A model generated the notes under the pieces. The model ran no database searches, was not told the origin of the DNA, and was given only the letters and a program-made list of their open reading frames with translations. A stretch of DNA of 63,286 nt from Candidatus Ornithomonoglobus intestinigallinarum (GTDB lineage Bacteria > Bacillota > Clostridia > UBA1381). Shown here one piece after another: positions 1 to 63,286 of this stretch (position 1 is its first letter; each line of letters begins with the position of its first letter). Where the stretch lies: assembly GCA_018715365.1 (NCBI GenBank), contig DVLU01000029.1, forward strand, positions 1 through 63,286, read 5' to 3'. Made by a program: the position numbers and the translations under genes.

Positions 1-150
1 TGCAGCGTAACATCCTTTCCGAGGAAGGGGTGATATGTGCCGTGCTGTCACCGCCGCCCCGGGGATTCCAAAAGGAGCAGACAGTGACGGGCGCATAAAC
101 AACACCCGGGGGTTCCAAAGGGGGCAGAGCCCCCTTTGAAAACAAACACA
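1..150. repeat. Mosaic intergenic repeat (modules A, B and C)
   Basis: No gene is visible here. Three short modules recur elsewhere in the window. Module A (about 4-42) contains the hairpin CCTTTCCGAGGAAGG and returns near 39464-39505 and, inverted, at 47521-47550. Module B (about 78-102, GAGCAGACAGTGACGGGCGC) returns inverted at 47567-47592. Module C (about 108-143) has the stem AAAGGGGGC/GCCCCCTTT and returns at 53846-53879. The block follows the spoIIIAE stop directly. Module C could act as a terminator, but the T-rich side is weak. Confidence 0.6.
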
Positions 151-152
151 AT

Positions 153-1244
153 TCATGTGCCTGATGTAAATATCATAATAAGGCTTATATTTATCAAAAA
201 CAACACCGCCGTCATTATAACTATCCCGAACACCGACGTTACCGCCTCGCTTACCTCCCAAAGCATTTTGCTTATCCGCGGATCGGTGACAGGCTCCGCA
301 ACAGCCGCCGCAAGCCGCAGAACAAGCTGTATTATACCTATTTTTATCACCGGCAGAACGCACGCCGATATGAGCACAATAAGCCCCGCCGTGCCTACCG
401 AGCTTTTCATGAGCCGCGTGCCGCTTATGACCGTTTCGAGCGTGTCCGATAAAAAGCTCCCAACAACGGGCACAAGGCTGCCCACCGCAAATTTTACCGC
501 CTTGGCGCTCATTGCGTCAAGCGCCGGTGCACTGAAGCCGTATATTGCGCTTATACCCGTAAAAAGCGTTATCACGGCCGCCATAAGCCACTTTGTTACC
601 GAACGCACAACGCGGCAGAAATTCGAAATCTGCACCTTGTCGCTTATGTTCCCCGCAACGCCCAAAACAGCCCCGAACGTTGTGAGCGGTATAAGCGCGT
701 TTTCTATAAGCACCGATATTATGTAAACCGCCCCGGACATGACGGGGCGAAACGCCGCCGCGCTTGCCGGTGCGCCGCAGGCGGCAAGCATAAGCATAAA
801 CGCGGGCGAAAATTTTGTTATAAAATCCGTCATGGTTTCTATAACGCCCGCACCGTAATCGAGAGCCGTCATAAAGCATTGAAGGCTGAGCCCGCTCATA
901 ATCGTAAAGCAGGCAAAGAATGCAGCCTCGGAGCTTGTTTTTTCACCGAACGACGATGACAAAACGTTTACAACGGCGCTTGTTACCGACAAAAGCAGCA
1001 GTGTTAAAACAAGCTTTCCGCTCTCACGCGCCTCGGCGGTAAAGATGCCGATAAATTTATTTGCGGCCGACGCCGGAGACAGCTCAAGGCTGCCGTCCAT
1101 AAGCGTGTCCACGGTTTCGTTAAAAAGGCTCTCGCCCTCAAGGTACGGCGATATTTCCGTATCGGCGGGAGCATCGGCATATACAGCGGCAGCCGTAAAC
1201 AGCAGCAAAATAACAGCGGCGGCAATTTTAAGCGCCGTTTTCAT
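153..1244 (-). CDS. spoIIIAE: Stage III sporulation protein AE
   Basis: This is a polytopic membrane protein of 363 residues. It has an N-terminal signal-like segment (about residues 1-25, ending near YADA) and then several hydrophobic segments from about residue 78 onward. In the family, SpoIIIAE is part of the SpoIIIA-SpoIIQ channel that links mother cell and forespore after engulfment and keeps sigma-G active. The call rests on sequence character and on position: it is the last of five genes in canonical order, and its start overlaps the spoIIIAD stop by four bases. The AF, AG and AH genes that normally follow at once are not seen. A repeat block comes next and then the window ends. Confidence 0.9.
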   Translation of the reverse strand: MKTALKIAAAVILLLFTAAAVYADAPADTEISPYLEGESLFNETVDTLMDGSLELSPASAANKFIGIFTAEARESGKLVLTLLLLSVTSAVVNVLSSSFGEKTSSEAAFFACFTIMSGLSLQCFMTALDYGAGVIETMTDFITKFSPAFMLMLAACGAPASAAAFRPVMSGAVYIISVLIENALIPLTTFGAVLGVAGNISDKVQISNFCRVVRSVTKWLMAAVITLFTGISAIYGFSAPALDAMSAKAVKFAVGSLVPVVGSFLSDTLETVISGTRLMKSSVGTAGLIVLISACVLPVIKIGIIQLVLRLAAAVAEPVTDPRISKMLWEVSEAVTSVFGIVIMTAVLFLINISLIMIFTSGT

Positions 1245-1633
1245 ATTCTGTTCACCGCCTCTATGCAGACGTTTAAAAACGACGTTATGACGGGAATCGT
1301 AAGATACAGAATAAATATCTTCCCCGCAAGCTCCACCTTGGACGCAACCGCCCCCTCGCCGCAGTCGCGGAGCAGCTCGCCGCCGAACTGCGTTATATAC
1401 GCCGCGCCGACAACCTTTAGAACAATCGTAAAATATTTTATGTCCACGCCGCTTTTTTCCGTTATGTAGCGTATGCTTTCCGTTACGCTAACAATACGCT
1501 CTGCGGAATATCCGAGCACCGCGGCGGCTGCCGCAAGCCCGACAAGCACGGCATATTCGCGCCTGTATTCTTTTAAAAAAAGCGACAGCATGCCGCCCGT
1601 CATACCGATAAGCACAATTTTTAAAATATCCAT
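1241..1633 (-). CDS. spoIIIAD: Stage III sporulation protein AD
   Basis: This is a small membrane protein of 130 residues with about four hydrophobic segments and the length expected of SpoIIIAD. The first segment contains a glycine-rich stretch (LIGMTGGMLSLFLKEYRREY). It is one of the membrane components of the mother-cell side of the SpoIIIA-SpoIIQ channel. The stop overlaps the spoIIIAE start (ATGA), so the two are probably translationally coupled, and spoIIIAC ends 26 bases upstream. No family member other than SpoIIIAD fits this position. Confidence 0.9.
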   Translation of the reverse strand: MDILKIVLIGMTGGMLSLFLKEYRREYAVLVGLAAAAAVLGYSAERIVSVTESIRYITEKSGVDIKYFTIVLKVVGAAYITQFGGELLRDCGEGAVASKVELAGKIFILYLTIPVITSFLNVCIEAVNRI

Positions 1634-1659
1634 TTTGCTTTATTTATCTTAATTTACCG

Positions 1660-1854
1660 TCACAAATTAAATATGCTTTTTATCGTGCCGAAAAGGTCGC
1701 CTATTTCGCTGGCTACTATAACAAGCGCGGCAACAAGTCCGGCTATGGTTATAAGCAGCGCCATTTCATCGCGCCCCGCACGGCTTAGAAGCTGGTTCAA
1801 CACGGCAACGACAATACCGAGCCCCGCTATCTGAAATATAAGGTCAACGTTCAT
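1660..1854 (-). CDS. spoIIIAC: Stage III sporulation protein AC
   Basis: This is a 64-residue protein with two membrane segments, beginning MNVDLIFQIAGLGIVVAVLN. A longer reading from 1950 is open, but it would add 32 cysteine- and arginine-rich residues that do not fit the family. The ATG at 1854 gives the normal SpoIIIAC length and is preceded by GGAG in the leader. The protein is a membrane component of the SpoIIIA channel. The 123-base gap back to spoIIIAB is unusually wide for this operon and holds a hairpin flanked by direct repeats. Confidence 0.88.
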   Translation of the reverse strand: MNVDLIFQIAGLGIVVAVLNQLLSRAGRDEMALLITIAGLVAALVIVASEIGDLFGTIKSIFNL

Positions 1855-1868
1855 AAAAAATCTCCATT

Positions 1869-1974
1869 CCGCCGCTCCGCGCCGGCACAAACAACATATA
1901 AACGCTCTCTTATCCGCGGAGCAAGGAATGATAAGAGATTTTTTGCCCATGTGCGTTTCCGACCGCCGCTCCGC
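1869..1974 (-). repeat. Hairpin between two 12-bp direct repeats in the spoIIIAB-AC gap
   Basis: Two identical copies of CCGCCGCTCCGC (1869-1880 and 1963-1974, + strand) flank a perfect nine-base inverted repeat, TCTCTTATC/GATAAGAGA (1906-1914 and 1930-1938). The other gaps in this operon are short or negative. The element could mark an RNA processing or translational control point inside the polycistron, or it could be a scar of an inserted short repeat. No function is shown. Confidence 0.5.
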
Positions 1975-1977
1975 GGC

Positions 1978-2472
1978 TTAAATCAGCATAAGCACTATAA
2001 ATATGCCCGTCAGCACGCCGCCGCCCGTATACAGCCGGCAAAAACGTTCCGCGTCGTTCCGTGCGGCGTTTATATGAATATCGAGCATGTTTTTTACCGC
2101 GTCTATATTTTTTACCTGGTTTTCGGTATCGGTCATGCCGAGCCTTGAGCCGAGCATCGCAAGTGCGTCAACGTCGCCCTCCGTAAGGCAAAGGCGCATT
2201 GCGCACTTTTTTACGGCGCCGTTCCATGCCGTCTTTACCGTGCCGCCGTCCATGCGGCATGCCGCTTCTTTAAAAAGCGGCTCGCCCGTATTTAAAAGAG
2301 CCGACTTAAGCTCCGTGCCCTTAAACGCTATCTCCGTTTCAAGCAGCGAAAGCGCGTTTTGAATACGCTCGAGCGAACGGCATCGTTTTTTTAAATTCAT
2401 GCTGCGCCTGAGCCCCAGATATACGCACGACACGGCTATCATAATTCCTCCGGCTATCTTAAGCATCGTCAT
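1978..2472 (-). CDS. spoIIIAB: Stage III sporulation protein AB
   Basis: This is a 164-residue protein with one membrane segment at each end and a soluble, helical middle. The middle contains the family-like stretch RIQNALSLLETEIAFKGTEL, in which a helical region is followed by 'L..ALL..G'. SpoIIIAB works with the ATPase SpoIIIAA in the SpoIIIA secretion-like complex and resembles GspF-type proteins. The start lies inside the end of spoIIIAA (14-base overlap), typical of this operon. The hydrophobic C-terminus (GVLTGIFIVLMLI) is as expected. Confidence 0.9.
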   Translation of the reverse strand: MTMLKIAGGIMIAVSCVYLGLRRSMNLKKRCRSLERIQNALSLLETEIAFKGTELKSALLNTGEPLFKEAACRMDGGTVKTAWNGAVKKCAMRLCLTEGDVDALAMLGSRLGMTDTENQVKNIDAVKNMLDIHINAARNDAERFCRLYTGGGVLTGIFIVLMLI

Positions 2473-3391
2473 TATCCGCCTCCGTTATGCTCTCCACAGT
2501 CCCCGCGCCGCAGCGGCGCGAGAGCGTGCAGAAAAGCTCGAAAGAGTCAAGCAGCTCCGTCAGCCCGCCGCGCCGTTTTATTTGGTTTAAATCGGCGCCG
2601 TGTATGCTCGTTATTATTTTCACGCCGCTGTTTATAACGATGCGCACGGCCTCTGCGTCCTCTTCTCTGCCTATTTCGTCTGTTATTATAACGTCCGGCG
2701 CCATTGCCCGCAGAAGCATGACCATACCCTCGCTCTTTTTTACGCCGTCAAGAATATCGGTAAAATTTCCGAGGTCAAACGGCGACACCCCGCCGCTGAC
2801 GGCAGCTATTTCGCTTCGCTCGTCGGCTATTCCGACACGGATGCCCTTATGCGAAAGGATACGCGCAAGATCGCGGAGCATTGTTGTTTTGCCGGCGCCG
2901 GGAGGAGCAATTATAAGCGTGCTTTTAACGGCGCTGCCCGTCAAAACACGCTCCGCAAGCTTGTCCGCCGCGCCTACCGTTTCGCTGCTCAGCCGGTAAT
3001 TGAGCGACGACACGTCCTTTATAAAATCAACGCGCCCGTCCTTTATAACGCCCGTCCCGCATATGCCTATCCTGTGCCCGCCTTCTATTGTTATAAAGCC
3101 CTCGGCAATGCTGTTTTTGCGCGCGTAAAGAGATGAGCGCGACGCAAGCTCCAGAGCTTCGTCTATATGCGCGCGCGTTATTCTCACCGCGCCCTTCGGG
3201 CTGCTTGTGAGCACGCCCGCATTGTTCACAAAATACACGCCGTCGTTAAAATAAACGGAAAACGGCTTCCCGAGACGCATATGCAGCTCATACGCCTCGG
3301 TAAGATCGGCGCGGTACATATATTTTCTCAGCCCCTGCGGCATGTATGCCATAATGCCCTTGTCCGAGGCGGCGCTGTTTATTACGTACAT
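2459..3391 (-). CDS. spoIIIAA: Stage III sporulation protein AA (ATPase)
   Basis: This is a soluble ATPase of 310 residues related to type II/IV secretion ATPases. Visible motifs are a Walker A loop (PPGAGKTTMLRDLARIL, about residues 163-180) and a Walker B segment (VIITDEIG). It probably powers assembly or transport by the mother-cell-side SpoIIIA complex. The ATG is preceded by GAGGAGG at the right spacing. It is the first gene of the operon. The 295-base upstream gap is shared with the divergent condensation-domain gene. A sigma-E-like promoter is proposed at 3470-3500, as expected for mother-cell expression. Confidence 0.95.
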   Translation of the reverse strand: MYVINSAASDKGIMAYMPQGLRKYMYRADLTEAYELHMRLGKPFSVYFNDGVYFVNNAGVLTSSPKGAVRITRAHIDEALELASRSSLYARKNSIAEGFITIEGGHRIGICGTGVIKDGRVDFIKDVSSLNYRLSSETVGAADKLAERVLTGSAVKSTLIIAPPGAGKTTMLRDLARILSHKGIRVGIADERSEIAAVSGGVSPFDLGNFTDILDGVKKSEGMVMLLRAMAPDVIITDEIGREEDAEAVRIVINSGVKIITSIHGADLNQIKRRGGLTELLDSFELFCTLSRRCGAGTVESITEADNDDA

Positions 3392-3469
3392 ATTTTGTCC
3401 TCCTCTTTTTGCTGTTCTTATATATGTATATTTGTACGGGCACGCAATTATGACGGGAAGTTGATTTTT

Positions 3470-3500
3470 GTTCTATGCTTCGCGTGATTATTTAATATGA
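3470..3500 (-). promoter_or_regulatory. Possible sigma-E-type promoter for spoIIIAA
   Basis: On the minus strand TCATATT (3494-3500) resembles the sigma-E -35 element and CATAGAAC (3470-3477) resembles its -10 element (CATACAHT). The spacer is 16 bases, slightly longer than usual. The rest of 3392-3686 is AT-rich and also contains a TTGACA on the minus strand without a convincing partner. Family knowledge says spoIIIA is sigma-E dependent. The exact site is an inference. Confidence 0.35.
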
Positions 3501-3686
3501 TGAATTATGTCAAAATAAAATTATTTCTTTACAAACTTTTTTACAAAAATATATGTACAAATTTATGAAAGTATGTTATACTTATCATATACGGAAAAAT
3601 GTATGATGACTGCATAAATACATATTTTGCCGTATCGATTATGCTCTTTGTTATGTTTTATTCATTATTAAAAGGAGGGATTTGAT

Positions 3687-5072
3687 TTGGCTGTAAAATA
3701 TTATCCTCTTGCCGCCGCACAGGCGACGCAGCACGATCTCGCAAAGGAGTTCGGAACATCTCAGGTAATAAATATCTGCGTATGCTCAACGCTTCAACAG
3801 GAGATAGATTTTGAGCTTTTGAGAAAGTGCGTAAAAGAGGAGTACAAGCGCTACGAATGTCTGCGCATACGTTTCACAAAGCCCGACAAAAACGGCGACG
3901 TTATGCAGTACATCGCGCCGCGCGACGACCGCGAAATAGACTTTTTTGATTTAAGCGACAAAAGCCGCGAGGAAATCGAAATGACGCTCAACGCATGGTC
4001 GTTCAAGCCGTTCTCGGAGCCGAACGCGCCGATGTGCGAAATAAAAATGGTGAAAATGCCCGACGGGTATCAGGGGCTGTATGTTTCGATAGACCACAGG
4101 CTCGCCGATTCAAGCGCAATGATAGTTATGATAAACGATATAATGGAGCTTTACTGCCATTATCACTTCGGGTCGCCGTATCCGGCGCCGCTGCCGTCGT
4201 ACGTTGACGCGCTTGAAAAGGACCTTGCTCGGCAGCAATCGGAAAAGCTTGTCAAGCGTGACAGTGATTTCTGGGACGAGGTCCTCGAGATGGGCGAACC
4301 GCTTTATTCGGACGTTACCGGCACATGGAAGCTTGAGGAATGCCGCAAAAAGCACAATAATCCCAAGCTGCGCGCCGCCGACAGGGAAATAAAGGACACG
4401 CGCGTCGGCTTTGCCGTATTTCATCTTGAGCCGGAGCCTTCGATGCAGCTTTTGAACTACTGCCTTAACAACAACGTTTCAATGACGAACCTTTTGCTTA
4501 TGGGGCTGAGGACATATCTTTCAAAGGCAAACGACGGTCAGACCGACATAAGCATACGCAACTTTGTTTCGCGCCGTTCCACAAAGCTCGAAAGCTTCAG
4601 CGGCGGCAGCCGCACGCAGTGGTTCCCGTGCCGGACGATAATAGAACCCGACACGGAATTTCTTGACGGCATATATATAATACAGGACCTGCAAAACAAG
4701 GTGTACCGTCATTCAAATTACGACCAGGCGGCGCTTGCGGAAAAATTCGCGAAAAAATTCAATCAGCCGCCGCACTCAACGTATGAGGGAATACTGCTGA
4801 CGTATCAGCCGCTGCCCGTTCGTCTGCAAAACCCGAATCTTAAGGGAATACCGAACAGGTCGATGTGGCTCAGCAACGGTACGGCCGTTCAGAAATTATA
4901 CCTTACCGTTATGCACTCGCCCGATGCGGGGCTTGAATTTTTCTTCAAGTACCAGCAGGCGGAGCTTTCGCGCGACGACGTTGAGAAGGTTTATTATTAC
5001 CTCATGAAAATAATATTCATGGGTGTTGAGCATCCGGAGCTTACAGTCGGCGAAATAATAAAAATGGTATAA
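3687..5072 (+). CDS. Free-standing condensation-domain protein
   Basis: This is a 461-residue soluble protein of the NRPS condensation / chloramphenicol-acetyltransferase-like superfamily. It begins YYPLAAAQ, like the start of condensation domains. The active-site motif HHxxxDG appears as DHRLADS, with His137 as predicted general base and Asp141 as the structural aspartate; Gly is replaced by Ser142. The protein is a single domain with no adenylation or carrier part. The start is TTG, preceded by AAAGGAGGG. The next two genes supply a carrier protein and an acyl-AMP ligase, so it probably transfers a carrier-bound acyl group to an amine or hydroxyl acceptor. Acceptor and product are unknown. 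Confidence 0.8.
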   Translation: MAVKYYPLAAAQATQHDLAKEFGTSQVINICVCSTLQQEIDFELLRKCVKEEYKRYECLRIRFTKPDKNGDVMQYIAPRDDREIDFFDLSDKSREEIEMTLNAWSFKPFSEPNAPMCEIKMVKMPDGYQGLYVSIDHRLADSSAMIVMINDIMELYCHYHFGSPYPAPLPSYVDALEKDLARQQSEKLVKRDSDFWDEVLEMGEPLYSDVTGTWKLEECRKKHNNPKLRAADREIKDTRVGFAVFHLEPEPSMQLLNYCLNNNVSMTNLLLMGLRTYLSKANDGQTDISIRNFVSRRSTKLESFSGGSRTQWFPCRTIIEPDTEFLDGIYIIQDLQNKVYRHSNYDQAALAEKFAKKFNQPPHSTYEGILLTYQPLPVRLQNPNLKGIPNRSMWLSNGTAVQKLYLTVMHSPDAGLEFFFKYQQAELSRDDVEKVYYYLMKIIFMGVEHPELTVGEIIKMV

Positions 5073-5128
5073 GCAATGCGGACAGGCCATGTTTTTAAAA
5101 TTCAAAAATTTCAAGGAGGAAAATAAAA

Positions 5129-5359
5129 ATGTTTGATGACCTTAAGGAAAAACTGAGCGAATATGTTGACACGCCCGTTGATGAAATAACGGAGGATACC
5201 CGCTTTATAGAAGACCTCGGAATGAATTCGTTTCAGTTTATGTCGCTTCTCGGATATCTTGAGGAGGAATACGATATAGTCGTTGACGAATCGGAGGTAC
5301 GCGGCCTTTCGACTGTCGGAGACGCCGTAAAATATATCGAGGATCTGACAAAGGAATAA
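5129..5359 (+). CDS. Acyl/peptidyl carrier protein
   Basis: This is an acidic 76-residue carrier protein of the usual four-helix type. The phosphopantetheine attachment site is Ser34 in DLGMNSFQFMSLL, where most relatives have DS[LI]; here Asp is replaced by Asn (GMNS). The start follows AAGGAGG by a good spacing. It lies 56 bases after the condensation-domain gene and 37 bases before the ligase gene, so the three should be co-transcribed. It is unlikely to be the fatty-acid-synthesis AcpP, because no fab genes are near and the helix II sequence differs from the conserved DSLDxVEL. A 4'-phosphopantetheinyl transferase must come from elsewhere. Confidence 0.85.
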   Translation: MFDDLKEKLSEYVDTPVDEITEDTRFIEDLGMNSFQFMSLLGYLEEEYDIVVDESEVRGLSTVGDAVKYIEDLTKE

Positions 5360-5396
5360 TTTCTGGGAGCAATAAATTTTAACGGAGGGAACGCAT

Positions 5397-6908
5397 ATGG
5401 CGCTTAACACAATAAAGGATATTATAAATCAATGCACAACAGCCTTTGCCGATATGACCGCTTTTAAATATATAGAAGGCAGGGAAATAATCGAAAAGAC
5501 GTATTCACAGCTTCGTTCCGACAGCGAATCGGTAAGCCGTGCGCTTGAAAAGCTCGGCCTTGCCGGCAAGCACATCGCCGTTATAGGCATGAGCAGCTAC
5601 GACTGGATAATAAGCTATCTCGGTATCGTAAACAGCGCAAGCGTTGCGGTGCCGCTCGACGCATCGCTGCCGCCGGCGGAGCTTCATGAGCTGATCGACC
5701 GCGCTCACGCCTCGGCCGTTATATTTGACAAAACGCAAAAGGCCATGATTGCGGACGTGCTCGAAAAATGCCCCGGCCTTAAAATACTTATCGCCATGCA
5801 GGATTCGGCTTCTGTTGACGGAGCTTACTCGCTGCCGCAGCTCATCGAGGAAAACCGCGGCGAATACAGCACGGAAATAGATCCCGATAAAATGTGCACG
5901 CTTATGTACACCTCGGGCACAACGGGCAAAAGCAAGGGCGTTATGCTGTCGCACAGAAACCTTGCAGCAAACGTTGAAAACTGCGTTGTGCTTATAGAGC
6001 CCGGCACCGTTTCAATGTCGGTTCTGCCGATTCATCACTCGTACTGCTTAACGTCCGGCGTATTAAAGAGCATTTCGCTCGGCGGCTGCATATGTATAAA
6101 CGACTCAATGCTGCACTTTGCGAGAAACTTTAAAAAATTCCGGCCGGAGGTTACGCTGCTTGTTCCTCTTATTATCGAAACGGTTTATCAGCAGATACGC
6201 GACGCCGACCCGAGCATTCCGAAAAAGCTTGCCGCACAGGCGGCGTTCGGCGGCAATCTGAAGATAATATTCAGCGGCGGCGCATATCTCAATCCCGACC
6301 TTGTGGACTTCTTTAACGAATGCGGGATAAGCATACTCCAGGGCTACGGCATGACGGAATGTTCGCCTGTCATAAGCACGAACAATCAGCTTGCATCGCG
6401 CCCCGGCTCCGTGGGCAAGCCGCTTGCAAACTGCGAGGTTAAGTTTGACGACGAGGAAATCTGCATAAAGGGCTCAAGCGTTATGATGGGCTATTACGAA
6501 ATGCCGGAGGAAACGGCGCAGACGATAGACAGTGACGGCTGGCTCCACACGGGCGATCTCGGCCGCATGGACGAGGACGGCTTCCTGTATATCACAGGCA
6601 GAAAGAAAAACCTTATTATCCTTTCAAACGGGGAAAACATTTCGCCGGAGGAGCTTGAAAACGCTATAGGCAAGGCTGACCTTGTGAAGGAAATTCTCGT
6701 AAGGGAAAGCGGCTCGAACATCGAAGCCGAAATATACCCCGACGCCGAATATGCCGAAAAGCATAACATCACCGATATACGCGCCGCGCTGCAGTCGGTA
6801 ATCGATGATTTCAACAAGGACATGCCGCTTTACAAGCGCATTACAGCTCTTAAGCTGCGCGATACGGAATTTGATAAAAACACAACGAAAAAGATAAAGA
6901 GATTTTAA
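5397..6908 (+). CDS. Acyl-AMP ligase (AMP-binding enzyme)
   Basis: This is a 503-residue ANL-superfamily enzyme. Motifs in order are the P-loop YTSGTTGKSKG (171-181), LPIHHSY (210-216), GYGMTECSP (317-324, with Glu321), the hinge GDLGRMDEDGFLYITGRKKN and a C-terminal TKKIKRF with the expected adenylation lysine. The LPxHH segment and the ITGRKKN hinge resemble long-chain acyl-CoA or acyl-ACP ligases. The FDxS motif of amino-acid-activating domains is absent, so a fatty or other carboxylic acid is the more likely substrate. It probably loads the carrier protein encoded just upstream. The start is an ATG after CGGAGGG. A two-hairpin terminator follows. Confidence 0.85.
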   Translation: MALNTIKDIINQCTTAFADMTAFKYIEGREIIEKTYSQLRSDSESVSRALEKLGLAGKHIAVIGMSSYDWIISYLGIVNSASVAVPLDASLPPAELHELIDRAHASAVIFDKTQKAMIADVLEKCPGLKILIAMQDSASVDGAYSLPQLIEENRGEYSTEIDPDKMCTLMYTSGTTGKSKGVMLSHRNLAANVENCVVLIEPGTVSMSVLPIHHSYCLTSGVLKSISLGGCICINDSMLHFARNFKKFRPEVTLLVPLIIETVYQQIRDADPSIPKKLAAQAAFGGNLKIIFSGGAYLNPDLVDFFNECGISILQGYGMTECSPVISTNNQLASRPGSVGKPLANCEVKFDDEEICIKGSSVMMGYYEMPEETAQTIDSDGWLHTGDLGRMDEDGFLYITGRKKNLIILSNGENISPEELENAIGKADLVKEILVRESGSNIEAEIYPDAEYAEKHNITDIRAALQSVIDDFNKDMPLYKRITALKLRDTEFDKNTTKKIKRF

Positions 6909-6930
6909 TTCTGAAAATATTTTAATTTTG

Positions 6931-6978
6931 TGCGGGGGCATCGCCCCCGCACTCCGCCTTACGGCGGGTTCTTTTTTA
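6931..6978. terminator. Double-hairpin terminator between convergent genes
   Basis: A nine-base stem TGCGGGGGC/GCCCCCGCA (6931-6939, 6943-6951) is followed by CCGCC/GGCGG (6954-6958, 6963-6967) and a T run on the plus strand. It ends the ligase transcript and may also stop the convergent transglutaminase gene. Confidence 0.8.
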
Positions 6979-6979
6979 T

Positions 6980-8368
6980 TTAAAAATAGTTTGATTCGGA
7001 AACGGGCAGCTGCGGATACATTGTCCAGCTGTGGTCACGCGCAAGCTGCGCATCGCTTACCAGAAAATAATCGTGGCTCAAAACAGGCACGGAGCTGACG
7101 GGATCATCCCATGTGACGTCAACGTTGTACCATGCGCCGTCAAGATAAACCTTATTCCATAAATGGCTTTCCGCGCCGCCGCTTGAAAATGCCGTGCCGC
7201 CGACCTGTATGCACGGGATATTGCTGAGATAGCACATCAGATCAAACGCCTCGGCGTAGCCGTCGCATACGGCAAGGCCGTCAAGCAGCGCGCCGACGGC
7301 GCTGTGGCCGCGGCTTCCCGTGTTTCTGTATGTGATTGTGTTCACAAGATAATCATGGATCGCTTTTACTTTATCGTACGGCGTCATGCTGTCGTAAATA
7401 AGGCCCGAATGTATTTTTATCGCCTCGTTCAGCATACGTCGCGTGTCATCGTCAAGCGAGGGCAGCTTGCCCTCAAGATATGCCATCGCCGAAACGGCGC
7501 TGTCGTATATTATCGTTACCGTTATTTCACCGGCGTTCGGATACCACGACGACGAAAGCTTTTGAACGTCGCAGAAGCGGTTTATTTCACTGTTCAGCTG
7601 CTCCGCATAAAAGCTTTCCTGCCCTTCGGGAACGTATATAATGATCTGTGACGCCCTTCCGTTCACAACATCTCCGAACTTTTCCATGAGCTCGTCACCC
7701 GAATTTATTTCGATATACATAACGGGCTCCGTAACCGGACCGAAACCGCTTACAGGCGTTGAGCCGGCGTTTATCGCCCCGTCGTAATAAAGCGTTTCAA
7801 AAAGCGTCATATCGGTGCCGTTTACAGTGCAGTCAAGCGCGCTTGCGCAGATTATGGCGGCGTCGGCGCGGTAGCAGTCGCCGCGCGCATAAATAAGGCC
7901 GACGCTGTCGGCAAGTCCGTATGGATTTTGCCAGTCAACCTCAATGTAGCCGAGCGCACGCAGCGCAAACGTAAGCAGCTGCTCAAGCGTCACGTAATCG
8001 TCCGTGCCGAACTCCGTATCGGAAACGCCGAAGGCTATGCCGTTTCCGTATGCGTAATCTATATACATATCGGCCCAGCCCGTATCGGTAAACGGATTGC
8101 CGTAATACCTCGAGAGCGCATCGCTCTCGGCGCCGAGCATACGCACGAGCATCGTTACGGCTTCGCCGCGCGTAAGACGGCTTGTAAGCGCAAAATCGGG
8201 GCTTCCGTCGCCGTTCTGACCGACTCCGCGGAAAAGCCCGAGCTCATAAAGACGGTTCGCCGAGCTTTCCGCATACGCAAGAAAATCGCCCGGCACCTCC
8301 CTTGCCTGCGCCGTTATCGAAAAGCATAATATAATTGATCCTATAAAAGCAAAAATTTTTTTAAGCAT
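6980..8368 (-). CDS. Secreted SLH-domain protein with transglutaminase-like domain
   Basis: This is a 462-residue protein with a cleavable signal peptide (residues 1-22, ending ITAQA). Residues about 35-140 hold S-layer-homology repeats (LTRGEAVTMLVRMLG; FTDTGWADMYIDYAYGNGI), which in the family bind pyruvylated cell-wall polymers. The C-terminal part is a transglutaminase-core domain with predicted triad Cys368 (AVCDGYA), His402 (ESHLWN) and Asp417 (VDVTWDD). It would be anchored on the cell surface and act as a cysteine protease or cross-linking enzyme. The spacer between the domains (about 220-320) has no recognised fold. It stands alone, convergent with the C-carrier-ligase cassette. Confidence 0.85.
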   Translation of the reverse strand: MLKKIFAFIGSIILCFSITAQAREVPGDFLAYAESSANRLYELGLFRGVGQNGDGSPDFALTSRLTRGEAVTMLVRMLGAESDALSRYYGNPFTDTGWADMYIDYAYGNGIAFGVSDTEFGTDDYVTLEQLLTFALRALGYIEVDWQNPYGLADSVGLIYARGDCYRADAAIICASALDCTVNGTDMTLFETLYYDGAINAGSTPVSGFGPVTEPVMYIEINSGDELMEKFGDVVNGRASQIIIYVPEGQESFYAEQLNSEINRFCDVQKLSSSWYPNAGEITVTIIYDSAVSAMAYLEGKLPSLDDDTRRMLNEAIKIHSGLIYDSMTPYDKVKAIHDYLVNTITYRNTGSRGHSAVGALLDGLAVCDGYAEAFDLMCYLSNIPCIQVGGTAFSSGGAESHLWNKVYLDGAWYNVDVTWDDPVSSVPVLSHDYFLVSDAQLARDHSWTMYPQLPVSESNYF

Positions 8369-8436
8369 TAAATCAAACTCCGCAATAAAAACATGATAAG
8401 CTTATTTTACCCTATCGCGCACCGTTTGTCAAGCAC

Positions 8437-8489
8437 AAAAAAGGAGCCGCCGGCGTTTCGGCTAAAATTGCCGAAACGCGGACAGCTCC
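8437..8489 (-). terminator. Intrinsic terminator of rnj
   Basis: Read on the minus strand there is a ten-base inner stem (GCGTTTCGGC/GCCGAAACGC; 8453-8462 with 8470-8479), extended by GGAGC/GCTCC and followed by six T. It lies just after the rnj stop. Confidence 0.85.
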
Positions 8490-8507
8490 CCTTAGCACAG
8501 CGGAACA

Positions 8508-10181
8508 TTATACTTCTTCTATTATGGGAAGTATCATCGGATTTCTCTTTGTCTGGTCGTAGATATACCTCGCAACGGAGGATTTCAGGCTGTTCTTTAC
8601 CGTTGACCACTCAACATGGCGTTTGCCGCTGTTGAGGCTCGCAAGCACCGCCTCGGCAGCCGTTTCCTTTACGCCCTCCATAAGGAATTCCGCTTCGCGC
8701 ACATACACAAAGCCGCGCGATATAACGTCGGGGCGCGACGTCATTTTGTGAGTTGCCGACGAAATCGTTATAACAACTATTATAAGCCCGTCCTCGGCCA
8801 GATGCTTCCTGTCGCGGAGCACTATATTCCCCACATCGCCCACGCCGAGACCATCGACAAGTATCTTTCCGGCCTGCACCTCTCCGGCAGGTTTTGCGCT
8901 CTTTTCCGTCATCTCGAGCACCGAGCCGTTGCTTAAAATAAAGCATCTCTCCGGCGGGATGCCGACCTTGTTTGCAAGAGCGCTGTGCAGCACAAGATGA
9001 CGGTGCTCGCCGTGCACCGGTATAAAATATTTCGGCTTCACAAGCCCGAGAATGAGCTTCAGCTCCTCCTGGCAGGCGTGGCCCGAAACGTGCACCTCGG
9101 CAAGCGATTTGTAAATAACCTCTGCGCCTATCTTAAACAGCTCGTTTATTACGTTTGATACAGACTTTTCGTTGCCGGGTATGGGCGTTGCGCTCAGTAT
9201 AATAAGATCGTTGCTTGTGATTTCCACTTTCCTGTGGTCGCTGTATGCCATTCGTGTGAGCGCGCTCATCGGTTCGCCCTGTGAGCCCGTTGTTATTATA
9301 ACTATCTGATTCGGTCTGTATTTTTTAATGTTGTCAATATTTATCAATACGCCTTCGGGAACTTTCATATAGCCCAGTAATATCGATATTTCAACAATAT
9401 TCTCCATGCTGCGTCCCGAAACGGCAACCTTCCTGCCGTTTTTGGCTGCGGCGTCGATTATCTGCTGCACCCTGTGGACATTCGACGCAAAAGTTGCAAC
9501 AATAATGCGCTTCGTACAATTTTTGAATATCTGCTCAAACTGCTGCCCCACGGTGCGCTCGCTCATCGCAAAGCCGGGGCGTTCCACGTTTGTGCTGTCC
9601 GACATAAGCGCAAGCACGCCCTCGCGCCCGAGTTCGCCGAAGCGTGTGAGATCTATCATATCGCCTACTATCGGCGTCGTGTCAATCTTAAAGTCGCCGG
9701 TGTGGACTATCGTTCCCACGGGCGTTTTTATCGCAAGCGCGGCGCTGTCGGCAACCGAATGGTTTGTGCGTATAAATTCAACCTTGAAATTTTCGCCCGC
9801 CTGTATCGTCTGACCGTAGCGTGTTCTTATGAGCTTTACCTCCGAAAGCAGATTATGCTCCTTAAGCTTGTGCTCAACAAGGCCGAGCGTAAGGCGCGTT
9901 CCGTATACGGGAACGTTTATCGCTTTCAAAAAATACGGCAGGCCGCCTATATGGTCCTCGTGACCGTGCGTAAGGAATATACCGCGTATCTTCTGCCAGT
10001 TGCGTTCAAGATACGAAACATCGTTTATGACCATATCGACGCCGGGCATATCGTCATCCGGAAACGCCATGCCGCAGTCCACCATGATTATTTCGTTCCC
10101 GAATTCAAAAACGGTAAGGTTTTTCCCTATTTCGTCAAGACCTCCGAGTGGTATTATTCTTAATTTTCTTTGCTTTGCCAA
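8508..10181 (-). CDS. rnj: Ribonuclease J
   Basis: This is a 557-residue metallo-beta-lactamase/beta-CASP nuclease of full family length. Zinc ligands appear in HGHEDHIGG near residue 75, with further beta-CASP motifs (LSATPIPGNEKSV, PVHGEHRHL) later on. RNase J has endonuclease and 5'-to-3' exonuclease activity and acts in mRNA decay and rRNA maturation. One copy is visible, so J1 and J2 cannot be told apart. The start is TTG, preceded by AAAGGAGA; an in-frame ATG would remove the conserved KLRIIPLGGLDEIGKN region. The leader of about 140 bases carries two hairpins. Confidence 0.95.
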   Translation of the reverse strand: MAKQRKLRIIPLGGLDEIGKNLTVFEFGNEIIMVDCGMAFPDDDMPGVDMVINDVSYLERNWQKIRGIFLTHGHEDHIGGLPYFLKAINVPVYGTRLTLGLVEHKLKEHNLLSEVKLIRTRYGQTIQAGENFKVEFIRTNHSVADSAALAIKTPVGTIVHTGDFKIDTTPIVGDMIDLTRFGELGREGVLALMSDSTNVERPGFAMSERTVGQQFEQIFKNCTKRIIVATFASNVHRVQQIIDAAAKNGRKVAVSGRSMENIVEISILLGYMKVPEGVLINIDNIKKYRPNQIVIITTGSQGEPMSALTRMAYSDHRKVEITSNDLIILSATPIPGNEKSVSNVINELFKIGAEVIYKSLAEVHVSGHACQEELKLILGLVKPKYFIPVHGEHRHLVLHSALANKVGIPPERCFILSNGSVLEMTEKSAKPAGEVQAGKILVDGLGVGDVGNIVLRDRKHLAEDGLIIVVITISSATHKMTSRPDVISRGFVYVREAEFLMEGVKETAAEAVLASLNSGKRHVEWSTVKNSLKSSVARYIYDQTKRNPMILPIIEEV

Positions 10182-10215
10182 ATATTATCTATCTCCTTTC
10201 TGCTTTACCGAATAC

Positions 10216-10357
10216 AGCGGGATAAAACGGCCGTGTCCCGCTTGTGAATACATTCAAAAAGGGCGGATATACATTCGCCCTTTCGGAGCGCGCACTGCGC
10301 CTCCCACGATCTCATATACCTGTATTTATTATATCACAGTCCGCGTGATTTAGTCAA
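10216..10357 (-). promoter_or_regulatory. rnj promoter and folded leader
   Basis: On the minus strand TTGACT (10352-10357) and TATAAT (10328-10333), 18 bases apart, form a good sigma-A promoter. The leader then carries AAAGGGCG/CGCCCTTT (10258-10265, 10276-10283) followed by five T, and a second stem AGCGGGA/TCCCGCT (10216-10222, 10236-10242) just before the ribosome binding site. The first hairpin resembles a weak intrinsic terminator. The rest of the 10182-10491 gap holds no gene. Confidence 0.6.
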
Positions 10358-10400
10358 TACTTTTAAGGCTTTTGTAACAAAAAAACGCCGTGGGCCTAAA

Positions 10401-10431
10401 AGAGGGCGGCAGCCGCGGCCGCAAGCCCTCT
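10401..10431 (-). terminator. Likely glnN terminator
   Basis: AGAGGGC/GCCCTCT (10401-10407, 10425-10431) encloses a GC-rich loop and is followed on the minus strand by TTTT. It lies about 60 bases past the glnN stop. The T run is short, so efficiency is uncertain. Confidence 0.6.
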
Positions 10432-10491
10432 TTTTCCCCTGCGCGTTTTACTATGCTGTGCGTTTTTTAACGCAGCGCTTCAAAAAAGAAA

Positions 10492-12576
10492 TTATATTCT
10501 GTAGAGCAGATCCGTATATGTCGGGAAAGGCCAATACTCCTTCGCAACCATTGTTTCAAGCGTATCTGCAACTTTTCTCAGCCTATCCATTGCGGGAAGC
10601 GCATAATCCTTGTAATAGCCTGCCGTTTCTATAACGGAGCAGTTTTCCGGCACCTTTGCGGCTATTGCGTCAAGCGCGTCTATTCTTTCTATAAGCGCTT
10701 CGGTAAGCGACGAAAGTCTCTTCGCCTTTTCCTTTTCGTTCGGGACGCTTATGCCGATGGATTGCTTTTTTGCAACATCGTCCACAACAAAGCTTGTGTA
10801 TTCAAGGCATGCGGGAAGTATTTCCTGCTTTGCCATCTCAAGCATCGTGAGCATTTCTATATGGACCGCCTTTGAGTAATCCTCAATCATTATGTCGGTT
10901 CTCGTTTCCGTTTCAACGCGCGTGAAAACGTTGTGCTTCTCAAACAGGCTTAAGGATTTTTCCGACACAAAATACGGGAGCGCGTCAACCGCCGTCCTGA
11001 GGTTCGGCAGGCCGCGTCTTTCAGCCTCCTCGATCCATTCGTCGCTGTAGCCGTTGCCGTTGAAAATTATCCTCTGATGCTTCTTCAGCGTGTCTATAAC
11101 TATTTCCATGGCCTTTGACGTAACGTCCTTCGCGCCCTCAAGCTTATCGGCAAACTGCGAAAGCGCTTCCGCGACTATTGTGTTTATAACTATATTTATA
11201 CCGGCAACAGACTGCGACGAGCCCGGCATTCTGAACTCAAATCTGTTTCCCGTAAACGCAAACGGCGACGTTCTGTTTCTGTCCGTTGTATCCTTCTGGA
11301 TTACGGGCATTGCTTCAACGCCCGTTTCAAGATATGCAGCCGCCTTTGCCGCGCTCGATTCCGCACCGCTTACAAGATGCTCGACAACCTCCTCAAGCTG
11401 CTCGCCGAGATATATCGAAACTATTGCGGGCGGCGCTTCGTTTGCCCCGAGACGGTGGTCGTTTCCGGCCGTCGCAACGGCAAGGCGAAGTATTTCCGCA
11501 TAGTCGTCAACAGCCTTTATAACGGCCGCAAGGAACAGCAGAAACTGCGTGTTCGCTTCCGGGTCCTTGCCCGGCTTTAAGAGGTTTTCGCCGTCCGAGG
11601 TGCCTATTGACCAGTTGTTGTGCTTGCCGGAGCCGTTTATGCCCTCATAGGGCTTTTCATGCAGCAGGCATACAAGCCCGTGGCGCTCAGCCACTTTTTT
11701 AAGCACCTCCATTGTCAGCTGGTTGTGGTCTGTGGCAATGTTTGTTGTTGAGAATACCGGGGCAACCTCATGCTGCGCCGGGGCAACCTCGTTATGCTTT
11801 GTTTTGTTGTAAACACCGAGCCTCCAAAGCTCCTCGTCAACGTCCTTCATAAACGATGAAACGCGTTCTTTTATCTGTCCGAAATAATGGTCCTCAAGCT
11901 CCTGACCCTTTGCCGGCATCGCGCCGAACAGCGTCCTGCCTGTGAGCATAAGGTCTTTGCGCTGTTTCCAGAGCTCCTTATCGACAAGGAAATACTCCTG
12001 CTCGGGGCCGACGTATGAAACAACCCTTGCCGGCGCTTTGCCGAAGCAGTAAAGTATTCTTTTTGCCTCCTTTGATATTGCGTCCATCGAACGCAGCAGT
12101 GGCGTCTTTTTATCAAGCACCTCGCCCGTATATGAGAGAAATGTGGTAGGTATGCAAAGCGAATTGTCTTTTATAAACGCATATGACGTAGGATCCCATG
12201 CCGTGTAGCCGCGCGCCTCAAACGTCGCTCTCAAGCCGCCCGACGGGAACGACGATGCGTCCGGCTCGCCTATAACAAGCTCCTTGCCCGAAAATTCGTT
12301 TATGACCGTGCCGTCCTCCGTCGGCTGTATAAACGCGTCGTGCTTTTCGGCGGTAACGCCCGTCATCGGCTGGAACCAGTGCGTATAATGCGTGCAGCCG
12401 TTTTCAATTGCCCAGTCCTTCATCGCATTTGCGACAACGTCCGCCGCTTTTGAATCGAGCTGCGTGCCCTCCTGCATTGTGCGGAGCAGCGACTCATACG
12501 TTGCCTTCGGCAGTCTTGCCTGCATCGTCGGCAGGTTAAATACCTTGCTTCCGAAGATTTCTGCTACATTGCTCAT
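10492..12576 (-). CDS. glnN: Glutamine synthetase, type III
   Basis: At 694 residues this matches the long type III glutamine synthetases rather than the roughly 440-residue GlnA. Characteristic segments are YTHWFQPMTG near residue 60, VSYVGPEQEYFLVD, HNEVAPAQHEVAP and NGSGKHNNWS, which together hold metal, glutamate and ATP binding residues. The enzyme makes glutamine from glutamate and ammonia using ATP. The ATG follows AGGAGG. The gene is monocistronic and has its own consensus promoter, with a strong terminator-like hairpin in the leader. Its neighbour upstream is the glutamine-consuming gatCAB operon. Confidence 0.95.
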   Translation of the reverse strand: MSNVAEIFGSKVFNLPTMQARLPKATYESLLRTMQEGTQLDSKAADVVANAMKDWAIENGCTHYTHWFQPMTGVTAEKHDAFIQPTEDGTVINEFSGKELVIGEPDASSFPSGGLRATFEARGYTAWDPTSYAFIKDNSLCIPTTFLSYTGEVLDKKTPLLRSMDAISKEAKRILYCFGKAPARVVSYVGPEQEYFLVDKELWKQRKDLMLTGRTLFGAMPAKGQELEDHYFGQIKERVSSFMKDVDEELWRLGVYNKTKHNEVAPAQHEVAPVFSTTNIATDHNQLTMEVLKKVAERHGLVCLLHEKPYEGINGSGKHNNWSIGTSDGENLLKPGKDPEANTQFLLFLAAVIKAVDDYAEILRLAVATAGNDHRLGANEAPPAIVSIYLGEQLEEVVEHLVSGAESSAAKAAAYLETGVEAMPVIQKDTTDRNRTSPFAFTGNRFEFRMPGSSQSVAGINIVINTIVAEALSQFADKLEGAKDVTSKAMEIVIDTLKKHQRIIFNGNGYSDEWIEEAERRGLPNLRTAVDALPYFVSEKSLSLFEKHNVFTRVETETRTDIMIEDYSKAVHIEMLTMLEMAKQEILPACLEYTSFVVDDVAKKQSIGISVPNEKEKAKRLSSLTEALIERIDALDAIAAKVPENCSVIETAGYYKDYALPAMDRLRKVADTLETMVAKEYWPFPTYTDLLYRI

Positions 12577-12595
12577 TGTAATACCTCCTGTTTTT

Positions 12596-12677
12596 AAGCC
12601 CGAATCAAAGACGCTTTTATCAAAAAAGGGTGTTTCATATTTTAAATATAAAACACCCTTGTCTTATCATTCGGCTT
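12596..12677 (-). promoter_or_regulatory. Nested attenuator-like structure in the glnN leader
   Basis: On the minus strand a near-perfect hairpin with arms AAGGGTGTTT/AAACACCCTT (12626-12635 with 12651-12660, + strand) is followed by six T, which is a strong intrinsic terminator. The segments on each side (12596-12612 and 12661-12677) are complementary as well: AAGCC/GGCTT, GAAT/ATTC and AAGAC/GTCTT, with one bulge and one small internal loop. The outer helix ends a few bases before the ribosome binding site. No known riboswitch class was recognised. Confidence 0.65.
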
Positions 12678-12706
12678 ATTTTTCTCTGCCTTATTATTAT
12701 ATATTC

Positions 12707-12734
12707 ATTATACCATGATACTGAAAAATGTCAA
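12707..12734 (-). promoter_or_regulatory. glnN promoter
   Basis: On the minus strand TTGACA (12729-12734) and TATAAT (12707-12712) are both perfect consensus with a 16-base spacer. Transcription would start about 35 bases before the terminator-like hairpin of the leader. Confidence 0.8.
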
Positions 12735-12805
12735 TATACAAAATGCAGTATAATTTTTTATTTTGCATAAAATAATTGTTTATTGTGACGCGCAGCCGCC
12801 TTGCA

Positions 12806-14116
12806 TTACGGGTCAAGATGGTGAATATCCCTCGGGAACAAGCTTGCCATGCGGATATTTGAAAGGTTCAGCAGCTTCATAACAAGCCGTTCAAGACCTA
12901 TTCCGAGCCCGCCGTGCGGCGGCATCCCGTATTTGTGAATATCGAGATACGCCCCAAGCTCCGCGGGATCGATGCGGAACCTGCGCAGCTTTTCAAGCTG
13001 CTCGTTACAGTCATGTATCCTCTGCCCGCCCGTTGTTATTTCAAGACCGCGGAAGAGCAGGTCAAAGCTTTCGGCAAGCTTCGGATCCTCCGGGCTGTCC
13101 ATAACGTAAAACGGCCTCTTAAGCCCCGGGAACTTTGTTACAAATATAAAATCGCTGTCAAACTCGCTTTTTGCGTATTCGCAAAGACGTACCTCATCCG
13201 CGGGGTCAAGGTCGAATTGGCTGCGTTCCTTGCCGAGGATCTCAAGCGCCTCAAAGAACGTCACCGCGGGGATTTCCGTTATTTTCGGAAGCTCCGCGCC
13301 GAGCATTTCAAGCTCATGACCGTAATTTTCCTCAAGATGCGCAATTATATGCTTTAAAAGCGCCGTTTCAGTTTCCATAACGTCCGTCATGTCTTTTATA
13401 AACGCCATTTCAAAATCAAGGCCGATATATTCGTTCAGATGGCGCGGCGAATTATGCTTTTCCGCACGGTATACCGGCGCAATTTCAAACACGCGGTCAA
13501 AAAACGCAACGCACGTCTGCTTGTAAAACTGCGGGCTCTGCGCAAGGTAAGCGTCCTTGCCGAAATATTTCAGCTTAAAAATATTTGCGCCGCCCTCCGC
13601 GCCCGCCGCAACGATTTTCGGCGTATGTATCTCGGTGAAATTCTGGCCGAGCAGAAAATCCCTGAAGCCCGTAACAACGCCCTCCGAAATTTTAAATACG
13701 GCGCGCTCCATTGGATGCCTGAGCGCAACGGAACGAAAGCTCATGTTTGCTTCGAGAGAGCAGCCGAGTTTTTTTGCGGACACCTTGAGCGGATATTCCG
13801 CCGCCGGCACCGAAAGGATTTCCATATCCGACAGGACCGTTTCAAAGCCATACGACGCACGGTTCTCCCGCACGGGCACGCCGCTCACTTTAACGTACGC
13901 GCCCTCCTTCAAGCCGGAGATATTGCCCGCGCATTTACCGTCTTCGTAAACCGACTGGAAAACATATCTGCCCGTGCGGAGCAATATAAACGAAAACCCG
14001 CTCATTTCGCGTATTTTATGAACACAGGCACAGAAAGTTATTTCTTTCCCCTCCGAGCGTCTTAAATCGTCCGGCGTGATTTCCTTTATCAGCTCCCGTT
14101 TGCCTATCTGCTGCAT
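12806..14116 (-). CDS. aspS: Archaeal-type aspartyl-tRNA synthetase, probably non-discriminating
   Basis: This is a 436-residue class IIb synthetase. It has an N-terminal OB-fold anticodon domain (about 1-110), motif 2 YRAEKHNSPRHLNEY and motif 3 GLGIGLERLV, and it ends PRDIHHLDP, as in AspRS rather than AsnRS. It lacks the GAD insertion of bacterial AspRS (about 590 residues), so it belongs to the archaeal/eukaryal group (AspS2). It is the last gene of gatC-gatA-gatB-aspS, six bases after gatB. That position suggests it charges tRNA-Asn with Asp for GatCAB to amidate. Specificity cannot be read from sequence alone. Confidence 0.85.
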   Translation of the reverse strand: MQQIGKRELIKEITPDDLRRSEGKEITFCACVHKIREMSGFSFILLRTGRYVFQSVYEDGKCAGNISGLKEGAYVKVSGVPVRENRASYGFETVLSDMEILSVPAAEYPLKVSAKKLGCSLEANMSFRSVALRHPMERAVFKISEGVVTGFRDFLLGQNFTEIHTPKIVAAGAEGGANIFKLKYFGKDAYLAQSPQFYKQTCVAFFDRVFEIAPVYRAEKHNSPRHLNEYIGLDFEMAFIKDMTDVMETETALLKHIIAHLEENYGHELEMLGAELPKITEIPAVTFFEALEILGKERSQFDLDPADEVRLCEYAKSEFDSDFIFVTKFPGLKRPFYVMDSPEDPKLAESFDLLFRGLEITTGGQRIHDCNEQLEKLRRFRIDPAELGAYLDIHKYGMPPHGGLGIGLERLVMKLLNLSNIRMASLFPRDIHHLDP

Positions 14117-14122
14117 ATATGC

Positions 14123-15547
14123 TCATTCCTTTCCCAGTTTTTCTTTCAGTATCCTTTGTATAATCTGCGGGTTTGCGCCCTTGCCGAGCTTGCGCATAAC
14201 CTGTCCCATAAGGAAGCCGAAAATTTTATCGCTGCCGTTTTTAAATTCCCCGGCCGCCGCGGCGTTTTCTTCAATGACCTCCTCCACGGCCTTTTCCGCC
14301 GCGTTTTCATCAAAGCTCATCACAAAGCCGCGTTCCTCGGCAATTTGCTCCGGCGAACCGCCGTGCTCAAACATGATTTTCAGCACTTCTTTTGCGGCGT
14401 TGTTGGATACCTTCTTTTCCGCCGTCATTTTAACAAGCTCCGCAAGCTTGCGCGGCGAAAACGCCAGATCGCCCGCCGTTTTGCCGCTGTCGTTCAAAAG
14501 CCTGTTTAATTCGACGAGCATAATGCTTGACGTAAGCTTATAATCGGGATATATTTCAACTGCGCCGTCGTAAAAATCCGAAAATTCCTTGTCGGAAATT
14601 ATAAGCTGCGCGTCGTCCTCCGAAAGCTTGTATTCGTTTATATAGCGCGCTTTTCTTATGTGCGGCGGCACGGGCATGGAGCTTTTTATTTCCTCAAGCT
14701 CATCGTCCGTTATAAATACGGGCGGAATATCAGGCTCCGGGAAATACCTGTAGTCGTGCGCTTCTTCCTTTGAGCGCAGCGCCTTTGTGTCGCCGTGGTT
14801 ATCGTTAAAGCGGCGCGTTTCCTGAACGACCTTGCCGCCGCCGTCAAGTATTTCCGACTGACGCTTTATTTCGTACTCTATCGCCCTCGTTATCGACTTT
14901 AGCGAATTCAGGTTTTTTATTTCCGCCCGCGTACCGAAAACGCCGCTTCCCTCGGGCATTATCGAAATATTGACGTCAACCCTCAAAGAGCCCTGCTCCA
15001 TCCTCGCATCGCATACGCCGGCATATTTCAGGCGCAGCGCTATCATGCTCACAAAGTCGCGTACCTCCTCCGCGCTTCTGAAATCGGGCTCCGTCACTAT
15101 TTCTATAAGCGGCACGCCGCAGCGGTTGTAATCCGCCATTGAAACGCCCTCGTAATCATCGTGGACAAGCTTTCCGGCGTCCTCCTCTATGTGTATCCTG
15201 TTTATCCGTATGCGCCTGCCGGTGCATACGTCTATATAGCCGCCGGTGCATATCGGATGCTCAAACTGAGTTATCTGATACGCCTTTGGAAGGTCGGGAT
15301 AAAAATAATTTTTCCTGTCAAACGCACTGTAATTGTTCACCGTACAGTCAACGGCAAAGCCCGCCTTTGCCGCAAGCCTTACGGCATTTTGATTAAGCAG
15401 CGGCAGCGTTCCCGGCATTCCCGAGCAGCGCGGGCAGACTCTCGTGTTTTCACCGCCGCCGAAATCATTTGCGCAGGAACAGAAAACCTTCGAATCGGTT
15501 AAAAGCTCGCAGTGTATTTCAAGTCCTATAACAGGCTGATAGCTCAT
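14123..15547 (-). CDS. gatB: Asp/Glu-tRNA amidotransferase subunit B
   Basis: At 474 residues it has normal GatB length. The N-terminal kinase-like catalytic region contains GLEIHCELLT, FCSCANDFGG and CPRCSGMPGTLP, including zinc-site cysteines. The C-terminal helical and YqeY-like domain (about 330-474) binds the tRNA elbow. With GatA and GatC it converts Asp-tRNA-Asn and/or Glu-tRNA-Gln to the amidated forms using glutamine and ATP. The start overlaps the gatA stop by four bases, showing coupling. Confidence 0.96.
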   Translation of the reverse strand: MSYQPVIGLEIHCELLTDSKVFCSCANDFGGGENTRVCPRCSGMPGTLPLLNQNAVRLAAKAGFAVDCTVNNYSAFDRKNYFYPDLPKAYQITQFEHPICTGGYIDVCTGRRIRINRIHIEEDAGKLVHDDYEGVSMADYNRCGVPLIEIVTEPDFRSAEEVRDFVSMIALRLKYAGVCDARMEQGSLRVDVNISIMPEGSGVFGTRAEIKNLNSLKSITRAIEYEIKRQSEILDGGGKVVQETRRFNDNHGDTKALRSKEEAHDYRYFPEPDIPPVFITDDELEEIKSSMPVPPHIRKARYINEYKLSEDDAQLIISDKEFSDFYDGAVEIYPDYKLTSSIMLVELNRLLNDSGKTAGDLAFSPRKLAELVKMTAEKKVSNNAAKEVLKIMFEHGGSPEQIAEERGFVMSFDENAAEKAVEEVIEENAAAAGEFKNGSDKIFGFLMGQVMRKLGKGANPQIIQRILKEKLGKE

Positions 15548-16995
15548 TTCAAATCCGCCTCCGTTCTTGTAAAATCGCGTTCAAAGCGGTCGCATACGGC
15601 AATTATCGTCTGCTCGTCAAACGCGCGCCCCGTTATGCTCATGCCTATGGGCATATTGTTTTTGTCATAGCCGCACGTTGTTGATATTGCCGGAAGTCCC
15701 GCAATATTTGCCGTCACGGTGCAGCTATCGGCAAGATACATCTTTACCGGATCGTTTTCGCGCTCGCCTATTTTATACGCCGTTTCCGGCGCCGTCGGCG
15801 TGATGACAACGTCGCACTCATCAAAAACAGCTTTATATTCGCTTATTATTTTTGTGCGTATGCAGGTGGCTTTTTTGTAATAATCATCGTAATAGCCCGA
15901 GCAAAGCGCGTAGTTCCCAAGCATTATGCGGCGCTTCACCTCATCGCCGAAGCCCTCGCGGCGCGAATTGCTTATAAGCTCGTTAAAGTCCTCGCCGAAG
16001 CCCGAACGATGGCCGAATTTTATGCCGTCAAAGCGCGAAAGATTGCTTGCCGCTTCGGCGGACGATATAAGATAATATGACGAAACGGCATACTCAAGCG
16101 ATGGGATCGAACATTCCCTGATTTCGCAGCCGAGCGACTTGTAATAATCCGCCGCGCCCATAACAGCCGCCCTCACCTCATCGTCAATGCCGCTGCCGAA
16201 AAACTCCTTCGGTATCCCGATCCTGATACCGCTTATATCGCTCCCCGTTTTTGCGGTACAGCCGCCTTTTGCTTTATCGGACGACGTTGCGTCGTTTTCG
16301 TCTTTTCCGCAGATGCAGTCCAGAACAATCCCGGCGTCCTCAGCCGAACCGGCAATAACTCCTATCTGGTCAAGCGACGACGCAAACGCTATAAGCCCCC
16401 ATCTCGATACGGCGCCGTATGTCGGCTTAAGCCCGGTAACGCCGCAAAACGACGCGGGCTGCCGCACGGAGCCGCCCGTGTCGGAGCCTATCGCCGCAGC
16501 GCAGAAACCCGCGGCGGCAGCGGCCGCTGCGCCGCCCGACGAACCGCCCGGAACACGCGATATATCATACGGATTTTTCACTCCGCCGTAGTACGACGTC
16601 TGCGACGAGCCGCCCATTGCAAACTCGTCCATATTAGTTTTGCCGAGTATAACGGCGCCGGCGCCGTTCAGCTTTTTTACTGCCGTTGCGTCGTATATCG
16701 GAACAAAGTCCTCAAGCATGCGCGATGCGCACGTTGTTTTTATGTTTTTTGTGCAGATATTGTCCTTCACCGAAACCGGTATTCCCGTCAGCGGCTGCGC
16801 GCCGCCCGAAGCTATAAGCTTCTGCGCGCGTTCGGCGGCCGCCATCGCTTCGCTCTCGCAGACGGTTATATATGAGTTTATTTTTTTATCGGCTGCTTTT
16901 ATTCTTTTTATATATTCGCCCGCAAGCTCGCACGCGCTTATTTCCTTTTTGTCAAGCATGGCGCGGAGCTTTGCGATGCCCGGCTTTTTACTCAT
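15544..16995 (-). CDS. gatA: Asp/Glu-tRNA amidotransferase subunit A
   Basis: This is the 483-residue amidase-signature subunit that hydrolyses glutamine and channels ammonia to GatB. The Ser-cisSer-Lys triad is represented by the lysine in PVSVKDNI (near residue 77) and the serines in the GGSSGGAAAA and SDTGGSVRQP segments. Length is normal and the reading frame intact. It starts 14 bases after gatC and overlaps gatB. GatA provides the glutamine dependence that links this operon to the neighbouring glnN. Confidence 0.96.
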   Translation of the reverse strand: MSKKPGIAKLRAMLDKKEISACELAGEYIKRIKAADKKINSYITVCESEAMAAAERAQKLIASGGAQPLTGIPVSVKDNICTKNIKTTCASRMLEDFVPIYDATAVKKLNGAGAVILGKTNMDEFAMGGSSQTSYYGGVKNPYDISRVPGGSSGGAAAAAAAGFCAAAIGSDTGGSVRQPASFCGVTGLKPTYGAVSRWGLIAFASSLDQIGVIAGSAEDAGIVLDCICGKDENDATSSDKAKGGCTAKTGSDISGIRIGIPKEFFGSGIDDEVRAAVMGAADYYKSLGCEIRECSIPSLEYAVSSYYLISSAEAASNLSRFDGIKFGHRSGFGEDFNELISNSRREGFGDEVKRRIMLGNYALCSGYYDDYYKKATCIRTKIISEYKAVFDECDVVITPTAPETAYKIGERENDPVKMYLADSCTVTANIAGLPAISTTCGYDKNNMPIGMSITGRAFDEQTIIAVCDRFERDFTRTEADLK

Positions 16996-17009
16996 TTCCT
17001 TTATCCTCC

Positions 17010-17288
17010 TTAAACGACCTTCGGAACAACAAAGCTGTTGTTTTTTGAAACGGCGGCGTTCTTTGTTATTTCCTCCGCGGGATAAGATTCTCCGCGCTTG
17101 TCCTCTCTCAATTTACCGCAGCCGACCGGCGGAAGCGTGTACGGCTCCGAACAGCTGTCAAATTCGCGGACCTTATCCATAAGCTTTATTATGTCCGTCA
17201 TATCCGCCGTCATTTTTTCAAGCTCGCTGTCGGTGAACGCTATTTTGGAAAGCTCCGCAAGATGGCGCGTCATTTCGGCGTTAAACAT
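17010..17288 (-). CDS. gatC: Asp/Glu-tRNA amidotransferase subunit C
   Basis: This is a 92-residue GatC with the typical N-terminal helix pair (HLAELSKIAFTDSELEKMTAD...IIKLMDKVREFD) and an extended C-terminal tail that wraps the GatA-GatB interface. It is first in the operon. The ATG follows GGAGG. The leader carries a terminator-like hairpin between promoter and gene. Confidence 0.93.
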   Translation of the reverse strand: MFNAEMTRHLAELSKIAFTDSELEKMTADMTDIIKLMDKVREFDSCSEPYTLPPVGCGKLREDKRGESYPAEEITKNAAVSKNNSFVVPKVV

Positions 17289-17323
17289 ATTTTTTACCTC
17301 CGTATTTCGAATTTATAAAAAGA

Positions 17324-17408
17324 AAAGGCGCATACACCGCAAGCTGCGGTATACAACGCCTTTGTTATATCCTGTTAATATCATACCACAAAACGAAGCT
17401 GTTTTCAA
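17324..17408 (-). promoter_or_regulatory. gatCAB-aspS promoter with leader terminator
   Basis: On the minus strand TTGAAA (17403-17408) and TATGAT (17380-17385) are spaced by 17 bases. Within about 20 bases of the expected start comes a long hairpin, AAAGGCG...CGCCTTT with an inner TATACCGCA/TGCGGTGTA arm (17324-17363), followed by TTCTTTTT. Transcription of the operon must pass this signal. Confidence 0.65.
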
Positions 17409-17492
17409 GAGCAAACGCCTTCGCATACTGAACAAAAAAGCAGCTCTCAAAAATATCTGCTTAGGCTAAAATATATAAAACGATTTATGTGC

Positions 17493-18305
17493 CTACTCCA
17501 TATACCTCGGCTTTTGCCCCGTTTGCTTAACGTAGGTTTTGTAAAAATGCGCATAGCTGTTAAAGCCCGCGTTCATGCTCGCCTGAAGCAGCGTCTGTCC
17601 GTTACGGTGCATTTCCTGAACAAGCATTATACGCTTATAATTTATATACTGGTTTATTGTGTAGCCGGTATACTTTTTAAATATTCTGCACAGATAATGC
17701 TTATCGGTAAAAAAATGATGCGAAAGCTCGTCAAGGCTTATTTTTTCGGTAAGGCGGGAATTTATATACATTATAATATCCCTTACGCGCCCGCTTTTTG
17801 CATAACGTCCGTCGGATAAAGACCGCGAACGGTTCATGATATATAAAAGCTCGCATATCGAATTTTCGGCAACGTCAAGCGCGCCCTCCTCAAAATATTC
17901 GTAAACCCGCTTTGCGCATCCCGACGCGGCGCTGCCCGAAATATCGTGCGAAATAAGATTCCCCGTACCGAGCCGCCTGTTCACAAAAATATCAAGATAT
18001 TTTTCCCTGCCGCCGCGTTCGAAAAAATCCGAATGCAGATAAATAATTATCCTTTCATATGCAGCGTGCGACCGAAACGTCATAAGATGAAGCTCCGAAG
18101 GGCGCGTGAAGCATATATCGAGCGGCTCTGTGCCGTAGGAATTGCCTTCAACGTAAAATTCGCAGTCGCCCGATATCACAAGCACAATTTCATATATGTC
18201 GTCATGGTTGTGCATTTTAAAATGAATATCCATCGGATCGTCGTCAAAATCACGTATAACCGTAAAGCGGCGGTCCGGCAAAACCTCAAACGTCTGATGC
18301 GCCAT
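17493..18305 (-). CDS. AraC-family transcriptional regulator
   Basis: This is a 270-residue regulator with an N-terminal cupin-type sensing domain (about 1-150; the MHNHDDIYEIVLV stretch is typical) and a C-terminal AraC double helix-turn-helix (about 170-270, ISLDELSHHFFTDKHYLCRIFKKYTG). The reading frame is open to 18383. The ATG at 18305 is chosen because GGGAGGG precedes it by about ten bases and the upstream 26 residues do not fit the family. It is divergent from the GH115-GH42-uxuB-uxuA genes and probably activates them in response to a sugar or uronate. Confidence 0.88.
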   Translation of the reverse strand: MAHQTFEVLPDRRFTVIRDFDDDPMDIHFKMHNHDDIYEIVLVISGDCEFYVEGNSYGTEPLDICFTRPSELHLMTFRSHAAYERIIIYLHSDFFERGGREKYLDIFVNRRLGTGNLISHDISGSAASGCAKRVYEYFEEGALDVAENSICELLYIMNRSRSLSDGRYAKSGRVRDIIMYINSRLTEKISLDELSHHFFTDKHYLCRIFKKYTGYTINQYINYKRIMLVQEMHRNGQTLLQASMNAGFNSYAHFYKTYVKQTGQKPRYME

Positions 18306-18481
18306 AAATCCAACTCCCTCCCGAGCTTTGCCGCCGGTAACGGCCGGCAGCTTTATTGTATCACAAAAAGGCAATATATGCAATGTTTTTTGTAATATTG
18401 GCTTAGATAAATTTAAAAAAATGTGTTAATATTGTAGCTGTAAGAATACAACGTCACAAAACAAGGGGGTAATTTCATATT

Positions 18482-20488
18482 ATGTGCGCTGTGCTTGCTC
18501 ATAACACAAAGATAATAAACAGCGGTAAGCTCTCTCCCGCCGTAAAAAACGCGGCGGCGATGCTTCAAAGAGATATACAAAAGGTATTTGACATCGGCGG
18601 CGGCAGCGGAGGTGATATAACGCTTGCAAAGCTGCCCGGCGCCGGCGATGAGGATTTTGAAATAACCGTTTCGGACTCCGTAACGGTCGCTGCGGCAGGC
18701 GAGCTCGGCTTTGTTTACGGGCTGCTTTACATAAGCGAAAAATTTCTCGGCATAAAGCCGTTTTGGTTCTGGATGGATCAGGAAATCAAAAAACGCGGAT
18801 TCGCAAACGTCCCCCGCGGCGTTTACAAAAGCGAGCCTTACGATGTAAAATACCGCGGCTGGTTCATAAACGACGAAGTGCTCATGATACGCTGGCAGAT
18901 AAACGGCGACAGCGACGAGCCGTGGCGCATGGCGTTTGAAGCGCTTTTAAGATGCGGCGGCAATATGGTAATACCGGGCACCGACAAGGATTCGAGAAAA
19001 TACGCTCCGCTTGCAGCGGAATACGGGCTGTGGATAACACATCACCATGCGGAGCCGCTTGGCGCGGAGATGTTTGCAAGAGCATATCCCGGCAAAAAAC
19101 CGAACTATGCGGACTGTCCGGAGCTTTTTCACAGGCTTTGGGAGGACGCCGCCGAACGTCAAAAGAATATGAAGGTCATATGGAGCCTGGGCTTCCGCGG
19201 CCAGGGCGACTGCCCGTTTTGGAGCAGCGATTCGAGCGGCAGGTTTGATACGCCGCAAAAGCGCGGCAGGCTTATAAGCGACATTATAAGGCTCCAGCGC
19301 AAAATGATTTCCGAGCGCGTTGAAAATCCCGTTTTCTGCACAAACCTCTACGGCGAGATAACGGAGCTTTACGACGAGGGCTATATCGATATAGACGATG
19401 ATATAATAAAAATAAGCGCCGACAACGGTTACGGGAAAATGGTTGCACGGCGGCGCGACAATCACTCCGTAAGAATATCGTCGCTGCCGAAAACACGGAC
19501 AGAGCACGGAGGGATATATTATCACGTTTCGTTTTACGACCTCCAGGCGGCAAACCATATAACGATGCTTCAAAATTCCGTTGACTTTGTAAACCGCGAG
19601 CTTTCGGAGGTAAAAGGCAAAAACGCCGTCGATTACTGGATAATAAACTGCTCAAATATTCGTCCCCACGTTTATTTTCTGGATTTTATCGCAAAAAAAT
19701 GGCGCGGCCGCGAGCTTGACGCCTTAGGGCAAAGCACGGAATTTGCCGCCGATTATTACGCCGGAAACACGGGCGTATCAAAATGCCTGAGAGAATACGC
19801 AAACGCGGCGATCCCCTACGGCAAAAACGAGGACGAACACGCGGGCGAGCAGTTTTATACGGAAAATATCAGAATGATAGCCAATCAGTATATATGCGGC
19901 AAGTCAAAGTGCAGCAATAAGCTTATATGGCTGACCGGCGATGTTCCGCTTGCGGAGCAGGCTCGTATATTCTGCGGCATGTGCGCCGGCGGAACGGAAA
20001 AGCTAAAAAAATATTATGATTTATGCGCGGATGTAAGCGGAAAAATGAACGGAAGCGCCAAAACGCTTTTTGACGCGACCGTATTTCTGCAGGCAAAAAT
20101 ACATTATTTCTGTGCCAAAGGCGCGGCTGTATTCGGCGAAGGCTTTGCCGAAGCCGAAAAAGAAAATTATCTTGAAGCGTTTATGAAGCTCGGGCGCGCT
20201 GCGGAGCTTTTTGACGCCGCGCAAAACGCAATGCGCAGCTCGGAATACGGCGTGTGGAGCGGCTTTTACGCAAACGACTGCTTTGCCGATATAAAGCATA
20301 CGGCGTATATGATACGCAAGGTTATGGGTGTTGTTCGCGAAAAGGGCGATAACGCGCGTCATGACAAGTGGTACCGCGAAGCCGTTTACGCGCCGGAGGA
20401 CAGATATGTGATGACGCTGCTCGTGCTCGACAACCACATGACCGATTGGGAATTATATGAGGCGTTTAAGAAAAAGAGGGATAACTGA
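18482..20488 (+). CDS. GH115-family alpha-glucuronidase-like enzyme
   Basis: This is a 668-residue protein resembling GH115. The N-terminal region, with VYGLLYISEKFLGIKPFWFW, matches the non-catalytic start of the family. It is followed by YRGWFINDEVLMIRW, a strand-start motif of the catalytic barrel, and ITHHHAEPLG. GH115 enzymes remove (4-O-methyl)glucuronic acid from glucuronoxylan. The protein is shorter than many members (often 800-1000 residues) because the C-terminal beta domain is small or missing. No signal peptide is visible, so it should act in the cytoplasm on imported oligosaccharides. Its stop overlaps the GH42 start. UxuB and UxuA downstream fit glucuronate release. Confidence 0.75.
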   Translation: MCAVLAHNTKIINSGKLSPAVKNAAAMLQRDIQKVFDIGGGSGGDITLAKLPGAGDEDFEITVSDSVTVAAAGELGFVYGLLYISEKFLGIKPFWFWMDQEIKKRGFANVPRGVYKSEPYDVKYRGWFINDEVLMIRWQINGDSDEPWRMAFEALLRCGGNMVIPGTDKDSRKYAPLAAEYGLWITHHHAEPLGAEMFARAYPGKKPNYADCPELFHRLWEDAAERQKNMKVIWSLGFRGQGDCPFWSSDSSGRFDTPQKRGRLISDIIRLQRKMISERVENPVFCTNLYGEITELYDEGYIDIDDDIIKISADNGYGKMVARRRDNHSVRISSLPKTRTEHGGIYYHVSFYDLQAANHITMLQNSVDFVNRELSEVKGKNAVDYWIINCSNIRPHVYFLDFIAKKWRGRELDALGQSTEFAADYYAGNTGVSKCLREYANAAIPYGKNEDEHAGEQFYTENIRMIANQYICGKSKCSNKLIWLTGDVPLAEQARIFCGMCAGGTEKLKKYYDLCADVSGKMNGSAKTLFDATVFLQAKIHYFCAKGAAVFGEGFAEAEKENYLEAFMKLGRAAELFDAAQNAMRSSEYGVWSGFYANDCFADIKHTAYMIRKVMGVVREKGDNARHDKWYREAVYAPEDRYVMTLLVLDNHMTDWELYEAFKKKRDN

Positions 20489-22461
20489 TGATATTCGGAG
20501 TTGACTATTACCCGGAACACTGGGACAAAAGCGAATGGGAAAAGCAGGCGCAGCTTATGCGCGAGGGGAACTTCAATACCGTCCGCATCGCCGAATTTTC
20601 ATGGAAGCTGCTTGAGCCGGAGGAGGATAAATTTGATTTCTCGTGGCTTGACGAAATAATCGATCTGCTTTCACGCTACGGCATAAGCGTTATACTCGGC
20701 ACTCCCACGGCCGCCCCTCCCAAATGGCTGGCCGACAAGTATGACGTTTATATGCGCGACAAATACGGACGTCCGCGCGGCTACGGCTCAAGGCGCGAAT
20801 GCTGCTCAAACAATACTTATTACAGGGAACGCAGCCGTATCATAGTTGAGCGGCTTGCCAAGCGTTACGGAAAAAGCAAAAACGTTATCGCATGGCAGAT
20901 AGATAACGAGTTTGGCTGCCACAGCAGCACAAGCTGCTATTGCCCGCACTGCAAAAAGGAATTTGCGCACTGGCTGAGGGATAAATACAAAACGATTGAA
21001 AATCTGAATAAAACATACGGCACCGTATTTTGGAGCCATTGCTATGACGGCTTTGACGACGTCATACTTCCGGCATATAATTCATGCGAGGGCGATTACG
21101 GTGACACAAAATCGCACAATCCGAGCCTGGAGCTTGATTTTTACAGGTTTTCGTCCGATTCGTGGGTCAGCTTTGAAAAAATGCAGGCGGATATAATAAG
21201 AAAATATTCCGACAAGCCGATAACGCATAATCTTATGGGACACTTTTCGGATATAGATTATTATAAGCTTGCCGAGCCGTTAAGCATTGTTTCATGGGAC
21301 AATTATCCCGATAATCAATGGGGGCGTGACGATTACGAATACACCTCAATGGCACACGAAATAATGCGCGGCGCCAAAGACCGGAATTTTTGGGTTATGG
21401 AGGAGCAGGCCGGCCCGTGCGGCTGGGATGTTTTCGGCGGAACGCCGCGGCCCGGTCAGCTGAGACTGTGGACATATCAGGCTGCAGCGCACGGCTGCGA
21501 GGGCGTGGTATATTTTCGTTTCCGCTCGGCGCCGTTCGGCATGGAGCAATACTGGCTCGGCGTTGTCGGTCACGACGGCGTGCCGCGGCGGCGGTTTTTC
21601 GAAATACGTCAAACGGGCGCGGAGCTCCGAAAGCTGTCGGGATTGTTTGTCGGCGCAAAATCGCCGACGGACGTGCTTATTGTAAAATCATACGAAGCGG
21701 CGTGGAGCCATGCGATCAAGCGCCACATAAAAGACTTTGACTACGGGGAGCTTTTGTATCAGTATTACAGGGCAAACAGCCGTCTCGGCACAAACCCCGC
21801 CTGCGGGCCTATCGGGGCGGTGAGTGAAAAATACAAGGTTGTATATCTTCCGGCATACGTTATCGTTACGGAAGCGGAAAAACAACTGCTTGAGGAATAC
21901 GTCAGAAACGGCGGCACGCTTGTTGTAACGTATTTAAGCGGCATAAAGGACGAGAACAACAACATGATAACGGAACCGCTGCCGGGAAAGCTCAGAGAGC
22001 TTTCGGGCGCGGAGCTTGAGGAATTTGACACATCGCCCGTTAAAACAAAGCTGTCCGGCGGCTTCGGGGAAACAGGCGGCTGGCGCGATATAATGAAAAC
22101 AACGGCGGAGGTAAAAGCCGTTTATGAAAGCGAATTTTATGCGGGCACGCCTGCCGTTACGGTGAACAGATACGGCAGCGGCAAAGTGTGGTATATCGGC
22201 TGCGAACTTTCGGACGGCGATATGCTTACGCTTGTGAAGGCCGTTTCCGACGGCGCCGGGGCGCGTTATTTAACGCCGCCCGGCGGCACTGAGATTATAA
22301 AGAGAATTTCGTCCGGCGGCAGAGAATATTATATGCTTTTGAATTTTACCGATAAAGCGCAAAACATGGGAATACGCGGCGTATCGCAGCTTGACGGCAA
22401 AGAATTTAACGGCACGCTTGAAGCATACGGCGCAGAGATAATTTGTGAAGGAGAGAATTAA
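20488..22461 (+). CDS. GH42 beta-galactosidase-family enzyme
   Basis: This is a 657-residue glycoside hydrolase of family 42. The start IFGVDYYPEHW is diagnostic. The acid/base is Glu141 (WQIDNEFG) and the nucleophile is in FWVMEEQAGP (Glu305 or 306). Four cysteines (106, 150, 152, 155) form the family's zinc cluster. A trimerisation domain (about 400-600) and a short C-terminal beta domain follow. There is no signal peptide. GH42 enzymes act on beta-galactosides and some on arabinosides. Here it may trim decorated xylan or pectin oligosaccharides; the substrate is not shown. Confidence 0.93.
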   Translation: MIFGVDYYPEHWDKSEWEKQAQLMREGNFNTVRIAEFSWKLLEPEEDKFDFSWLDEIIDLLSRYGISVILGTPTAAPPKWLADKYDVYMRDKYGRPRGYGSRRECCSNNTYYRERSRIIVERLAKRYGKSKNVIAWQIDNEFGCHSSTSCYCPHCKKEFAHWLRDKYKTIENLNKTYGTVFWSHCYDGFDDVILPAYNSCEGDYGDTKSHNPSLELDFYRFSSDSWVSFEKMQADIIRKYSDKPITHNLMGHFSDIDYYKLAEPLSIVSWDNYPDNQWGRDDYEYTSMAHEIMRGAKDRNFWVMEEQAGPCGWDVFGGTPRPGQLRLWTYQAAAHGCEGVVYFRFRSAPFGMEQYWLGVVGHDGVPRRRFFEIRQTGAELRKLSGLFVGAKSPTDVLIVKSYEAAWSHAIKRHIKDFDYGELLYQYYRANSRLGTNPACGPIGAVSEKYKVVYLPAYVIVTEAEKQLLEEYVRNGGTLVVTYLSGIKDENNNMITEPLPGKLRELSGAELEEFDTSPVKTKLSGGFGETGGWRDIMKTTAEVKAVYESEFYAGTPAVTVNRYGSGKVWYIGCELSDGDMLTLVKAVSDGAGARYLTPPGGTEIIKRISSGGREYYMLLNFTDKAQNMGIRGVSQLDGKEFNGTLEAYGAEIICEGEN

Positions 22462-22463
22462 AA

Positions 22464-24053
22464 ATGAAGCTTACAAGGCTTGGTATACGGCAGGCTGATG
22501 AATGGCGCGGCGCGGCCGTAAGGCTGCCCGAATTTGACATCGATGCAATGCGCAGCGCAACGGCCGAACAGCCCGAATGGATCCATTTCGGTGCGGGCAA
22601 TATTTTCAGAGGCTTTATAGGCTCTATAGCCCAGAGACTTTTAAACGGCAAAAAATCGGAAACGGGAATTATTGCCGTTGAAAGCTTTGATTTTGAGATG
22701 ATAGACAGGATATACGAAAAGCATGATAATCTTACGATAAACGTGCTTGTCGGCAAAGAAGGAGAGCTTAACGCCGAGGTGCTTGCAGGCATAGCCGAAG
22801 CCTTTAAATCCACGGAACGCGAGCGCCTACTCAAGGCAGCCGCTGCGCCGTCGCTCAAAATGATAAGCTTTACGATAACGGAAAAAGGCTATGCCGTTAC
22901 CGACGCTGCCGGTAATCTTACCGAAGCCGCGGCCGAGGATATAAAAAACGGCCCGGACGCCGTGCATAAGCATACCATGAGCATTGCTGCATCAATGCTG
23001 TATCACCGTTTCAAAAACGGAGCAATGCCTATTGCCGCAGTCAGCATGGACAATTGCTCTCATAACGGCGAAAAGCTCAAAAACGGCGTTATGAGAATCA
23101 TAAAGGCCTGGAAGGAAAACGGCTTTATTGATGATGCTTTTGAAAAATATGCAGAGGAAAAGGTATCGTTCCCGTGGAGTATGATAGATAAAATAACGCC
23201 TCGGCCCGATGAAAAAATAAAAGCGCGTCTTGAACAATCGGGCATCGAGGATATGGACATAATTGTTACCTCAAAGCATACATATACGGCGCCGTTTGTA
23301 AACGCAGAAATACCGGAATATCTTGTTATAGAAGACGATTTCCCGAACGGACGCCCGCAGCTTGAGGCGGCCGGCGTATATATGACGGACCGTGAAACGG
23401 TAAACAGGGCCGAAACCATGAAGGTGACAACCTGCCTGAACCCCCTGCATACCGGGCTTGCAGTGTTCGGCTGCCTGCTGGGCTATACGGAAATATGGCG
23501 CGAAATGGCGGACCCGGCTCTTGCGGGACTGGCAAAGGCAATCGCCGACGAGGGAATGAAGGTTGTTGTAAATCCCGGGATAATCGATCCGTCGGCCTTT
23601 GCGCGCGAGGTCCTGTGCGAGCGTCTGCCAAATCCCGGCATACCCGATACGCCGCAGAGGATAGCCACGGATACATCGCAGAAAATACCGGTGCGCTACG
23701 GCGAAACGATAAAATCATATACAGCGTCCGAAACGCTTGACGCTTCATCTCTTGACGCTATCCCGACGGTAATCGCCGGCTGGCTCAGATATTTGCTTGC
23801 CGTTGACGACGGCGGCAGGGCATTTGAACCGAGCCCCGACCCGATGTCCGCGCAGCTGAAAGAGCTTTTAAGCGGCATAGAGCCCGGCAAGCCCGAAACG
23901 GCCGCCGGAAAGCTCGACAAACTGCTTTCAAACGAAAACATCTTCGGCGTTGATTTAAACAAAGCGGGGCTTTCGGAAAAGGTGAAAAGCATTTTCGCGG
24001 AGATGCTTGAGGGCAGCGGCGCCGTAAGACGCGTTCTGAACAGATTTATATAA
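22464..24053 (+). CDS. uxuB: Mannitol-dehydrogenase-family oxidoreductase, probable fructuronate reductase
   Basis: This is a 529-residue NAD-dependent polyol dehydrogenase. The N-terminal HFGAGNIFRGFIG segment is the nucleotide-binding start. VSMDNCSHNGEKLKNGV and the catalytic KVTTCLNPLHTGLAVFG region, with its lysine and asparagine, are typical. In context it should reduce D-fructuronate to D-mannonate. It begins two bases after the GH42 stop and is followed by mannonate dehydratase. Tagaturonate reductase (UxaB) is the main alternative, but the uxuA neighbour favours UxuB. Confidence 0.85.
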   Translation: MKLTRLGIRQADEWRGAAVRLPEFDIDAMRSATAEQPEWIHFGAGNIFRGFIGSIAQRLLNGKKSETGIIAVESFDFEMIDRIYEKHDNLTINVLVGKEGELNAEVLAGIAEAFKSTERERLLKAAAAPSLKMISFTITEKGYAVTDAAGNLTEAAAEDIKNGPDAVHKHTMSIAASMLYHRFKNGAMPIAAVSMDNCSHNGEKLKNGVMRIIKAWKENGFIDDAFEKYAEEKVSFPWSMIDKITPRPDEKIKARLEQSGIEDMDIIVTSKHTYTAPFVNAEIPEYLVIEDDFPNGRPQLEAAGVYMTDRETVNRAETMKVTTCLNPLHTGLAVFGCLLGYTEIWREMADPALAGLAKAIADEGMKVVVNPGIIDPSAFAREVLCERLPNPGIPDTPQRIATDTSQKIPVRYGETIKSYTASETLDASSLDAIPTVIAGWLRYLLAVDDGGRAFEPSPDPMSAQLKELLSGIEPGKPETAAGKLDKLLSNENIFGVDLNKAGLSEKVKSIFAEMLEGSGAVRRVLNRFI

Positions 24054-24078
24054 AAACAAAAAAAGGAGAAAACAGACC

Positions 24079-25140
24079 ATGAAAATGACAATGCGCTATT
24101 ACGGCAAAGAATACGACAGCGTAACGCTTGAGCAGCTCAGGCAGATACGATACGTTGAAGGCTTGATAAGCACGCTTTATTATAAGCAGGCCGGTGAAAA
24201 ATGGGAGCGCGGAGAAATTGCCGCGCTCAAAAAAGAGATAACGGACGCCGGGCTCGAGCTTTCGGGGATAGAGAGCGTAAATATCCATGACGCGATAAAA
24301 ATAGGCACGCCGGAAAGGGATATGTACATAGAAAATTACATCGAAACGCTCGAAAATCTCGGAGAGGAGGGCATAGACCTCGTATGCTATAACTTTATGC
24401 CGGTGTTCGACTGGACAAGGAGCAATCTTGCAAAGCCGCGTCCCGACGGCTCAACGGTGCTTGCATACGACCAAAAGGAAATAGACAAGATTGACCCCGA
24501 AAAAATATTCGAAAATATCGATAAAATGTCCAACGGCTTTATAATGCCCGGGTGGGAGCCCGAACGCCTTTCAAAAATAAAAGAGCTTTTTGAAGCGTAT
24601 GCGGCTGTTGACGCCGATAAGCTGTTTGACAATCTTGTATATTTTTTGAACGCAATAATGCCCGTATGCGAAAAATACGGGATAAAAATGGCAATACATC
24701 CCGACGACCCGTCGTGGAGCGTATTCGGGCTGCCGCGGATTATCACCGGCAAGGAGGGGCTTTTAAAGCTTATAAATGCAGTTCCGAGCGTATATAACGG
24801 CGTAACGCTCTGCACGGGCTCTCTCGGCTCAAACCCCGGCAATGACCTTGTTGATATAATTCACGCGCTTAAGGGCAGAATACATTTTGCGCATGTACGA
24901 AACATAAAGCATACCGGCCCGGGACAATTCGAGGAGGCGTGCCATCTCAGCGCCGACGGCTCATACGACATGGCGGCGATAGTAAAGGCGCTGTATGAAA
25001 CGGGCTTTGACGGAGTTATACGTCCCGACCACGGACGTATGCTCTGGGGCGAAAAAGCAATGCCCGGCTACGGCCTTTATGACAGGGCGCTCGGCGCGGC
25101 ATACCTGTGCGGCCTATGGGAAATGATGGTGAAAGATTAA
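24079..25140 (+). CDS. uxuA: Mannonate dehydratase
   Basis: This is a 353-residue TIM-barrel enzyme that dehydrates D-mannonate to 2-keto-3-deoxy-D-gluconate. Characteristic parts are MRYYGKEYDSVTLEQLRQI, VCYNFMPVFDWTRSNL, MAIHPDDPSWSVFGLPRI and HFAHVRNIKHT, which contain the metal-binding His, Cys and Asp residues. It is the last gene of the GH115-GH42-uxuB-uxuA unit. KDG kinase and aldolase are not in the window. The ATG follows AAAAGGAG. Confidence 0.95.
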   Translation: MKMTMRYYGKEYDSVTLEQLRQIRYVEGLISTLYYKQAGEKWERGEIAALKKEITDAGLELSGIESVNIHDAIKIGTPERDMYIENYIETLENLGEEGIDLVCYNFMPVFDWTRSNLAKPRPDGSTVLAYDQKEIDKIDPEKIFENIDKMSNGFIMPGWEPERLSKIKELFEAYAAVDADKLFDNLVYFLNAIMPVCEKYGIKMAIHPDDPSWSVFGLPRIITGKEGLLKLINAVPSVYNGVTLCTGSLGSNPGNDLVDIIHALKGRIHFAHVRNIKHTGPGQFEEACHLSADGSYDMAAIVKALYETGFDGVIRPDHGRMLWGEKAMPGYGLYDRALGAAYLCGLWEMMVKD

Positions 25141-25144
25141 AAAA

Positions 25145-25177
25145 AAGAGCTGCCTTCGGCAACGTATTGCCGAAGGC
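25145..25177 (-). terminator. Terminator of the amino-acid ABC transporter operon
   Basis: A perfect 11-base stem, GCCTTCGGCAA/TTGCCGAAGGC (25152-25162, 25167-25177), is followed on the minus strand by AGCTC and a run of T. It may also help end the convergent uxuA transcript. Confidence 0.8.
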
Positions 25178-25191
25178 ACCTCACCTTAAAA

Positions 25192-25971
25192 TCAAAGCAT
25201 TTTACTCAAAAATGCCCTTGTTCTTTCATTTTTCGGTGCGTCTATCACCTCGGACGGCGCGCCTTCCTCAACAACAACTCCGCCGTCCATAAAAATTATC
25301 TTATCGGAAACATTTTTCGCAAATTCTATTTCATGCGTTACTATGACCATCGTCATATGCTTCGCGGCAAGGTCCTTTATAACGTGAAGTATCTCGCCCG
25401 TAAGCTCTGGATCGAGCGCCGACGTCGGCTCGTCAAAAAAGAGTATTTTGGGATCGAGCGCAAGCGCGCGCGCAATTGACACTCTCTGCTGCTGTCCGCC
25501 CGAAAGCTGATACGGGTAATTGTCGGCTTTATCCTCAAGACCGACACGCGCAAGCAGCGATTTTGCCGTTTCGCAGATTTCGTCGAGTATCCGTTTTTTG
25601 TTCGCCTTGTAATCGGGCCGCTCGGCCGCAAGCAGCTTCGGCGCAAGCGTTATATTTTCAAGCGCCGTATACTGCGGGAACAAATTAAACGACTGAAAAA
25701 CAAGCCCGAAATTAAGCTGCCTTTTGCGTATTTCCTCCGGCGCGAGCTTTTCCTTCGAGTCCGCGTCAAAAATACATTCGCCGTCAACAAAAACACGGCC
25801 TCCCGACGCTTTTTCAAGAAAATTTATACAGCGCAGGAGCGTTGTTTTTCCGCTGCCCGACGAGCCGAGCACCGAAAGTATCTCGCCCTCCTCCATAGAG
25901 AAGCTTACGCCTTTTAAAACCTCGGTCCTGCCGAAGCTTTTATGTAAGTCCTTAACCTCAAGTATTGCCAT
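25192..25971 (-). CDS. Polar amino acid ABC transporter, ATP-binding protein
   Basis: This is a 259-residue ABC ATPase of the GlnQ/HisP type. Walker A is LGSSGSGKTTLLR, the signature is LSGGQQQRVSIARALA and Walker B is ILFFDEPTSALDPE, followed by the switch histidine in VIVTHEIEF. It energises uptake through the permease encoded 10 bases upstream. Substrate specificity (glutamine, cystine, arginine or another) cannot be told from the ATPase. Confidence 0.93.
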   Translation of the reverse strand: MAILEVKDLHKSFGRTEVLKGVSFSMEEGEILSVLGSSGSGKTTLLRCINFLEKASGGRVFVDGECIFDADSKEKLAPEEIRKRQLNFGLVFQSFNLFPQYTALENITLAPKLLAAERPDYKANKKRILDEICETAKSLLARVGLEDKADNYPYQLSGGQQQRVSIARALALDPKILFFDEPTSALDPELTGEILHVIKDLAAKHMTMVIVTHEIEFAKNVSDKIIFMDGGVVVEEGAPSEVIDAPKNERTRAFLSKML

Positions 25972-25981
25972 TTTACGTACC

Positions 25982-26629
25982 TCAGCCCTTATAATAGTTA
26001 AGCCTTTTTTCGATATAGCCGAAAAGCAGCGTCAGCAGTCCGTTTATCGCAAGGAAATACAATCCCGTTGAAAACAGCGGCATAATAAGCCCTTCCTTTG
26101 TGAAACGCTCGGCCGACATTATGATCTCGGTTATTGCAACAGCCCTTGCAAGCGATGTGTCCTTGACAAGCGTTATTATCTCGTTGCCCATCGGCGGCAC
26201 GATCCGCTTTATAACCTGGAACAGGACTATTTTTGAAAACACCTGCCGCTTTGTAAGCCCCAGCACCTGCCCCGCCTCATACTGGCCGACGGGTATGCTC
26301 TCTATTCCGCCGCGGTATATCTCCGAAAAATACGCCGCATAGTTTATAACGAAAGCGATTATTACGGCCGTCATTCTCGAACGCATCGGAATATCGAAAA
26401 GCAGACCGGGCGCATACAGCACAATAAAAATCTGAAGCATTAAAGGCGTTCCGCGTATTATCCACACAAACGTCTTTGTGAGCCATTTTAAAGGTTTAAA
26501 CTCCGACATCGAGCCGAACGCCACAATAAGCCCCAGCGGCACTGCCATCACAAGCGTGGCGGCAAAAATTATGCAGTTCAGCCCAAAGCCGCTCGTCAGT
26601 GAGCCGAACACCTCCATGAATTTATCCAT
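25982..26629 (-). CDS. Polar amino acid ABC transporter, permease
   Basis: This is a 215-residue HisM/GlnP-type permease with about five membrane segments. The EAA coupling motif is in YEAGQVLGLTKRQVFSKIVL and contacts the ATPase. VPMGNEIITLVKDTSLARAVAI is typical of the family. It lies between the binding protein and the ATPase and would form a homodimeric channel, because only one permease gene is present. Confidence 0.93.
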   Translation of the reverse strand: MDKFMEVFGSLTSGFGLNCIIFAATLVMAVPLGLIVAFGSMSEFKPLKWLTKTFVWIIRGTPLMLQIFIVLYAPGLLFDIPMRSRMTAVIIAFVINYAAYFSEIYRGGIESIPVGQYEAGQVLGLTKRQVFSKIVLFQVIKRIVPPMGNEIITLVKDTSLARAVAITEIIMSAERFTKEGLIMPLFSTGLYFLAINGLLTLLFGYIEKRLNYYKG

Positions 26630-26660
26630 ATGCCAACTTTCCCGATAATTTTATCGTTTA

Positions 26661-27491
26661 TTATTCAACTATAAGCATTTTATCAAGCTTATATTTTGCC
26701 GCGATTTCATTAAGCGTTCCGTCGGCCGCAAGCTCCTGCATTGCCGCGTTCACCTTTTCCGTTATATCGCTGCCCTTTCTGAACGCCGCGCCGTACTGCT
26801 CTTCGCCGAATTCTCTCGACTCTATAACAACAAGATCATCGTATTCCGTGCCCTCGCCTATCGAGCCTATCGAAAGCACATAGTCAACAACGGCTATATC
26901 CGACGTTCCGGCTTCAACGTCCATGAGCGCCTTTGCCTGCGAATCAACGGGCGTGCAGTTTGCGTTTGCAAAAAATTCGTCGGTTGTTATAAGCTCGTTG
27001 CCCGCCGAACCGTTTTCGGCAACCACGCTTGCGCCGTCAACGCTCTCCGCGTACTTGCCGGCGTTTTCAGCCTTTGTTATCATAACCTGCTTGTTTGTCA
27101 TATACGGCATTGTTACCGACATATTTTCCTGAAGCTCCGGCGTTATTGTCATGCCGTTCCAGATGCAGTCGATATTTTTTGAGTCGAGCTCAATTTCCTT
27201 TGAGTTCCAGTCGATTTCCTGGAATGTCGGCGTTATGCCTATCTTCTCGCACACAGCCTCGGCAAACTCCGTTTCGAAGCCGACAAGCTCGTCGCCCTCT
27301 TTATAGTTCATCGGCGCAAAAAGCGTCATGCCTATTACCATTTCGCCCTTGTCCGATACATATTCCCAGTCGGATTCCGTTGACGTTACCTCCGCTGTTC
27401 CGTTTTCATCTACCGTACCCTCCGTACCGCCGCAGCCGGCTATCGACATCGCCATAATTCCGGCAAGGATAAGTGTCATAAGCTTTTTCAT
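26661..27491 (-). CDS. Polar amino acid ABC transporter, substrate-binding lipoprotein
   Basis: This is a 276-residue extracytoplasmic binding protein of family 3. A lipoprotein signal ends at Cys20 (MSIAGC). The mature part has the two-lobed fold, with ETEFAEAVCEKIGI, DCIWNGMTI and TSDIAVVDYV as typical strands. First gene of the transporter operon. The ATG follows AAGGAGG. It probably binds a polar amino acid or a related compound such as cystine. The lipid anchor requires Lgt; the only lgt-like sequence in this window is a decayed fragment. Confidence 0.93.
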   Translation of the reverse strand: MKKLMTLILAGIMAMSIAGCGGTEGTVDENGTAEVTSTESDWEYVSDKGEMVIGMTLFAPMNYKEGDELVGFETEFAEAVCEKIGITPTFQEIDWNSKEIELDSKNIDCIWNGMTITPELQENMSVTMPYMTNKQVMITKAENAGKYAESVDGASVVAENGSAGNELITTDEFFANANCTPVDSQAKALMDVEAGTSDIAVVDYVLSIGSIGEGTEYDDLVVIESREFGEEQYGAAFRKGSDITEKVNAAMQELAADGTLNEIAAKYKLDKMLIVE

Positions 27492-27571
27492 GTTTTTTCC
27501 TCCTTAAAATCACATCACGGGCGCCTGCGCCCTCTTTGCTTCCGCCGCATATCTCATACACAGCCTTTAGT

Positions 27572-27600
27572 ATTTTATCACTTTAACGCGCTAAAGTCAA
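27572..27600 (-). promoter_or_regulatory. ABC transporter promoter with internal palindrome
   Basis: On the minus strand TTGACT (27595-27600) and TAAAAT (27572-27577) are 17 bases apart. The spacer contains ACTTTA-N6-TAAAGT (27580-27597), placed like an operator that would block polymerase. The regulator is unknown. Confidence 0.6.
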
Positions 27601-27653
27601 GCTCTAAAAAAAATATTTTTATTTTAAAATGCCCGCCGCGCTAAAAATCGCAC

Positions 27654-27986
27654 GGGGGTGTCAAAAAAAATCGTTCAGAACGGACGAAAATCAGTTTACA
27701 GCGGCGGCCGCTGCCGACGCTGTAAACCTTGCCCGACGGCGTATTAGCACCGCGCAAGATGGCGCGGACGACCGAAGGTCGGCTTTCGGCTTTTGCCGAA
27801 AGTGCTGAAAATCATACTCCGAGGGTGATTTTTGTTCGTAGTTCAAGGGCATAAACACGGAAATTCCGCTCAAAATGACGGATTTTCTGCATTTAATGGG
27901 ATATTTTAATTTCTTGAGCACATTAAAAGCAAGTAACATCAAGCTTTTTGCCCTTGAACGCTCTGGGCGATTTTTTTACGCCCCCG
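27654..27986. mobile_element. TIR-bounded structured repeat, copy 1 (MITE-like)
   Basis: This 333-bp non-coding element is shared with 35018-35280. The ends are imperfect inverted repeats: GGGGGTGTC then A-rich ATCG on the left, CGATTTTTTTACGCCCCC on the right. Inside are conserved stems: GTTTACAGCG/CGCTGTAAAC (27694-27703, 27718-27727) and GTTCAAGGGCA/TGCCCTTGAAC (27841-27851, 27949-27959). The last encloses further hairpins. This copy carries about 70 bp absent from copy 2. It abuts the greA stop codon. No transposase is encoded. Short open frames shared by the copies look incidental. Confidence 0.75.
27746..27806. repeat. Cloverleaf-like insert in copy 1
   Basis: This segment is missing from the second copy. 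It folds as AGCA/TGCT (27746-27749, 27803-27806) closing three perfect hairpins in a row: CCGCGC/GCGCGG (27750-27755, 27762-27767), CGACC-GAA-GGTCG (27769-27781) and CTTTCGGC-TTTT-GCCGAAAG (27783-27802). Almost every base is paired. Confidence 0.7.
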
Positions 27987-27987
27987 A

Positions 27988-28461
27988 TTATCTTTCTATT
28001 TTCAGTATCTTTATATCAACATTGCCGCCGGGGGTTACCGCCTGGACGGTATCGCCCGCGCCGTGATTCAATATTGCGGCGCCCACGGGCGACTCATACG
28101 ACAGCTTGTTCTTGTAGGGGTCGGCCTCCGACGTGCCCACTATCGTATACTGCATTTCCTCGCCCATCATCTCGATCGTTACTCTTGCCCCGAGCGTTAC
28201 CGCGTCGGCATTTATATCCTCGTCGTCTATGACGCGCGCGTATTTCAGCATATATTCTATTTTGCCGATTTCCGCCTCAACCTCTGCCTGCTCGTTCTTT
28301 GCTTCGTCGTATTCGGCGTTCTCCGAAAGGTCTCCGAAGGAACGCGCTTCTTTTATTTTTTCCGAAACCTCTTTTCTTGTTACATTTTTAAGAGTGTCCA
28401 GTTTTGCTTCAAGTTCTGCCTTTCCTTCAACCGTCAAAATAAATTCCTTTTGTTCCGCCAT
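27988..28461 (-). CDS. greA: Transcription elongation factor GreA
   Basis: At 157 residues it has full GreA length. The N-terminal coiled coil includes LDTLKNVTRKEVSEKIKEARSFGDLSENAEYDEAKNEQ in two parts; the acidic tip residues (DLSENAEYDEAK) insert into the RNA polymerase secondary channel to trigger cleavage of backtracked RNA. The C-terminal FKBP-like domain ends VEIKIL-like (NVDIKILKI). It has its own promoter with a terminator-like hairpin in the leader. The 3' end abuts the structured repeat. Confidence 0.96.
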   Translation of the reverse strand: MAEQKEFILTVEGKAELEAKLDTLKNVTRKEVSEKIKEARSFGDLSENAEYDEAKNEQAEVEAEIGKIEYMLKYARVIDDEDINADAVTLGARVTIEMMGEEMQYTIVGTSEADPYKNKLSYESPVGAAILNHGAGDTVQAVTPGGNVDIKILKIER

Positions 28462-28494
28462 GTCTGTCTTCCTTTCAATATTTAATATAAAGAA

Positions 28495-28598
28495 AAAAGC
28501 CGAACGCCTCGGCTTTTTATAACCGGAATATTCCGGTCAGCGAAAAGCGCCTTATTCACAGCTCATGATATTATATCACAAACAGGCGCATATGTAAA
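28495..28598 (-). promoter_or_regulatory. greA promoter and leader with palindrome and terminator
   Basis: On the minus strand TTTACA (28593-28598) and TATAAT (28570-28575) are 17 bases apart. The leader contains a perfect 16-base palindrome, ACCGGAATATTCCGGT (28522-28537), then AAAAGCCGA/TCGGCTTTT (28495-28517) followed by T residues, all before the greA ribosome binding site. The last element is a bidirectional intrinsic terminator by shape. Confidence 0.7.
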
Positions 28599-28612
28599 GA
28601 CCTTTTAAAGAT

Positions 28613-29107
28613 TTATTTTGTTGTTGAGCCGAAGCCGCCGTTTCTTATTTCATCGGCTTCATCGTCATACGTGACAAAATATTCCGTAAATATACCCTGG
28701 CAAAAGCCCTCGCCCGCATTTACAGTCACTGTTTTCCCTTCGTTCGAGTCGTTTGTGAGCTTGCAGAAAATATGGCCCTCGTTATCGCTGCCGTAATAGT
28801 CGCTGTCGATTATCCCCACGGTATTGTTTAACTGAAGGCGGTATTTGAACCCGAGACCGCTTCGCGGATACAGATTCAAAACATATCCCCCGTCGATTTT
28901 TACGCGTATGCCCGTCGGTATTTTCACCGTTTCGCCCGGAGCAAGCGTTATATCGCACGGCGCAAAAAAATCATATCCCGCCGAGCCTGACGTTGCGCGC
29001 TTCGGAAGCTTTATATTATCATATATTTCGGCCGCATCGCCGCCGAGCTCCCAGTCCGCCTTAAACCTGCCAAACGATACCTTTTCAAATTTTGCAACTG
29101 CCCGCAT
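28613..29107 (-). CDS. dut: dUTP diphosphatase
   Basis: This is a 164-residue trimeric-type dUTPase. Motifs visible are motif 1 near AGYDFFAPCDITL, YPRSGLGFKYRLQLNN (motif 2 and the start of 3), GIIDSDYYG and a C-terminal GGFGSTTK that closes over the active site. It hydrolyses dUTP to dUMP, keeping uracil out of DNA. It lies 19 bases after hisIE in a run of same-strand genes. The greA promoter starts just beyond its stop. Confidence 0.94.
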   Translation of the reverse strand: MRAVAKFEKVSFGRFKADWELGGDAAEIYDNIKLPKRATSGSAGYDFFAPCDITLAPGETVKIPTGIRVKIDGGYVLNLYPRSGLGFKYRLQLNNTVGIIDSDYYGSDNEGHIFCKLTNDSNEGKTVTVNAGEGFCQGIFTEYFVTYDDEADEIRNGGFGSTTK

Positions 29108-29126
29108 TTTATGCCTCTCCTCCGCT

Positions 29127-29768
29127 TTACTTTCTTCTGTTTTCCATTTCGGCGTATATATCGTCCCATGTCATGCCGTTATCGACAAGCATAACGGTAA
29201 GATGATACATAAGGTCGGCAACCTCGTAGGCTATCTCGTCCCTGCTGCGGTTTTTGCCTGCAATAACAACCTCGGCCGCTTCCTCGCCTACTTTTTTAAG
29301 TATCTTGTCCTCGCCCTTATCAAAAAGATAATTTGTGTAGCTGCCCGTTTCGGGATTGTTTTTCCTGTCGATTATAACGGCCTGCTCGCGCGCAACTATA
29401 TCGGACGGCGCTTTTTGCTCCGTATCCTCAACAAGCTCCCCGTTTTCAAGCTTTCTGAAAAAGCATGACCTGTTTCCCGTGTGGCACGCCGGGCCGGCAG
29501 GCGTAACAAGCAGCAAAACGCAGTCCTCGTCGCAGTCAACGCGTATTTCATCAACAAACATATAATTCCCCGACGTATCGCCCTTTACCCAGACCTCGCC
29601 GCGGCTTCTTGACCAGAACGTCGCCTTTTTTGTTTCCGTTGTTTTATTTAAGGTGTCCTCGTTCATATACGCAACCATGAGCACCTCTTTTGTTTCTTTA
29701 TTCTGCACAACTGCGGGGATAAGCCCCTTTTCATCATATTTTAATGCTTTCAATTTTAATGCTTCCAA
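29127..29768 (-). CDS. hisIE: Bifunctional phosphoribosyl-AMP cyclohydrolase / phosphoribosyl-ATP pyrophosphatase
   Basis: This is a 213-residue fusion of HisI (about 1-105) and HisE (about 120-213). The HisI part shows VLMVAYMNEDTL, SRGEVWVKGDTSGN, the metal-binding DCDEDCVLLLV and HTGNRSCFF. The HisE part has the helical SYTNYLFDKGEDKILKKVGEE and DEIAYEVADLMYHL motifs. It catalyses steps 2 and 3 of histidine synthesis. No other his gene is in the window, so here it is detached from its pathway. Confidence 0.95.
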   Translation of the reverse strand: MEALKLKALKYDEKGLIPAVVQNKETKEVLMVAYMNEDTLNKTTETKKATFWSRSRGEVWVKGDTSGNYMFVDEIRVDCDEDCVLLLVTPAGPACHTGNRSCFFRKLENGELVEDTEQKAPSDIVAREQAVIIDRKNNPETGSYTNYLFDKGEDKILKKVGEEAAEVVIAGKNRSRDEIAYEVADLMYHLTVMLVDNGMTWDDIYAEMENRRK

Positions 29769-29783
29769 TGCCGTATTCTCCTT

Positions 29784-30332
29784 TTATTTAAGTTTCATCA
29801 GCTTCCAATTCTGGATAAGATATTCAACGCCCGATATTACCGTGAACACTATCGAAATCCACACAAGCACCGCCGATATTATCTGTGCGGCGGACGTCGG
29901 TACTATAGGGATATTGAGTATCAGTATCGACGCTATTATTGCAGCCATCTGAGAAACAGTCTTGAATTTGCCCCAGAACGACGCGGCAACGACTTTCCCC
30001 TCTCCGACGGCGCAAAGGCGCACGCCCGCAACCATAAATTCACGCGCAAGTATTATCATGAGCGCCCATGAATTTATTATGCCTTTTTCAAGAAATATCA
30101 CAAACGCCGCCGTTGTCAGCACCTTATCGGCAAGCGGGTCCATAAATTTCCCGAACGTTGTTATCTGATTGCGTTTTCTTGCTATCTGCCCGTCAAGCAT
30201 ATCGGTAAGCGACGCTATAACAAAAACGCCGAGCGCCGCCATCTGACAGGCAAAATTATCTATGAGCAGCAGCGCCATAAAAACAGGCACGAGCACCACT
30301 CTGAACAATGTCAGTTTATTTGCAGTATTCAT
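29784..30332 (-). CDS. pgsA: CDP-diacylglycerol-glycerol-3-phosphate phosphatidyltransferase
   Basis: This is a 182-residue membrane enzyme making phosphatidylglycerol phosphate. The CDP-alcohol phosphotransferase motif is seen as DMLDGQIARKRNQ...GKFMDPLADK. About four to five membrane segments follow. The frame is open to 30434, but the ATG at 30332 follows GGGAGG by ten bases and begins MNTANKLTLFR as in the family. The adjacent rimO-pgsA order is common in Firmicutes. Confidence 0.93.
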   Translation of the reverse strand: MNTANKLTLFRVVLVPVFMALLLIDNFACQMAALGVFVIASLTDMLDGQIARKRNQITTFGKFMDPLADKVLTTAAFVIFLEKGIINSWALMIILAREFMVAGVRLCAVGEGKVVAASFWGKFKTVSQMAAIIASILILNIPIVPTSAAQIISAVLVWISIVFTVISGVEYLIQNWKLMKLK

Positions 30333-30393
30333 AAGGCCATACCTCCCGTTTGGTTTTTCCTTTATCCGCATCACACAGCAGGCAAAAATTACG

Positions 30394-31722
30394 TCATACC
30401 CTTTTGCCCATGAGATCGTATTCAGCCGCGTCAAGTATTTCCACGTTTATTATATCTCCCGGCTCAACCTCGTCCTCCGACCCGAAATATACCTTGCCGT
30501 CAACGTCTATACTGTCACCGCGGCTTCTGCCGTAAAACAAAAAGCTTTCCTCGTCATAGCCCTCGGCGATCACCTCAAGCACGCTTCCAACCCGCTTTTT
30601 GTTAAGCTCGAGGGAAATTTCCTGCTGGATCGTCATAAGCTCGTCAAGCCTTTGCTGTTTTGTTTCCTCGGGTATCTGATCATCAAATCCGGCTGCCGCC
30701 GTGCCCTCCTCGCGCGAATACGCAAACACGCCCATGCGGTCGAACCTTACGTCCCTCACAAATTCGCAGAGCCCCTTAAACGCTTCGTTGCTCTCGCCGG
30801 GGAAACCCGCGATTATCGACGTCCTTATAACGGCGTCCGGCAGCTTTTTGCGTATCATTGCGATTTTTTCGCGTATTTCCTTTTCGTTTGTGCGCCGTGC
30901 CATACGGCGTAAAATATAATCATCGCTGTGCTGCACCGGCATATCTATATAATTGCATATCTTATCATGGCGCGCCATTGTGTCTATAAGCTCCTCGGTC
31001 ACAGCCTCGGGATAAAAATAATGAACGCGTATCCACTCTATGCCGTTTATTTTCACAAGCTCCTCAAGCAGCTCGCTTAAGGCGTATCTGCCGTAAATAT
31101 CTATGCCGTAGCGCGTTGTGTCCTGCGCTATAAGTATAAGCTCCTTAACGCCGTTTTCGGCAAGGCTTTTTGCTTCGTAAACTATATTTTCCATAGGGCG
31201 GCTTCTGAAACGGCCGCGTATCATAGGTATTGCGCAATATGTGCAGTTATTGTCGCAGCCGTCGGAAATTTTAAGATACGCCGTGTACGGCGGCGTTGTC
31301 AGTATTCTCGGCAAACGGTCGTCCGGCGTCCTGTCGGGGCTGCCGCATTCGGCGCGGCGCTCCCCCCTTTCCGCTTCTTTTATAAATTCGCATATCCTGT
31401 CAAACTCGCCAGTCCCCACAACGTAGTCAACCTCGGGCATTTCCTTCAGGACCTCTTCTTTATAGCGCTGCGAAAGGCAGCCCGTTGCTATAAGCAGCCG
31501 GCAGCGGCCCTCCTCCTTGTACTGCGCCATTTCAAGTATCGTGTTTATCGATTCCTGCTTCGCCGAATCGATAAAGGCGCACGTATTTATTATTATAACG
31601 TCGGCCTCGGCGGGATCGGCAACAAGCTTGTAATCCTCCTCCGCCAAAAGCCCGAGCATTATTTCCGCATCTGTCTGATTCTTTGCACAGCCAAGAGAAA
31701 CCATGCCTATATTTAAGCCCAT
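30394..31722 (-). CDS. rimO: Ribosomal protein S12 methylthiotransferase
   Basis: This is a 442-residue radical SAM methylthiotransferase. The N-terminal UPF0004 domain has three cysteines binding an accessory cluster (GCAKNQTD, NTCAFIDSA, GCLSQRY). The radical SAM motif is CDNNCTYCAIP. A TRAM domain ends the protein. RimO modifies an aspartate of ribosomal protein S12. MiaB is the alternative, but the GLNIGMVSLGCAKNQTDAE start and the pgsA-recX context favour RimO. Confidence 0.94.
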   Translation of the reverse strand: MGLNIGMVSLGCAKNQTDAEIMLGLLAEEDYKLVADPAEADVIIINTCAFIDSAKQESINTILEMAQYKEEGRCRLLIATGCLSQRYKEEVLKEMPEVDYVVGTGEFDRICEFIKEAERGERRAECGSPDRTPDDRLPRILTTPPYTAYLKISDGCDNNCTYCAIPMIRGRFRSRPMENIVYEAKSLAENGVKELILIAQDTTRYGIDIYGRYALSELLEELVKINGIEWIRVHYFYPEAVTEELIDTMARHDKICNYIDMPVQHSDDYILRRMARRTNEKEIREKIAMIRKKLPDAVIRTSIIAGFPGESNEAFKGLCEFVRDVRFDRMGVFAYSREEGTAAAGFDDQIPEETKQQRLDELMTIQQEISLELNKKRVGSVLEVIAEGYDEESFLFYGRSRGDSIDVDGKVYFGSEDEVEPGDIINVEILDAAEYDLMGKRV

Positions 31723-31772
31723 AGCTCAATTCCTTTCGGTGTTTAATATAATTTCACCAAAGGGTCACGGCG

Positions 31773-32279
31773 CTATTCGCCGTTCCCGTCCTCGTATTCT
31801 TCGTATTCTTCTTTTGCCCTTTCAATGCAGCGTTTTATATCGCCGAATTCATAGCCTCTGTATAAAAAATAACGTATGCACCTGTCGGCGCTTTTTTTCT
31901 CAAAATCGCCGCCGAGCTTTTTTCTCACAAGCGGGAAAAGCGCATCCTCCTCGCCGCCGAAATCCGTTTCTTCAAGCACGCTTTGCACAATATCGGCCGC
32001 TATGCCCTGCGAATAAAGCTCACGCTCGATTCTTCTCTTTCCGTATTTTTTAAGGTTTTTGAGATCCGCTGTCCTTAAACGCGCAAATTCCTCATCGTCA
32101 ACAAATTTATAGCGCCGGCAAAACGCTATAATCTCATCTATGTCTTCGTCCGCGGCTCCCGCAAGATGCAGCTTCGTGCGCAGCTCCTTTTCGGAGCGGC
32201 GCTTAAATTCAAGCAGCCGCAGCGCCTTATCCTTTGCCTGCTCGTATGTCAGCGGTCCGCCGCTGTCTTTTTTTCTCAT
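31773..32279 (-). CDS. recX: Regulatory protein RecX
   Basis: This is a 168-residue helical protein with three repeated three-helix units. A typical stretch is RRSEKELRTKL...IIAFCRRYKFVDDEEFAR, followed by GKRRIERELYSQGI. RecX limits RecA filament activity. No recA is in this window. The C-terminus is acidic and glutamate-rich. It lies six bases after the HD-domain gene and 50 bases before rimO. Confidence 0.88.
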   Translation of the reverse strand: MRKKDSGGPLTYEQAKDKALRLLEFKRRSEKELRTKLHLAGAADEDIDEIIAFCRRYKFVDDEEFARLRTADLKNLKKYGKRRIERELYSQGIAADIVQSVLEETDFGGEEDALFPLVRKKLGGDFEKKSADRCIRYFLYRGYEFGDIKRCIERAKEEYEEYEDGNGE

Positions 32280-32285
32280 AACGTA

Positions 32286-33482
32286 TCAGCCATCCAATCG
32301 AAAATATTCAAACAGCCGTCCGAAATCGACGCCGCCTATGACCCGGCCCCTGTACTGCTCAAGCAAATGCTCATAGCCCGAAACCATGGGCTCCGAACGT
32401 ATGCCGTAGCTGAGCGACAAATACGCCTCCATATATGCCGACAAATGGTCGCAGGCGCGTATTATTTCGCCGTCTGTCGGCTCAAACGCATCGTCGTTAT
32501 ATTCATCATTTATTTTATCGGAGGTCGTTTTTATTATTTTCCCGTCAATGCGTATTTTCGAAGCAAATTCGTCCTTTGTGTAATAATTTATTTCATCATG
32601 CCACGACTTCGGCAAAAGCGGATACACAACGGCTTTCATCTGCTCGTCCTCAATATCGCGTATTATTGTGTCAAGACCTTTTACGGACGCTTTTACGGGG
32701 GATACGATATCGCGCGTCATGACCTCCGCAAGGTCATGGAACAGCGCTGCCATAAAATCGTTCACAAGCCTTGCCCCGCACGGGCGCGGCTCTATCTCGA
32801 GCGCCGAAAAATACGAAAGTATCGCCACAACGAGCATATGCCCCATAACGTACGTCTGCGGCATCCTGACGGCCTTTGCCCAGCGCTGCTGATAGCGCAG
32901 CTTCCCTATAAGCGAAAGGAAGTCCTTCAGGTATTCGCTGCCCATAAAATACCGAAATCCCGAAAACGTATCGCACGCCGCAAGACCCTCGGTCATTTCG
33001 CGCTTAACCTGCTCTATGCCGAACGTTTCCCTGTTTAAGGAATAAATTATTTTAAATTCCCAGTCACTTGCACAGTAATGCGCGGCTTTTAATATACGTT
33101 TTTCAAGCTCCGAATACTCCGGCTCCGCATAATAGCGTTCCATGCGCTCAAAAAAGCCGCCGCCTATTTTTCCGAGATCGTCTCTCAATTCCTCCATGAC
33201 CCACTTATCTATCTGCGGGCCTTTTTCCTTTACGAGCTTATGGTATATCGGCGGCTTTATATCGGTCATAACCGATCTGTGGAAAAATTCAAATATTCCG
33301 CCCTCAACAAGCTTAAGCATATCAACGTCTTCGCCCTCGCATTTTGCAAGGACGTAGGCATAAAACATCTTATGCGCCTGCTTGTCAAGCTCCGTAAAGC
33401 CCGTCCACGGACGGATATGGTCGTTCCAGCGCTGTATCGACGCCGCCTCGTATATAAGCGAAATAAGCCTTTTTGTTATCAT
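32286..33482 (-). CDS. Tandem HD-domain protein (YfbR-like)
   Basis: This is a 398-residue protein with two HD-type phosphohydrolase units. The C-terminal one is intact in appearance: His215 (YVMGHML), His249-Asp250 (FHDLAEVMTRDIVSPVK). The N-terminal one has the same layout (QAHKMFYAYVLAK...EFFHRSVMTDIKPPIY) but HD is replaced by His68-Arg69, so it may not bind metal. Family members hydrolyse nucleotides or related phosphate esters. The substrate is unknown. It lies between the ammonia-lyase gene and recX in one apparent operon. Confidence 0.75.
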   Translation of the reverse strand: MITKRLISLIYEAASIQRWNDHIRPWTGFTELDKQAHKMFYAYVLAKCEGEDVDMLKLVEGGIFEFFHRSVMTDIKPPIYHKLVKEKGPQIDKWVMEELRDDLGKIGGGFFERMERYYAEPEYSELEKRILKAAHYCASDWEFKIIYSLNRETFGIEQVKREMTEGLAACDTFSGFRYFMGSEYLKDFLSLIGKLRYQQRWAKAVRMPQTYVMGHMLVVAILSYFSALEIEPRPCGARLVNDFMAALFHDLAEVMTRDIVSPVKASVKGLDTIIRDIEDEQMKAVVYPLLPKSWHDEINYYTKDEFASKIRIDGKIIKTTSDKINDEYNDDAFEPTDGEIIRACDHLSAYMEAYLSLSYGIRSEPMVSGYEHLLEQYRGRVIGGVDFGRLFEYFRLDG

Positions 33483-33524
33483 AGCATTCTCTCTCCGTTA
33501 CGGCGCACCGTATAAATATCCTGC

Positions 33525-34733
33525 TTATTCTCTCGTTACCTCGTAACCGTTTTTCTCGAGTATTTTAACAACGCGCTGTCCGTGCTCCTTGCCCCCGACC
33601 TCGCACGCCATATGTATTATGGCCTCGTTCGGGTCAAGCTCCGCGCTGAAGCGGTCGTACTGAACCATAATTATATTTGCTCCCGCCTCCGCAAGCGCAT
33701 GGGAAAGATGCTCAAGGCTTCCGGGGAGGTCAAGCAGCTTTGTGCTGAACTTTAATTTCCTGTCTCTCGACGCAAGGCCCAGGTCTATTATTCTCTGTAT
33801 GAAGCTTACGTCTATATTGCCGCCCGAAAGCACGCAGGCGACTTTTTTGTTTTTAACGTCAACCTTGCCGTTTAACACAGCCGCAAGCGGCGTTGCGCCC
33901 GACGGCTCAACAACCTGCTTTGTGCGCTCGAGCAGAAGAAGTATTGCCGAGCTTATTTCGCTGTCCGATACCGTTACAACGTCGTCGGCGTATTTGTTTA
34001 TAAGCTCAACCGTCTTTTCGCCAGGGACCTTTACGGCAATACCATCGGCAATTGTTTTTACCGATTCCGTTGAAACGTGTTTTTTCTGCCTGAACGATTC
34101 GGCTATTGCCGGCGCGCCCTCGGCCTGAACGCCTATGATTTTCACTCTCGGGTTTATGTGCTTTATGCACGACGCAACGCCCGCAAGCAGGCCGCCGCCG
34201 CCTGCCGGAACGACTACTATATCTACCGTCGGCAGATCCTCGAGTATTTCTATGCCTATCGTTCCCTGACCTGCCATCACTTCAAGGTCGTCATACGGGT
34301 GCAGGAAGGTTGCGCCCTCCGTTTCCTGTATTTCAACTGCTTTGTTGTAGGCGTCGTCGTAGCAGTCGCCGTGGAGCACCACTTTTGCGCCGTAGCCCTC
34401 CGTTGCCGCAACTTTTGCTATAGGCGTTGACTTGGGCATTACGATGGTTGCCGGGATACCGTGGACGTGCGACGCATACGCAACGCCCTGCGCATGGTTG
34501 CCGGCTGACGATGCAACGCCCGACTTTATTTCGCCGCGCTCTATAAGCGCCGCGATCTTGTTTGCCGCGCCTCTTATCTTAAACGAGCCTGTTTTTTGCT
34601 GGTTTTCGAATTTAAGATACACCTCGCCGCCCGCCATATTTGAGAACGTTGTGCTCTTTTCTATCTTTGTGCGGTGGATTGTGCCTTTCAGCCTCTGCGC
34701 GGCCTTTTCTATTTCCTTCAGTTCAAGATCCAT
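33525..34733 (-). CDS. ilvA: Threonine ammonia-lyase with ACT domain
   Basis: This is a 402-residue fold-type II PLP enzyme. Lys52 in TGSFKIRGAANKI forms the Schiff base and VVPAGGGGLLAG binds the phosphate. A C-terminal ACT-like domain (about 325-402, LEHLSHALAEAGANIIMVQYDR) suggests allosteric control. It converts threonine to 2-oxobutanoate. A biosynthetic (IlvA) or catabolic (TdcB) role cannot be separated, so the symbol is tentative. First gene of the run leading to dut. Confidence 0.9.
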   Translation of the reverse strand: MDLELKEIEKAAQRLKGTIHRTKIEKSTTFSNMAGGEVYLKFENQQKTGSFKIRGAANKIAALIERGEIKSGVASSAGNHAQGVAYASHVHGIPATIVMPKSTPIAKVAATEGYGAKVVLHGDCYDDAYNKAVEIQETEGATFLHPYDDLEVMAGQGTIGIEILEDLPTVDIVVVPAGGGGLLAGVASCIKHINPRVKIIGVQAEGAPAIAESFRQKKHVSTESVKTIADGIAVKVPGEKTVELINKYADDVVTVSDSEISSAILLLLERTKQVVEPSGATPLAAVLNGKVDVKNKKVACVLSGGNIDVSFIQRIIDLGLASRDRKLKFSTKLLDLPGSLEHLSHALAEAGANIIMVQYDRFSAELDPNEAIIHMACEVGGKEHGQRVVKILEKNGYEVTRE

Positions 34734-34805
34734 TTGCTATTCCTCCGTTGCGCATCCGTGCCGCTCCTGCCGTGCACACGGATACATTTGCGTTTTATCT
34801 TACCT

Positions 34806-34834
34806 ATTATACTATAACAAAAACATTTTTTCAA
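34806..34834 (-). promoter_or_regulatory. Promoter of the ilvA-to-dut run
   Basis: On the minus strand TTGAAA (34829-34834) and TATAAT (34806-34811) are 17 bases apart. The leader of about 65 bases contains ATCCGTG/CACGGAT, a seven-base stem, before the GGAGG. Beyond the promoter, 34835-35017 is AT-rich with no gene seen. Confidence 0.75.
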
Positions 34835-35017
34835 TAGCAAATAGCAATAAAATACCTTAAAAACACAAAAAACATTTTGATTTTTGAGCTGTTCACACGT
34901 TTTTCCGCAGGCGCCTTTCGCGCACCTGCCCTTCCGTTTTCCTGTTTTTGCGCAAAATTTTTACCGGATGCAGAGAATTGGCTGTAAAAAAACTCGACAT
35001 ATAAAATGAGTGCGTAT

Positions 35018-35280
35018 GGGGGGTGTCCAAAAAAATCGTTCAGAACGGACGAAAATCAGTTTACAGCGGCGGTTGCGACCGACGCGGTAAACCTTGCCCG
35101 ACGGCGTATTGGCATACTCCGAGGGTGATTTTTGTTCGTAGTTCAAGGGCATAAACACAGAAAATCCGCTCGAAATGGCGGATTTTCTGCATTTAATGGG
35201 ATATTTTTTTAAGCACATTAAAAGCAAGCAACATCAGGTTTTGTGCCCTTGAACGCTCTGGGCGATTTTTTTACACCACC
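35018..35280. mobile_element. TIR-bounded structured repeat, copy 2 (MITE-like)
   Basis: This 263-bp element matches 27654-27986 without the cloverleaf insert. Terminal repeats are GGGGGGTGTCC...ATCG and CGATTTTTTTACACCACC. Conserved stems are GTTTACAGCG/CGCGGTAAAC (35059-35068, 35083-35092, one mismatch), GTTCAAGGGCA/TGCCCTTGAAC (35141-35151, 35244-35254), a perfect CAGAAAATCCGC/GCGGATTTTCTG (35158-35169, 35178-35189) and TTTAATG/CATTAAA (35192-35198, 35216-35222). Like copy 1, it touches the 3' end of a minus-strand reading frame. No protein is encoded. Confidence 0.75.
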
Positions 35281-35568
35281 TTCTTTGTAGGGCCGGCCGC
35301 AAACCGATATAATATTACAATTATTATTGAAATTGATATTGCCTGAGCCGGCGACAGCGCGCCGAACAAATCGCCTCTATCGTCGCCACGGAAATATTCG
35401 ATTATAAATCTCGATACCGCATATAAAAATAAGTAAGCTTTAAATTTCGACTTTGTGCGATATACTGTAATTAAAATTACCAACAGCGCAAAAACCTCAA
35501 AAAGCTGTGTCGGATAACACTTCTGCCCGTAATGCATAATGCCGGCCTCCGCATTTTTCACATTTCAT
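35271..35568 (-). pseudogene. Zinc-ribbon/Lgt chimeric remnant
   Basis: The frame ending at 35271 encodes up to 96 residues matching only the C-terminal third of prolipoprotein diacylglyceryl transferase: HYGQKCYPTQLFE, SRFIIEYFRGDDRGDLFG and LSPAQAISI. The best start signal, ATG at 35568 after GGAG, reads a different frame that begins MKCEKCGGRH, like a zinc-ribbon protein, and stops after about 23 codons. This looks like a deletion that joined the start of one gene to the end of lgt. The catalytic N-terminal part of Lgt is missing. Its last codons lie in the repeat's right end. Confidence 0.65.
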
Positions 35569-35596
35569 GTTCTTTTCTCCTTTTTTATAAATAATA

Positions 35597-35680
35597 TTTT
35601 TGCACTTATTTAAGTGCAAAAATATTATATCATACTGCTAAAATAAAGTCAAGAACTTTTTGCACTTAAATAGGCGCAAA
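35597..35680. promoter_or_regulatory. Overlapping divergent promoters with two operators
   Basis: O1 (35597-35622) is a perfect palindrome with 11-base arms TTTTTGCACTT/AAGTGCAAAAA. O2 (35657-35680) is a degenerate second copy. The plus promoter is TTGCAC (35600-35605), 17 bases, TATTAT (35623-35628) and leads to the XRE gene. The minus promoter is TTGACT (35647-35652), 17 bases, TATAAT (35624-35629). The two -10 elements overlap. O1 lies inside the plus promoter and at the minus start, as expected for an autoregulated repressor. Confidence 0.7.
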
Positions 35681-35695
35681 TCGAGGAGGAGCACA

Positions 35696-35923
35696 ATGAA
35701 TGCAGTCTACGAAAAAAAATTAGGAAAAAACATTCGCGGTATACGCGAAAAAAGGCAGCTTACCCAAGAGGAGCTTTCCATACAGCTGCAGCTGAGGGGG
35801 TGCGACATAACGCGCAGCGCCCTTGCAAAAATGGAGGTCGGGCAGCGGCATATTTATCCCGATGAAATAAAATTATTAAAGGAAATTCTTAATGTTACAT
35901 TTGATGAATTGCTTAATGTATAG
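35696..35923 (+). CDS. XRE-family transcriptional regulator
   Basis: This is a 75-residue Cro/CI-type helix-turn-helix protein (KLGKNIRGIREKRQLTQEELSIQLQ...TRSALAKMEVGQRHIYPDEI). The ATG at 35696 follows GAGGAGG; an upstream in-frame start at 35660 would lie inside the operator region and is less likely. It consists of little more than the DNA-binding domain. It probably binds the two palindromes upstream and represses itself and the divergent, now decayed, gene. Confidence 0.88.
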   Translation: MNAVYEKKLGKNIRGIREKRQLTQEELSIQLQLRGCDITRSALAKMEVGQRHIYPDEIKLLKEILNVTFDELLNV

Positions 35924-35962
35924 CCGCATCGTTCTTGAATATACCCGTTCCCGCTTTCAGAC

Positions 35963-35996
35963 GCAAAAAATCCCCGCTTTTGCGGGGATTTTTTGC
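35963..35996. terminator. Bidirectional terminator
   Basis: A perfect 15-base stem, GCAAAAAATCCCCGC/GCGGGGATTTTTTGC, with a TTTT loop gives a T run on both strands. It separates the convergent XRE and nitroreductase genes. Confidence 0.92.
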
Positions 35997-36006
35997 GGCG
36001 CCGCCG

Positions 36007-36567
36007 CTACAGCAATATTTCCTCCATGCTGCGTTTTGGGACGTTCAGAACAGCCTCGTCATCGATATAATATTTTGTGCTGCCGTTTTTCATTTCAACG
36101 GCGCGCGAACGCTGCGCCGGATAGCCGAGCGCAAGTATATACACAAGCTCGTATTTTTCATCAAGCCCCAGTATGCGCTTTATTGCGGCGCGGTCTATAG
36201 CGCCCATCCAGCAGGTGGCAATACCCATTTCCTCAGCCGCAAGCATCATGTTCGTAACGGCGGCGCCGGCGTCAACCTCAAAAGTCTTTTTTATATCGGT
36301 ATCGCCTATGACGGCGATATACGCCGCAGGGCGTTCGCCCTCTGCCGGAGTGCCGTTATCGAGCATCGCCGCCCATTTTGTTTTGGGGAATATCTCATCC
36401 GCCGTTTCCTTATCATCAACTATTTTGAATTTAAGCGGCTGCGCGTTTGCGCCGTATGCCGCCATTCTTGCGCAGTCAACAAGCTTCAGCAGCTTTTCGC
36501 GTCCTACCGGCTGCTGTGTGAATTTTCGTATTGTGCGCCTGTTCATTATTGCTTCATATACAGTCAT
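36007..36567 (-). CDS. Nitroreductase-family flavoprotein
   Basis: This is a 186-residue FMN-dependent oxidoreductase. The start MTVYEAIMNRRTIRKFTQQPV holds the FMN-phosphate-binding arginines. GAAVTNMMLAAEEMGIATCWMGAI and LGYPAQ are typical of the family. It forms a homodimer in the family and reduces quinones, nitro compounds or other acceptors with NAD(P)H. Physiological substrate unknown. It follows mnmE by 24 bases on the same strand and may be co-transcribed. Confidence 0.9.
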   Translation of the reverse strand: MTVYEAIMNRRTIRKFTQQPVGREKLLKLVDCARMAAYGANAQPLKFKIVDDKETADEIFPKTKWAAMLDNGTPAEGERPAAYIAVIGDTDIKKTFEVDAGAAVTNMMLAAEEMGIATCWMGAIDRAAIKRILGLDEKYELVYILALGYPAQRSRAVEMKNGSTKYYIDDEAVLNVPKRSMEEILL

Positions 36568-36591
36568 TCGTTTTCCCTCCCGGATTTGTTT

Positions 36592-37962
36592 TTATTTCCC
36601 TACGCAGAAGCTGTGGAATATCTCGTCCACAACGGAATCGGAAACCGTTTCGCCCGTTATTTCGCCGAGCACGTTTATCGCTTCGTTTATATCAAGCGAC
36701 GCCATATCCGTCGGCAGCCCCGACTTTACCGCGTCCGACGCGCGGTTAAGCGCTTCGCCGGCCGCCATAAGCGCCTTTTTATGGCGCATATTTGTTATAA
36801 CGGCTCCGCTGCCCGCCGCCACGCTGCCGAAGTGATACAGCTTCTTTATCTCGTCCGTAAGCTCGTCAAGCCCTATACCCGTTACGGCGCTCGTTTCAAG
36901 CACCGCCGCCCCGTGCGATTTTGATTTTATCGCTTCGGCGTATTTCGGTTTACACAAATCGGTCTTGTTTATAACGATTATACGCTGCTTTTCCGCCGTC
37001 ATGCGCAGTATTTCCATATCCTCGTCCGTAAGCAGCGTGCTGCCGTCAAGCATAACGACCGCAAGATCACATTCGTCTATTGATTTCTGCGAACGTTCAA
37101 CGCCTATTTTTTCAACAATATCGTCCGTTTCGCGTATCCCGGCGGTGTCTGTGAGTATTACGGGCACGCCGCCGAGATCCGTATATTCCTCTATAACGTC
37201 GCGCGTTGTTCCGGCAACGTCCGTAACTATCGCCCGCTCCGCACGCGCAAGGCTGTTTAAAAGCGACGATTTGCCCACGTTAGGCTTTCCCACTATCGCA
37301 ACGCGCAGCCCGTCGCGTATGAGCCTGCCGCTGTCGGCAGTATCGAGAAGCTTTTTGACGCTGCGCGCGCAGGCGGACGTTATATCGTATATATCGCGCT
37401 CCGTGACGTCCTCAAGCTCCTCGTCGGGATAATCTATTATTACCTGCATCCCGGCGGCAAGACGGACAAGCTCGCCGCGTATTTTTTTAATTTCCTTCGA
37501 CAGCCCGCCCTCAAGCTGCGAAAGCGCGCTGCGCCTTGAAAGCTCGTTTTTTGAATTTATAATATCTATAACGGCCTCCGCCTGCGAAAGGTCTATCCTG
37601 CCGTTTAAAAAGGCGCGCTTTGTAAATTCACCGGGCTCCGCCGGCGAAGCGCCTGCACGTATTGCCGCATCGAGCACGCTTCGTGCGCTCATTGCGCCGC
37701 CGTGCGCGCTTATTTCCACAACATCCTCGCGCGTAAACGTTTTGGGCGCGCGCATGACCGTAACGAGCACCTCGTCTATCTTTTCGTTTTTTCCGTTTAC
37801 GATAAAGCCGTAATGGACGGTATGGCTTGAAGCATCGGCAAGTTTTTTGCCGCCGCGAAATATTTTATCGCCTATTTCAACCGCTTTATCTCCGCTCATT
37901 CTTATTACGGCAATCCCGCCCGGTCCCGGCGGCGTTGATATTGCCGCTATCGTTCTTTCCAT
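36592..37962 (-). CDS. mnmE: tRNA modification GTPase MnmE
   Basis: This is a 456-residue protein with an N-terminal folate-binding domain, a central helical domain and an inserted G domain (VGKPNVGKSSLLNSL, about 222-236; DTAGIRETDD; NKTD). The C-terminus FCVGK carries the conserved cysteine. With MnmG it modifies uridine 34 of certain tRNAs. It often lies near rnpA and oriC, but here it follows a PHP gene, whose stop it overlaps by one base. No mnmG or jag is visible. Confidence 0.96.
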   Translation of the reverse strand: MERTIAAISTPPGPGGIAVIRMSGDKAVEIGDKIFRGGKKLADASSHTVHYGFIVNGKNEKIDEVLVTVMRAPKTFTREDVVEISAHGGAMSARSVLDAAIRAGASPAEPGEFTKRAFLNGRIDLSQAEAVIDIINSKNELSRRSALSQLEGGLSKEIKKIRGELVRLAAGMQVIIDYPDEELEDVTERDIYDITSACARSVKKLLDTADSGRLIRDGLRVAIVGKPNVGKSSLLNSLARAERAIVTDVAGTTRDVIEEYTDLGGVPVILTDTAGIRETDDIVEKIGVERSQKSIDECDLAVVMLDGSTLLTDEDMEILRMTAEKQRIIVINKTDLCKPKYAEAIKSKSHGAAVLETSAVTGIGLDELTDEIKKLYHFGSVAAGSGAVITNMRHKKALMAAGEALNRASDAVKSGLPTDMASLDINEAINVLGEITGETVSDSVVDEIFHSFCVGK

Positions 37963-38834
37963 TATTTTTTCAGTCGCTCCTTCAGTCCCTCAACAACGCC
38001 GTACGGCACCGCCGCGCCGCCGTTTACGGCGCCTATCGGGATATTCGGCTTGTTTGCACCATGGAAATCGCTTCCTCCCGACGGCGCAAGGTCAAGCTTT
38101 TTGCATATATCAAGACACATTTTCGAAAATTCATCGTCGTATGTGCTGTAATAACATTCAACGCCGTCAAGGCCGTAGCTTTTGAGCTCGTTAAAAAGCT
38201 CCTCAAGCTCCCCGCGCACGCGTGAAATAAATATCGGATGCGCGGCTATCGCCAAACCGCCGGCATTTTTTATTATTTCTATTGTTTCCTTGGGCGGATA
38301 AATTTTTCTCGGTGCGTAAAACGGCCCGCCCCTGCCGATATAGCGTGCAAAGGCGTCGTCGGTATCCGCCGCATAGCCCTTTTTGACAAGCGCCGCGGCA
38401 AAATGCGCCCTGCCGCAAAGGTTCATATCCCCGTCCCGCTTCTGCGACAAAATATCCTCCGCCGTTATATTTATCCCGCCCTCCCGGAGAAGGTCTATCA
38501 TTTTGTAATTGCGCTTTGCGCGCGCCTTTGACAGCTCCTCCGTTATATGCGCAAATTCACGGTTTTTGTAATCGACGAAAAGCCCGACTATATGAAGCTC
38601 GCATTTGAATTTTGCGCCTATCTCTATACCGGGGACAGGCTCGATCCCGAGCCTTTCGCACGCAAAACAAAACTCCCTCAGGCCTGAGAGAGTGTCGTGG
38701 TCCGTGAGCGCGGCGGCGCGCAGCCCCGCTTTTTTTGCGCATGCGGCAAGCTCCGAGGGCGAGAGAGTTCCGTCGGAGGCTGTGGAGTGCATATGAAGGT
38801 CTGCCGTTCCCGCGTTTGCCGTGTTACTTTTCAT
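37962..38834 (-). CDS. PHP-domain metal-dependent phosphoesterase
   Basis: This is a 290-residue stand-alone PHP protein. Metal ligands are visible in [35 protein letters not shown] and the C-terminal [13 protein letters not shown]. Relatives include 5'-3' exonucleases acting on nucleotides (RNase AM/YciV type) and 3',5'-nucleoside bisphosphate phosphatases. It starts inside the end of nrdR and overlaps mnmE by one base, so nrdR-PHP-mnmE is one unit. Confidence 0.88.
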
Positions 38835-39279
38835 CTATCAATCCTTTCAGCTCGTCCATGAATGTGTGTATGTCGTCAAACTGCTTATATACCGATGCAA
38901 AGCGCACGTATGCGACCTCGTCGAGCTCTTTAAGCTTTTCCATAACCTTTTCGCCTATTTTTGCGCTTTCTATTTCCCTGTCCATAGATTGATAAAGCTC
39001 GCTTTCGATATCGTCCGCAACCTTTTCCATCTGCGCAAGCGATACCGGACGTTTTTCGCACGCCGTCATTACGCCCTTTAATATTTTATTGCGGTCGTAC
39101 TGCTGCCGCGACTGGTCTTTTTTTATTACCACTATTGAAATTGCCTCTATTTTTTCATAGGTGGTAAACCTTTTTTTGCACCGTAGGCATTCGCGGCGGC
39201 GCCTTATCGAATTGTTTTCCTCTGTCGGTCTCGAATCTATGACCTTGCTTTCGGTAAAGCCGCAGTATGGGCATCTCAT
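38824..39279 (-). CDS. nrdR: Transcriptional repressor NrdR
   Basis: This is a 151-residue ribonucleotide reductase repressor. The N-terminal zinc ribbon is [15 protein letters not shown]...[12 protein letters not shown] and an ATP-cone domain (about 49-139) senses ATP/dATP. The NrdR targets (nrd genes) are not in this window. The ATG follows AAGGAGAG. Confidence 0.96.
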
Positions 39280-39318
39280 ATGTATTCTCTCCTTTTGAGT
39301 CAGTTATCTATACATATA

Positions 39319-39347
39319 ATAATACTATATTTTTCGATTTTTTTCAA
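39319..39347 (-). promoter_or_regulatory. nrdR operon promoter
   Basis: On the minus strand TTGAAA (39342-39347) and TATTAT (39319-39324) are 17 bases apart, about 35 bases before the nrdR start codon. Confidence 0.7.
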
Positions 39348-39389
39348 GCGTTTTTTTAATTTTTTACACAAAAAATTGTTTTATTCGCG

Positions 39390-39545
39390 GGGCTTTAAAG
39401 GGGCGGCAGCCATTCCGGGCGCAGAAAAGGCGGTGCATATTTCCCCTTTCGAGGAATGTATGTGCATCGTAACATCCTTTCCGAGAAAGGGGGTGATATG
39501 TGCCGCCGATAAACATCTTCCGGCGGCAGCCCCTTTGGAAAAATA
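39390..39545. repeat. Mosaic intergenic repeat
   Basis: This gap (39280-39551) has no gene beyond the nrdR promoter. It contains module A (about 39464-39505, with CCTTTCCGAGAAAGG) preceded by a related half-copy (CCCCTTTCGAGGAATG), and ends with CGGCGGCAGCCCCTTTGGAA, related to module C of the window start. Relatives lie at 1-150, 47521-47640 and 53846-53879. Confidence 0.6.
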
Positions 39546-39551
39546 ATTCTT

Positions 39552-40985
39552 TTATTCCCATATAATATTCACACGTATCGGAATATCGTAATATTCCTTA
39601 TATCTCCCGTCATGGTATTCGCTGTTATACGGCATCGAATGTTCGAATTCATCGTTTCTGTACTGCCTCTGGCGCAGCTCGCCGCGGCCCGTTTTATGCC
39701 ATTCCTCGATAAGCCGCTCATTCTCGGCAAAAACAACGCTGTTCCTGTAAAACCCGGACGTTACATACACAACATTCCATACCGACAGTGCAAGAATCAG
39801 CAAATGCGCGGCGGCATACGGAAGCGTGCGCCGTTTTAAAAGCTCGGTCAGCAGCGATGCGGCGGAAAACATTATCATCACCTCGGCAAAAAGAATCACG
39901 CGCGCGCCGAGCGTCGGCGAAAATACGATAAACGCGCACGAAAAGATCCCGCCGAAAAGCGCCATAAGCGGCAGCGGATTTTTCTTTTTCACAAAATACG
40001 CATACGCGGCAATAACGGCGCAGGCAAAATAATATATCCGCGAAAACGCAAATATTATGCTGTAAAAAGCGCCCAGCCATTCAAAGTTGCCCGAGTGGTT
40101 CGTGAGGATCAGCGCGGCAATTTCAAGCGGGAGAAGATATAAAAATATCCTCATTTTTGCTTTGAAAAGATATACGGCGCAGCATACCGTAAACACAACG
40201 CTTACCCATATCATATAGTTTGACGATATGCAGTAATTGAGCATAAAATCGATACCGCTCATTATATTGTCAAAAGTCCCGGCGGAGGCGCCCATTTCAT
40301 CGCCCATACGCGCAAGATTGCCCGGCGCAAGAAAAAGCGACACGGCGCCGGCCGCAACGGCAATCATCGCCTTTTTTAATTTGTCGGGTGTTTTTTTGCC
40401 GCGGCGCGGAAAGTGCAGATAAATATATCCCGCGGCCAGCAGCACGGCAAGCGCCGATTCCTGTTCCATAGACGCCGCCGCAAGGAAACCGACTATGCAC
40501 AGCTTTTTTGCGCTTTGTTTTTCGTGCGTAAAAAGCAGATACGCAAACCACGAAAGCATCGTAAGCGGATACGTGTAATTAAACGATCCCGTGAGCCACA
40601 GCGAGCTTTCCTTTGCCATTTCTGTATGTACGGTCAAAAACGCACCGCACAGCATAAACATAAAAAGCCTCAGCTTTGATCCCTCATGGACGTACAGCGC
40701 AAAAAGCCTGTATAAATTAAGCGCGGCGGCCGTCCACATAAACGCGTTTGCAACGACCCAGAATATATGCGGCAGCCATAAAAACACCGACGCCAAAAGA
40801 TGCACTATGCAGCGTCCGTTTGTATGCAGGTAATGGTCGGCATGCGCTTCAAAAAAATGTCCCAGGCCGTTTTTTGCAAACGTTGCGTAAAAGAAATCAT
40901 CGCCAGCCATCGTAACAAACAGGCTCATCGCAAATATCCCGGCAAAAAGCAGTATAAGGCTTACAAAGCGTATATCACGTTTCAT
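39552..40985 (-). CDS. Polytopic membrane protein, DUF6056-like
   Basis: This is a 477-residue integral membrane protein with about a dozen hydrophobic segments. The early loop MAGDDFFYATFAKNGL and the LTGSFNYTYPLTM, MEQESALAV and FLAPGN segments are reminiscent of the DUF6056 family, thought to be GT-C-type sugar transferases of the cell envelope. The acidic pair near the first periplasmic loop (GDDFF) would be the catalytic position in that fold. Its start overlaps the hslO end by 11 bases, though no functional link to Hsp33 is evident. Confidence 0.6.
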   Translation of the reverse strand: MKRDIRFVSLILLFAGIFAMSLFVTMAGDDFFYATFAKNGLGHFFEAHADHYLHTNGRCIVHLLASVFLWLPHIFWVVANAFMWTAAALNLYRLFALYVHEGSKLRLFMFMLCGAFLTVHTEMAKESSLWLTGSFNYTYPLTMLSWFAYLLFTHEKQSAKKLCIVGFLAAASMEQESALAVLLAAGYIYLHFPRRGKKTPDKLKKAMIAVAAGAVSLFLAPGNLARMGDEMGASAGTFDNIMSGIDFMLNYCISSNYMIWVSVVFTVCCAVYLFKAKMRIFLYLLPLEIAALILTNHSGNFEWLGAFYSIIFAFSRIYYFACAVIAAYAYFVKKKNPLPLMALFGGIFSCAFIVFSPTLGARVILFAEVMIMFSAASLLTELLKRRTLPYAAAHLLILALSVWNVVYVTSGFYRNSVVFAENERLIEEWHKTGRGELRQRQYRNDEFEHSMPYNSEYHDGRYKEYYDIPIRVNIIWE

Positions 40986-41892
40986 TTTGACCGTCTCCGG
41001 AGCCGTTGGAGCGCAGTTTTGCCATGCTTAAAAGCTCCTCGAGCTCAGCTCTTGAAAATTCGTATTTACTGTTGCAGAAGTGGCACACAAGCTCCGCCCG
41101 GCCCTGATCCTCAATAAGCTCCTCAAGCTCCTTTGGACCGAGCGAAACGAGAGCCGCCGCCATGCGCTCACGCGAGCACTTACATTCGTATTTTGGATGA
41201 ACGGCGTTGTTGTCCATTATCATGTCAAAGCCGTCGCATACTTTAAAAAGCATATCTTCGGCGCTCATGCCGCCGTGAATCATCGAAGTCACCGACGGCA
41301 GAGAATTAAGCGTTTTTTCAAGCTTTTCCGCCATTTCGTCCGTTGAACCCGGCATCATCTGAACGATAAAGCCGCCTGCTGCTATTGCGGAATTATCGGT
41401 GTCAACGAGCACTCCGAGCGCTACGGCCGTCGGTATCTGCTCCGACGCGGCAAAGTATGTTGTCAGATCCTCCGCAATTTCCCCGGAAACGAGCGGCACC
41501 TGACCGATATACGGTTCCTTTAATCCGAGGTCGGTTATTACCGACAGCGTTCCCTGTCCGACGCCGCCGCCGACGTCTAGCTTGCCCTGTGCGTTAAGCG
41601 GGCGTTCAACGAGCGGGTTGTCAACGCAGCCGCGGACGCGCGAGCGCGAATCGGCAACCGCCGTCAGCGCGCCGAGCGGACCGTCGCCGCGTATTTGGAG
41701 CGTTATCGAATCGTTTTCGTTTTTGAGGTTTGCGCCCATAAGCGCCGCCGCGGTAAGCAGCCTGCCGAGGGCCGCCGTTGCAACGGGATATGTGCCGTGG
41801 ATTTTATGAGCTTCATTTACAAGCTCCGTTGTTACGGCGCAGAAAATGCGTATGCCGCCGTCTGCGCTGCTGCCTCTTACAAGTGTGTCCAT
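40975..41892 (-). CDS. hslO: Redox-regulated chaperone Hsp33
   Basis: This is a 305-residue holdase. The C-terminal redox switch has the zinc cysteines in YECKCSRERM and VCHFCNSKY. When oxidised it releases zinc and binds unfolding proteins. The N-terminal domain (HKIHGTYPVATAALGRLLTAAAL) is typical. It is divergent from the amidohydrolase gene and has a promoter at 41935-41964 (TTGATA, 18 bases, TATAAT, minus strand). Confidence 0.95.
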   Translation of the reverse strand: MDTLVRGSSADGGIRIFCAVTTELVNEAHKIHGTYPVATAALGRLLTAAALMGANLKNENDSITLQIRGDGPLGALTAVADSRSRVRGCVDNPLVERPLNAQGKLDVGGGVGQGTLSVITDLGLKEPYIGQVPLVSGEIAEDLTTYFAASEQIPTAVALGVLVDTDNSAIAAGGFIVQMMPGSTDEMAEKLEKTLNSLPSVTSMIHGGMSAEDMLFKVCDGFDMIMDNNAVHPKYECKCSRERMAAALVSLGPKELEELIEDQGRAELVCHFCNSKYEFSRAELEELLSMAKLRSNGSGDGQNET

Positions 41893-42069
41893 TTATTGTT
41901 CTCCTTTTTTTGTTTTCATCATTGCTTCAATGCTATTATATCATATAGGGTGTACAAATATCAAGTTTTATGTTATAATATTTAAAAATATGTTCCCCGC
42001 GGCTGCTTTGCGGCCTCGGACAGGGGCAAAAATCACACCGTACAAAAACACAAAAAGGAGACCGAAATT

Positions 42070-43239
42070 GTGATAAAAATAAAAAACGCAAAAATAATCA
42101 CCTGCGCCGGAGAGGTTTTTGAAAACGGCGCCGTAATATTCGATGAAAAAATCCGTTATGCGGGCGCCGATACGGACGCGTTCGACGTATCGGAAACGAT
42201 AGATGCGTCGGGGCTTGTTGTTACACCCGGACTTATCGACGCGCACTGCCACGTCGGAATATTCGAAGACTCCGTCGGCTTTGAGGGCGACGACGGCAAC
42301 GAGGACAGCGACCCCGTAACGCCGCACCTTCGCGCGATAGACGGCATAAACCCGTTTGACAGGGCGTTTGAGGATGCCAGAAATGCGGGAATTACGGCCG
42401 TTGTGACGGGCCCCGGCAGCGCAAACCCGATAGGCGGGCAGTTTGCCGCTGTAAAAACGAGCGGGATCTGCATAGACGATATGATTATAAAAGCCCCGTG
42501 CGCGATGAAATTTGCACTCGGCGAAAACCCGAAAACGGTATACAGCGAAAAAGAGGACGCGCCCGTTACGCGCATGGGCACGGCTGCGCTTATACGCGAA
42601 GCGCTTATAAAAGCATCGATATACATGGAACAGTTTGAGAACTGGAAGCGCGATCCCGAGGAACACGACCGTCCGGAATTCGATATGAAGGCCGAAGCTC
42701 TTATGCCCGTCATCAAAGGCGAGCTGCCGGTAAAAATCCATGCCCACCGTGCCGACGACATATGCACGGCAATACGCATAGGCAGGGAATTCGGGCTGAA
42801 AATAACGATAGAGCATTGCTCCGACGGCGACAGGATAGCCGACATTTTATCGCGTGAAAACGTGCCGGTTATGCTCGGGCCGACGCTTTCCGACAGAAGC
42901 AAGCCGGAGCTCAAAAACCTGACGTTTGACACGTACAGGAATTTATCGGAGCGCGGCATAAGCGTTGCGATAATAACCGATCATCCCGAGATTACAATAG
43001 AAAACCTCCCGCTGTGCGCCGCAATGGCCGTGCGCCACGGCATGGACGAAACGAAGGCGCTGTATGCAATAACGAGCGCAGCGGCGAAAAACTGCGGCAT
43101 AGGCGATATTGTCGGAACGATTGAGGTCGGCAAGGACGCGGATATTGCCGTGTTTACCGACTTGCCCGTGAGGTTTGACGCAAGGTGCGTGTATACGTTT
43201 GTAAACGGTAAATGCGTGCACAGCCCAAAGGCGGAATAA
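42070..43239 (+). CDS. Amidohydrolase-family protein
   Basis: This is a 389-residue amidohydrolase with the metal motif DAHCHVG after VTPGLI, a later HAHRADDICTA and a HCSDGDRIAD region, and an ITDHPEI aspartate. It resembles imidazolonepropionase-like enzymes of unknown substrate. The start is GTG, after AAGGAG. The gene stands alone, convergent with sirC. The C-terminal GKDADIAVF strand belongs to the small beta domain. Confidence 0.88.
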   Translation: MIKIKNAKIITCAGEVFENGAVIFDEKIRYAGADTDAFDVSETIDASGLVVTPGLIDAHCHVGIFEDSVGFEGDDGNEDSDPVTPHLRAIDGINPFDRAFEDARNAGITAVVTGPGSANPIGGQFAAVKTSGICIDDMIIKAPCAMKFALGENPKTVYSEKEDAPVTRMGTAALIREALIKASIYMEQFENWKRDPEEHDRPEFDMKAEALMPVIKGELPVKIHAHRADDICTAIRIGREFGLKITIEHCSDGDRIADILSRENVPVMLGPTLSDRSKPELKNLTFDTYRNLSERGISVAIITDHPEITIENLPLCAAMAVRHGMDETKALYAITSAAAKNCGIGDIVGTIEVGKDADIAVFTDLPVRFDARCVYTFVNGKCVHSPKAE

Positions 43240-43262
43240 GCGGCATAAGCCGCCGTGCGGTT

Positions 43263-43853
43263 TCAAATGGTGCCGGCAGCAGCGCTTTCCGCAAGCCGCT
43301 CATACGCCTCCGCGTCCTCGGCCGCAAGCCGCACGGCCTGCTCCGAAAGCAGGGCTTCATAACCGCCGCGTCCGAGCTTTTTTCTGTATTTTGCCAATAT
43401 TTTTGCCGCCGCGTCATATCCGTCCAGCCGGACGCCGCGGCAGATACGGCGGCTGAGTGCCGGCACTCCCGTGCTGACCTGCATCGTTATTTGGCCCTCG
43501 CGTTTCACCGCGCCGTTTATAAAATCCCCTCTGCCGTCAGCCGACATCGCAAGCACGCCGTTTTCCGCCGCATCCCGCAGCACCGCGCCGTTTACGTTTT
43601 TATCGTCCGCCGCGGCAATAACAACAAAGCTGCCCTTAATATCGGACGGCACATAAGCCCGTTTTATTATTTCAATATCCGCGCCGCCGCTCAAAAGCCG
43701 TATAATACTCTCGCTTATTTCCGGCGCAACGACTCTTACACGCGCGCCGGCGCCGAGCAGCCCGTTTATTTTGCGTGCCGCAACGTTTCCCCCGCCTATT
43801 ACGGTGCAGAGCTTATTTTCAACTCTCAGCATTACTGGATAATATTTTTCCAA
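43263..43853 (-). CDS. sirC: Precorrin-2 dehydrogenase / sirohydrochlorin ferrochelatase-type protein
   Basis: This is a 196-residue NAD-binding protein of the CysG-N/Met8 family. The start YYPVMLRVENKLCTVIGGGNVAARK holds the Rossmann glycine motif. Asp in AAADDKNVN and the STGVPALSRRICRG segment are also conserved. It oxidises precorrin-2 to sirohydrochlorin. It follows hemB by 12 bases. No CysG-A methyltransferase or uroporphyrinogen synthase gene is nearby. Confidence 0.88.
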   Translation of the reverse strand: MEKYYPVMLRVENKLCTVIGGGNVAARKINGLLGAGARVRVVAPEISESIIRLLSGGADIEIIKRAYVPSDIKGSFVVIAAADDKNVNGAVLRDAAENGVLAMSADGRGDFINGAVKREGQITMQVSTGVPALSRRICRGVRLDGYDAAAKILAKYRKKLGRGGYEALLSEQAVRLAAEDAEAYERLAESAAAGTI

Positions 43854-43865
43854 TTTATATGCTCC

Positions 43866-44825
43866 TTATCCGTTAAGCCACTTTGCAACCTGCGGCGCAA
43901 AATACGTTATTATCATATCGGCGCCCGCACGGCTTATTGAAATCAGCGATTCCGTAACCGCGCTTTTTTCATCGATGTATCCCGCCGCTGCGGCTGCTTT
44001 TATCATCGCATATTCGCCGCTTACCTGATACGCCGCAAGCGGCGCGTGAAACTCACGGCGCATATCGCTTAAAACGTCAAGATACGGCATTGCCGGCTTT
44101 ACCATTATAATATCCGCGCCCTCATTGATATCGAGCGACGCTTCGATAAACGCTTCGCGGCGGTTGCGGCAGTCCATCTGATACGTTTTCCTGTCGCCGA
44201 ACGCCGGCGCGGAGCCGGCCGCTTCCCTGAACGGCCCGTAAAACGCCGACGCGTATTTTACGCTGTACGACATTATCAGCGTGTTTTCAAAGCCGCTTTC
44301 GTCAAGTGCCGCCCGTATGGACGCCGTGTGCCCGTCCATCATATCGGACGGCGCAACAATATCTGCCCCCGCCTCCGCACAGCTTACCGCCGCCTTTGCA
44401 AGCAGCTCAAGCGTCTTGTCGTTATTTACATATCCGTTCTCAACAACTCCGCAGTGGCCGTGGCTTGTATATTCGCAAAGGCATATATCGGTTATGACAA
44501 CAAGCTCCGGGAAGAGCGATTTTGCAAGCCTTACGGCATTCTGCACTATTCCGTGCGGACAGTACGCGCCGCTTCCCGTTTCGTCCTTTTCTTTCGGTAT
44601 GCCGAAAAACAAAACGCTTGTTATTCCGAGTCCGGCAATTTCCTTAAGCGCGCACTCGAGATCTTTAAGCGAATACCTCTTTATCCCCGGCATTGCCTCT
44701 ATGTCCTCAGTTTCGCCTTCCGTTACAAACATAGGGTATATAAGCTTTTTTATATCTATCGAGCTTTCGCTCACAAGGCCGCGTATCGCCGCGTTCAGCC
44801 TGTTCCTTCTCGGTCTTTTTATCAT
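43866..44825 (-). CDS. hemB: Porphobilinogen synthase (ALA dehydratase)
   Basis: This is a 319-residue enzyme condensing two 5-aminolevulinate molecules. Catalytic lysines are in YSVKYASAFYGPF and IIMVKPAMPYLD. The zinc-type cysteine site is DICLCEYTSHGHCG. The frame is open to 44903. I chose the ATG at 44825 (MIKRPRRNRL) because the family starts there and AAGGAG precedes it; 44846 is also possible. The sirC partner follows. The upstream region has a cluster of DnaA-box-like sites. Confidence 0.94.
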   Translation of the reverse strand: MIKRPRRNRLNAAIRGLVSESSIDIKKLIYPMFVTEGETEDIEAMPGIKRYSLKDLECALKEIAGLGITSVLFFGIPKEKDETGSGAYCPHGIVQNAVRLAKSLFPELVVITDICLCEYTSHGHCGVVENGYVNNDKTLELLAKAAVSCAEAGADIVAPSDMMDGHTASIRAALDESGFENTLIMSYSVKYASAFYGPFREAAGSAPAFGDRKTYQMDCRNRREAFIEASLDINEGADIIMVKPAMPYLDVLSDMRREFHAPLAAYQVSGEYAMIKAAAAAGYIDEKSAVTESLISISRAGADMIITYFAPQVAKWLNG

Positions 44826-44924
44826 TATAGCCATTAACTCCTTCATAAAAATCGTTACTCCGCAAAATAGCGAAATATTTGTTAATAAAATTTTCAGCTG
44901 CATTATGTTTTATGTCAACCGCCC

Positions 44925-45015
44925 GAGTTATCCACGATTTTGATGGATAACTCGCTCCTGGCGCAATTTTCCTTAATAAATTTACGCGCAAAATCGTGGA
45001 TAACGCCGTGGATAA
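44925..45015. promoter_or_regulatory. Cluster of DnaA-box-like sites upstream of hemB
   Basis: Three exact TTATCCACG nonamers (44928-44936 plus; 44995-45003 and 45007-45015 minus) and one TTATCCATC (44942-44950, minus) lie within 91 bases. A perfect 15-base inverted repeat, TTATCCACGATTTTG (44928-44942) with its complement at 44989-45003, encloses an AT-rich centre. GAGTTATCCA/TGGATAACTC forms a second, nested palindrome (44925-44934, 44944-44953). Confidence 0.6.
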
Positions 45016-45095
45016 GTGGATATTTCACACGCTGCGGTGCAAATTATGGTAAACTTTTTTATTTGCAAACGTGATTTTCGAAATTGCATGCGTGA

Positions 45096-46493
45096 TCATT
45101 TCCAAAGATTGTACATATCGCACGCTATGCCGTAGGTATAGACGGTGCGGACGTAGTCGGCGTTAAACTGCGCGGCAAGCTCATCGGGGACGGGATCGCC
45201 CGCCGGGACAAACAGCGCGGCCCATTTGCAGGCGCCGGCGTTAAAGTCGGACAGCGCGTATATATTTTCGAACGGAGAGCCCTTTGAGAGCTTTGGCCTG
45301 TATACGGGAGCGGAATCGGAATAGTAGCTGAGCACTCCGTAGAGATGCGAATCGACAAAGCATATAAGCGCTTCGTATTGAGCCTCGTCGAGATATTGCT
45401 TTATATCAAGCTCTGCCGCGTCGTATTCCGTTTTTACGGCCGAAGGATAATTTGCGGCAAAGCCGCTTATGAAAAACAGCGTTATTATAACGGTAACGGC
45501 CTTTTTTGTTACAGCGCCCAGCCCTATCGCTCCGGCAGCAATGAGCAGCGGCAGCGACGGAACGGCGTAGCGTTCTATAAAAACGGGGCGTACCGCTATC
45601 GACGCCGCAATGCCTATAATATTTGTAAGCACAAATACGAGAGCCGCGCAGGCGGCGATTTTGTTAAGGCGCCTGTCGCCGTTTATTATAAGAGCGGCTG
45701 CGGCGCATACGGCAAGAACGGCTATGCCCGTAAGATAAAACGGCGTTATGCCGTCGCAGCCGAACCATACCGTGAAATAATTAAGCACAGCGGACGGCGT
45801 TATGGGCGCAATCCAATACGCGTTTTCAACCTTGTCGGCAAGCTGCGAAACAAACGATGCAAGCCACGGAATGTACGCCGTAACGGTCAGCGCCGCCGAT
45901 ACAAGCCACGGCTTTATTTTCTTTATTTTTATGCAGCGGACAAAAAGCATCGCGTAAATTATCCCCGCCGAAACGAGCGCAAAATAATGCGTATACGCGG
46001 CAAGCGTGCCGAAAAGCGCAAAAATCAGAAAATCACGGATTCGTCCGCCGCTCTGCGCCGAATAGGCAAAAAGCCCGCAGCCCGTAACAAAAAACGACGC
46101 CCAGCCGTACATCCGCACCTCAACGGAAAACGTTGTCATAACGGGAAGCATCGCAAGCATGAGCGCAAACAAAAGCCCCGTTTTTTTGTTTATTGCTTTT
46201 GAAAGCTTAAAAAAGCCGAGCAGAAGCGTTAAAAGCAGCGGTATTACGGAAAATATCTTTGCCGCTATGAGGCTGTAGCCGAACGGCGCGGTGAAAATTT
46301 TAAGCATAAAATAATAGAGCGGAGGATGGACGTCCTGCGCCGTTATCCGGCATATTTCGCCGAACGAATGCTCTATCATCGCCATCGAATACGCTTCGTC
46401 ATACCAGACGGCGCCGTTAAACATGAGCAGCGTATACGATACGGCGGCAAATATAAATATACATATAAATGAAAGGTTATATAGCTTTTTCAA
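45096..46493 (-). CDS. GT-C membrane glycosyltransferase (ArnT/PMT-like, GT39-type)
   Basis: This is a 465-residue polytopic protein with about ten membrane segments. The first periplasmic loop has AVWYDEAYSMAMIEHSF, with the acidic Asp-Glu expected of GT-C enzymes, then DVHPPLYYFMLKIF. Such enzymes transfer sugars from polyprenyl-phosphate donors to envelope acceptors. Eighteen bases upstream is a GtrB/DPM1-type gene, which would make the lipid-linked donor. The acceptor is unknown. Confidence 0.85.
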   Translation of the reverse strand: MKKLYNLSFICIFIFAAVSYTLLMFNGAVWYDEAYSMAMIEHSFGEICRITAQDVHPPLYYFMLKIFTAPFGYSLIAAKIFSVIPLLLTLLLGFFKLSKAINKKTGLLFALMLAMLPVMTTFSVEVRMYGWASFFVTGCGLFAYSAQSGGRIRDFLIFALFGTLAAYTHYFALVSAGIIYAMLFVRCIKIKKIKPWLVSAALTVTAYIPWLASFVSQLADKVENAYWIAPITPSAVLNYFTVWFGCDGITPFYLTGIAVLAVCAAAALIINGDRRLNKIAACAALVFVLTNIIGIAASIAVRPVFIERYAVPSLPLLIAAGAIGLGAVTKKAVTVIITLFFISGFAANYPSAVKTEYDAAELDIKQYLDEAQYEALICFVDSHLYGVLSYYSDSAPVYRPKLSKGSPFENIYALSDFNAGACKWAALFVPAGDPVPDELAAQFNADYVRTVYTYGIACDMYNLWK

Positions 46494-46511
46494 TTTTTCA
46501 TACTCCGATAC

Positions 46512-47468
46512 TTACTTTTCCATGTTCTCTATGTTCGTTTCGCGCGTTATATAAATCGGGCGGCGCTTTGTTTCCATATATGTTTTTGAAAGATACTGGC
46601 CGATTACGCCTATCGAGAAAAGCTGTACGCCCGAAAGCAGGAAGATCACGCACATCATCGACGGATAGCCGGCAACGGGATCGCCCCATATAAGCGTTTT
46701 TGCAACTATGACAACTATAAGCACAACGGCTATAAGGCAGAATATAAGCCCGAACACCGACGCAATCGAAAGCGGTACGGTTGAAAACGCCATTATTCCG
46801 TCGAGCGAATACAGAAGCAGCTTTGAAAAGCTCCATTTTGTTTCTCCGGCGCTGCGCCCGATGTTTTGATATGATATCCAATGCGTTTTAAAGCCCACCC
46901 AGCTGAATATGCCTTTCGAAAAACGGTTATATTCGCGAAGGCTGAGCACGGCGTCAACCATGCTGCGCGTCATAAGGCGGTAATCGCGCGCGCCGTCAAC
47001 TATTTCGGTCGATGATATTTTGTTTATTATTTTATAAAAAAGCCTTGCGAAAAACGAACGTATTTTAGGCTCTCCCTCACGCGTTGCACGGCGCGTTGCA
47101 ATGCAGTCGTACACGCCCTTTTTAAGCTCCGCGTACATCTGCTTGAGCAGCGCGGGCGGGTCCTGAAGGTCCGCGTCCATAACGGCCGCGTAATCGCCCG
47201 TTGACGCTTCAAGTCCGGCAAGCATTGCCGCTTCTTTTCCGAAGTTACGTGAAAATGAGATAAATTTTACGTTTTCGTCGCGTTTTGCAAGCGATTTTAC
47301 AACAAAAAGCGTATCGTCCGAAGAACCGTCGTCGATAAATATAAGCTCGTAAACGGCGTCCATTTCGCCGAACACGCGCGTAAGCTCATTATAAAATGCC
47401 GGTATCGACGCGCCCTCGTTAAAGCACGGCACAACGATCGATATTGTATCGGATTTTTTTTCATTCAT
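46512..47468 (-). CDS. GT2 polyprenyl-phosphate sugar transferase (GtrB/DPM1-like)
   Basis: This 318-residue protein has an N-terminal GT2 domain (about 1-225; VVPCFNEGASIPAFY, FIDDGSSDDT, the DxD-type AAVMDADLQDPP) and two C-terminal membrane segments (about 232-295). Proteins with this architecture load a sugar onto undecaprenyl phosphate at the inner face. It is upstream of a GT-C gene in the same direction, and the two probably work in sequence. The sugar is unknown. Confidence 0.9.
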   Translation of the reverse strand: MNEKKSDTISIVVPCFNEGASIPAFYNELTRVFGEMDAVYELIFIDDGSSDDTLFVVKSLAKRDENVKFISFSRNFGKEAAMLAGLEASTGDYAAVMDADLQDPPALLKQMYAELKKGVYDCIATRRATREGEPKIRSFFARLFYKIINKISSTEIVDGARDYRLMTRSMVDAVLSLREYNRFSKGIFSWVGFKTHWISYQNIGRSAGETKWSFSKLLLYSLDGIMAFSTVPLSIASVFGLIFCLIAVVLIVVIVAKTLIWGDPVAGYPSMMCVIFLLSGVQLFSIGVIGQYLSKTYMETKRRPIYITRETNIENMEK

Positions 47469-47844
47469 GTTTATTTACACTTCCTTTAATCCCAAATTAA
47501 GCGTTTTATCCGTTATTTGCGGCACGTATCACGCCTTCCTCGGAAGGGAAAATATGCGCCGCTTTCTTATGCGCCCGTCACTGTCTGCTCCGGGCTGGTA
47601 ACGCACGCTGCGCGTTAAGGCCCTTCTGCAGACAGATGACGTGCGCGAAAAGATAAGGCAGCTGTTGTCTGTTACACGAAATGTTCGGTGCAGCAAGCGA
47701 AACGCGCACCGTCTTCGTGCACACGATAAAAGCTTTTTGCTTATGTTCGTGCGCGTGGTGTGCGTGAGCGCAGCAAGGCGATTTTTGAGCGGAACAGATA
47801 ACAGCTGCCGTTTTGCGCCAACGGGGCTCCGTCCCGGGGCAATA
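47469..47844. repeat. Gene-free block with mosaic and inverted repeats
   Basis: No credible gene is present. Inverted modules A (47521-47550) and B (47567-47592) are found. A hairpin of GTCACTGTCTGC/GCAGACAGATGAC (47577-47588, 47628-47640) encloses TAACGC/GCGTTA. A second inverted repeat, GGCAGCTGTTGTCTGTT (47657-47673) against 47793-47809 with one mismatch, brackets about 120 bases containing two related stretches ending GCAGCAAG(G)CG. Confidence 0.6.
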
Positions 47845-49272
47845 TCACGCTCTTTCAAGCGTAAACGTAAACTTGGTATACTTCACGTTTGAGCCTTCCT
47901 TTGTTTCAACGCTCTCAACCCAGACGCTCTGCTTATGCAGCACCATTATATTTTTAACAAGCGACAGTCCTATGCCGGCGCCGCTTTTTTCGCTTGTTCG
48001 CGATTTATCCGTTTTATAGAACCTGTTGAATATACTGCTCAGCTCGGAGCTGTCTATGCCGTCGCCGAAATTGCCTATGGAAACGTATGCCTTGCGCTTT
48101 TCCGTCCACGTTGATATGCCCATGGTCGTATTCGGATATGAGAATTTTATTGCGTTATCCATAATATTTAAAATAACGCGCTTGATCGAATCCCTGTCGG
48201 CAAGCACCTTCAGCTCGTCCGACTTAAAGTCAACGTTAAGGTCAAGATTCTTTTCGCATATGCGGCTTTCAAGACCTATTATACAGGTGCGTATAAGCTC
48301 GTTTATATCAAACTCGGTTATATCGAGCTTATATTCGCTCGAGGACATTTTTGTCATCTCAAACATATCGTTTACAAGCTTTGTGAGCCGTCTTGATTCG
48401 TCAAGCACTATTTTCAAATAATATTCGTGCTTCTCGGGCGGGATTGTCCCGTCAAGAATACCCTCAACAAAGCCCGATATGCTCGTCATCGGCGTCCTCA
48501 GCTCATGCGAAACGTCGCTTACAAAGCCGGAACGCTGCTTTTCGAGCTCGCCCATGCTCTTTGCCATAAAGTTAAAGCTCGACGCAAGCTGGCCTATTTC
48601 ATCGTTCGATTCCACCTCAACGCGCTTGCCGAAATTGCCCGCGGCAATATCCCGCACGGCATTGTTTATACGGCTTATCGGGCGCGATATGCTCAGCGAC
48701 TGGAAATATACCATAACAAACGCAAACGCCATCGATACAAGCGCGACGATTATAAACACGTACATAAGCTCCATTGCCGTTTTCTGCATTTCGGGCAGAA
48801 ACATATTGAAAAACGCGCTGCCTATCCTTGTGCCCTGATAATATATCGGAAAGCCGACCGTGAGCATATTCCTTGCATACTGACCGTTGAAATCGCCTTT
48901 TTTCACTATGCGGCTCTTTGTCAGAAGCTCCTCCATATACTCCGCCGGCACGCTTGTGATCTGCGCCGTGCTTTCGGTCACTTCGCCGTCGTTGTTTGTT
49001 ATTACCACATCGGCGTCAAGGAAGCTGCTCCAGAACTGTAGCATGCTTTTAAAGGCTATGCGCGTTCTTATATCGTTTGCTTCGATGTGCGTTGCGCCCG
49101 TCCAGTGCTCCACGTTGTCCGCCATTGCCGTTGCCGACTCTATCTTCTGCTTTTCTATAAAGCTGTTCATAAAGATCATCGACGGTACCGACACGCACAG
49201 AAGCACAACGACAAGTATCATGCTGTAGGCAAAAAACAGCCGCCTGAATATCGACGTTTTATGCGTATTCAT
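47845..49272 (-). CDS. Sensor histidine kinase
   Basis: This is a 475-residue membrane kinase. Membrane segments are at about 12-35 and 170-190, enclosing an extracytoplasmic sensor domain of about 135 residues. A HAMP domain follows (about 190-245), then HisKA with phosphoacceptor His256 (SDVSHELRTPM) and an ATPase domain (ILNIMDNAIKFSY; GAGIGLSLVKNI). It is seven bases after its response regulator. The signal is unknown; the sensor region has no recognised fold. Confidence 0.93.
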   Translation of the reverse strand: MNTHKTSIFRRLFFAYSMILVVVLLCVSVPSMIFMNSFIEKQKIESATAMADNVEHWTGATHIEANDIRTRIAFKSMLQFWSSFLDADVVITNNDGEVTESTAQITSVPAEYMEELLTKSRIVKKGDFNGQYARNMLTVGFPIYYQGTRIGSAFFNMFLPEMQKTAMELMYVFIIVALVSMAFAFVMVYFQSLSISRPISRINNAVRDIAAGNFGKRVEVESNDEIGQLASSFNFMAKSMGELEKQRSGFVSDVSHELRTPMTSISGFVEGILDGTIPPEKHEYYLKIVLDESRRLTKLVNDMFEMTKMSSSEYKLDITEFDINELIRTCIIGLESRICEKNLDLNVDFKSDELKVLADRDSIKRVILNIMDNAIKFSYPNTTMGISTWTEKRKAYVSIGNFGDGIDSSELSSIFNRFYKTDKSRTSEKSGAGIGLSLVKNIMVLHKQSVWVESVETKEGSNVKYTKFTFTLERA

Positions 49273-49279
49273 ACAATTA

Positions 49280-49969
49280 TCATCTCACTTCGAATTTGTA
49301 GCCGACGCCCCATACGGTTTTGAGCTGCCAGTTTGCATCCTCAACGTTTTCGAGCTTTTCCCTTAAGCGCTTTATATGCACGTCCACCGTTCTCGAATCT
49401 CCGAAATAGTCAAAGCCCCACACCTCCTCAAGCAGCTGCTCGCGCGTGAACACCCTGTTCGGATTTGACGCAAGGAAGAATAAAAGCTCAAGCTCCTTGG
49501 GCGGTATTTCCGTTATTTTCCCGTTTATTTTAAGCTCGTAATTTGAAAGGTTTATTGAGAGATTATTGTAATTTATCTCCTTTGCGGCGTCGGCGTCCTT
49601 TGTGTCGCTGCGGCGCAGCACCGCCTTAACGCGCGCTATAAGCTCCTTTGTTTCAAACGGCTTTACCATATAATCGTCCGCTCCGAGCTCAAGACCGAGA
49701 ACCTTATCGAACGTTTCGCCCTTTGCCGTCAGCATTATTATCGGCACGTTTGACGTTTTGCGTATTTCGCGGCACACGTCCCAGCCGTCCATTTCGGGCA
49801 TCATAACGTCAAGTATTATTATTGCCGGCGACTCCGACTTGAATTTTTCCACTGCCTCGCGTCCGTTTGACGCCGTTGCAACCGTAAAGCCCTCTTTTTC
49901 AAAATACAGCTTTATAAGCTCCGCGATATGCGCGTCGTCATCCACAACAAGCACTTTATTGTTCTGCAT
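49280..49969 (-). CDS. OmpR-family response regulator
   Basis: This is a 229-residue regulator with a receiver domain (Asp10, Asp11, phosphoacceptor Asp54 in IIILDVMMPEMDGWD, MLTAK) and a winged-helix DNA-binding domain (about 128-229, NRVFTREQLLEEVWGFDYFGDSRTVDVHI in two parts). It is phosphorylated by the kinase encoded just downstream. The leader of about 110 bases after a TATAAT (near 50082) contains GCAAAA/TTTTGC. Target genes are not evident. Confidence 0.95.
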   Translation of the reverse strand: MQNNKVLVVDDDAHIAELIKLYFEKEGFTVATASNGREAVEKFKSESPAIIILDVMMPEMDGWDVCREIRKTSNVPIIMLTAKGETFDKVLGLELGADDYMVKPFETKELIARVKAVLRRSDTKDADAAKEINYNNLSINLSNYELKINGKITEIPPKELELLFFLASNPNRVFTREQLLEEVWGFDYFGDSRTVDVHIKRLREKLENVEDANWQLKTVWGVGYKFEVR

Positions 49970-50190
49970 ATTCCCATGCCTCCCTGTTTGTTTTTTGGGG
50001 CATATAACAGCGTTTTATGTACCGTTCCGCAAAATCAAACATTTTGCCGCCCCTTTGTATCACACTTATTATACCATATAACAGAAAAATAATAAAGAGT
50101 ATTGCTAAATTTTTTTTAATGATGTATAATGTATATCAGACACATTTTACATTCTATTAACAGAACATTCACAGAAAGGATAATATCATT

Positions 50191-51285
50191 ATGAAGCTTG
50201 GAATAGTAGGACTTCCCAACGTCGGCAAGTCCACATTGTTTAACGCAATAACGCAGGCGGGCGCGGAATCGGCAAACTACCCGTTCTGCACGATAGAGCC
50301 GAACGTGGGGATCGTTGACGTCCCCGATGAGCGCCTTGACCGTCTTGCCGAAATGTATAACCCGAAAAAAGTTACGCACGCATATATCGAATTCGTTGAC
50401 ATTGCCGGCCTTGTGAAGGGCGCGTCAAAGGGCGAAGGCCTGGGAAACAAGTTCCTTTCGCATATACGTGAGGTTGACGCGATAGTTCACGTTGTCCGCT
50501 GCTTTGAGGACCCGAACATAACTCACGTTGACGGCTCCATAGACCCGATACGCGACATTGAAACGATAAATCTCGAGCTTATCTTCTCCGACCTTGAGAT
50601 GATCGAGCGCCGTATAGACCGCACAAAAAAGGCGATGAAGGGCGACAAGTCGCTTGCATCGGAGCTCTCGCTTCTGGAGCGCGTAAAGGCGCACATGGAG
50701 GAGGGCAAACCCGCAAGAACGCTTTCCTATACGGAGGACGAAGCAGCGGTAATGAAGGACATTTTCCTCATTTCGATGAAGCCGGTAATATATGCCGCAA
50801 ACGTCGCCGAGGAGGATTTCGCAAACGGCATCGAAAACAACGAATACGTTTCGCGCGTTAAGGAATTTGCCGCAGCGGAAAATTCGCAGGTAATGCCCGT
50901 TTCGGCAAAAATAGAAGAAGAAATAGCTCAACTTGACGGCGAGGAGCGCGATATGTTCCTTGAGGAATTAAACATGAGCGAATCGGGGCTTGACAGGCTC
51001 ATAAAGGCAAGCTACACGCTTTTGGGGCTCATAAGCTATCTTACGGCGGGCGAACCGGAGGTCCGCGCATGGACGATAAAGAAGGGCACAAAGGCGCCGC
51101 AGGCTGCCGGAAAAATCCATTCCGATTTTGAGCGCGGCTTTATACGCGCCGAGGTTGTTCATTACGACGACCTCATGGAATGCGGCTCGATGGCCGCCGC
51201 AAAGGAAAAAGGCCTTGTCAGAAGCGAGGGCAAGGATTACGTTATGCAGGACGGCGACGTTGTGCTGTTTAGGTTTAACGTATAA
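50191..51285 (+). CDS. ychF: Ribosome-associated ATPase YchF
   Basis: This is a 364-residue Obg-related P-loop protein with ATP preference. G1 is GLPNVGKSTLF (about 6-16), followed by DIAGLVKGASKGEGLGN (G3 region), a coiled-coil helical insertion (about 130-200) and a C-terminal TGS domain. This universal protein binds ribosomes and responds to oxidative stress. It is divergent from the response regulator. The ATG follows AAAGGA. Confidence 0.95.
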   Translation: MKLGIVGLPNVGKSTLFNAITQAGAESANYPFCTIEPNVGIVDVPDERLDRLAEMYNPKKVTHAYIEFVDIAGLVKGASKGEGLGNKFLSHIREVDAIVHVVRCFEDPNITHVDGSIDPIRDIETINLELIFSDLEMIERRIDRTKKAMKGDKSLASELSLLERVKAHMEEGKPARTLSYTEDEAAVMKDIFLISMKPVIYAANVAEEDFANGIENNEYVSRVKEFAAAENSQVMPVSAKIEEEIAQLDGEERDMFLEELNMSESGLDRLIKASYTLLGLISYLTAGEPEVRAWTIKKGTKAPQAAGKIHSDFERGFIRAEVVHYDDLMECGSMAAAKEKGLVRSEGKDYVMQDGDVVLFRFNV

Positions 51286-51312
51286 AAGCACTGCCGAAAG
51301 GAAGGCCGCAAA

Positions 51313-51812
51313 ATGATTTTTTCGGTTATCGTTACGGCCGCTATATTGATCGTCATTGCCGCCGCCTGTATACGCACCGTCTGTATAAGCGGCGGCTTCG
51401 GCATGAGCGGCCGCTCAAAACTGCTCTGCACGGCGCATACGCACAGCCCCGACGCGGCAAGGCGCTCAACTTATATAAAGATATTCGGCGCCGCCCAAGC
51501 CTTGTAACACGCTACGCGATATGGATACCGCAAATATTTGCAATAGCCTTCTGCGCGCTCAATATGCTGTACGGCGTCAACAAAACGCGCACAATGTACA
51601 TGGGCTATCTTATCCCGTATCTTCTCGTAAACATTTCCGCCTCATGGCCCATCAGCGGCGGGCGGTATATGAGCGCGGCGCTGCCGATGTTTATGATAAT
51701 GGGCGGATGCAGCGAAAAATATGATACCGGGGCCGCTGCATATATGATGATTTCGGGGATACTGTACGGCGTATTTCTCGCCGGATTTTTCATGCAGCGG
51801 TCGATCATATAA
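51313..51812 (+). pseudogene. Remnant of a membrane (PIG-V-like mannosyltransferase?) gene
   Basis: Two overlapping frames carry protein-like sequence. One begins with an ATG at 51313 and gives a single hydrophobic segment (VIVTAAILIVIAAACIRTV) before stopping at 51507. A second, open from at least 51440 to 51812, gives several more (WIPQIFAIAFCALNMLYG, LIPYLLVNISASWPISGGRY, PMFMIM). The SGGRYM...LPMF stretch resembles the C-terminus of PIG-V-type mannosyltransferases. The simplest reading is a truncated and frameshifted gene. Two short membrane proteins remain possible. Confidence 0.35.
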
Positions 51813-51827
51813 AGGAGTTCTTGTTTT

Positions 51828-52568
51828 ATGGCCGAACAGATACGTTTTATAAAAAAAGCATATTCGCGCGCACAGAAAAAGGTATATCCCGCGCACGAGC
51901 AGTTCCGCGTCTGCATGGCGCTGGCGTTTATAGGCGGTTTTCTTGAAGCGTACACATACATTTTAAAGGGGAATATTTTCGCAAACGCACAGACGGGAAA
52001 TTTTGCGCTTATGGCGCTTAATCTTGCATATTTCAAAGAGCCGCTGCAGGCTCTTTACTACCTGATACCGATAAGCGCATACGTTATAGGCATACTTTTG
52101 ACCGTTGAGATGCCGCGCCGCTTTAAGGGGCGCATAAGCTGGTATACGCTTTTTATGATAATACAGTTCTGCGTATTTGCCGCCGTCGGCTTTCTGCCCG
52201 AAAGTGTGCCGCACAGCGTGACGACAGTATCGGTGGCGTTTCTCTGCGCAATGCAGTACAACACCTTTAAATCGTGCCGCGGCGTTACGATGTCAACCGT
52301 ATTCTGCACAAACAACCTCCGCCAGTTTGCCATATCGGCGGCGCAGCGCCGTCACGGCGACAAAAACGCCGTTATACGGCGCGGCATACTTTACCTTGCG
52401 AACATATTCTTTTTCGTTTTCGGAGCGGCTTCGGGCGGCGCGCTCATTTCTGTTCTGCAGGCTCACGGTCTTGCCGGCGAATATTCCATATGGCTCTGCT
52501 GCCTGATACTTATCCCCGCGGGACTGTATACGCATTTTCATAAGCCGGAATATAACAATATAATTTAA
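51828..52568 (+). CDS. DUF1275-family membrane protein
   Basis: This is a 246-residue protein with six membrane segments, matching the YoaK/DUF1275 family (LAFIGGFLEAYTYI, FANAQTGNFALMAL, AMQYNTFKSC, STVFCTNNLRQFA). The family's function is not established; a transport role is often suggested. The ATG follows AAAGGAG. It lies 15 bases after the decayed gene and 13 bases before the next membrane protein. Confidence 0.88.
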   Translation: MAEQIRFIKKAYSRAQKKVYPAHEQFRVCMALAFIGGFLEAYTYILKGNIFANAQTGNFALMALNLAYFKEPLQALYYLIPISAYVIGILLTVEMPRRFKGRISWYTLFMIIQFCVFAAVGFLPESVPHSVTTVSVAFLCAMQYNTFKSCRGVTMSTVFCTNNLRQFAISAAQRRHGDKNAVIRRGILYLANIFFFVFGAASGGALISVLQAHGLAGEYSIWLCCLILIPAGLYTHFHKPEYNNII

Positions 52569-52581
52569 AGGACAATTCAAA

Positions 52582-53808
52582 ATGCAAACAAAAAAGCTTT
52601 CTTTATCAAACCCGGACGGCAGCAGCAATTTAATATACTGTGCGGCGGCGGGCGTATTTACGGCAGCGCTGCTGCTTATCCTGCAGGCGCTGACGGATCA
52701 ATGGTTCTTCAGCCCTCAGCCGTACAATTCATATATCCTTCAGGCACAGTCATGGCTTGAAGGGCGGCTCGACCTCGGGCAAAACTATGAATATCTTGAG
52801 CTTGCGGTATACAGCGGCAAATATTTTGTAAGCTTTCCGCCGTTTCCTTCGTATATTATGCTGCCGTTTGTCGCCCTGGGGCTGCTCTCGTGCGACGGAG
52901 CGATTGCATTTGTTTCCGCGGTGCTCGGCGCCGTGTTTGCATACAGGCTCGCGGCTGAATTTATAAAAGACAAAAAATTCGCGCTTATGGCGGCGCTGCT
53001 TGTTACGGCCGGCTCCAACTGGCTTTTTACCGCCGTAAACGCATGGGTGTGGTTTATAGCCCAAAACCTCGCGTTCACGCTTACGGTGTCGTCGCTTTTT
53101 TACGCTATCCGCGGGAGGGCGGGAGTATCGTTTGCGCTGTGGGCGTGCGCCGTCGGCTGCCGTCCGTTTCAGATCATTTATATAGCCGTAATACTGTTTT
53201 TGCTGTACCGCGCATACAAGGCGCGTCAGCCGCACATGACGGCCGCGGAAATGATACGCGCGCATATCTCCGCCGTTATTCCCGCGTGCTGCATTGCAGT
53301 ATCGTATATGGCGCTTAATTATGCGCGGTTCGGGAGCATTGCCGAATTCGGGCATAATTATCTCCCCGAGTTCATGCGCGTTGATACGGGGCAGTTCAAC
53401 ATAGAATATATAAAGCAAAATTTCGGGAATCTTTTCCGCCTGCCGGAGATCTCGGACGGAAAAATCGTATTCCAAAGCGCAGACGGCTTTTGCATGTTTA
53501 TTGCAAGCCCCGTGCTTATTTCGTTTTTTGCGTATTGGTTCGGCGCAATGATACGCGGCACAAAAGAGGAGCGGCTCGCGCTTGCCGGCGTCATGCTGCT
53601 GTTCTGGATTCATATGGTATCGATAACTGCGCATAAAACGATGGGCGGCTCGCATTACGGCAACAGATACGTTACGGACGCGCTGCCGTCCGTTTTTGCC
53701 GCGCTTTGCTTTGTGATTGGGAAGTATAAACGAGGAAGGATAATAAATGCCGTCCCGCTTGCCTGCGGCATGGCGCTCAACATTTACTGGGTTTTGATTT
53801 ATTTTTAA
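52582..53808 (+). CDS. Polytopic membrane protein, probable GT-C-like
   Basis: This is a 408-residue protein with about nine hydrophobic segments and one large loop (about 255-310). The GRLDLGQ and KYFVSFPPFPSYIMLPF region near the first loop and the HYGNRYVTDALPSVFA segment near the C-terminus resemble lipid-linked sugar transferases of the GT-C fold, but the catalytic acidic motif is not clear. It is co-directional with the DUF1275 gene and ends just before a mosaic repeat module. Function is uncertain. Confidence 0.6.
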   Translation: MQTKKLSLSNPDGSSNLIYCAAAGVFTAALLLILQALTDQWFFSPQPYNSYILQAQSWLEGRLDLGQNYEYLELAVYSGKYFVSFPPFPSYIMLPFVALGLLSCDGAIAFVSAVLGAVFAYRLAAEFIKDKKFALMAALLVTAGSNWLFTAVNAWVWFIAQNLAFTLTVSSLFYAIRGRAGVSFALWACAVGCRPFQIIYIAVILFLLYRAYKARQPHMTAAEMIRAHISAVIPACCIAVSYMALNYARFGSIAEFGHNYLPEFMRVDTGQFNIEYIKQNFGNLFRLPEISDGKIVFQSADGFCMFIASPVLISFFAYWFGAMIRGTKEERLALAGVMLLFWIHMVSITAHKTMGGSHYGNRYVTDALPSVFAALCFVIGKYKRGRIINAVPLACGMALNIYWVLIYF

Positions 53809-53845
53809 CGTCGGCTCCGGGACCTTCAGCCGCAACAGCAGCCCC

Positions 53846-53879
53846 GGGGGTTCCAAAGGGGGCGGAGCCCCCTTTGAAA
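53846..53879 (+). terminator. Module C hairpin, terminator of the upstream membrane protein gene
   Basis: AAAGGGGGC-GGA-GCCCCCTTT (53855-53875) is followed by an A-rich tract. The same 30-odd bases occur at 108-143. It forms a perfect nine-base stem, though the T run expected on the plus strand is missing. Confidence 0.5.
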
Positions 53880-53880
53880 A

Positions 53881-53911
53881 AAGAAAAAGGCGCGCACAAA
53901 ATGCGCGCGCC
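53881..53911 (-). terminator. Terminator of the GT2 synthase gene
   Basis: On the minus strand GGCGCGC/GCGCGCC (53889-53895, 53905-53911) is followed by TTTTTCTTTTTT. It lies just past the stop of the GT2 gene. Confidence 0.85.
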
Positions 53912-53917
53912 GTCAAC

Positions 53918-55201
53918 TCAAACCTTTGACCCGTCATTTAACTTATTCAGATCCTTCATGCTTATCGTCCTTGTATGCTTCGTATGCGACCATTCAGTCT
54001 TGTTTTTATCAACCATTCCCTGTATCGCTATCGGTATCCATGTGAAGTTGTAAACCATATACCCGAGATAATACGGTATCATGATAGGCTTTATTTCACG
54101 CCGCTCATACCATATCACAAACGGAGTGTACAGGAACTGAATAATAACTATCGTGTTCCATATCCACGGGCTGTCAAAAAGGTACGACATCTGCACAAAG
54201 CCTATGTCGCCGTCCGGATAAAACGACTGCGCATACGCAAAGAACGTTATTATACCGAGCGCGATTATCCTTATCGGCTGAACAAGATACGTTGCACAGT
54301 CTATGCAGCTGAGCTTTCTTTCTTTTATACCCTTCTTGATAAGCGGGAAGAAATACCGCGTCGCCACATCCCAGTGACCCTGCATCCAGCGTTTTCTCTG
54401 CCGCCACGACTGCACAAGCGTAAGCGGCTTTTCGTCGTATATCTTTGCATCGTAAGCGAACGCGACCTTTTCGTCGTTTAACGAAAGCTTCATCGTAAAT
54501 TCCATGTCCTCCGTAAGGCACGTTGCGCCCCAGCCGAGCTTCTTTAACGTGTCAACGGCTATTATAAAGCCTGTTCCCGAGAGCTCGCAGCAAAGCCCGA
54601 GCTTATAGCGCGAAAGCTGGAACGTCCTGTTTACGCACCAGAAACAGAACGAATACGATGCGCTTATCCATGAATCGTAAGGATTTTTGCTGTCAAGAAA
54701 GCCCTGAACAACCTTAAATCCCTGGTTTGCCCTCTTGTTCATAGCCTTCAAGTAGCCCGGGTCAACAAGATTATCCGCATCAAATACGGATATGTAATCG
54801 TATTGCTTTTCCATTTTATAAAGCTTCTCAAAGAACCACTCGAGCGCAAAGCCCTTGCCGCGCTTATTTTTATCCTCGCGCTCATAAACTATCGCTCCCG
54901 CCTCTTTTGCGCGGAGCGCGGTTTTGTCCGTGCAGTTGTCGGCAATGACGAACACGTCGAAAGCATCGCGGTCATAATCCATTTCCATAAGCGACTCAAC
55001 CATGTTCCCTATAACGGCTTCTTCGTTATGAGCGGAAACTATAAGCGCAAACTTATGCGTTTTGTTCGTAAGCTGCTTATGCTTATCCTTTACGGGCAAA
55101 AAGCCGTAAATTCCCACAATAAAATAATAAAGACCGATCGAAAGCGAAAATACCTGAAGTATAATGCTGAGCACGGTCAGAAAAGATATATCGTTTGGCA
55201 T
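53918..55201 (-). CDS. Membrane GT2 processive-type glycosyltransferase
   Basis: This is a 427-residue protein with an N-terminal membrane segment (about 8-35), a GT2 domain and about four C-terminal membrane segments. Motifs are SAHNEEAVI, DNCTDKT, the DxD-like VFDADN, TEDMEF and QSWRQRKRWMQGHW (QxxRW), as in cellulose, hyaluronan and poly-GlcNAc synthases. A GTG at 55261 is open, but the ATG at 55201 follows GGGGGT and removes a positively charged run. It stands alone, without PgaB/C or BcsB partners. The polymer is unknown. Confidence 0.88.
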   Translation of the reverse strand: MPNDISFLTVLSIILQVFSLSIGLYYFIVGIYGFLPVKDKHKQLTNKTHKFALIVSAHNEEAVIGNMVESLMEMDYDRDAFDVFVIADNCTDKTALRAKEAGAIVYEREDKNKRGKGFALEWFFEKLYKMEKQYDYISVFDADNLVDPGYLKAMNKRANQGFKVVQGFLDSKNPYDSWISASYSFCFWCVNRTFQLSRYKLGLCCELSGTGFIIAVDTLKKLGWGATCLTEDMEFTMKLSLNDEKVAFAYDAKIYDEKPLTLVQSWRQRKRWMQGHWDVATRYFFPLIKKGIKERKLSCIDCATYLVQPIRIIALGIITFFAYAQSFYPDGDIGFVQMSYLFDSPWIWNTIVIIQFLYTPFVIWYERREIKPIMIPYYLGYMVYNFTWIPIAIQGMVDKNKTEWSHTKHTRTISMKDLNKLNDGSKV

Positions 55202-55438
55202 TTTAAGACCCCCATCGTTATGCGCTTTTTTGCGCAGCCTTCTGATGAATTTTAACCTCACTGAACTATTTTACTATGTTTCACCGAAAAAATCAATAGC
55301 TACTTATCAAAAACCGAGAATTTACAAAAAGATTGTGCAACATCGTTATATTTAATGTCCCGCACAGGTGTTTTTTATATTTTTTGTCCGCCGCGCCGGT
55401 GTAATAATAAAATTTTTATGAACATAATAAAAAAGGTC

Positions 55439-55467
55439 TTTAAAAATGCGTTCCGCCGTGGTATAAT
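55439..55467 (+). promoter_or_regulatory. Promoter of the ClpE-like gene
   Basis: TATAAT (55462-55467) has a weak TTTAAA (55439-55444) at 17 bases. No direct GGTCAAA-type CtsR repeat or CIRCE inverted repeat is visible in 55202-55553. The rest of this AT-rich gap holds no gene. Confidence 0.5.
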
Positions 55468-55553
55468 AATATTTAACGGCAAATGAAAACACTTACTGAA
55501 AATACTTTATTATATTTACACGGACTGCCGACAACAGAAAGGATACTTAAAAA

Positions 55554-57887
55554 ATGGAATTATGTGCAAGATGTCATAAGAACCCGGCGGTTCTTTACAT
55601 CACAAAAATGGAGGGCAACAAGACAACAAGCGAGGGTCTTTGCCTTTCGTGTGCAAAATCATTGGGGATAAAGCCGCTCAACAACATGATTGAGCAGCTC
55701 GGGGTAAATGACGAGGATATAGACACTCTGAACAGCCAGATGTCGGAGTTTATAGAAAATATGGGCGGCGCGGGCGGTTTGAACGACCTGAGCGGGCTTA
55801 TGGGCATGGATATGTCAGAATTCGAAAACGAAAACGAAGAAGGCGGCGCGGCAACGGCTCCGCTCAACAAAATGCTCGGCGGGCTTTTCGGCAACCTGCG
55901 TCCCGACCGGGACGGCGCGGACTCAAACGACGCAAAAACGGACAATATCCCGAGACGTCCGTCACGGGCAAACAAAAAGCGCAAAAAGAGCATGCTCGAT
56001 ACTTACGGCACCGATCTTACGGCGAAGGCCGCGGCCGGCCAGGTTGACAGAGTTGTAAACAGAAACAGCGAAATAGACCGCGTTATACAAATACTTAACA
56101 GGCGTTCAAAAAACAATCCCGTGCTTTTGGGCGAGCCGGGCGTCGGCAAAACGGCCGTTGCCGAGGGGCTTGCGTGCAGGATATTCGAGCATCAGGTGCC
56201 GCCGAAGCTTTTCGGCTGCCGGCTTTATCTTGTGGATTTTGCCGCGCTCGTTGCGGGAACGCAGTTCCGCGGTCAGTTTGAGGCGCGCCTGAAGAGCCTT
56301 TTGAACGAAGCCGCGGAGGAGGGCAACGTAATACTTGTCATAGACGAGATTCACAACATCGTTGCCGCGGGCGACGCCGAAGGCGCAATGTCGGCGGCAA
56401 ACATCTTAAAGCCGGCGCTTGCAAGAGGTGAAATACAGATAATCGGAGCAACAACGCTCACGGAATACAGGAAGCATATAGAGAAGGACAGCGCATTGGA
56501 GCGCCGATTCCAGCCCGTGCTTATAGACGAGCCTTCGATTGAGGAGAGCATAGAAATTCTTGAGGGCATAAAGGACTATTACGAAACATACCATCACGTT
56601 AAAATAAGCAGAAAAATAATAGAGGACGCCGTAAGGCTTTCGGAGCGTTATATAACGGACCGTTTCCTGCCCGACAAAGCCATAGACGTAATAGACGAGG
56701 CCGGCTCGCGCGTAAATCTCAGAAACAAAGAGCTTTACGAAGCGACGCTTATGGAGGACAAAATAAAAGAGCTTGACGACAAGCTTGACAACGCAACCCA
56801 GAACGGCGATTTTGAGCTTGCGGCAGAAATCAAAACGGAAAAACTGAGGCTCGAGGCCGAGCTTTCGGCCGTCAGGGAAAAGGCGTCGCAGGCGGAAATA
56901 ACGTTTGACGATATTGCAGCCGTTGTTGAGGGCTGGACAAAAATACCCGTTCACCGCCTTACCGAGGACGAATCGGATAAGCTGTTGAATCTTGAGGAGC
57001 GCATACACAAGCGCGTTATAGGCCAGGACGAAGCCGTAAATTCCGTCGCAAAGGCGATACGCCGCGGCAGAGCCGATATAACAACAAGAAAGCGTCCCGT
57101 TTCGTTTATATTTGCCGGCCCCACGGGCGTCGGCAAAACGGAGCTTGTGAAAACCATTGCGGAGGTAATGTTCGGGAACGAGGAAGCGCTTATACGCATC
57201 GATATGTCGGAGTACATGGAAAAGCACGCCGTATCGAAGCTCATAGGCTCGCCGCCGGGATATGTCGGCTACGACGACGCCGGGCAGCTGACCGAAAAAG
57301 TCCGCAGGAAGCCGTATTCCGTAATACTGCTTGACGAAATAGAAAAGGCCCACCCCGAGGTGTTTAACATATTCCTTCAGATACTCGACGACGGGCGCAT
57401 TGCCGACAGCCACGGCAAAATAGTAAATTTCGAAAACACAATAATTATAATGACGACAAACGCCGGCACCGAATTTTCATCAAACGGCCTTGGCTTTGCC
57501 TCGGACAGCGGCGTTCATATGACGGACAACGTGCAAAAGAGCCTTAAGCAGTTCTTTAAGCCGGAGTTCTTGAACAGGATAGACGATATTATAACGTTCA
57601 AGCCGCTCACAAAGCCCGAATTAAGGCAGATAATAGACCTGCTCTTAAAGGATATAACGGATAAAATATCGGAAAAGGGCGCGTCGTTTACAGTTACGGA
57701 AGACGCAAAGGAGGTAATCCTCGAGCAGGGCTACGACGCAAAATACGGCGCACGCCCGTTAAAGCGCGCCATACAAAAGCTGCTTGAGGATAAGCTTGCG
57801 AAGCTGTCGCTTACCGGCGGCATAAAAGCGGGCGGCTCCGTAACGGCAGGCGTTGAAAACGGCGAAATCGTATTATACGTTCAGTAA
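55554..57887 (+). CDS. clpE: ClpE-like AAA+ ATPase with N-terminal zinc finger
   Basis: This is a 777-residue Clp/Hsp100 protein. The N-terminus has a CxxC-CxxC zinc finger (Cys4, Cys7, Cys30, Cys33) followed by a Met/Asn/Gly-rich linker (about 45-145) in place of the double Clp-N domain. AAA1 has Walker A GEPGVGKT (193-200), the middle domain is short (about 390-445, coiled coil with a UVR-like DFELAAEIK), and AAA2 has GPTGVGKT (522-529). An LGF tripeptide (SSNGLGFAS) in AAA2 should dock ClpP. It would unfold substrates for ClpP. No clpP, ctsR or mcsB is adjacent. Confidence 0.88.
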   Translation: MELCARCHKNPAVLYITKMEGNKTTSEGLCLSCAKSLGIKPLNNMIEQLGVNDEDIDTLNSQMSEFIENMGGAGGLNDLSGLMGMDMSEFENENEEGGAATAPLNKMLGGLFGNLRPDRDGADSNDAKTDNIPRRPSRANKKRKKSMLDTYGTDLTAKAAAGQVDRVVNRNSEIDRVIQILNRRSKNNPVLLGEPGVGKTAVAEGLACRIFEHQVPPKLFGCRLYLVDFAALVAGTQFRGQFEARLKSLLNEAAEEGNVILVIDEIHNIVAAGDAEGAMSAANILKPALARGEIQIIGATTLTEYRKHIEKDSALERRFQPVLIDEPSIEESIEILEGIKDYYETYHHVKISRKIIEDAVRLSERYITDRFLPDKAIDVIDEAGSRVNLRNKELYEATLMEDKIKELDDKLDNATQNGDFELAAEIKTEKLRLEAELSAVREKASQAEITFDDIAAVVEGWTKIPVHRLTEDESDKLLNLEERIHKRVIGQDEAVNSVAKAIRRGRADITTRKRPVSFIFAGPTGVGKTELVKTIAEVMFGNEEALIRIDMSEYMEKHAVSKLIGSPPGYVGYDDAGQLTEKVRRKPYSVILLDEIEKAHPEVFNIFLQILDDGRIADSHGKIVNFENTIIIMTTNAGTEFSSNGLGFASDSGVHMTDNVQKSLKQFFKPEFLNRIDDIITFKPLTKPELRQIIDLLLKDITDKISEKGASFTVTEDAKEVILEQGYDAKYGARPLKRAIQKLLEDKLAKLSLTGGIKAGGSVTAGVENGEIVLYVQ

Positions 57888-57961
57888 TTTGCGGGCATTG
57901 TAACAAAAGCGGAGCATACCTCATATACTATATTAAAATATAGTGTTTGGATGTGATGCGC

Positions 57962-58126
57962 ATGATAAATTTCTGCATGAGAGGCTGCTCAAAGGCCGTC
58001 GGGCTTGCCGCGCTGTCATTCTGCGCCGGCATGCTTGCGGGGCTGTTCCTGCCCCTTGCGGCCGTAGCGGTTATAGAGCTTATTTTGCTTATCGTATTCG
58101 GGTATCTTTGCCTTTTCAAATGGTAG
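57962..58126 (+). CDS. Small membrane protein of unknown function
   Basis: This is a 54-codon frame starting MINFCMRGCSKAVGLAAL and ending LCLFKW. It has two hydrophobic segments (about 12-30 and 33-51) joined at LFLPLAAV. An upstream in-frame ATG at 57956 is possible; neither start has a strong ribosome binding site. It ends 31 bases before spoVM in the same direction and may share its promoter. A CATATACT near 57920-57927 resembles a sigma-E -10 element. No family was recognised. Confidence 0.55.
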   Translation: MINFCMRGCSKAVGLAALSFCAGMLAGLFLPLAAVAVIELILLIVFGYLCLFKW

Positions 58127-58157
58127 GCAAAGACCGTATTTTAAGGAGGTATGCACC

Positions 58158-58226
58158 GTGAAAGTTGTTGTTGTCAAAATGCCGAAATTTTTAAGAGGGA
58201 TTGCCAAGGTAATCTTCGGAATGTAA
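58158..58226 (+). CDS. spoVM: Stage V sporulation protein M
   Basis: This is a 22-codon gene. It starts with GTG, eight bases after a perfect AAGGAGGT. The product reads MKVVVVKMPKFLRGI then AKVIFGM. It aligns with B. subtilis SpoVM: M-K-x4-K-x-P-K-F-L-x-G-I-x-[KR]-x-[ML]-x-G, including the proline and the KFL..I face of the amphipathic helix. In the family this peptide recognises the convex forespore membrane, anchors SpoIVA and inhibits FtsH. It lacks the charged four-residue tail of the Bacillus protein. It is convergent with spoIVFB, another mother-cell sporulation gene. Confidence 0.88.
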   Translation: MKVVVVKMPKFLRGIAKVIFGM

Positions 58227-58231
58227 TTCAT

Positions 58232-58255
58232 GGCTGCCGCTTTTTAGCGGCAGCC
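58232..58255 (+). terminator. Hairpin after spoVM
   Basis: GGCTGCCGC/GCGGCAGCC (58232-58240, 58247-58255) begins five bases after the spoVM stop. The following TTATAT is T-poor, so it is a modest terminator. It touches the spoIVFB stop on the other strand. Confidence 0.65.
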
Positions 58256-59086
58256 TTATATGTTCCGGCGCTGCCCGCGGCCTACAATATCATTCATTAT
58301 TTCCGTTTCGGTTTTTATATTTTTTATTTCGCCGTTATCGTTTTCTATATACACAATGCCGTAATACCGCGGAGCAAATCGCGCCGCAATGCTTTTTTTA
58401 TCGTCGCGCTCGGACACGACAAAATGCTTTATCCTGCGTTTTTTCTTTTTTTCGTAAAACATCAGCTCCCTTACAAAATCAACGTCGTACTTTTCATTCT
58501 GCGCAAAAACGGAGCAGAAAAGGAACGCGGCAAGCAGCATAATGGAAAAATTAAATTCGGTAACGTATACGGCATACGCCCCGAAAGCGAGCATGGCCGC
58601 CGCAAGCACCGCGGAAACGCCTTTCATTACGCGACCCGCGCTTTTGCTTCCCAAAAAATACGAAAGCAGCTTTTTTGCGGCAACGCCGCCGTCAAGCGGA
58701 TAGACGGGCAGCATATTCGATACAAAAAGCATTATGTTCGACGCATACATCAGCTGAAAAACAGGCTGCCTGTATACGCCGTACAAAAAGAGCGACATAA
58801 GCGCAAGCATACAATTAAGCAGCGGGCCCGCCATATACAGTATAAGCTCGTCTGCAAGGCTGTGGACAAATTTATTTTTAAGCTTTAAATTTACTCCGTA
58901 CGGATAAAATACGATCCTGTCGGTTTTTAAGCCTATAAAAACCGCCGCCGCCATGTGCGCCGCTTCGTGGGCCGCCATGACGGCGTAGGTAAAAAGATAT
59001 ACGGCGGCGCGGCTGTTCAGCGCGCACACCGCAAGCATTATAAGAGTAGAAAAATGAATATACAGCTTTGACGTAATCCTTATCAT
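58256..59086 (-). CDS. spoIVFB: Site-2 protease, stage IV sporulation protein FB
   Basis: This is a 276-residue M50 intramembrane metalloprotease with about six membrane segments. Zinc ligands are His40, Glu41 and His44 (AAHEAAH) and Asp132 in NMLPVYPLDGG. The soluble tail (about 205-276) resembles half a CBS pair, as in SpoIVFB, which senses ATP. In the family it cleaves pro-sigma-K at the forespore membrane. SpoIVFA and BofA are not in the window. Length and architecture agree with SpoIVFB rather than RseP, since there is no PDZ domain. Confidence 0.88.
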   Translation of the reverse strand: MIRITSKLYIHFSTLIMLAVCALNSRAAVYLFTYAVMAAHEAAHMAAAVFIGLKTDRIVFYPYGVNLKLKNKFVHSLADELILYMAGPLLNCMLALMSLFLYGVYRQPVFQLMYASNIMLFVSNMLPVYPLDGGVAAKKLLSYFLGSKSAGRVMKGVSAVLAAAMLAFGAYAVYVTEFNFSIMLLAAFLFCSVFAQNEKYDVDFVRELMFYEKKKKRRIKHFVVSERDDKKSIAARFAPRYYGIVYIENDNGEIKNIKTETEIMNDIVGRGQRRNI

Positions 59087-59149
59087 AACGCACCCTCCGC
59101 CGTATATTATATTCGGGTAAAATTCATTTGATTATATTTAATTTTAAAT

Positions 59150-59983
59150 TCATCTCCGCTCAACAGCCTCGTAAGAGCCTAAGAATTTATAATATTCCGT
59201 GCTGCCGCGAAGCTTTTCAAGCGCAAAATATATATTGGCGTCGTCAATATTGCCTTCAACGTCTATAAAGAATATATATTTCCCAAGCTCGTCCTTCAGC
59301 GGGCGCGATTCTATCTTTACCATATTTATCGACGCACCGGCAAAAAGCTTCAGCGCACCGTAAAGCGCGCCCGGCTTGTTTTCAAGCGTAAACGCAATCG
59401 ATGTTTTGTCATGGCCGGTAACGTGACGGCTCATATTTTTTTCAACAATAACAAACCGCGTGCAGTTGCTGTGCTCATCGGCGCAGTCAGGTATTAAAAT
59501 GTCAAGACCGTACAGCGCCGCGCTCGCCTCCGAGCCTATGCAGGCAACGCTGCCGTCGCCTTCGGCCGTGCGCTGCGCCGCCGCAGAGGTTGACGCGGCG
59601 CTCTCTGTCCGAACCTCCGGGAATTTTTCCGCAAGAAGCTTTGAACACTGACCGAGCGGCTGAGGATGCGACGTAATAAGCTTTATATCCTCCGCCGCCG
59701 CGCCCTTTTTAACGAGCAGGTTTTCCTTTATCCAAAGGATATGCTCTCCCGTTATATACACGTCCGCCTCAAGCGCCAGCGTATCGAGCGTTGCATTGAC
59801 GCTGCCCTCTATCGAATTTTCTATCGGCACTATCGCCGCGTCCGTTTCGCCCGCATCCACGGCTTCTATAAGGCGCGGCATTGAATGATACTGCACAAGC
59901 TCATATCTGCCGTCCGCCCACTCAAGCGCCGCCTGGTGGGAGAACGTCCCCTCGGGGCCCAAATAGCCCAATTTCTTTGCCAT
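59150..59983 (-). CDS. pheA: Prephenate dehydratase
   Basis: This is a 277-residue monofunctional enzyme. The catalytic domain (about 1-180) begins LGYLGPEGTFSHQAAL and contains VPIENSIEGSVNATLD and NCTRFVIVE, with the conserved Thr-Arg-Phe. A C-terminal ACT domain (about 195-270, LYGALKLFAGASINMVKIESRPLKDE in two parts) carries phenylalanine feedback residues. It makes phenylpyruvate. The start overlaps the aroF stop by one base, so the two form an operon. No chorismate mutase domain is fused. Confidence 0.95.
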   Translation of the reverse strand: MAKKLGYLGPEGTFSHQAALEWADGRYELVQYHSMPRLIEAVDAGETDAAIVPIENSIEGSVNATLDTLALEADVYITGEHILWIKENLLVKKGAAAEDIKLITSHPQPLGQCSKLLAEKFPEVRTESAASTSAAAQRTAEGDGSVACIGSEASAALYGLDILIPDCADEHSNCTRFVIVEKNMSRHVTGHDKTSIAFTLENKPGALYGALKLFAGASINMVKIESRPLKDELGKYIFFIDVEGNIDDANIYFALEKLRGSTEYYKFLGSYEAVERR

Positions 59984-61002
59984 TATAACAGCTTCCTTCC
60001 CACTGCCTTCGCTATCGGGTCAAGCTCCTTCATAAGCGAATCGAATTTTTCGGGCTTCAGCGACTGCGCGCCGTCCGACGCCGCCTTTTCGGGGCAGTTA
60101 TGAACTTCTATCATAAGTCCGTCCGCGCCCGCCGCTATTGCGGCTTTCGCTATGGCCGGAACGTATTTATACGTTCCCGACGCATGGCTCGGGTCGCCTA
60201 TTATCGGCAGATGCGTAAGCTCCTTTGCAACCGGTATGGCGCTTATGTCAAACGTATTCCTCGTTGCCGTTTCATACGTCCTTATTCCGCGCTCGCAGAG
60301 GATTACCTTTTCATTTCCCTCGCTCATTATATATTCCGCCGCCATAAGCCATTCCTCCATGGTGGACGCAAGGCCGCGCTTTAAAAGTATCGGCTTGTTG
60401 CATTTGCCGACCTCCTTTAAAAGCTGGAAGTTCTGCATATTTCTCGCGCCTATCTGCATGATGTCGGCAAAATTCGCCACAAGCTCAACGTCTCTCGTAT
60501 CGAGAACCTCCGTGCATATGGGCATTTTAAGCTCATGGCCGCTGTTGTACATTATTTTCAGGCCGTCGCCGGCAAGTCCCTGGAACGAATACGGCGACGA
60601 ACGCGGCTTAAACGCCCCGCCTCTGAGTATATTTGCTCCCGCCTCCTTGCACAGGCGGCTTACCTCGGTAAACTGCTCCTGGCTCTCTATTGCGCACGGG
60701 CCGGCAAACACGGCAAGCTGATCGCCGCCCACCGTCACGCCGTGCCCCACTTCTATAACGGACGGCGTTTTCTTCATTTCCTTTGACGCAAGCTTATACG
60801 GGCGCATGATGGGAACCACGCTTTCAACGCCCTTAAGCGTTGTTATCTGGTTCATGCTGAGCTGTCTTTTATCGCCTATCGCGCCTATAACGCTCTTTGC
60901 CTCGCCCACTATCGGATGCGTTTTAAAACCGAAATCCCTCAAAACGTGCTCGACGTTTTTTATCTGTTCCTCGGTTGCGTCATCCTTCATTATGATAATC
61001 AT
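59983..61002 (-). CDS. aroF: 3-deoxy-7-phosphoheptulonate synthase
   Basis: This 339-residue type I-beta DAHP synthase has an N-terminal ACT-like ferredoxin-fold domain (about 1-70), which often mediates feedback inhibition, and a TIM barrel. Barrel motifs are FAGPCAIESQEQ, RGGAFKPRSSPYSFQG, ARNMQNFQLL, LLKRGLAST and DPSHASG. It starts the shikimate pathway from PEP and erythrose-4-phosphate. It is co-transcribed with pheA. Confidence 0.95.
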   Translation of the reverse strand: MIIIMKDDATEEQIKNVEHVLRDFGFKTHPIVGEAKSVIGAIGDKRQLSMNQITTLKGVESVVPIMRPYKLASKEMKKTPSVIEVGHGVTVGGDQLAVFAGPCAIESQEQFTEVSRLCKEAGANILRGGAFKPRSSPYSFQGLAGDGLKIMYNSGHELKMPICTEVLDTRDVELVANFADIMQIGARNMQNFQLLKEVGKCNKPILLKRGLASTMEEWLMAAEYIMSEGNEKVILCERGIRTYETATRNTFDISAIPVAKELTHLPIIGDPSHASGTYKYVPAIAKAAIAAGADGLMIEVHNCPEKAASDGAQSLKPEKFDSLMKELDPIAKAVGRKLL

Positions 61003-61025
61003 ATTATACGTTCACCTCTCTGTTT

Positions 61026-61103
61026 TTTATCATTTCTTCAAGCGGCGGCGCCGATTTTTTGCGCCGCAAATGATATTATAGCGGCTTTTTTGCCGATCTT
61101 CAA
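61026..61103 (-). promoter_or_regulatory. aroF-pheA promoter and leader hairpin
   Basis: On the minus strand TTGAAG (61098-61103) and TATAAT (61075-61080) are 17 bases apart. The spacer itself contains CGGC-AAAAAA-GCCG. The leader has GCGGCGC/GCGCCGC (about 61043-61067) before the GAGAGGTG ribosome binding site. Confidence 0.7.
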
Positions 61104-61110
61104 TATTTTT

Positions 61111-62361
61111 TTATTCCCTTATCTGGCCGTTTCCGTGTACGATATATTTCATCGACGTAAGCGCTTCAAGCCCCATCGGCCCTCTTGCGTGCATTTTCTG
61201 CGTGCTTATGCCTATTTCCGCGCCGAAGCCGAACTCGAAGCCGTCGGTAAAGCGCGTTGAAGCGTTTACGTATACGGCAGCCGCGTCAACGCGGTTCAGG
61301 AATTTTTCAGCCGCCTCATAGCTGTCGGTGACTATTGCCTCGGAATGCTTTGTGTTGTATTTGTTTATATGCTCTATCGCTTCGTCAACGCCGTCAACGA
61401 CTTTGGCTGCTATTATATAATCGTTGTATTCGGTGTAATAATCCTCGTCGTCCGCGTCGTTTACATCGCCGTAATATTCCTTTGAAGCCTTATCGGCCCT
61501 TATTTCGACGTTTGCCTTTTTCAGCGCGTCAAAAACCATCGGCACAAACTTATCGGCTATCTTTTTGTCAACAAGCAGCGTTTCCGCGGCATTGCATACC
61601 GACGGGCGCTGTACCTTTGCGTTCATGACGATTTTAAGCGCCATATCGAGATCCGCCGCGCCGTCAACGTAAACATGGCAGTTGCCGGCAGCCGTTTCAA
61701 CAACGGGTACCGTTGCGTTTTCAACGACGCTTTTTATAAGCCCCTTGCCGCCGCGCGGAATAAGAAGGTCTATATAGCCGTTCATTTTCATAAGCTCAGT
61801 TGCCGTTTCTCTTGACGTATCCTCGATAACATTCAGCGTACCTTCGGGCATTCCCGCGCCGTATGCCGCCTCCTGCATTATTTTCATAAGCATTTTGTTT
61901 GAATTTATCGCTTCCTTGCCGCCGCGCAGTATGCAGGCGTTCGACGTTTTAAGGCAAAGAACGGCAGCGTCAACCGTGACGTTCGGGCGCGCCTCGAATA
62001 TTATCGCAATAACGCCCATCGGAACGCGCTGCTGACCTATAAGCAGGCCGTTTGGGCGCTTCCACATTTTTATCACTTCGCCTATCGGGTCGTTTAACGC
62101 CCTTACCTGCCTTACGCCCTCGGCCATGCCCTTTATTCTTTCGGGCGACAGCGCAAGCCTGTCTATCATGGCTTTTCTTACGCCGTTTTCCTCGGCCGAC
62201 GCAAGGTCAAGCCTGTTCGCTTCGATTATTTCATCGGTTCTTGCTATAAGCGCGTCGGCTATTGCGTCGAGCGCCGCATCCTTTGTTACGGTATCGACCG
62301 CCGTAAGCCTTGACGCCGCGTCCCTTGCAAGCGTCCCCTTTAAAAGCAGCTCCTCTGTCAT
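61111..62361 (-). CDS. proA: Gamma-glutamyl phosphate reductase
   Basis: This is a 416-residue aldehyde-dehydrogenase-fold enzyme. The catalytic cysteine is in QRPSVCNAAETLLV. PMGVIAIIFEARPNVTVDAA and FGFGAEIGISTQKMHARGPMGLEAL in two parts are typical. The frame is open to 62439; the ATG at 62361 follows GGAGAGG and gives the family length. With ProB it makes glutamate semialdehyde for proline. proC is not in the window. Confidence 0.95.
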   Translation of the reverse strand: MTEELLLKGTLARDAASRLTAVDTVTKDAALDAIADALIARTDEIIEANRLDLASAEENGVRKAMIDRLALSPERIKGMAEGVRQVRALNDPIGEVIKMWKRPNGLLIGQQRVPMGVIAIIFEARPNVTVDAAVLCLKTSNACILRGGKEAINSNKMLMKIMQEAAYGAGMPEGTLNVIEDTSRETATELMKMNGYIDLLIPRGGKGLIKSVVENATVPVVETAAGNCHVYVDGAADLDMALKIVMNAKVQRPSVCNAAETLLVDKKIADKFVPMVFDALKKANVEIRADKASKEYYGDVNDADDEDYYTEYNDYIIAAKVVDGVDEAIEHINKYNTKHSEAIVTDSYEAAEKFLNRVDAAAVYVNASTRFTDGFEFGFGAEIGISTQKMHARGPMGLEALTSMKYIVHGNGQIRE

Positions 62362-62377
62362 TTTTCCCTCTCCTCTC

Positions 62378-63208
62378 TCAGCTTTCGCTTTCATGAAAAT
62401 TATTTGATACAAACAGCGTTCCCGCCTGCTTGCCGTCAAGCAGCTCGTAAAGCGTTTCTATATGCTGCCCGTTTGCTATTACCATGTGTATACCGGCAGA
62501 CGTTGCCGTTTTTGCGGCGTCAAGCTTTGTTACCATGCCGCCGGTGCCCTGCTTTCCGGCGCTCCCCGCCGCCATGCTGCGGACCTTGTCTATGTCGTAT
62601 ACCACGCTCAGAAGCTCCGCGTCGCTGCACTTGTGCGGGTCCGCGCTGTACAGCCCGTCTATATCGGAAAACAACACAAGCAGATCCGCGTCAACCGATG
62701 CTGCAACAAGCGCCGACAGCGTATCGTTATCGCCTATCTCCACCTCGTCTATCGCAACGGTGTCGTTTTCGTTTACTATAGGTATTATGCCCATTTCAAG
62801 CAGCGTTTCTATTGTGTTTTTCATATTGCGCTTGCGCTTTGGCACGGCAATATCGTCCTTTGTGAGAAGTATCTGCGCAACCGTGTTGTTGTACGCCGAA
62901 AATACCTTATCGTAAAGATACATAAGCTCGCACTGCCCTACGGCCGATACCGCCTGACGCTCCTTTGTTGACGTCGGGCGCTCCGAAAGCCCGAGCTTTC
63001 CCACTCCGACGCCTATCGCTCCCGAGGATACGAGTATTATCTCCTTGCCCTGATTATGAAGATCGCTCAAAATTATCGCAAGACGGTCTATTATTTTTAA
63101 ATTCATCTTTCCCGTGCCGTAAGTAAGCGTTGATGTGCCCACCTTTACGACGATCCTGTGCGCCGAAGCAACGTCCTTTAACGCCGCCGCGGTCATTGCG
63201 TTTTCCAT
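62378..63208 (-). CDS. proB: Glutamate 5-kinase (no PUA domain)
   Basis: This is a 276-residue amino-acid kinase. Motifs are VVKVGTSTLT, VSSGAIGVGVGKLG, IPIVNENDTVA, GDNDTLSALVA and GTGGMVTKLDAA. The C-terminal PUA domain found in many bacterial ProB proteins is absent, as in several Firmicutes. It phosphorylates glutamate for proline synthesis and is feedback inhibited by proline in the family. It is 16 bases before proA. About 78 bases of upstream sequence remain to the window end, with no clear promoter. Confidence 0.94.
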   Translation of the reverse strand: MENAMTAAALKDVASAHRIVVKVGTSTLTYGTGKMNLKIIDRLAIILSDLHNQGKEIILVSSGAIGVGVGKLGLSERPTSTKERQAVSAVGQCELMYLYDKVFSAYNNTVAQILLTKDDIAVPKRKRNMKNTIETLLEMGIIPIVNENDTVAIDEVEIGDNDTLSALVAASVDADLLVLFSDIDGLYSADPHKCSDAELLSVVYDIDKVRSMAAGSAGKQGTGGMVTKLDAAKTATSAGIHMVIANGQHIETLYELLDGKQAGTLFVSNNFHESES

Positions 63209-63286
63209 TCGGTTTTCTCCCTTTCACTTGTTTAAACGGTATGCCGCTTTCGCCTTTTTTGCCGAAAACGTCAGTTACTACTAATT

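Follow-up and report, generated by a model that had tools for sequence, protein, structure and literature searches.

Organization of the locus

The genes under study lie on contig DVLU01000029.1 of Candidatus Ornithomonoglobus intestinigallinarum; the whole stretch of 63,286 nucleotides analysed is called the window here. A free-standing condensation enzyme (C), a carrier protein (T) and an AMP ligase (A) are encoded in one compact operon with short gaps on the + strand (Table 1). By eye, a GGAGG sequence resembling a ribosome-binding site was found upstream of each of the three genes. Their GC content is 44-53%, with no clear contrast. The trio is divergent from spoIIIAA, with which it shares a gap of about 295 bases, and convergent with a gene for a protein combining an SLH domain and a transglutaminase-like part.

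Table 1. Features of the C-T-A locus and its immediate surroundings (positions in the window)
Feature	Position	Strand	Remarks
spoIIIAA	2459..3391	-	
Putative promoter TGTACA-17-TATACT, extended -10 (TGTTATACT)	3554..3582	+	kept upstream of the cassette in 9 of 9 close-clade members
C, free-standing FAA-type condensation enzyme, OaaC-like	3687..5072	+	461 aa, start codon TTG, motif DHRLADS
T, stand-alone acyl carrier protein	5129..5359	+	76 aa, attachment site Ser34 (GMNSF)
A, fatty-acyl-type AMP ligase, predicted carrier loader	5397..6908	+	503 aa
Terminator-like stem-loop with T run, 3' of the operon	6953..6978	+	consensus match only; chance alone predicts equally many such matches in the region
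SLH/transglutaminase gene	6980..8368	-	

A first-pass annotation had described three compact genes for a condensation domain, a carrier and an AMP ligase. The open reading frames and Pfam bear this out: the C protein matched Condensation (PF00668) with 135.6 bits against a cut-off of 30.6 and belongs inside the condensation superfamily, the carrier matched PP-binding (PF00550; 44.6 bits, cut-off 20.8) and the ligase AMP-binding (PF00501; 237 bits, cut-off 29.9). The catalytic residues His137 and Asp141 of the C protein, lying in DHRLADS, and the carrier Ser34 were found as annotated, the latter being unchanged in six of six relatives. The ligase had been taken to activate acyl rather than amino acid substrates. 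This agrees with its top NCBIfam match, a long-chain-fatty-acid--CoA ligase model, although its 261 bits fall short of that model's curated cut-off (476); with 149 bits, the generic model for amino-acid adenylation likewise stayed under its cut-off. Among the NCBIfam models the ligase is closest to fatty-acyl and aryl CoA ligases.

Relationship to the fatty acid amide cassettes

When the C protein was compared with the sequences of solved structures, PDB entry 12kh ("Condensation Domain Protein") stood out with 611 bits; of the 456 residues that aligned, 58% were identical. The next-best structures were canonical domains of nonribosomal peptide synthetases (NRPS), all below 33 bits.

The family of fatty acid amide (FAA) cassettes was reportedly described by Chang et al. 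2021. Two preprints (PMC13142362 and PMC13060934) build on that work. The first of them presents the crystal structure of OaaC, the free-standing condensation enzyme that acts in fatty acid amide synthesis in Coprococcus eutactus; this enzyme is a homodimer and opens when the holo carrier binds (PMC13142362). OaaC, OaaACP and OaaA constitute the Oaa system, whose product is oleoyl aminovaleric acid; the reconstituted proteins yield fatty acid amides in vitro with 5-aminovalerate and GABA as acceptors (PMC13142362). The family motif is given as (D/H)HxxxD(S/A/G), in which the second His and the Asp are almost invariant and the last position is Ser in 42%, Ala in 36% and Gly in 17% (PMC13142362). 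The second preprint names the operon CTA and reports it from Blautia wexlerae and other Lachnospiraceae, T being flanked by C and A in every isolate found; at a 70% identity cut-off, the survey detected the operon in Lachnospiraceae only (PMC13060934). The table entry for 12kh gives neither organism nor gene. We infer that it is OaaC of C. eutactus, as the length of the entry, its two chains, the insertion from Gln214 to His224 and the DHxxxDS motif fit the published description.

The window trio shares with the Oaa system the use of three free-standing proteins and the DHRLxDS motif. DHRLADS also fits the published family motif, and the OaaC-specific insertion at about residues 214-224 aligns with the window C protein without a gap. 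Compared through the C enzyme, the two systems differ in that the window clade is a sister clade, sits in another lineage and has its own conserved promoter. With the CTA operon of B. wexlerae and other Lachnospiraceae it has the gene order C-T-A and, as predicted, fatty acid amide synthesis in common, but again the lineage is another one. Canonical NRPS condensation domains, starter domains included, belong to the same superfamily (PF00668). The window C enzyme differs from them in having neither an acceptor carrier nor a multidomain protein around it, and in carrying DHxxxDS instead of HHxxxDG.

In a tree computed with a quick method and midpoint rooting, without outgroup or bootstrap and with other classes of condensation domains left out, the window C protein and OaaC fell together into an OaaC-type clade of 27 rows (SH-aLRT 100). 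The close relatives form one clade within it (SH-aLRT 100), which adjoins OaaC and the Lachnospiraceae-type rows as sister of the OaaC branch. From the 12kh match, the motif, the position in the OaaC clade, the C-T-A order, the published Oaa and CTA products and the conserved promoter we conclude, with a probability of roughly 90%, that the trio represents an OaaC-type FAA (CTA) cassette. It would then be a further, well-supported case of a known system in a sister clade; what is new are the lineage, the cassette-borne promoter and the clade-specific basic residues Arg138 and Lys403.

One might also ask whether the trio belongs to a larger NRPS pathway encoded elsewhere in the genome, which the first-pass annotation had named as an outcome that would speak against its reading. 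The pathway does turn out to be a known one, but not a larger one: in the assembled genome (2.32 Mb in 104 contigs, 84.8% complete) no second condensation domain was found, and we rejected this candidate.

Distribution of the cassette

At E values up to 1e-20, 29 of the 70 genomes searched from the window's own family had a relative of the C protein. With the limit set at 1e-60, the numbers were 23 of 393 for genomes drawn from across the class, 53 of 397 for a second family (that of G400) and 12 of 38 for a third (that of G283). Among the searched genomes, relatives with 76-86% identity were confined to the window's own family and the family of G283, and the top relatives in the family of G400 were at most 51% identical. 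In the tree, G020, which belongs to the window's family, groups with rows from the family of G283. A whole-genome search found no C relative in either of the two genomes of the same genus (97% and 88% complete). Such a scattered distribution over two bacterial families suggests that the cassette has spread horizontally between gut Clostridia. The window contains no tRNA gene and thus no hint of an island at a tRNA site, and the search for plasmid-borne copies gave one distant match only, from Bacillus (23% identity).

The first-pass annotation had proposed a comparison of neighbourhoods for linkage within the trio and with spoIIIA. Linkage within the trio is conserved: C-T-A order was found at every locus with enough flanking sequence, except for three loci with a lone C gene. 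Linkage with spoIIIA is not, in the relatives whose surroundings were read.

The lone enzymes are of the OaaC type with the motif DHRIMDS and have no adjacent carrier or ligase (L095, L096, L097; L129, 8441-9829; L130, 8072-9475). They come from three genomes of 5.7-6.9 Mb and might depend on a borrowed carrier or on a different acyl donor. Within the window's bacterial family a second, distant C-T-A branch was also seen (L010-L026), about 35% identical and with AHAILDG or HHxxMDA motifs.

Neighbourhood and promoter

Because of the shared intergenic gap, the trio had been proposed to be linked to sporulation or the envelope; it would then be regulated together with spoIIIA and, while spores form, acylate an amine or alcohol of the envelope. 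The divergent arrangement of C and spoIIIAA speaks for this proposal, but among the genomes checked the adjacency occurs in the window genome only. In the close relatives that were checked, spoIIIAA and the trio lay on separate contigs, except in G020, where some 30 kb separate them, and the trio was flanked by unrelated genes in each. The same-genus genome G050 has spoIIIA with a different gene upstream and no trio; there the block GatA-GatB-AsnS-GlnA-RNaseJ-transglutaminase runs uninterrupted on a different contig, again with no trio after it. In the other same-genus genome, G049, the contig stops just upstream of spoIIIAA, and the absence of the trio is taken from the whole-genome search. 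The window trio is thus flanked by two blocks that are not adjacent in G050 as assembled, and co-regulation with spoIIIA cannot be argued from the gap between them. Its placement beside spoIIIA appears accidental.

The promoter points the same way. Ahead of the C gene, both the window and its relatives carry T(A/G)TACAAA and then an extended -10 element, TGTkATAmT, the two hexamers being separated by 17 bases. A weight matrix was derived from seven loci; it also took in two chance sites and is weakened by them. It scored 32-39 bits in these loci and likewise in L032, a copy identical with one of the seven, and 25 bits in L068, which had been held out; other upstream regions reached at most 13 bits and the remainder of the window at most 11. 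The distance from the promoter to the start codon varies from about 75 to 310 bases. From its consensus we read the sequence as an ordinary housekeeping (sigma-A) promoter that is conserved at this place. Such a promoter, travelling with the cassette, argues against a sporulation link, which we now consider very improbable.

A cassette-specific promoter was rejected as well: in the rest of the genome the core pattern was matched once exactly and five times with one mismatch, against six matches for a reversed control. The second exact match of the core pattern lies at 41953-41979 (TACAAA, 12 bases, TGTTATAAT), upstream of an open reading frame at 42070-43239. On the other side of the trio, the SLH/transglutaminase gene is grouped with those for RNase J, glutamine synthetase and GatAB in a block that is conserved in G050, where the trio is lacking.

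Candidate specificity residues and the acceptor

Comparing 27 OaaC-type with 46 other C enzymes, we found that Arg138, which adjoins the catalytic His137, is present in all 27 of the former and in 1 of the latter; Lys403 occurs in 27 and 0, respectively. Further clade-specific residues exist besides these two. Since OaaC uses amines bearing a carboxylate, we hypothesize that Arg138 and Lys403 hold the carboxylate of the acceptor. By analogy the likeliest acceptor would be an omega-amino acid of the 5-aminovalerate or GABA class, yet it may differ from that of OaaC, whose branch is only a sister to the window clade.

Alternatively, the cassette could be of the FAA type but take as its acceptor an amine that is aromatic or plain (tyramine, tryptamine or ethanolamine, for instance). 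The family as a whole accepts various amines (PMC13142362), acyl ethanolamines are increased in CTA carriers (PMC13060934), and the sequence gives no certain reading of the acceptor. Nevertheless, the use of 5-aminovalerate and GABA by the closest characterised enzyme (PMC13142362) and the presence of Arg138 and Lys403 make this alternative rather unlikely.

Certain condensation domains form esters, and the C enzyme might accordingly couple the acyl chain to an alcohol. However, its motif agrees with that of the amide-forming family, and the closest characterised enzyme makes amides (PMC13142362), so that ester formation has hardly any probability left. The N-acyl product proposed at first has gained a precedent, a homologous cassette making such a product in vitro (PMC13142362). 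Taken further, the trio could represent a distinct, horizontally moving OaaC-type subfamily with a portable promoter, in which Arg138 and Lys403 bind the carboxylate and N-acyl omega-amino acids, possibly an undescribed product, are made; we put this forward tentatively.

Proposed function and amine supply

For the FAA cassette we propose that it is expressed from its own housekeeping-type promoter. The ligase would adenylate a free fatty acid and load it onto the holo carrier protein, from which the free-standing C enzyme would move the acyl group onto a small soluble amine. Transfer to a free amine would itself release the N-acyl amide, making a thioesterase unnecessary. The cassette probably moves between gut Clostridia as a unit, and it may serve in fatty acid detoxification, the role proposed for CTA (PMC13060934), or in action on the host. 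Human G-protein-coupled receptors are targets of the lipids from FAA cassettes, and the bearers of such a cassette may be protected from toxic fatty acids. A sister clade beyond the Lachnospiraceae that has a promoter of its own and candidate specificity residues adds to the likely producers and offers a direct test case for what selects the amine.

With respect to amine supply, no match to Pyridoxal_deC above the cut-off, and hence no amine-forming decarboxylase of this kind, was detected in the assembly; in the search for D-proline reductase the control genomes were without any match. The amines may be supplied from outside. Besides the ligase of the trio, the assembly encodes three further AMP-binding proteins, and one match to a phosphopantetheinyl transferase was obtained.
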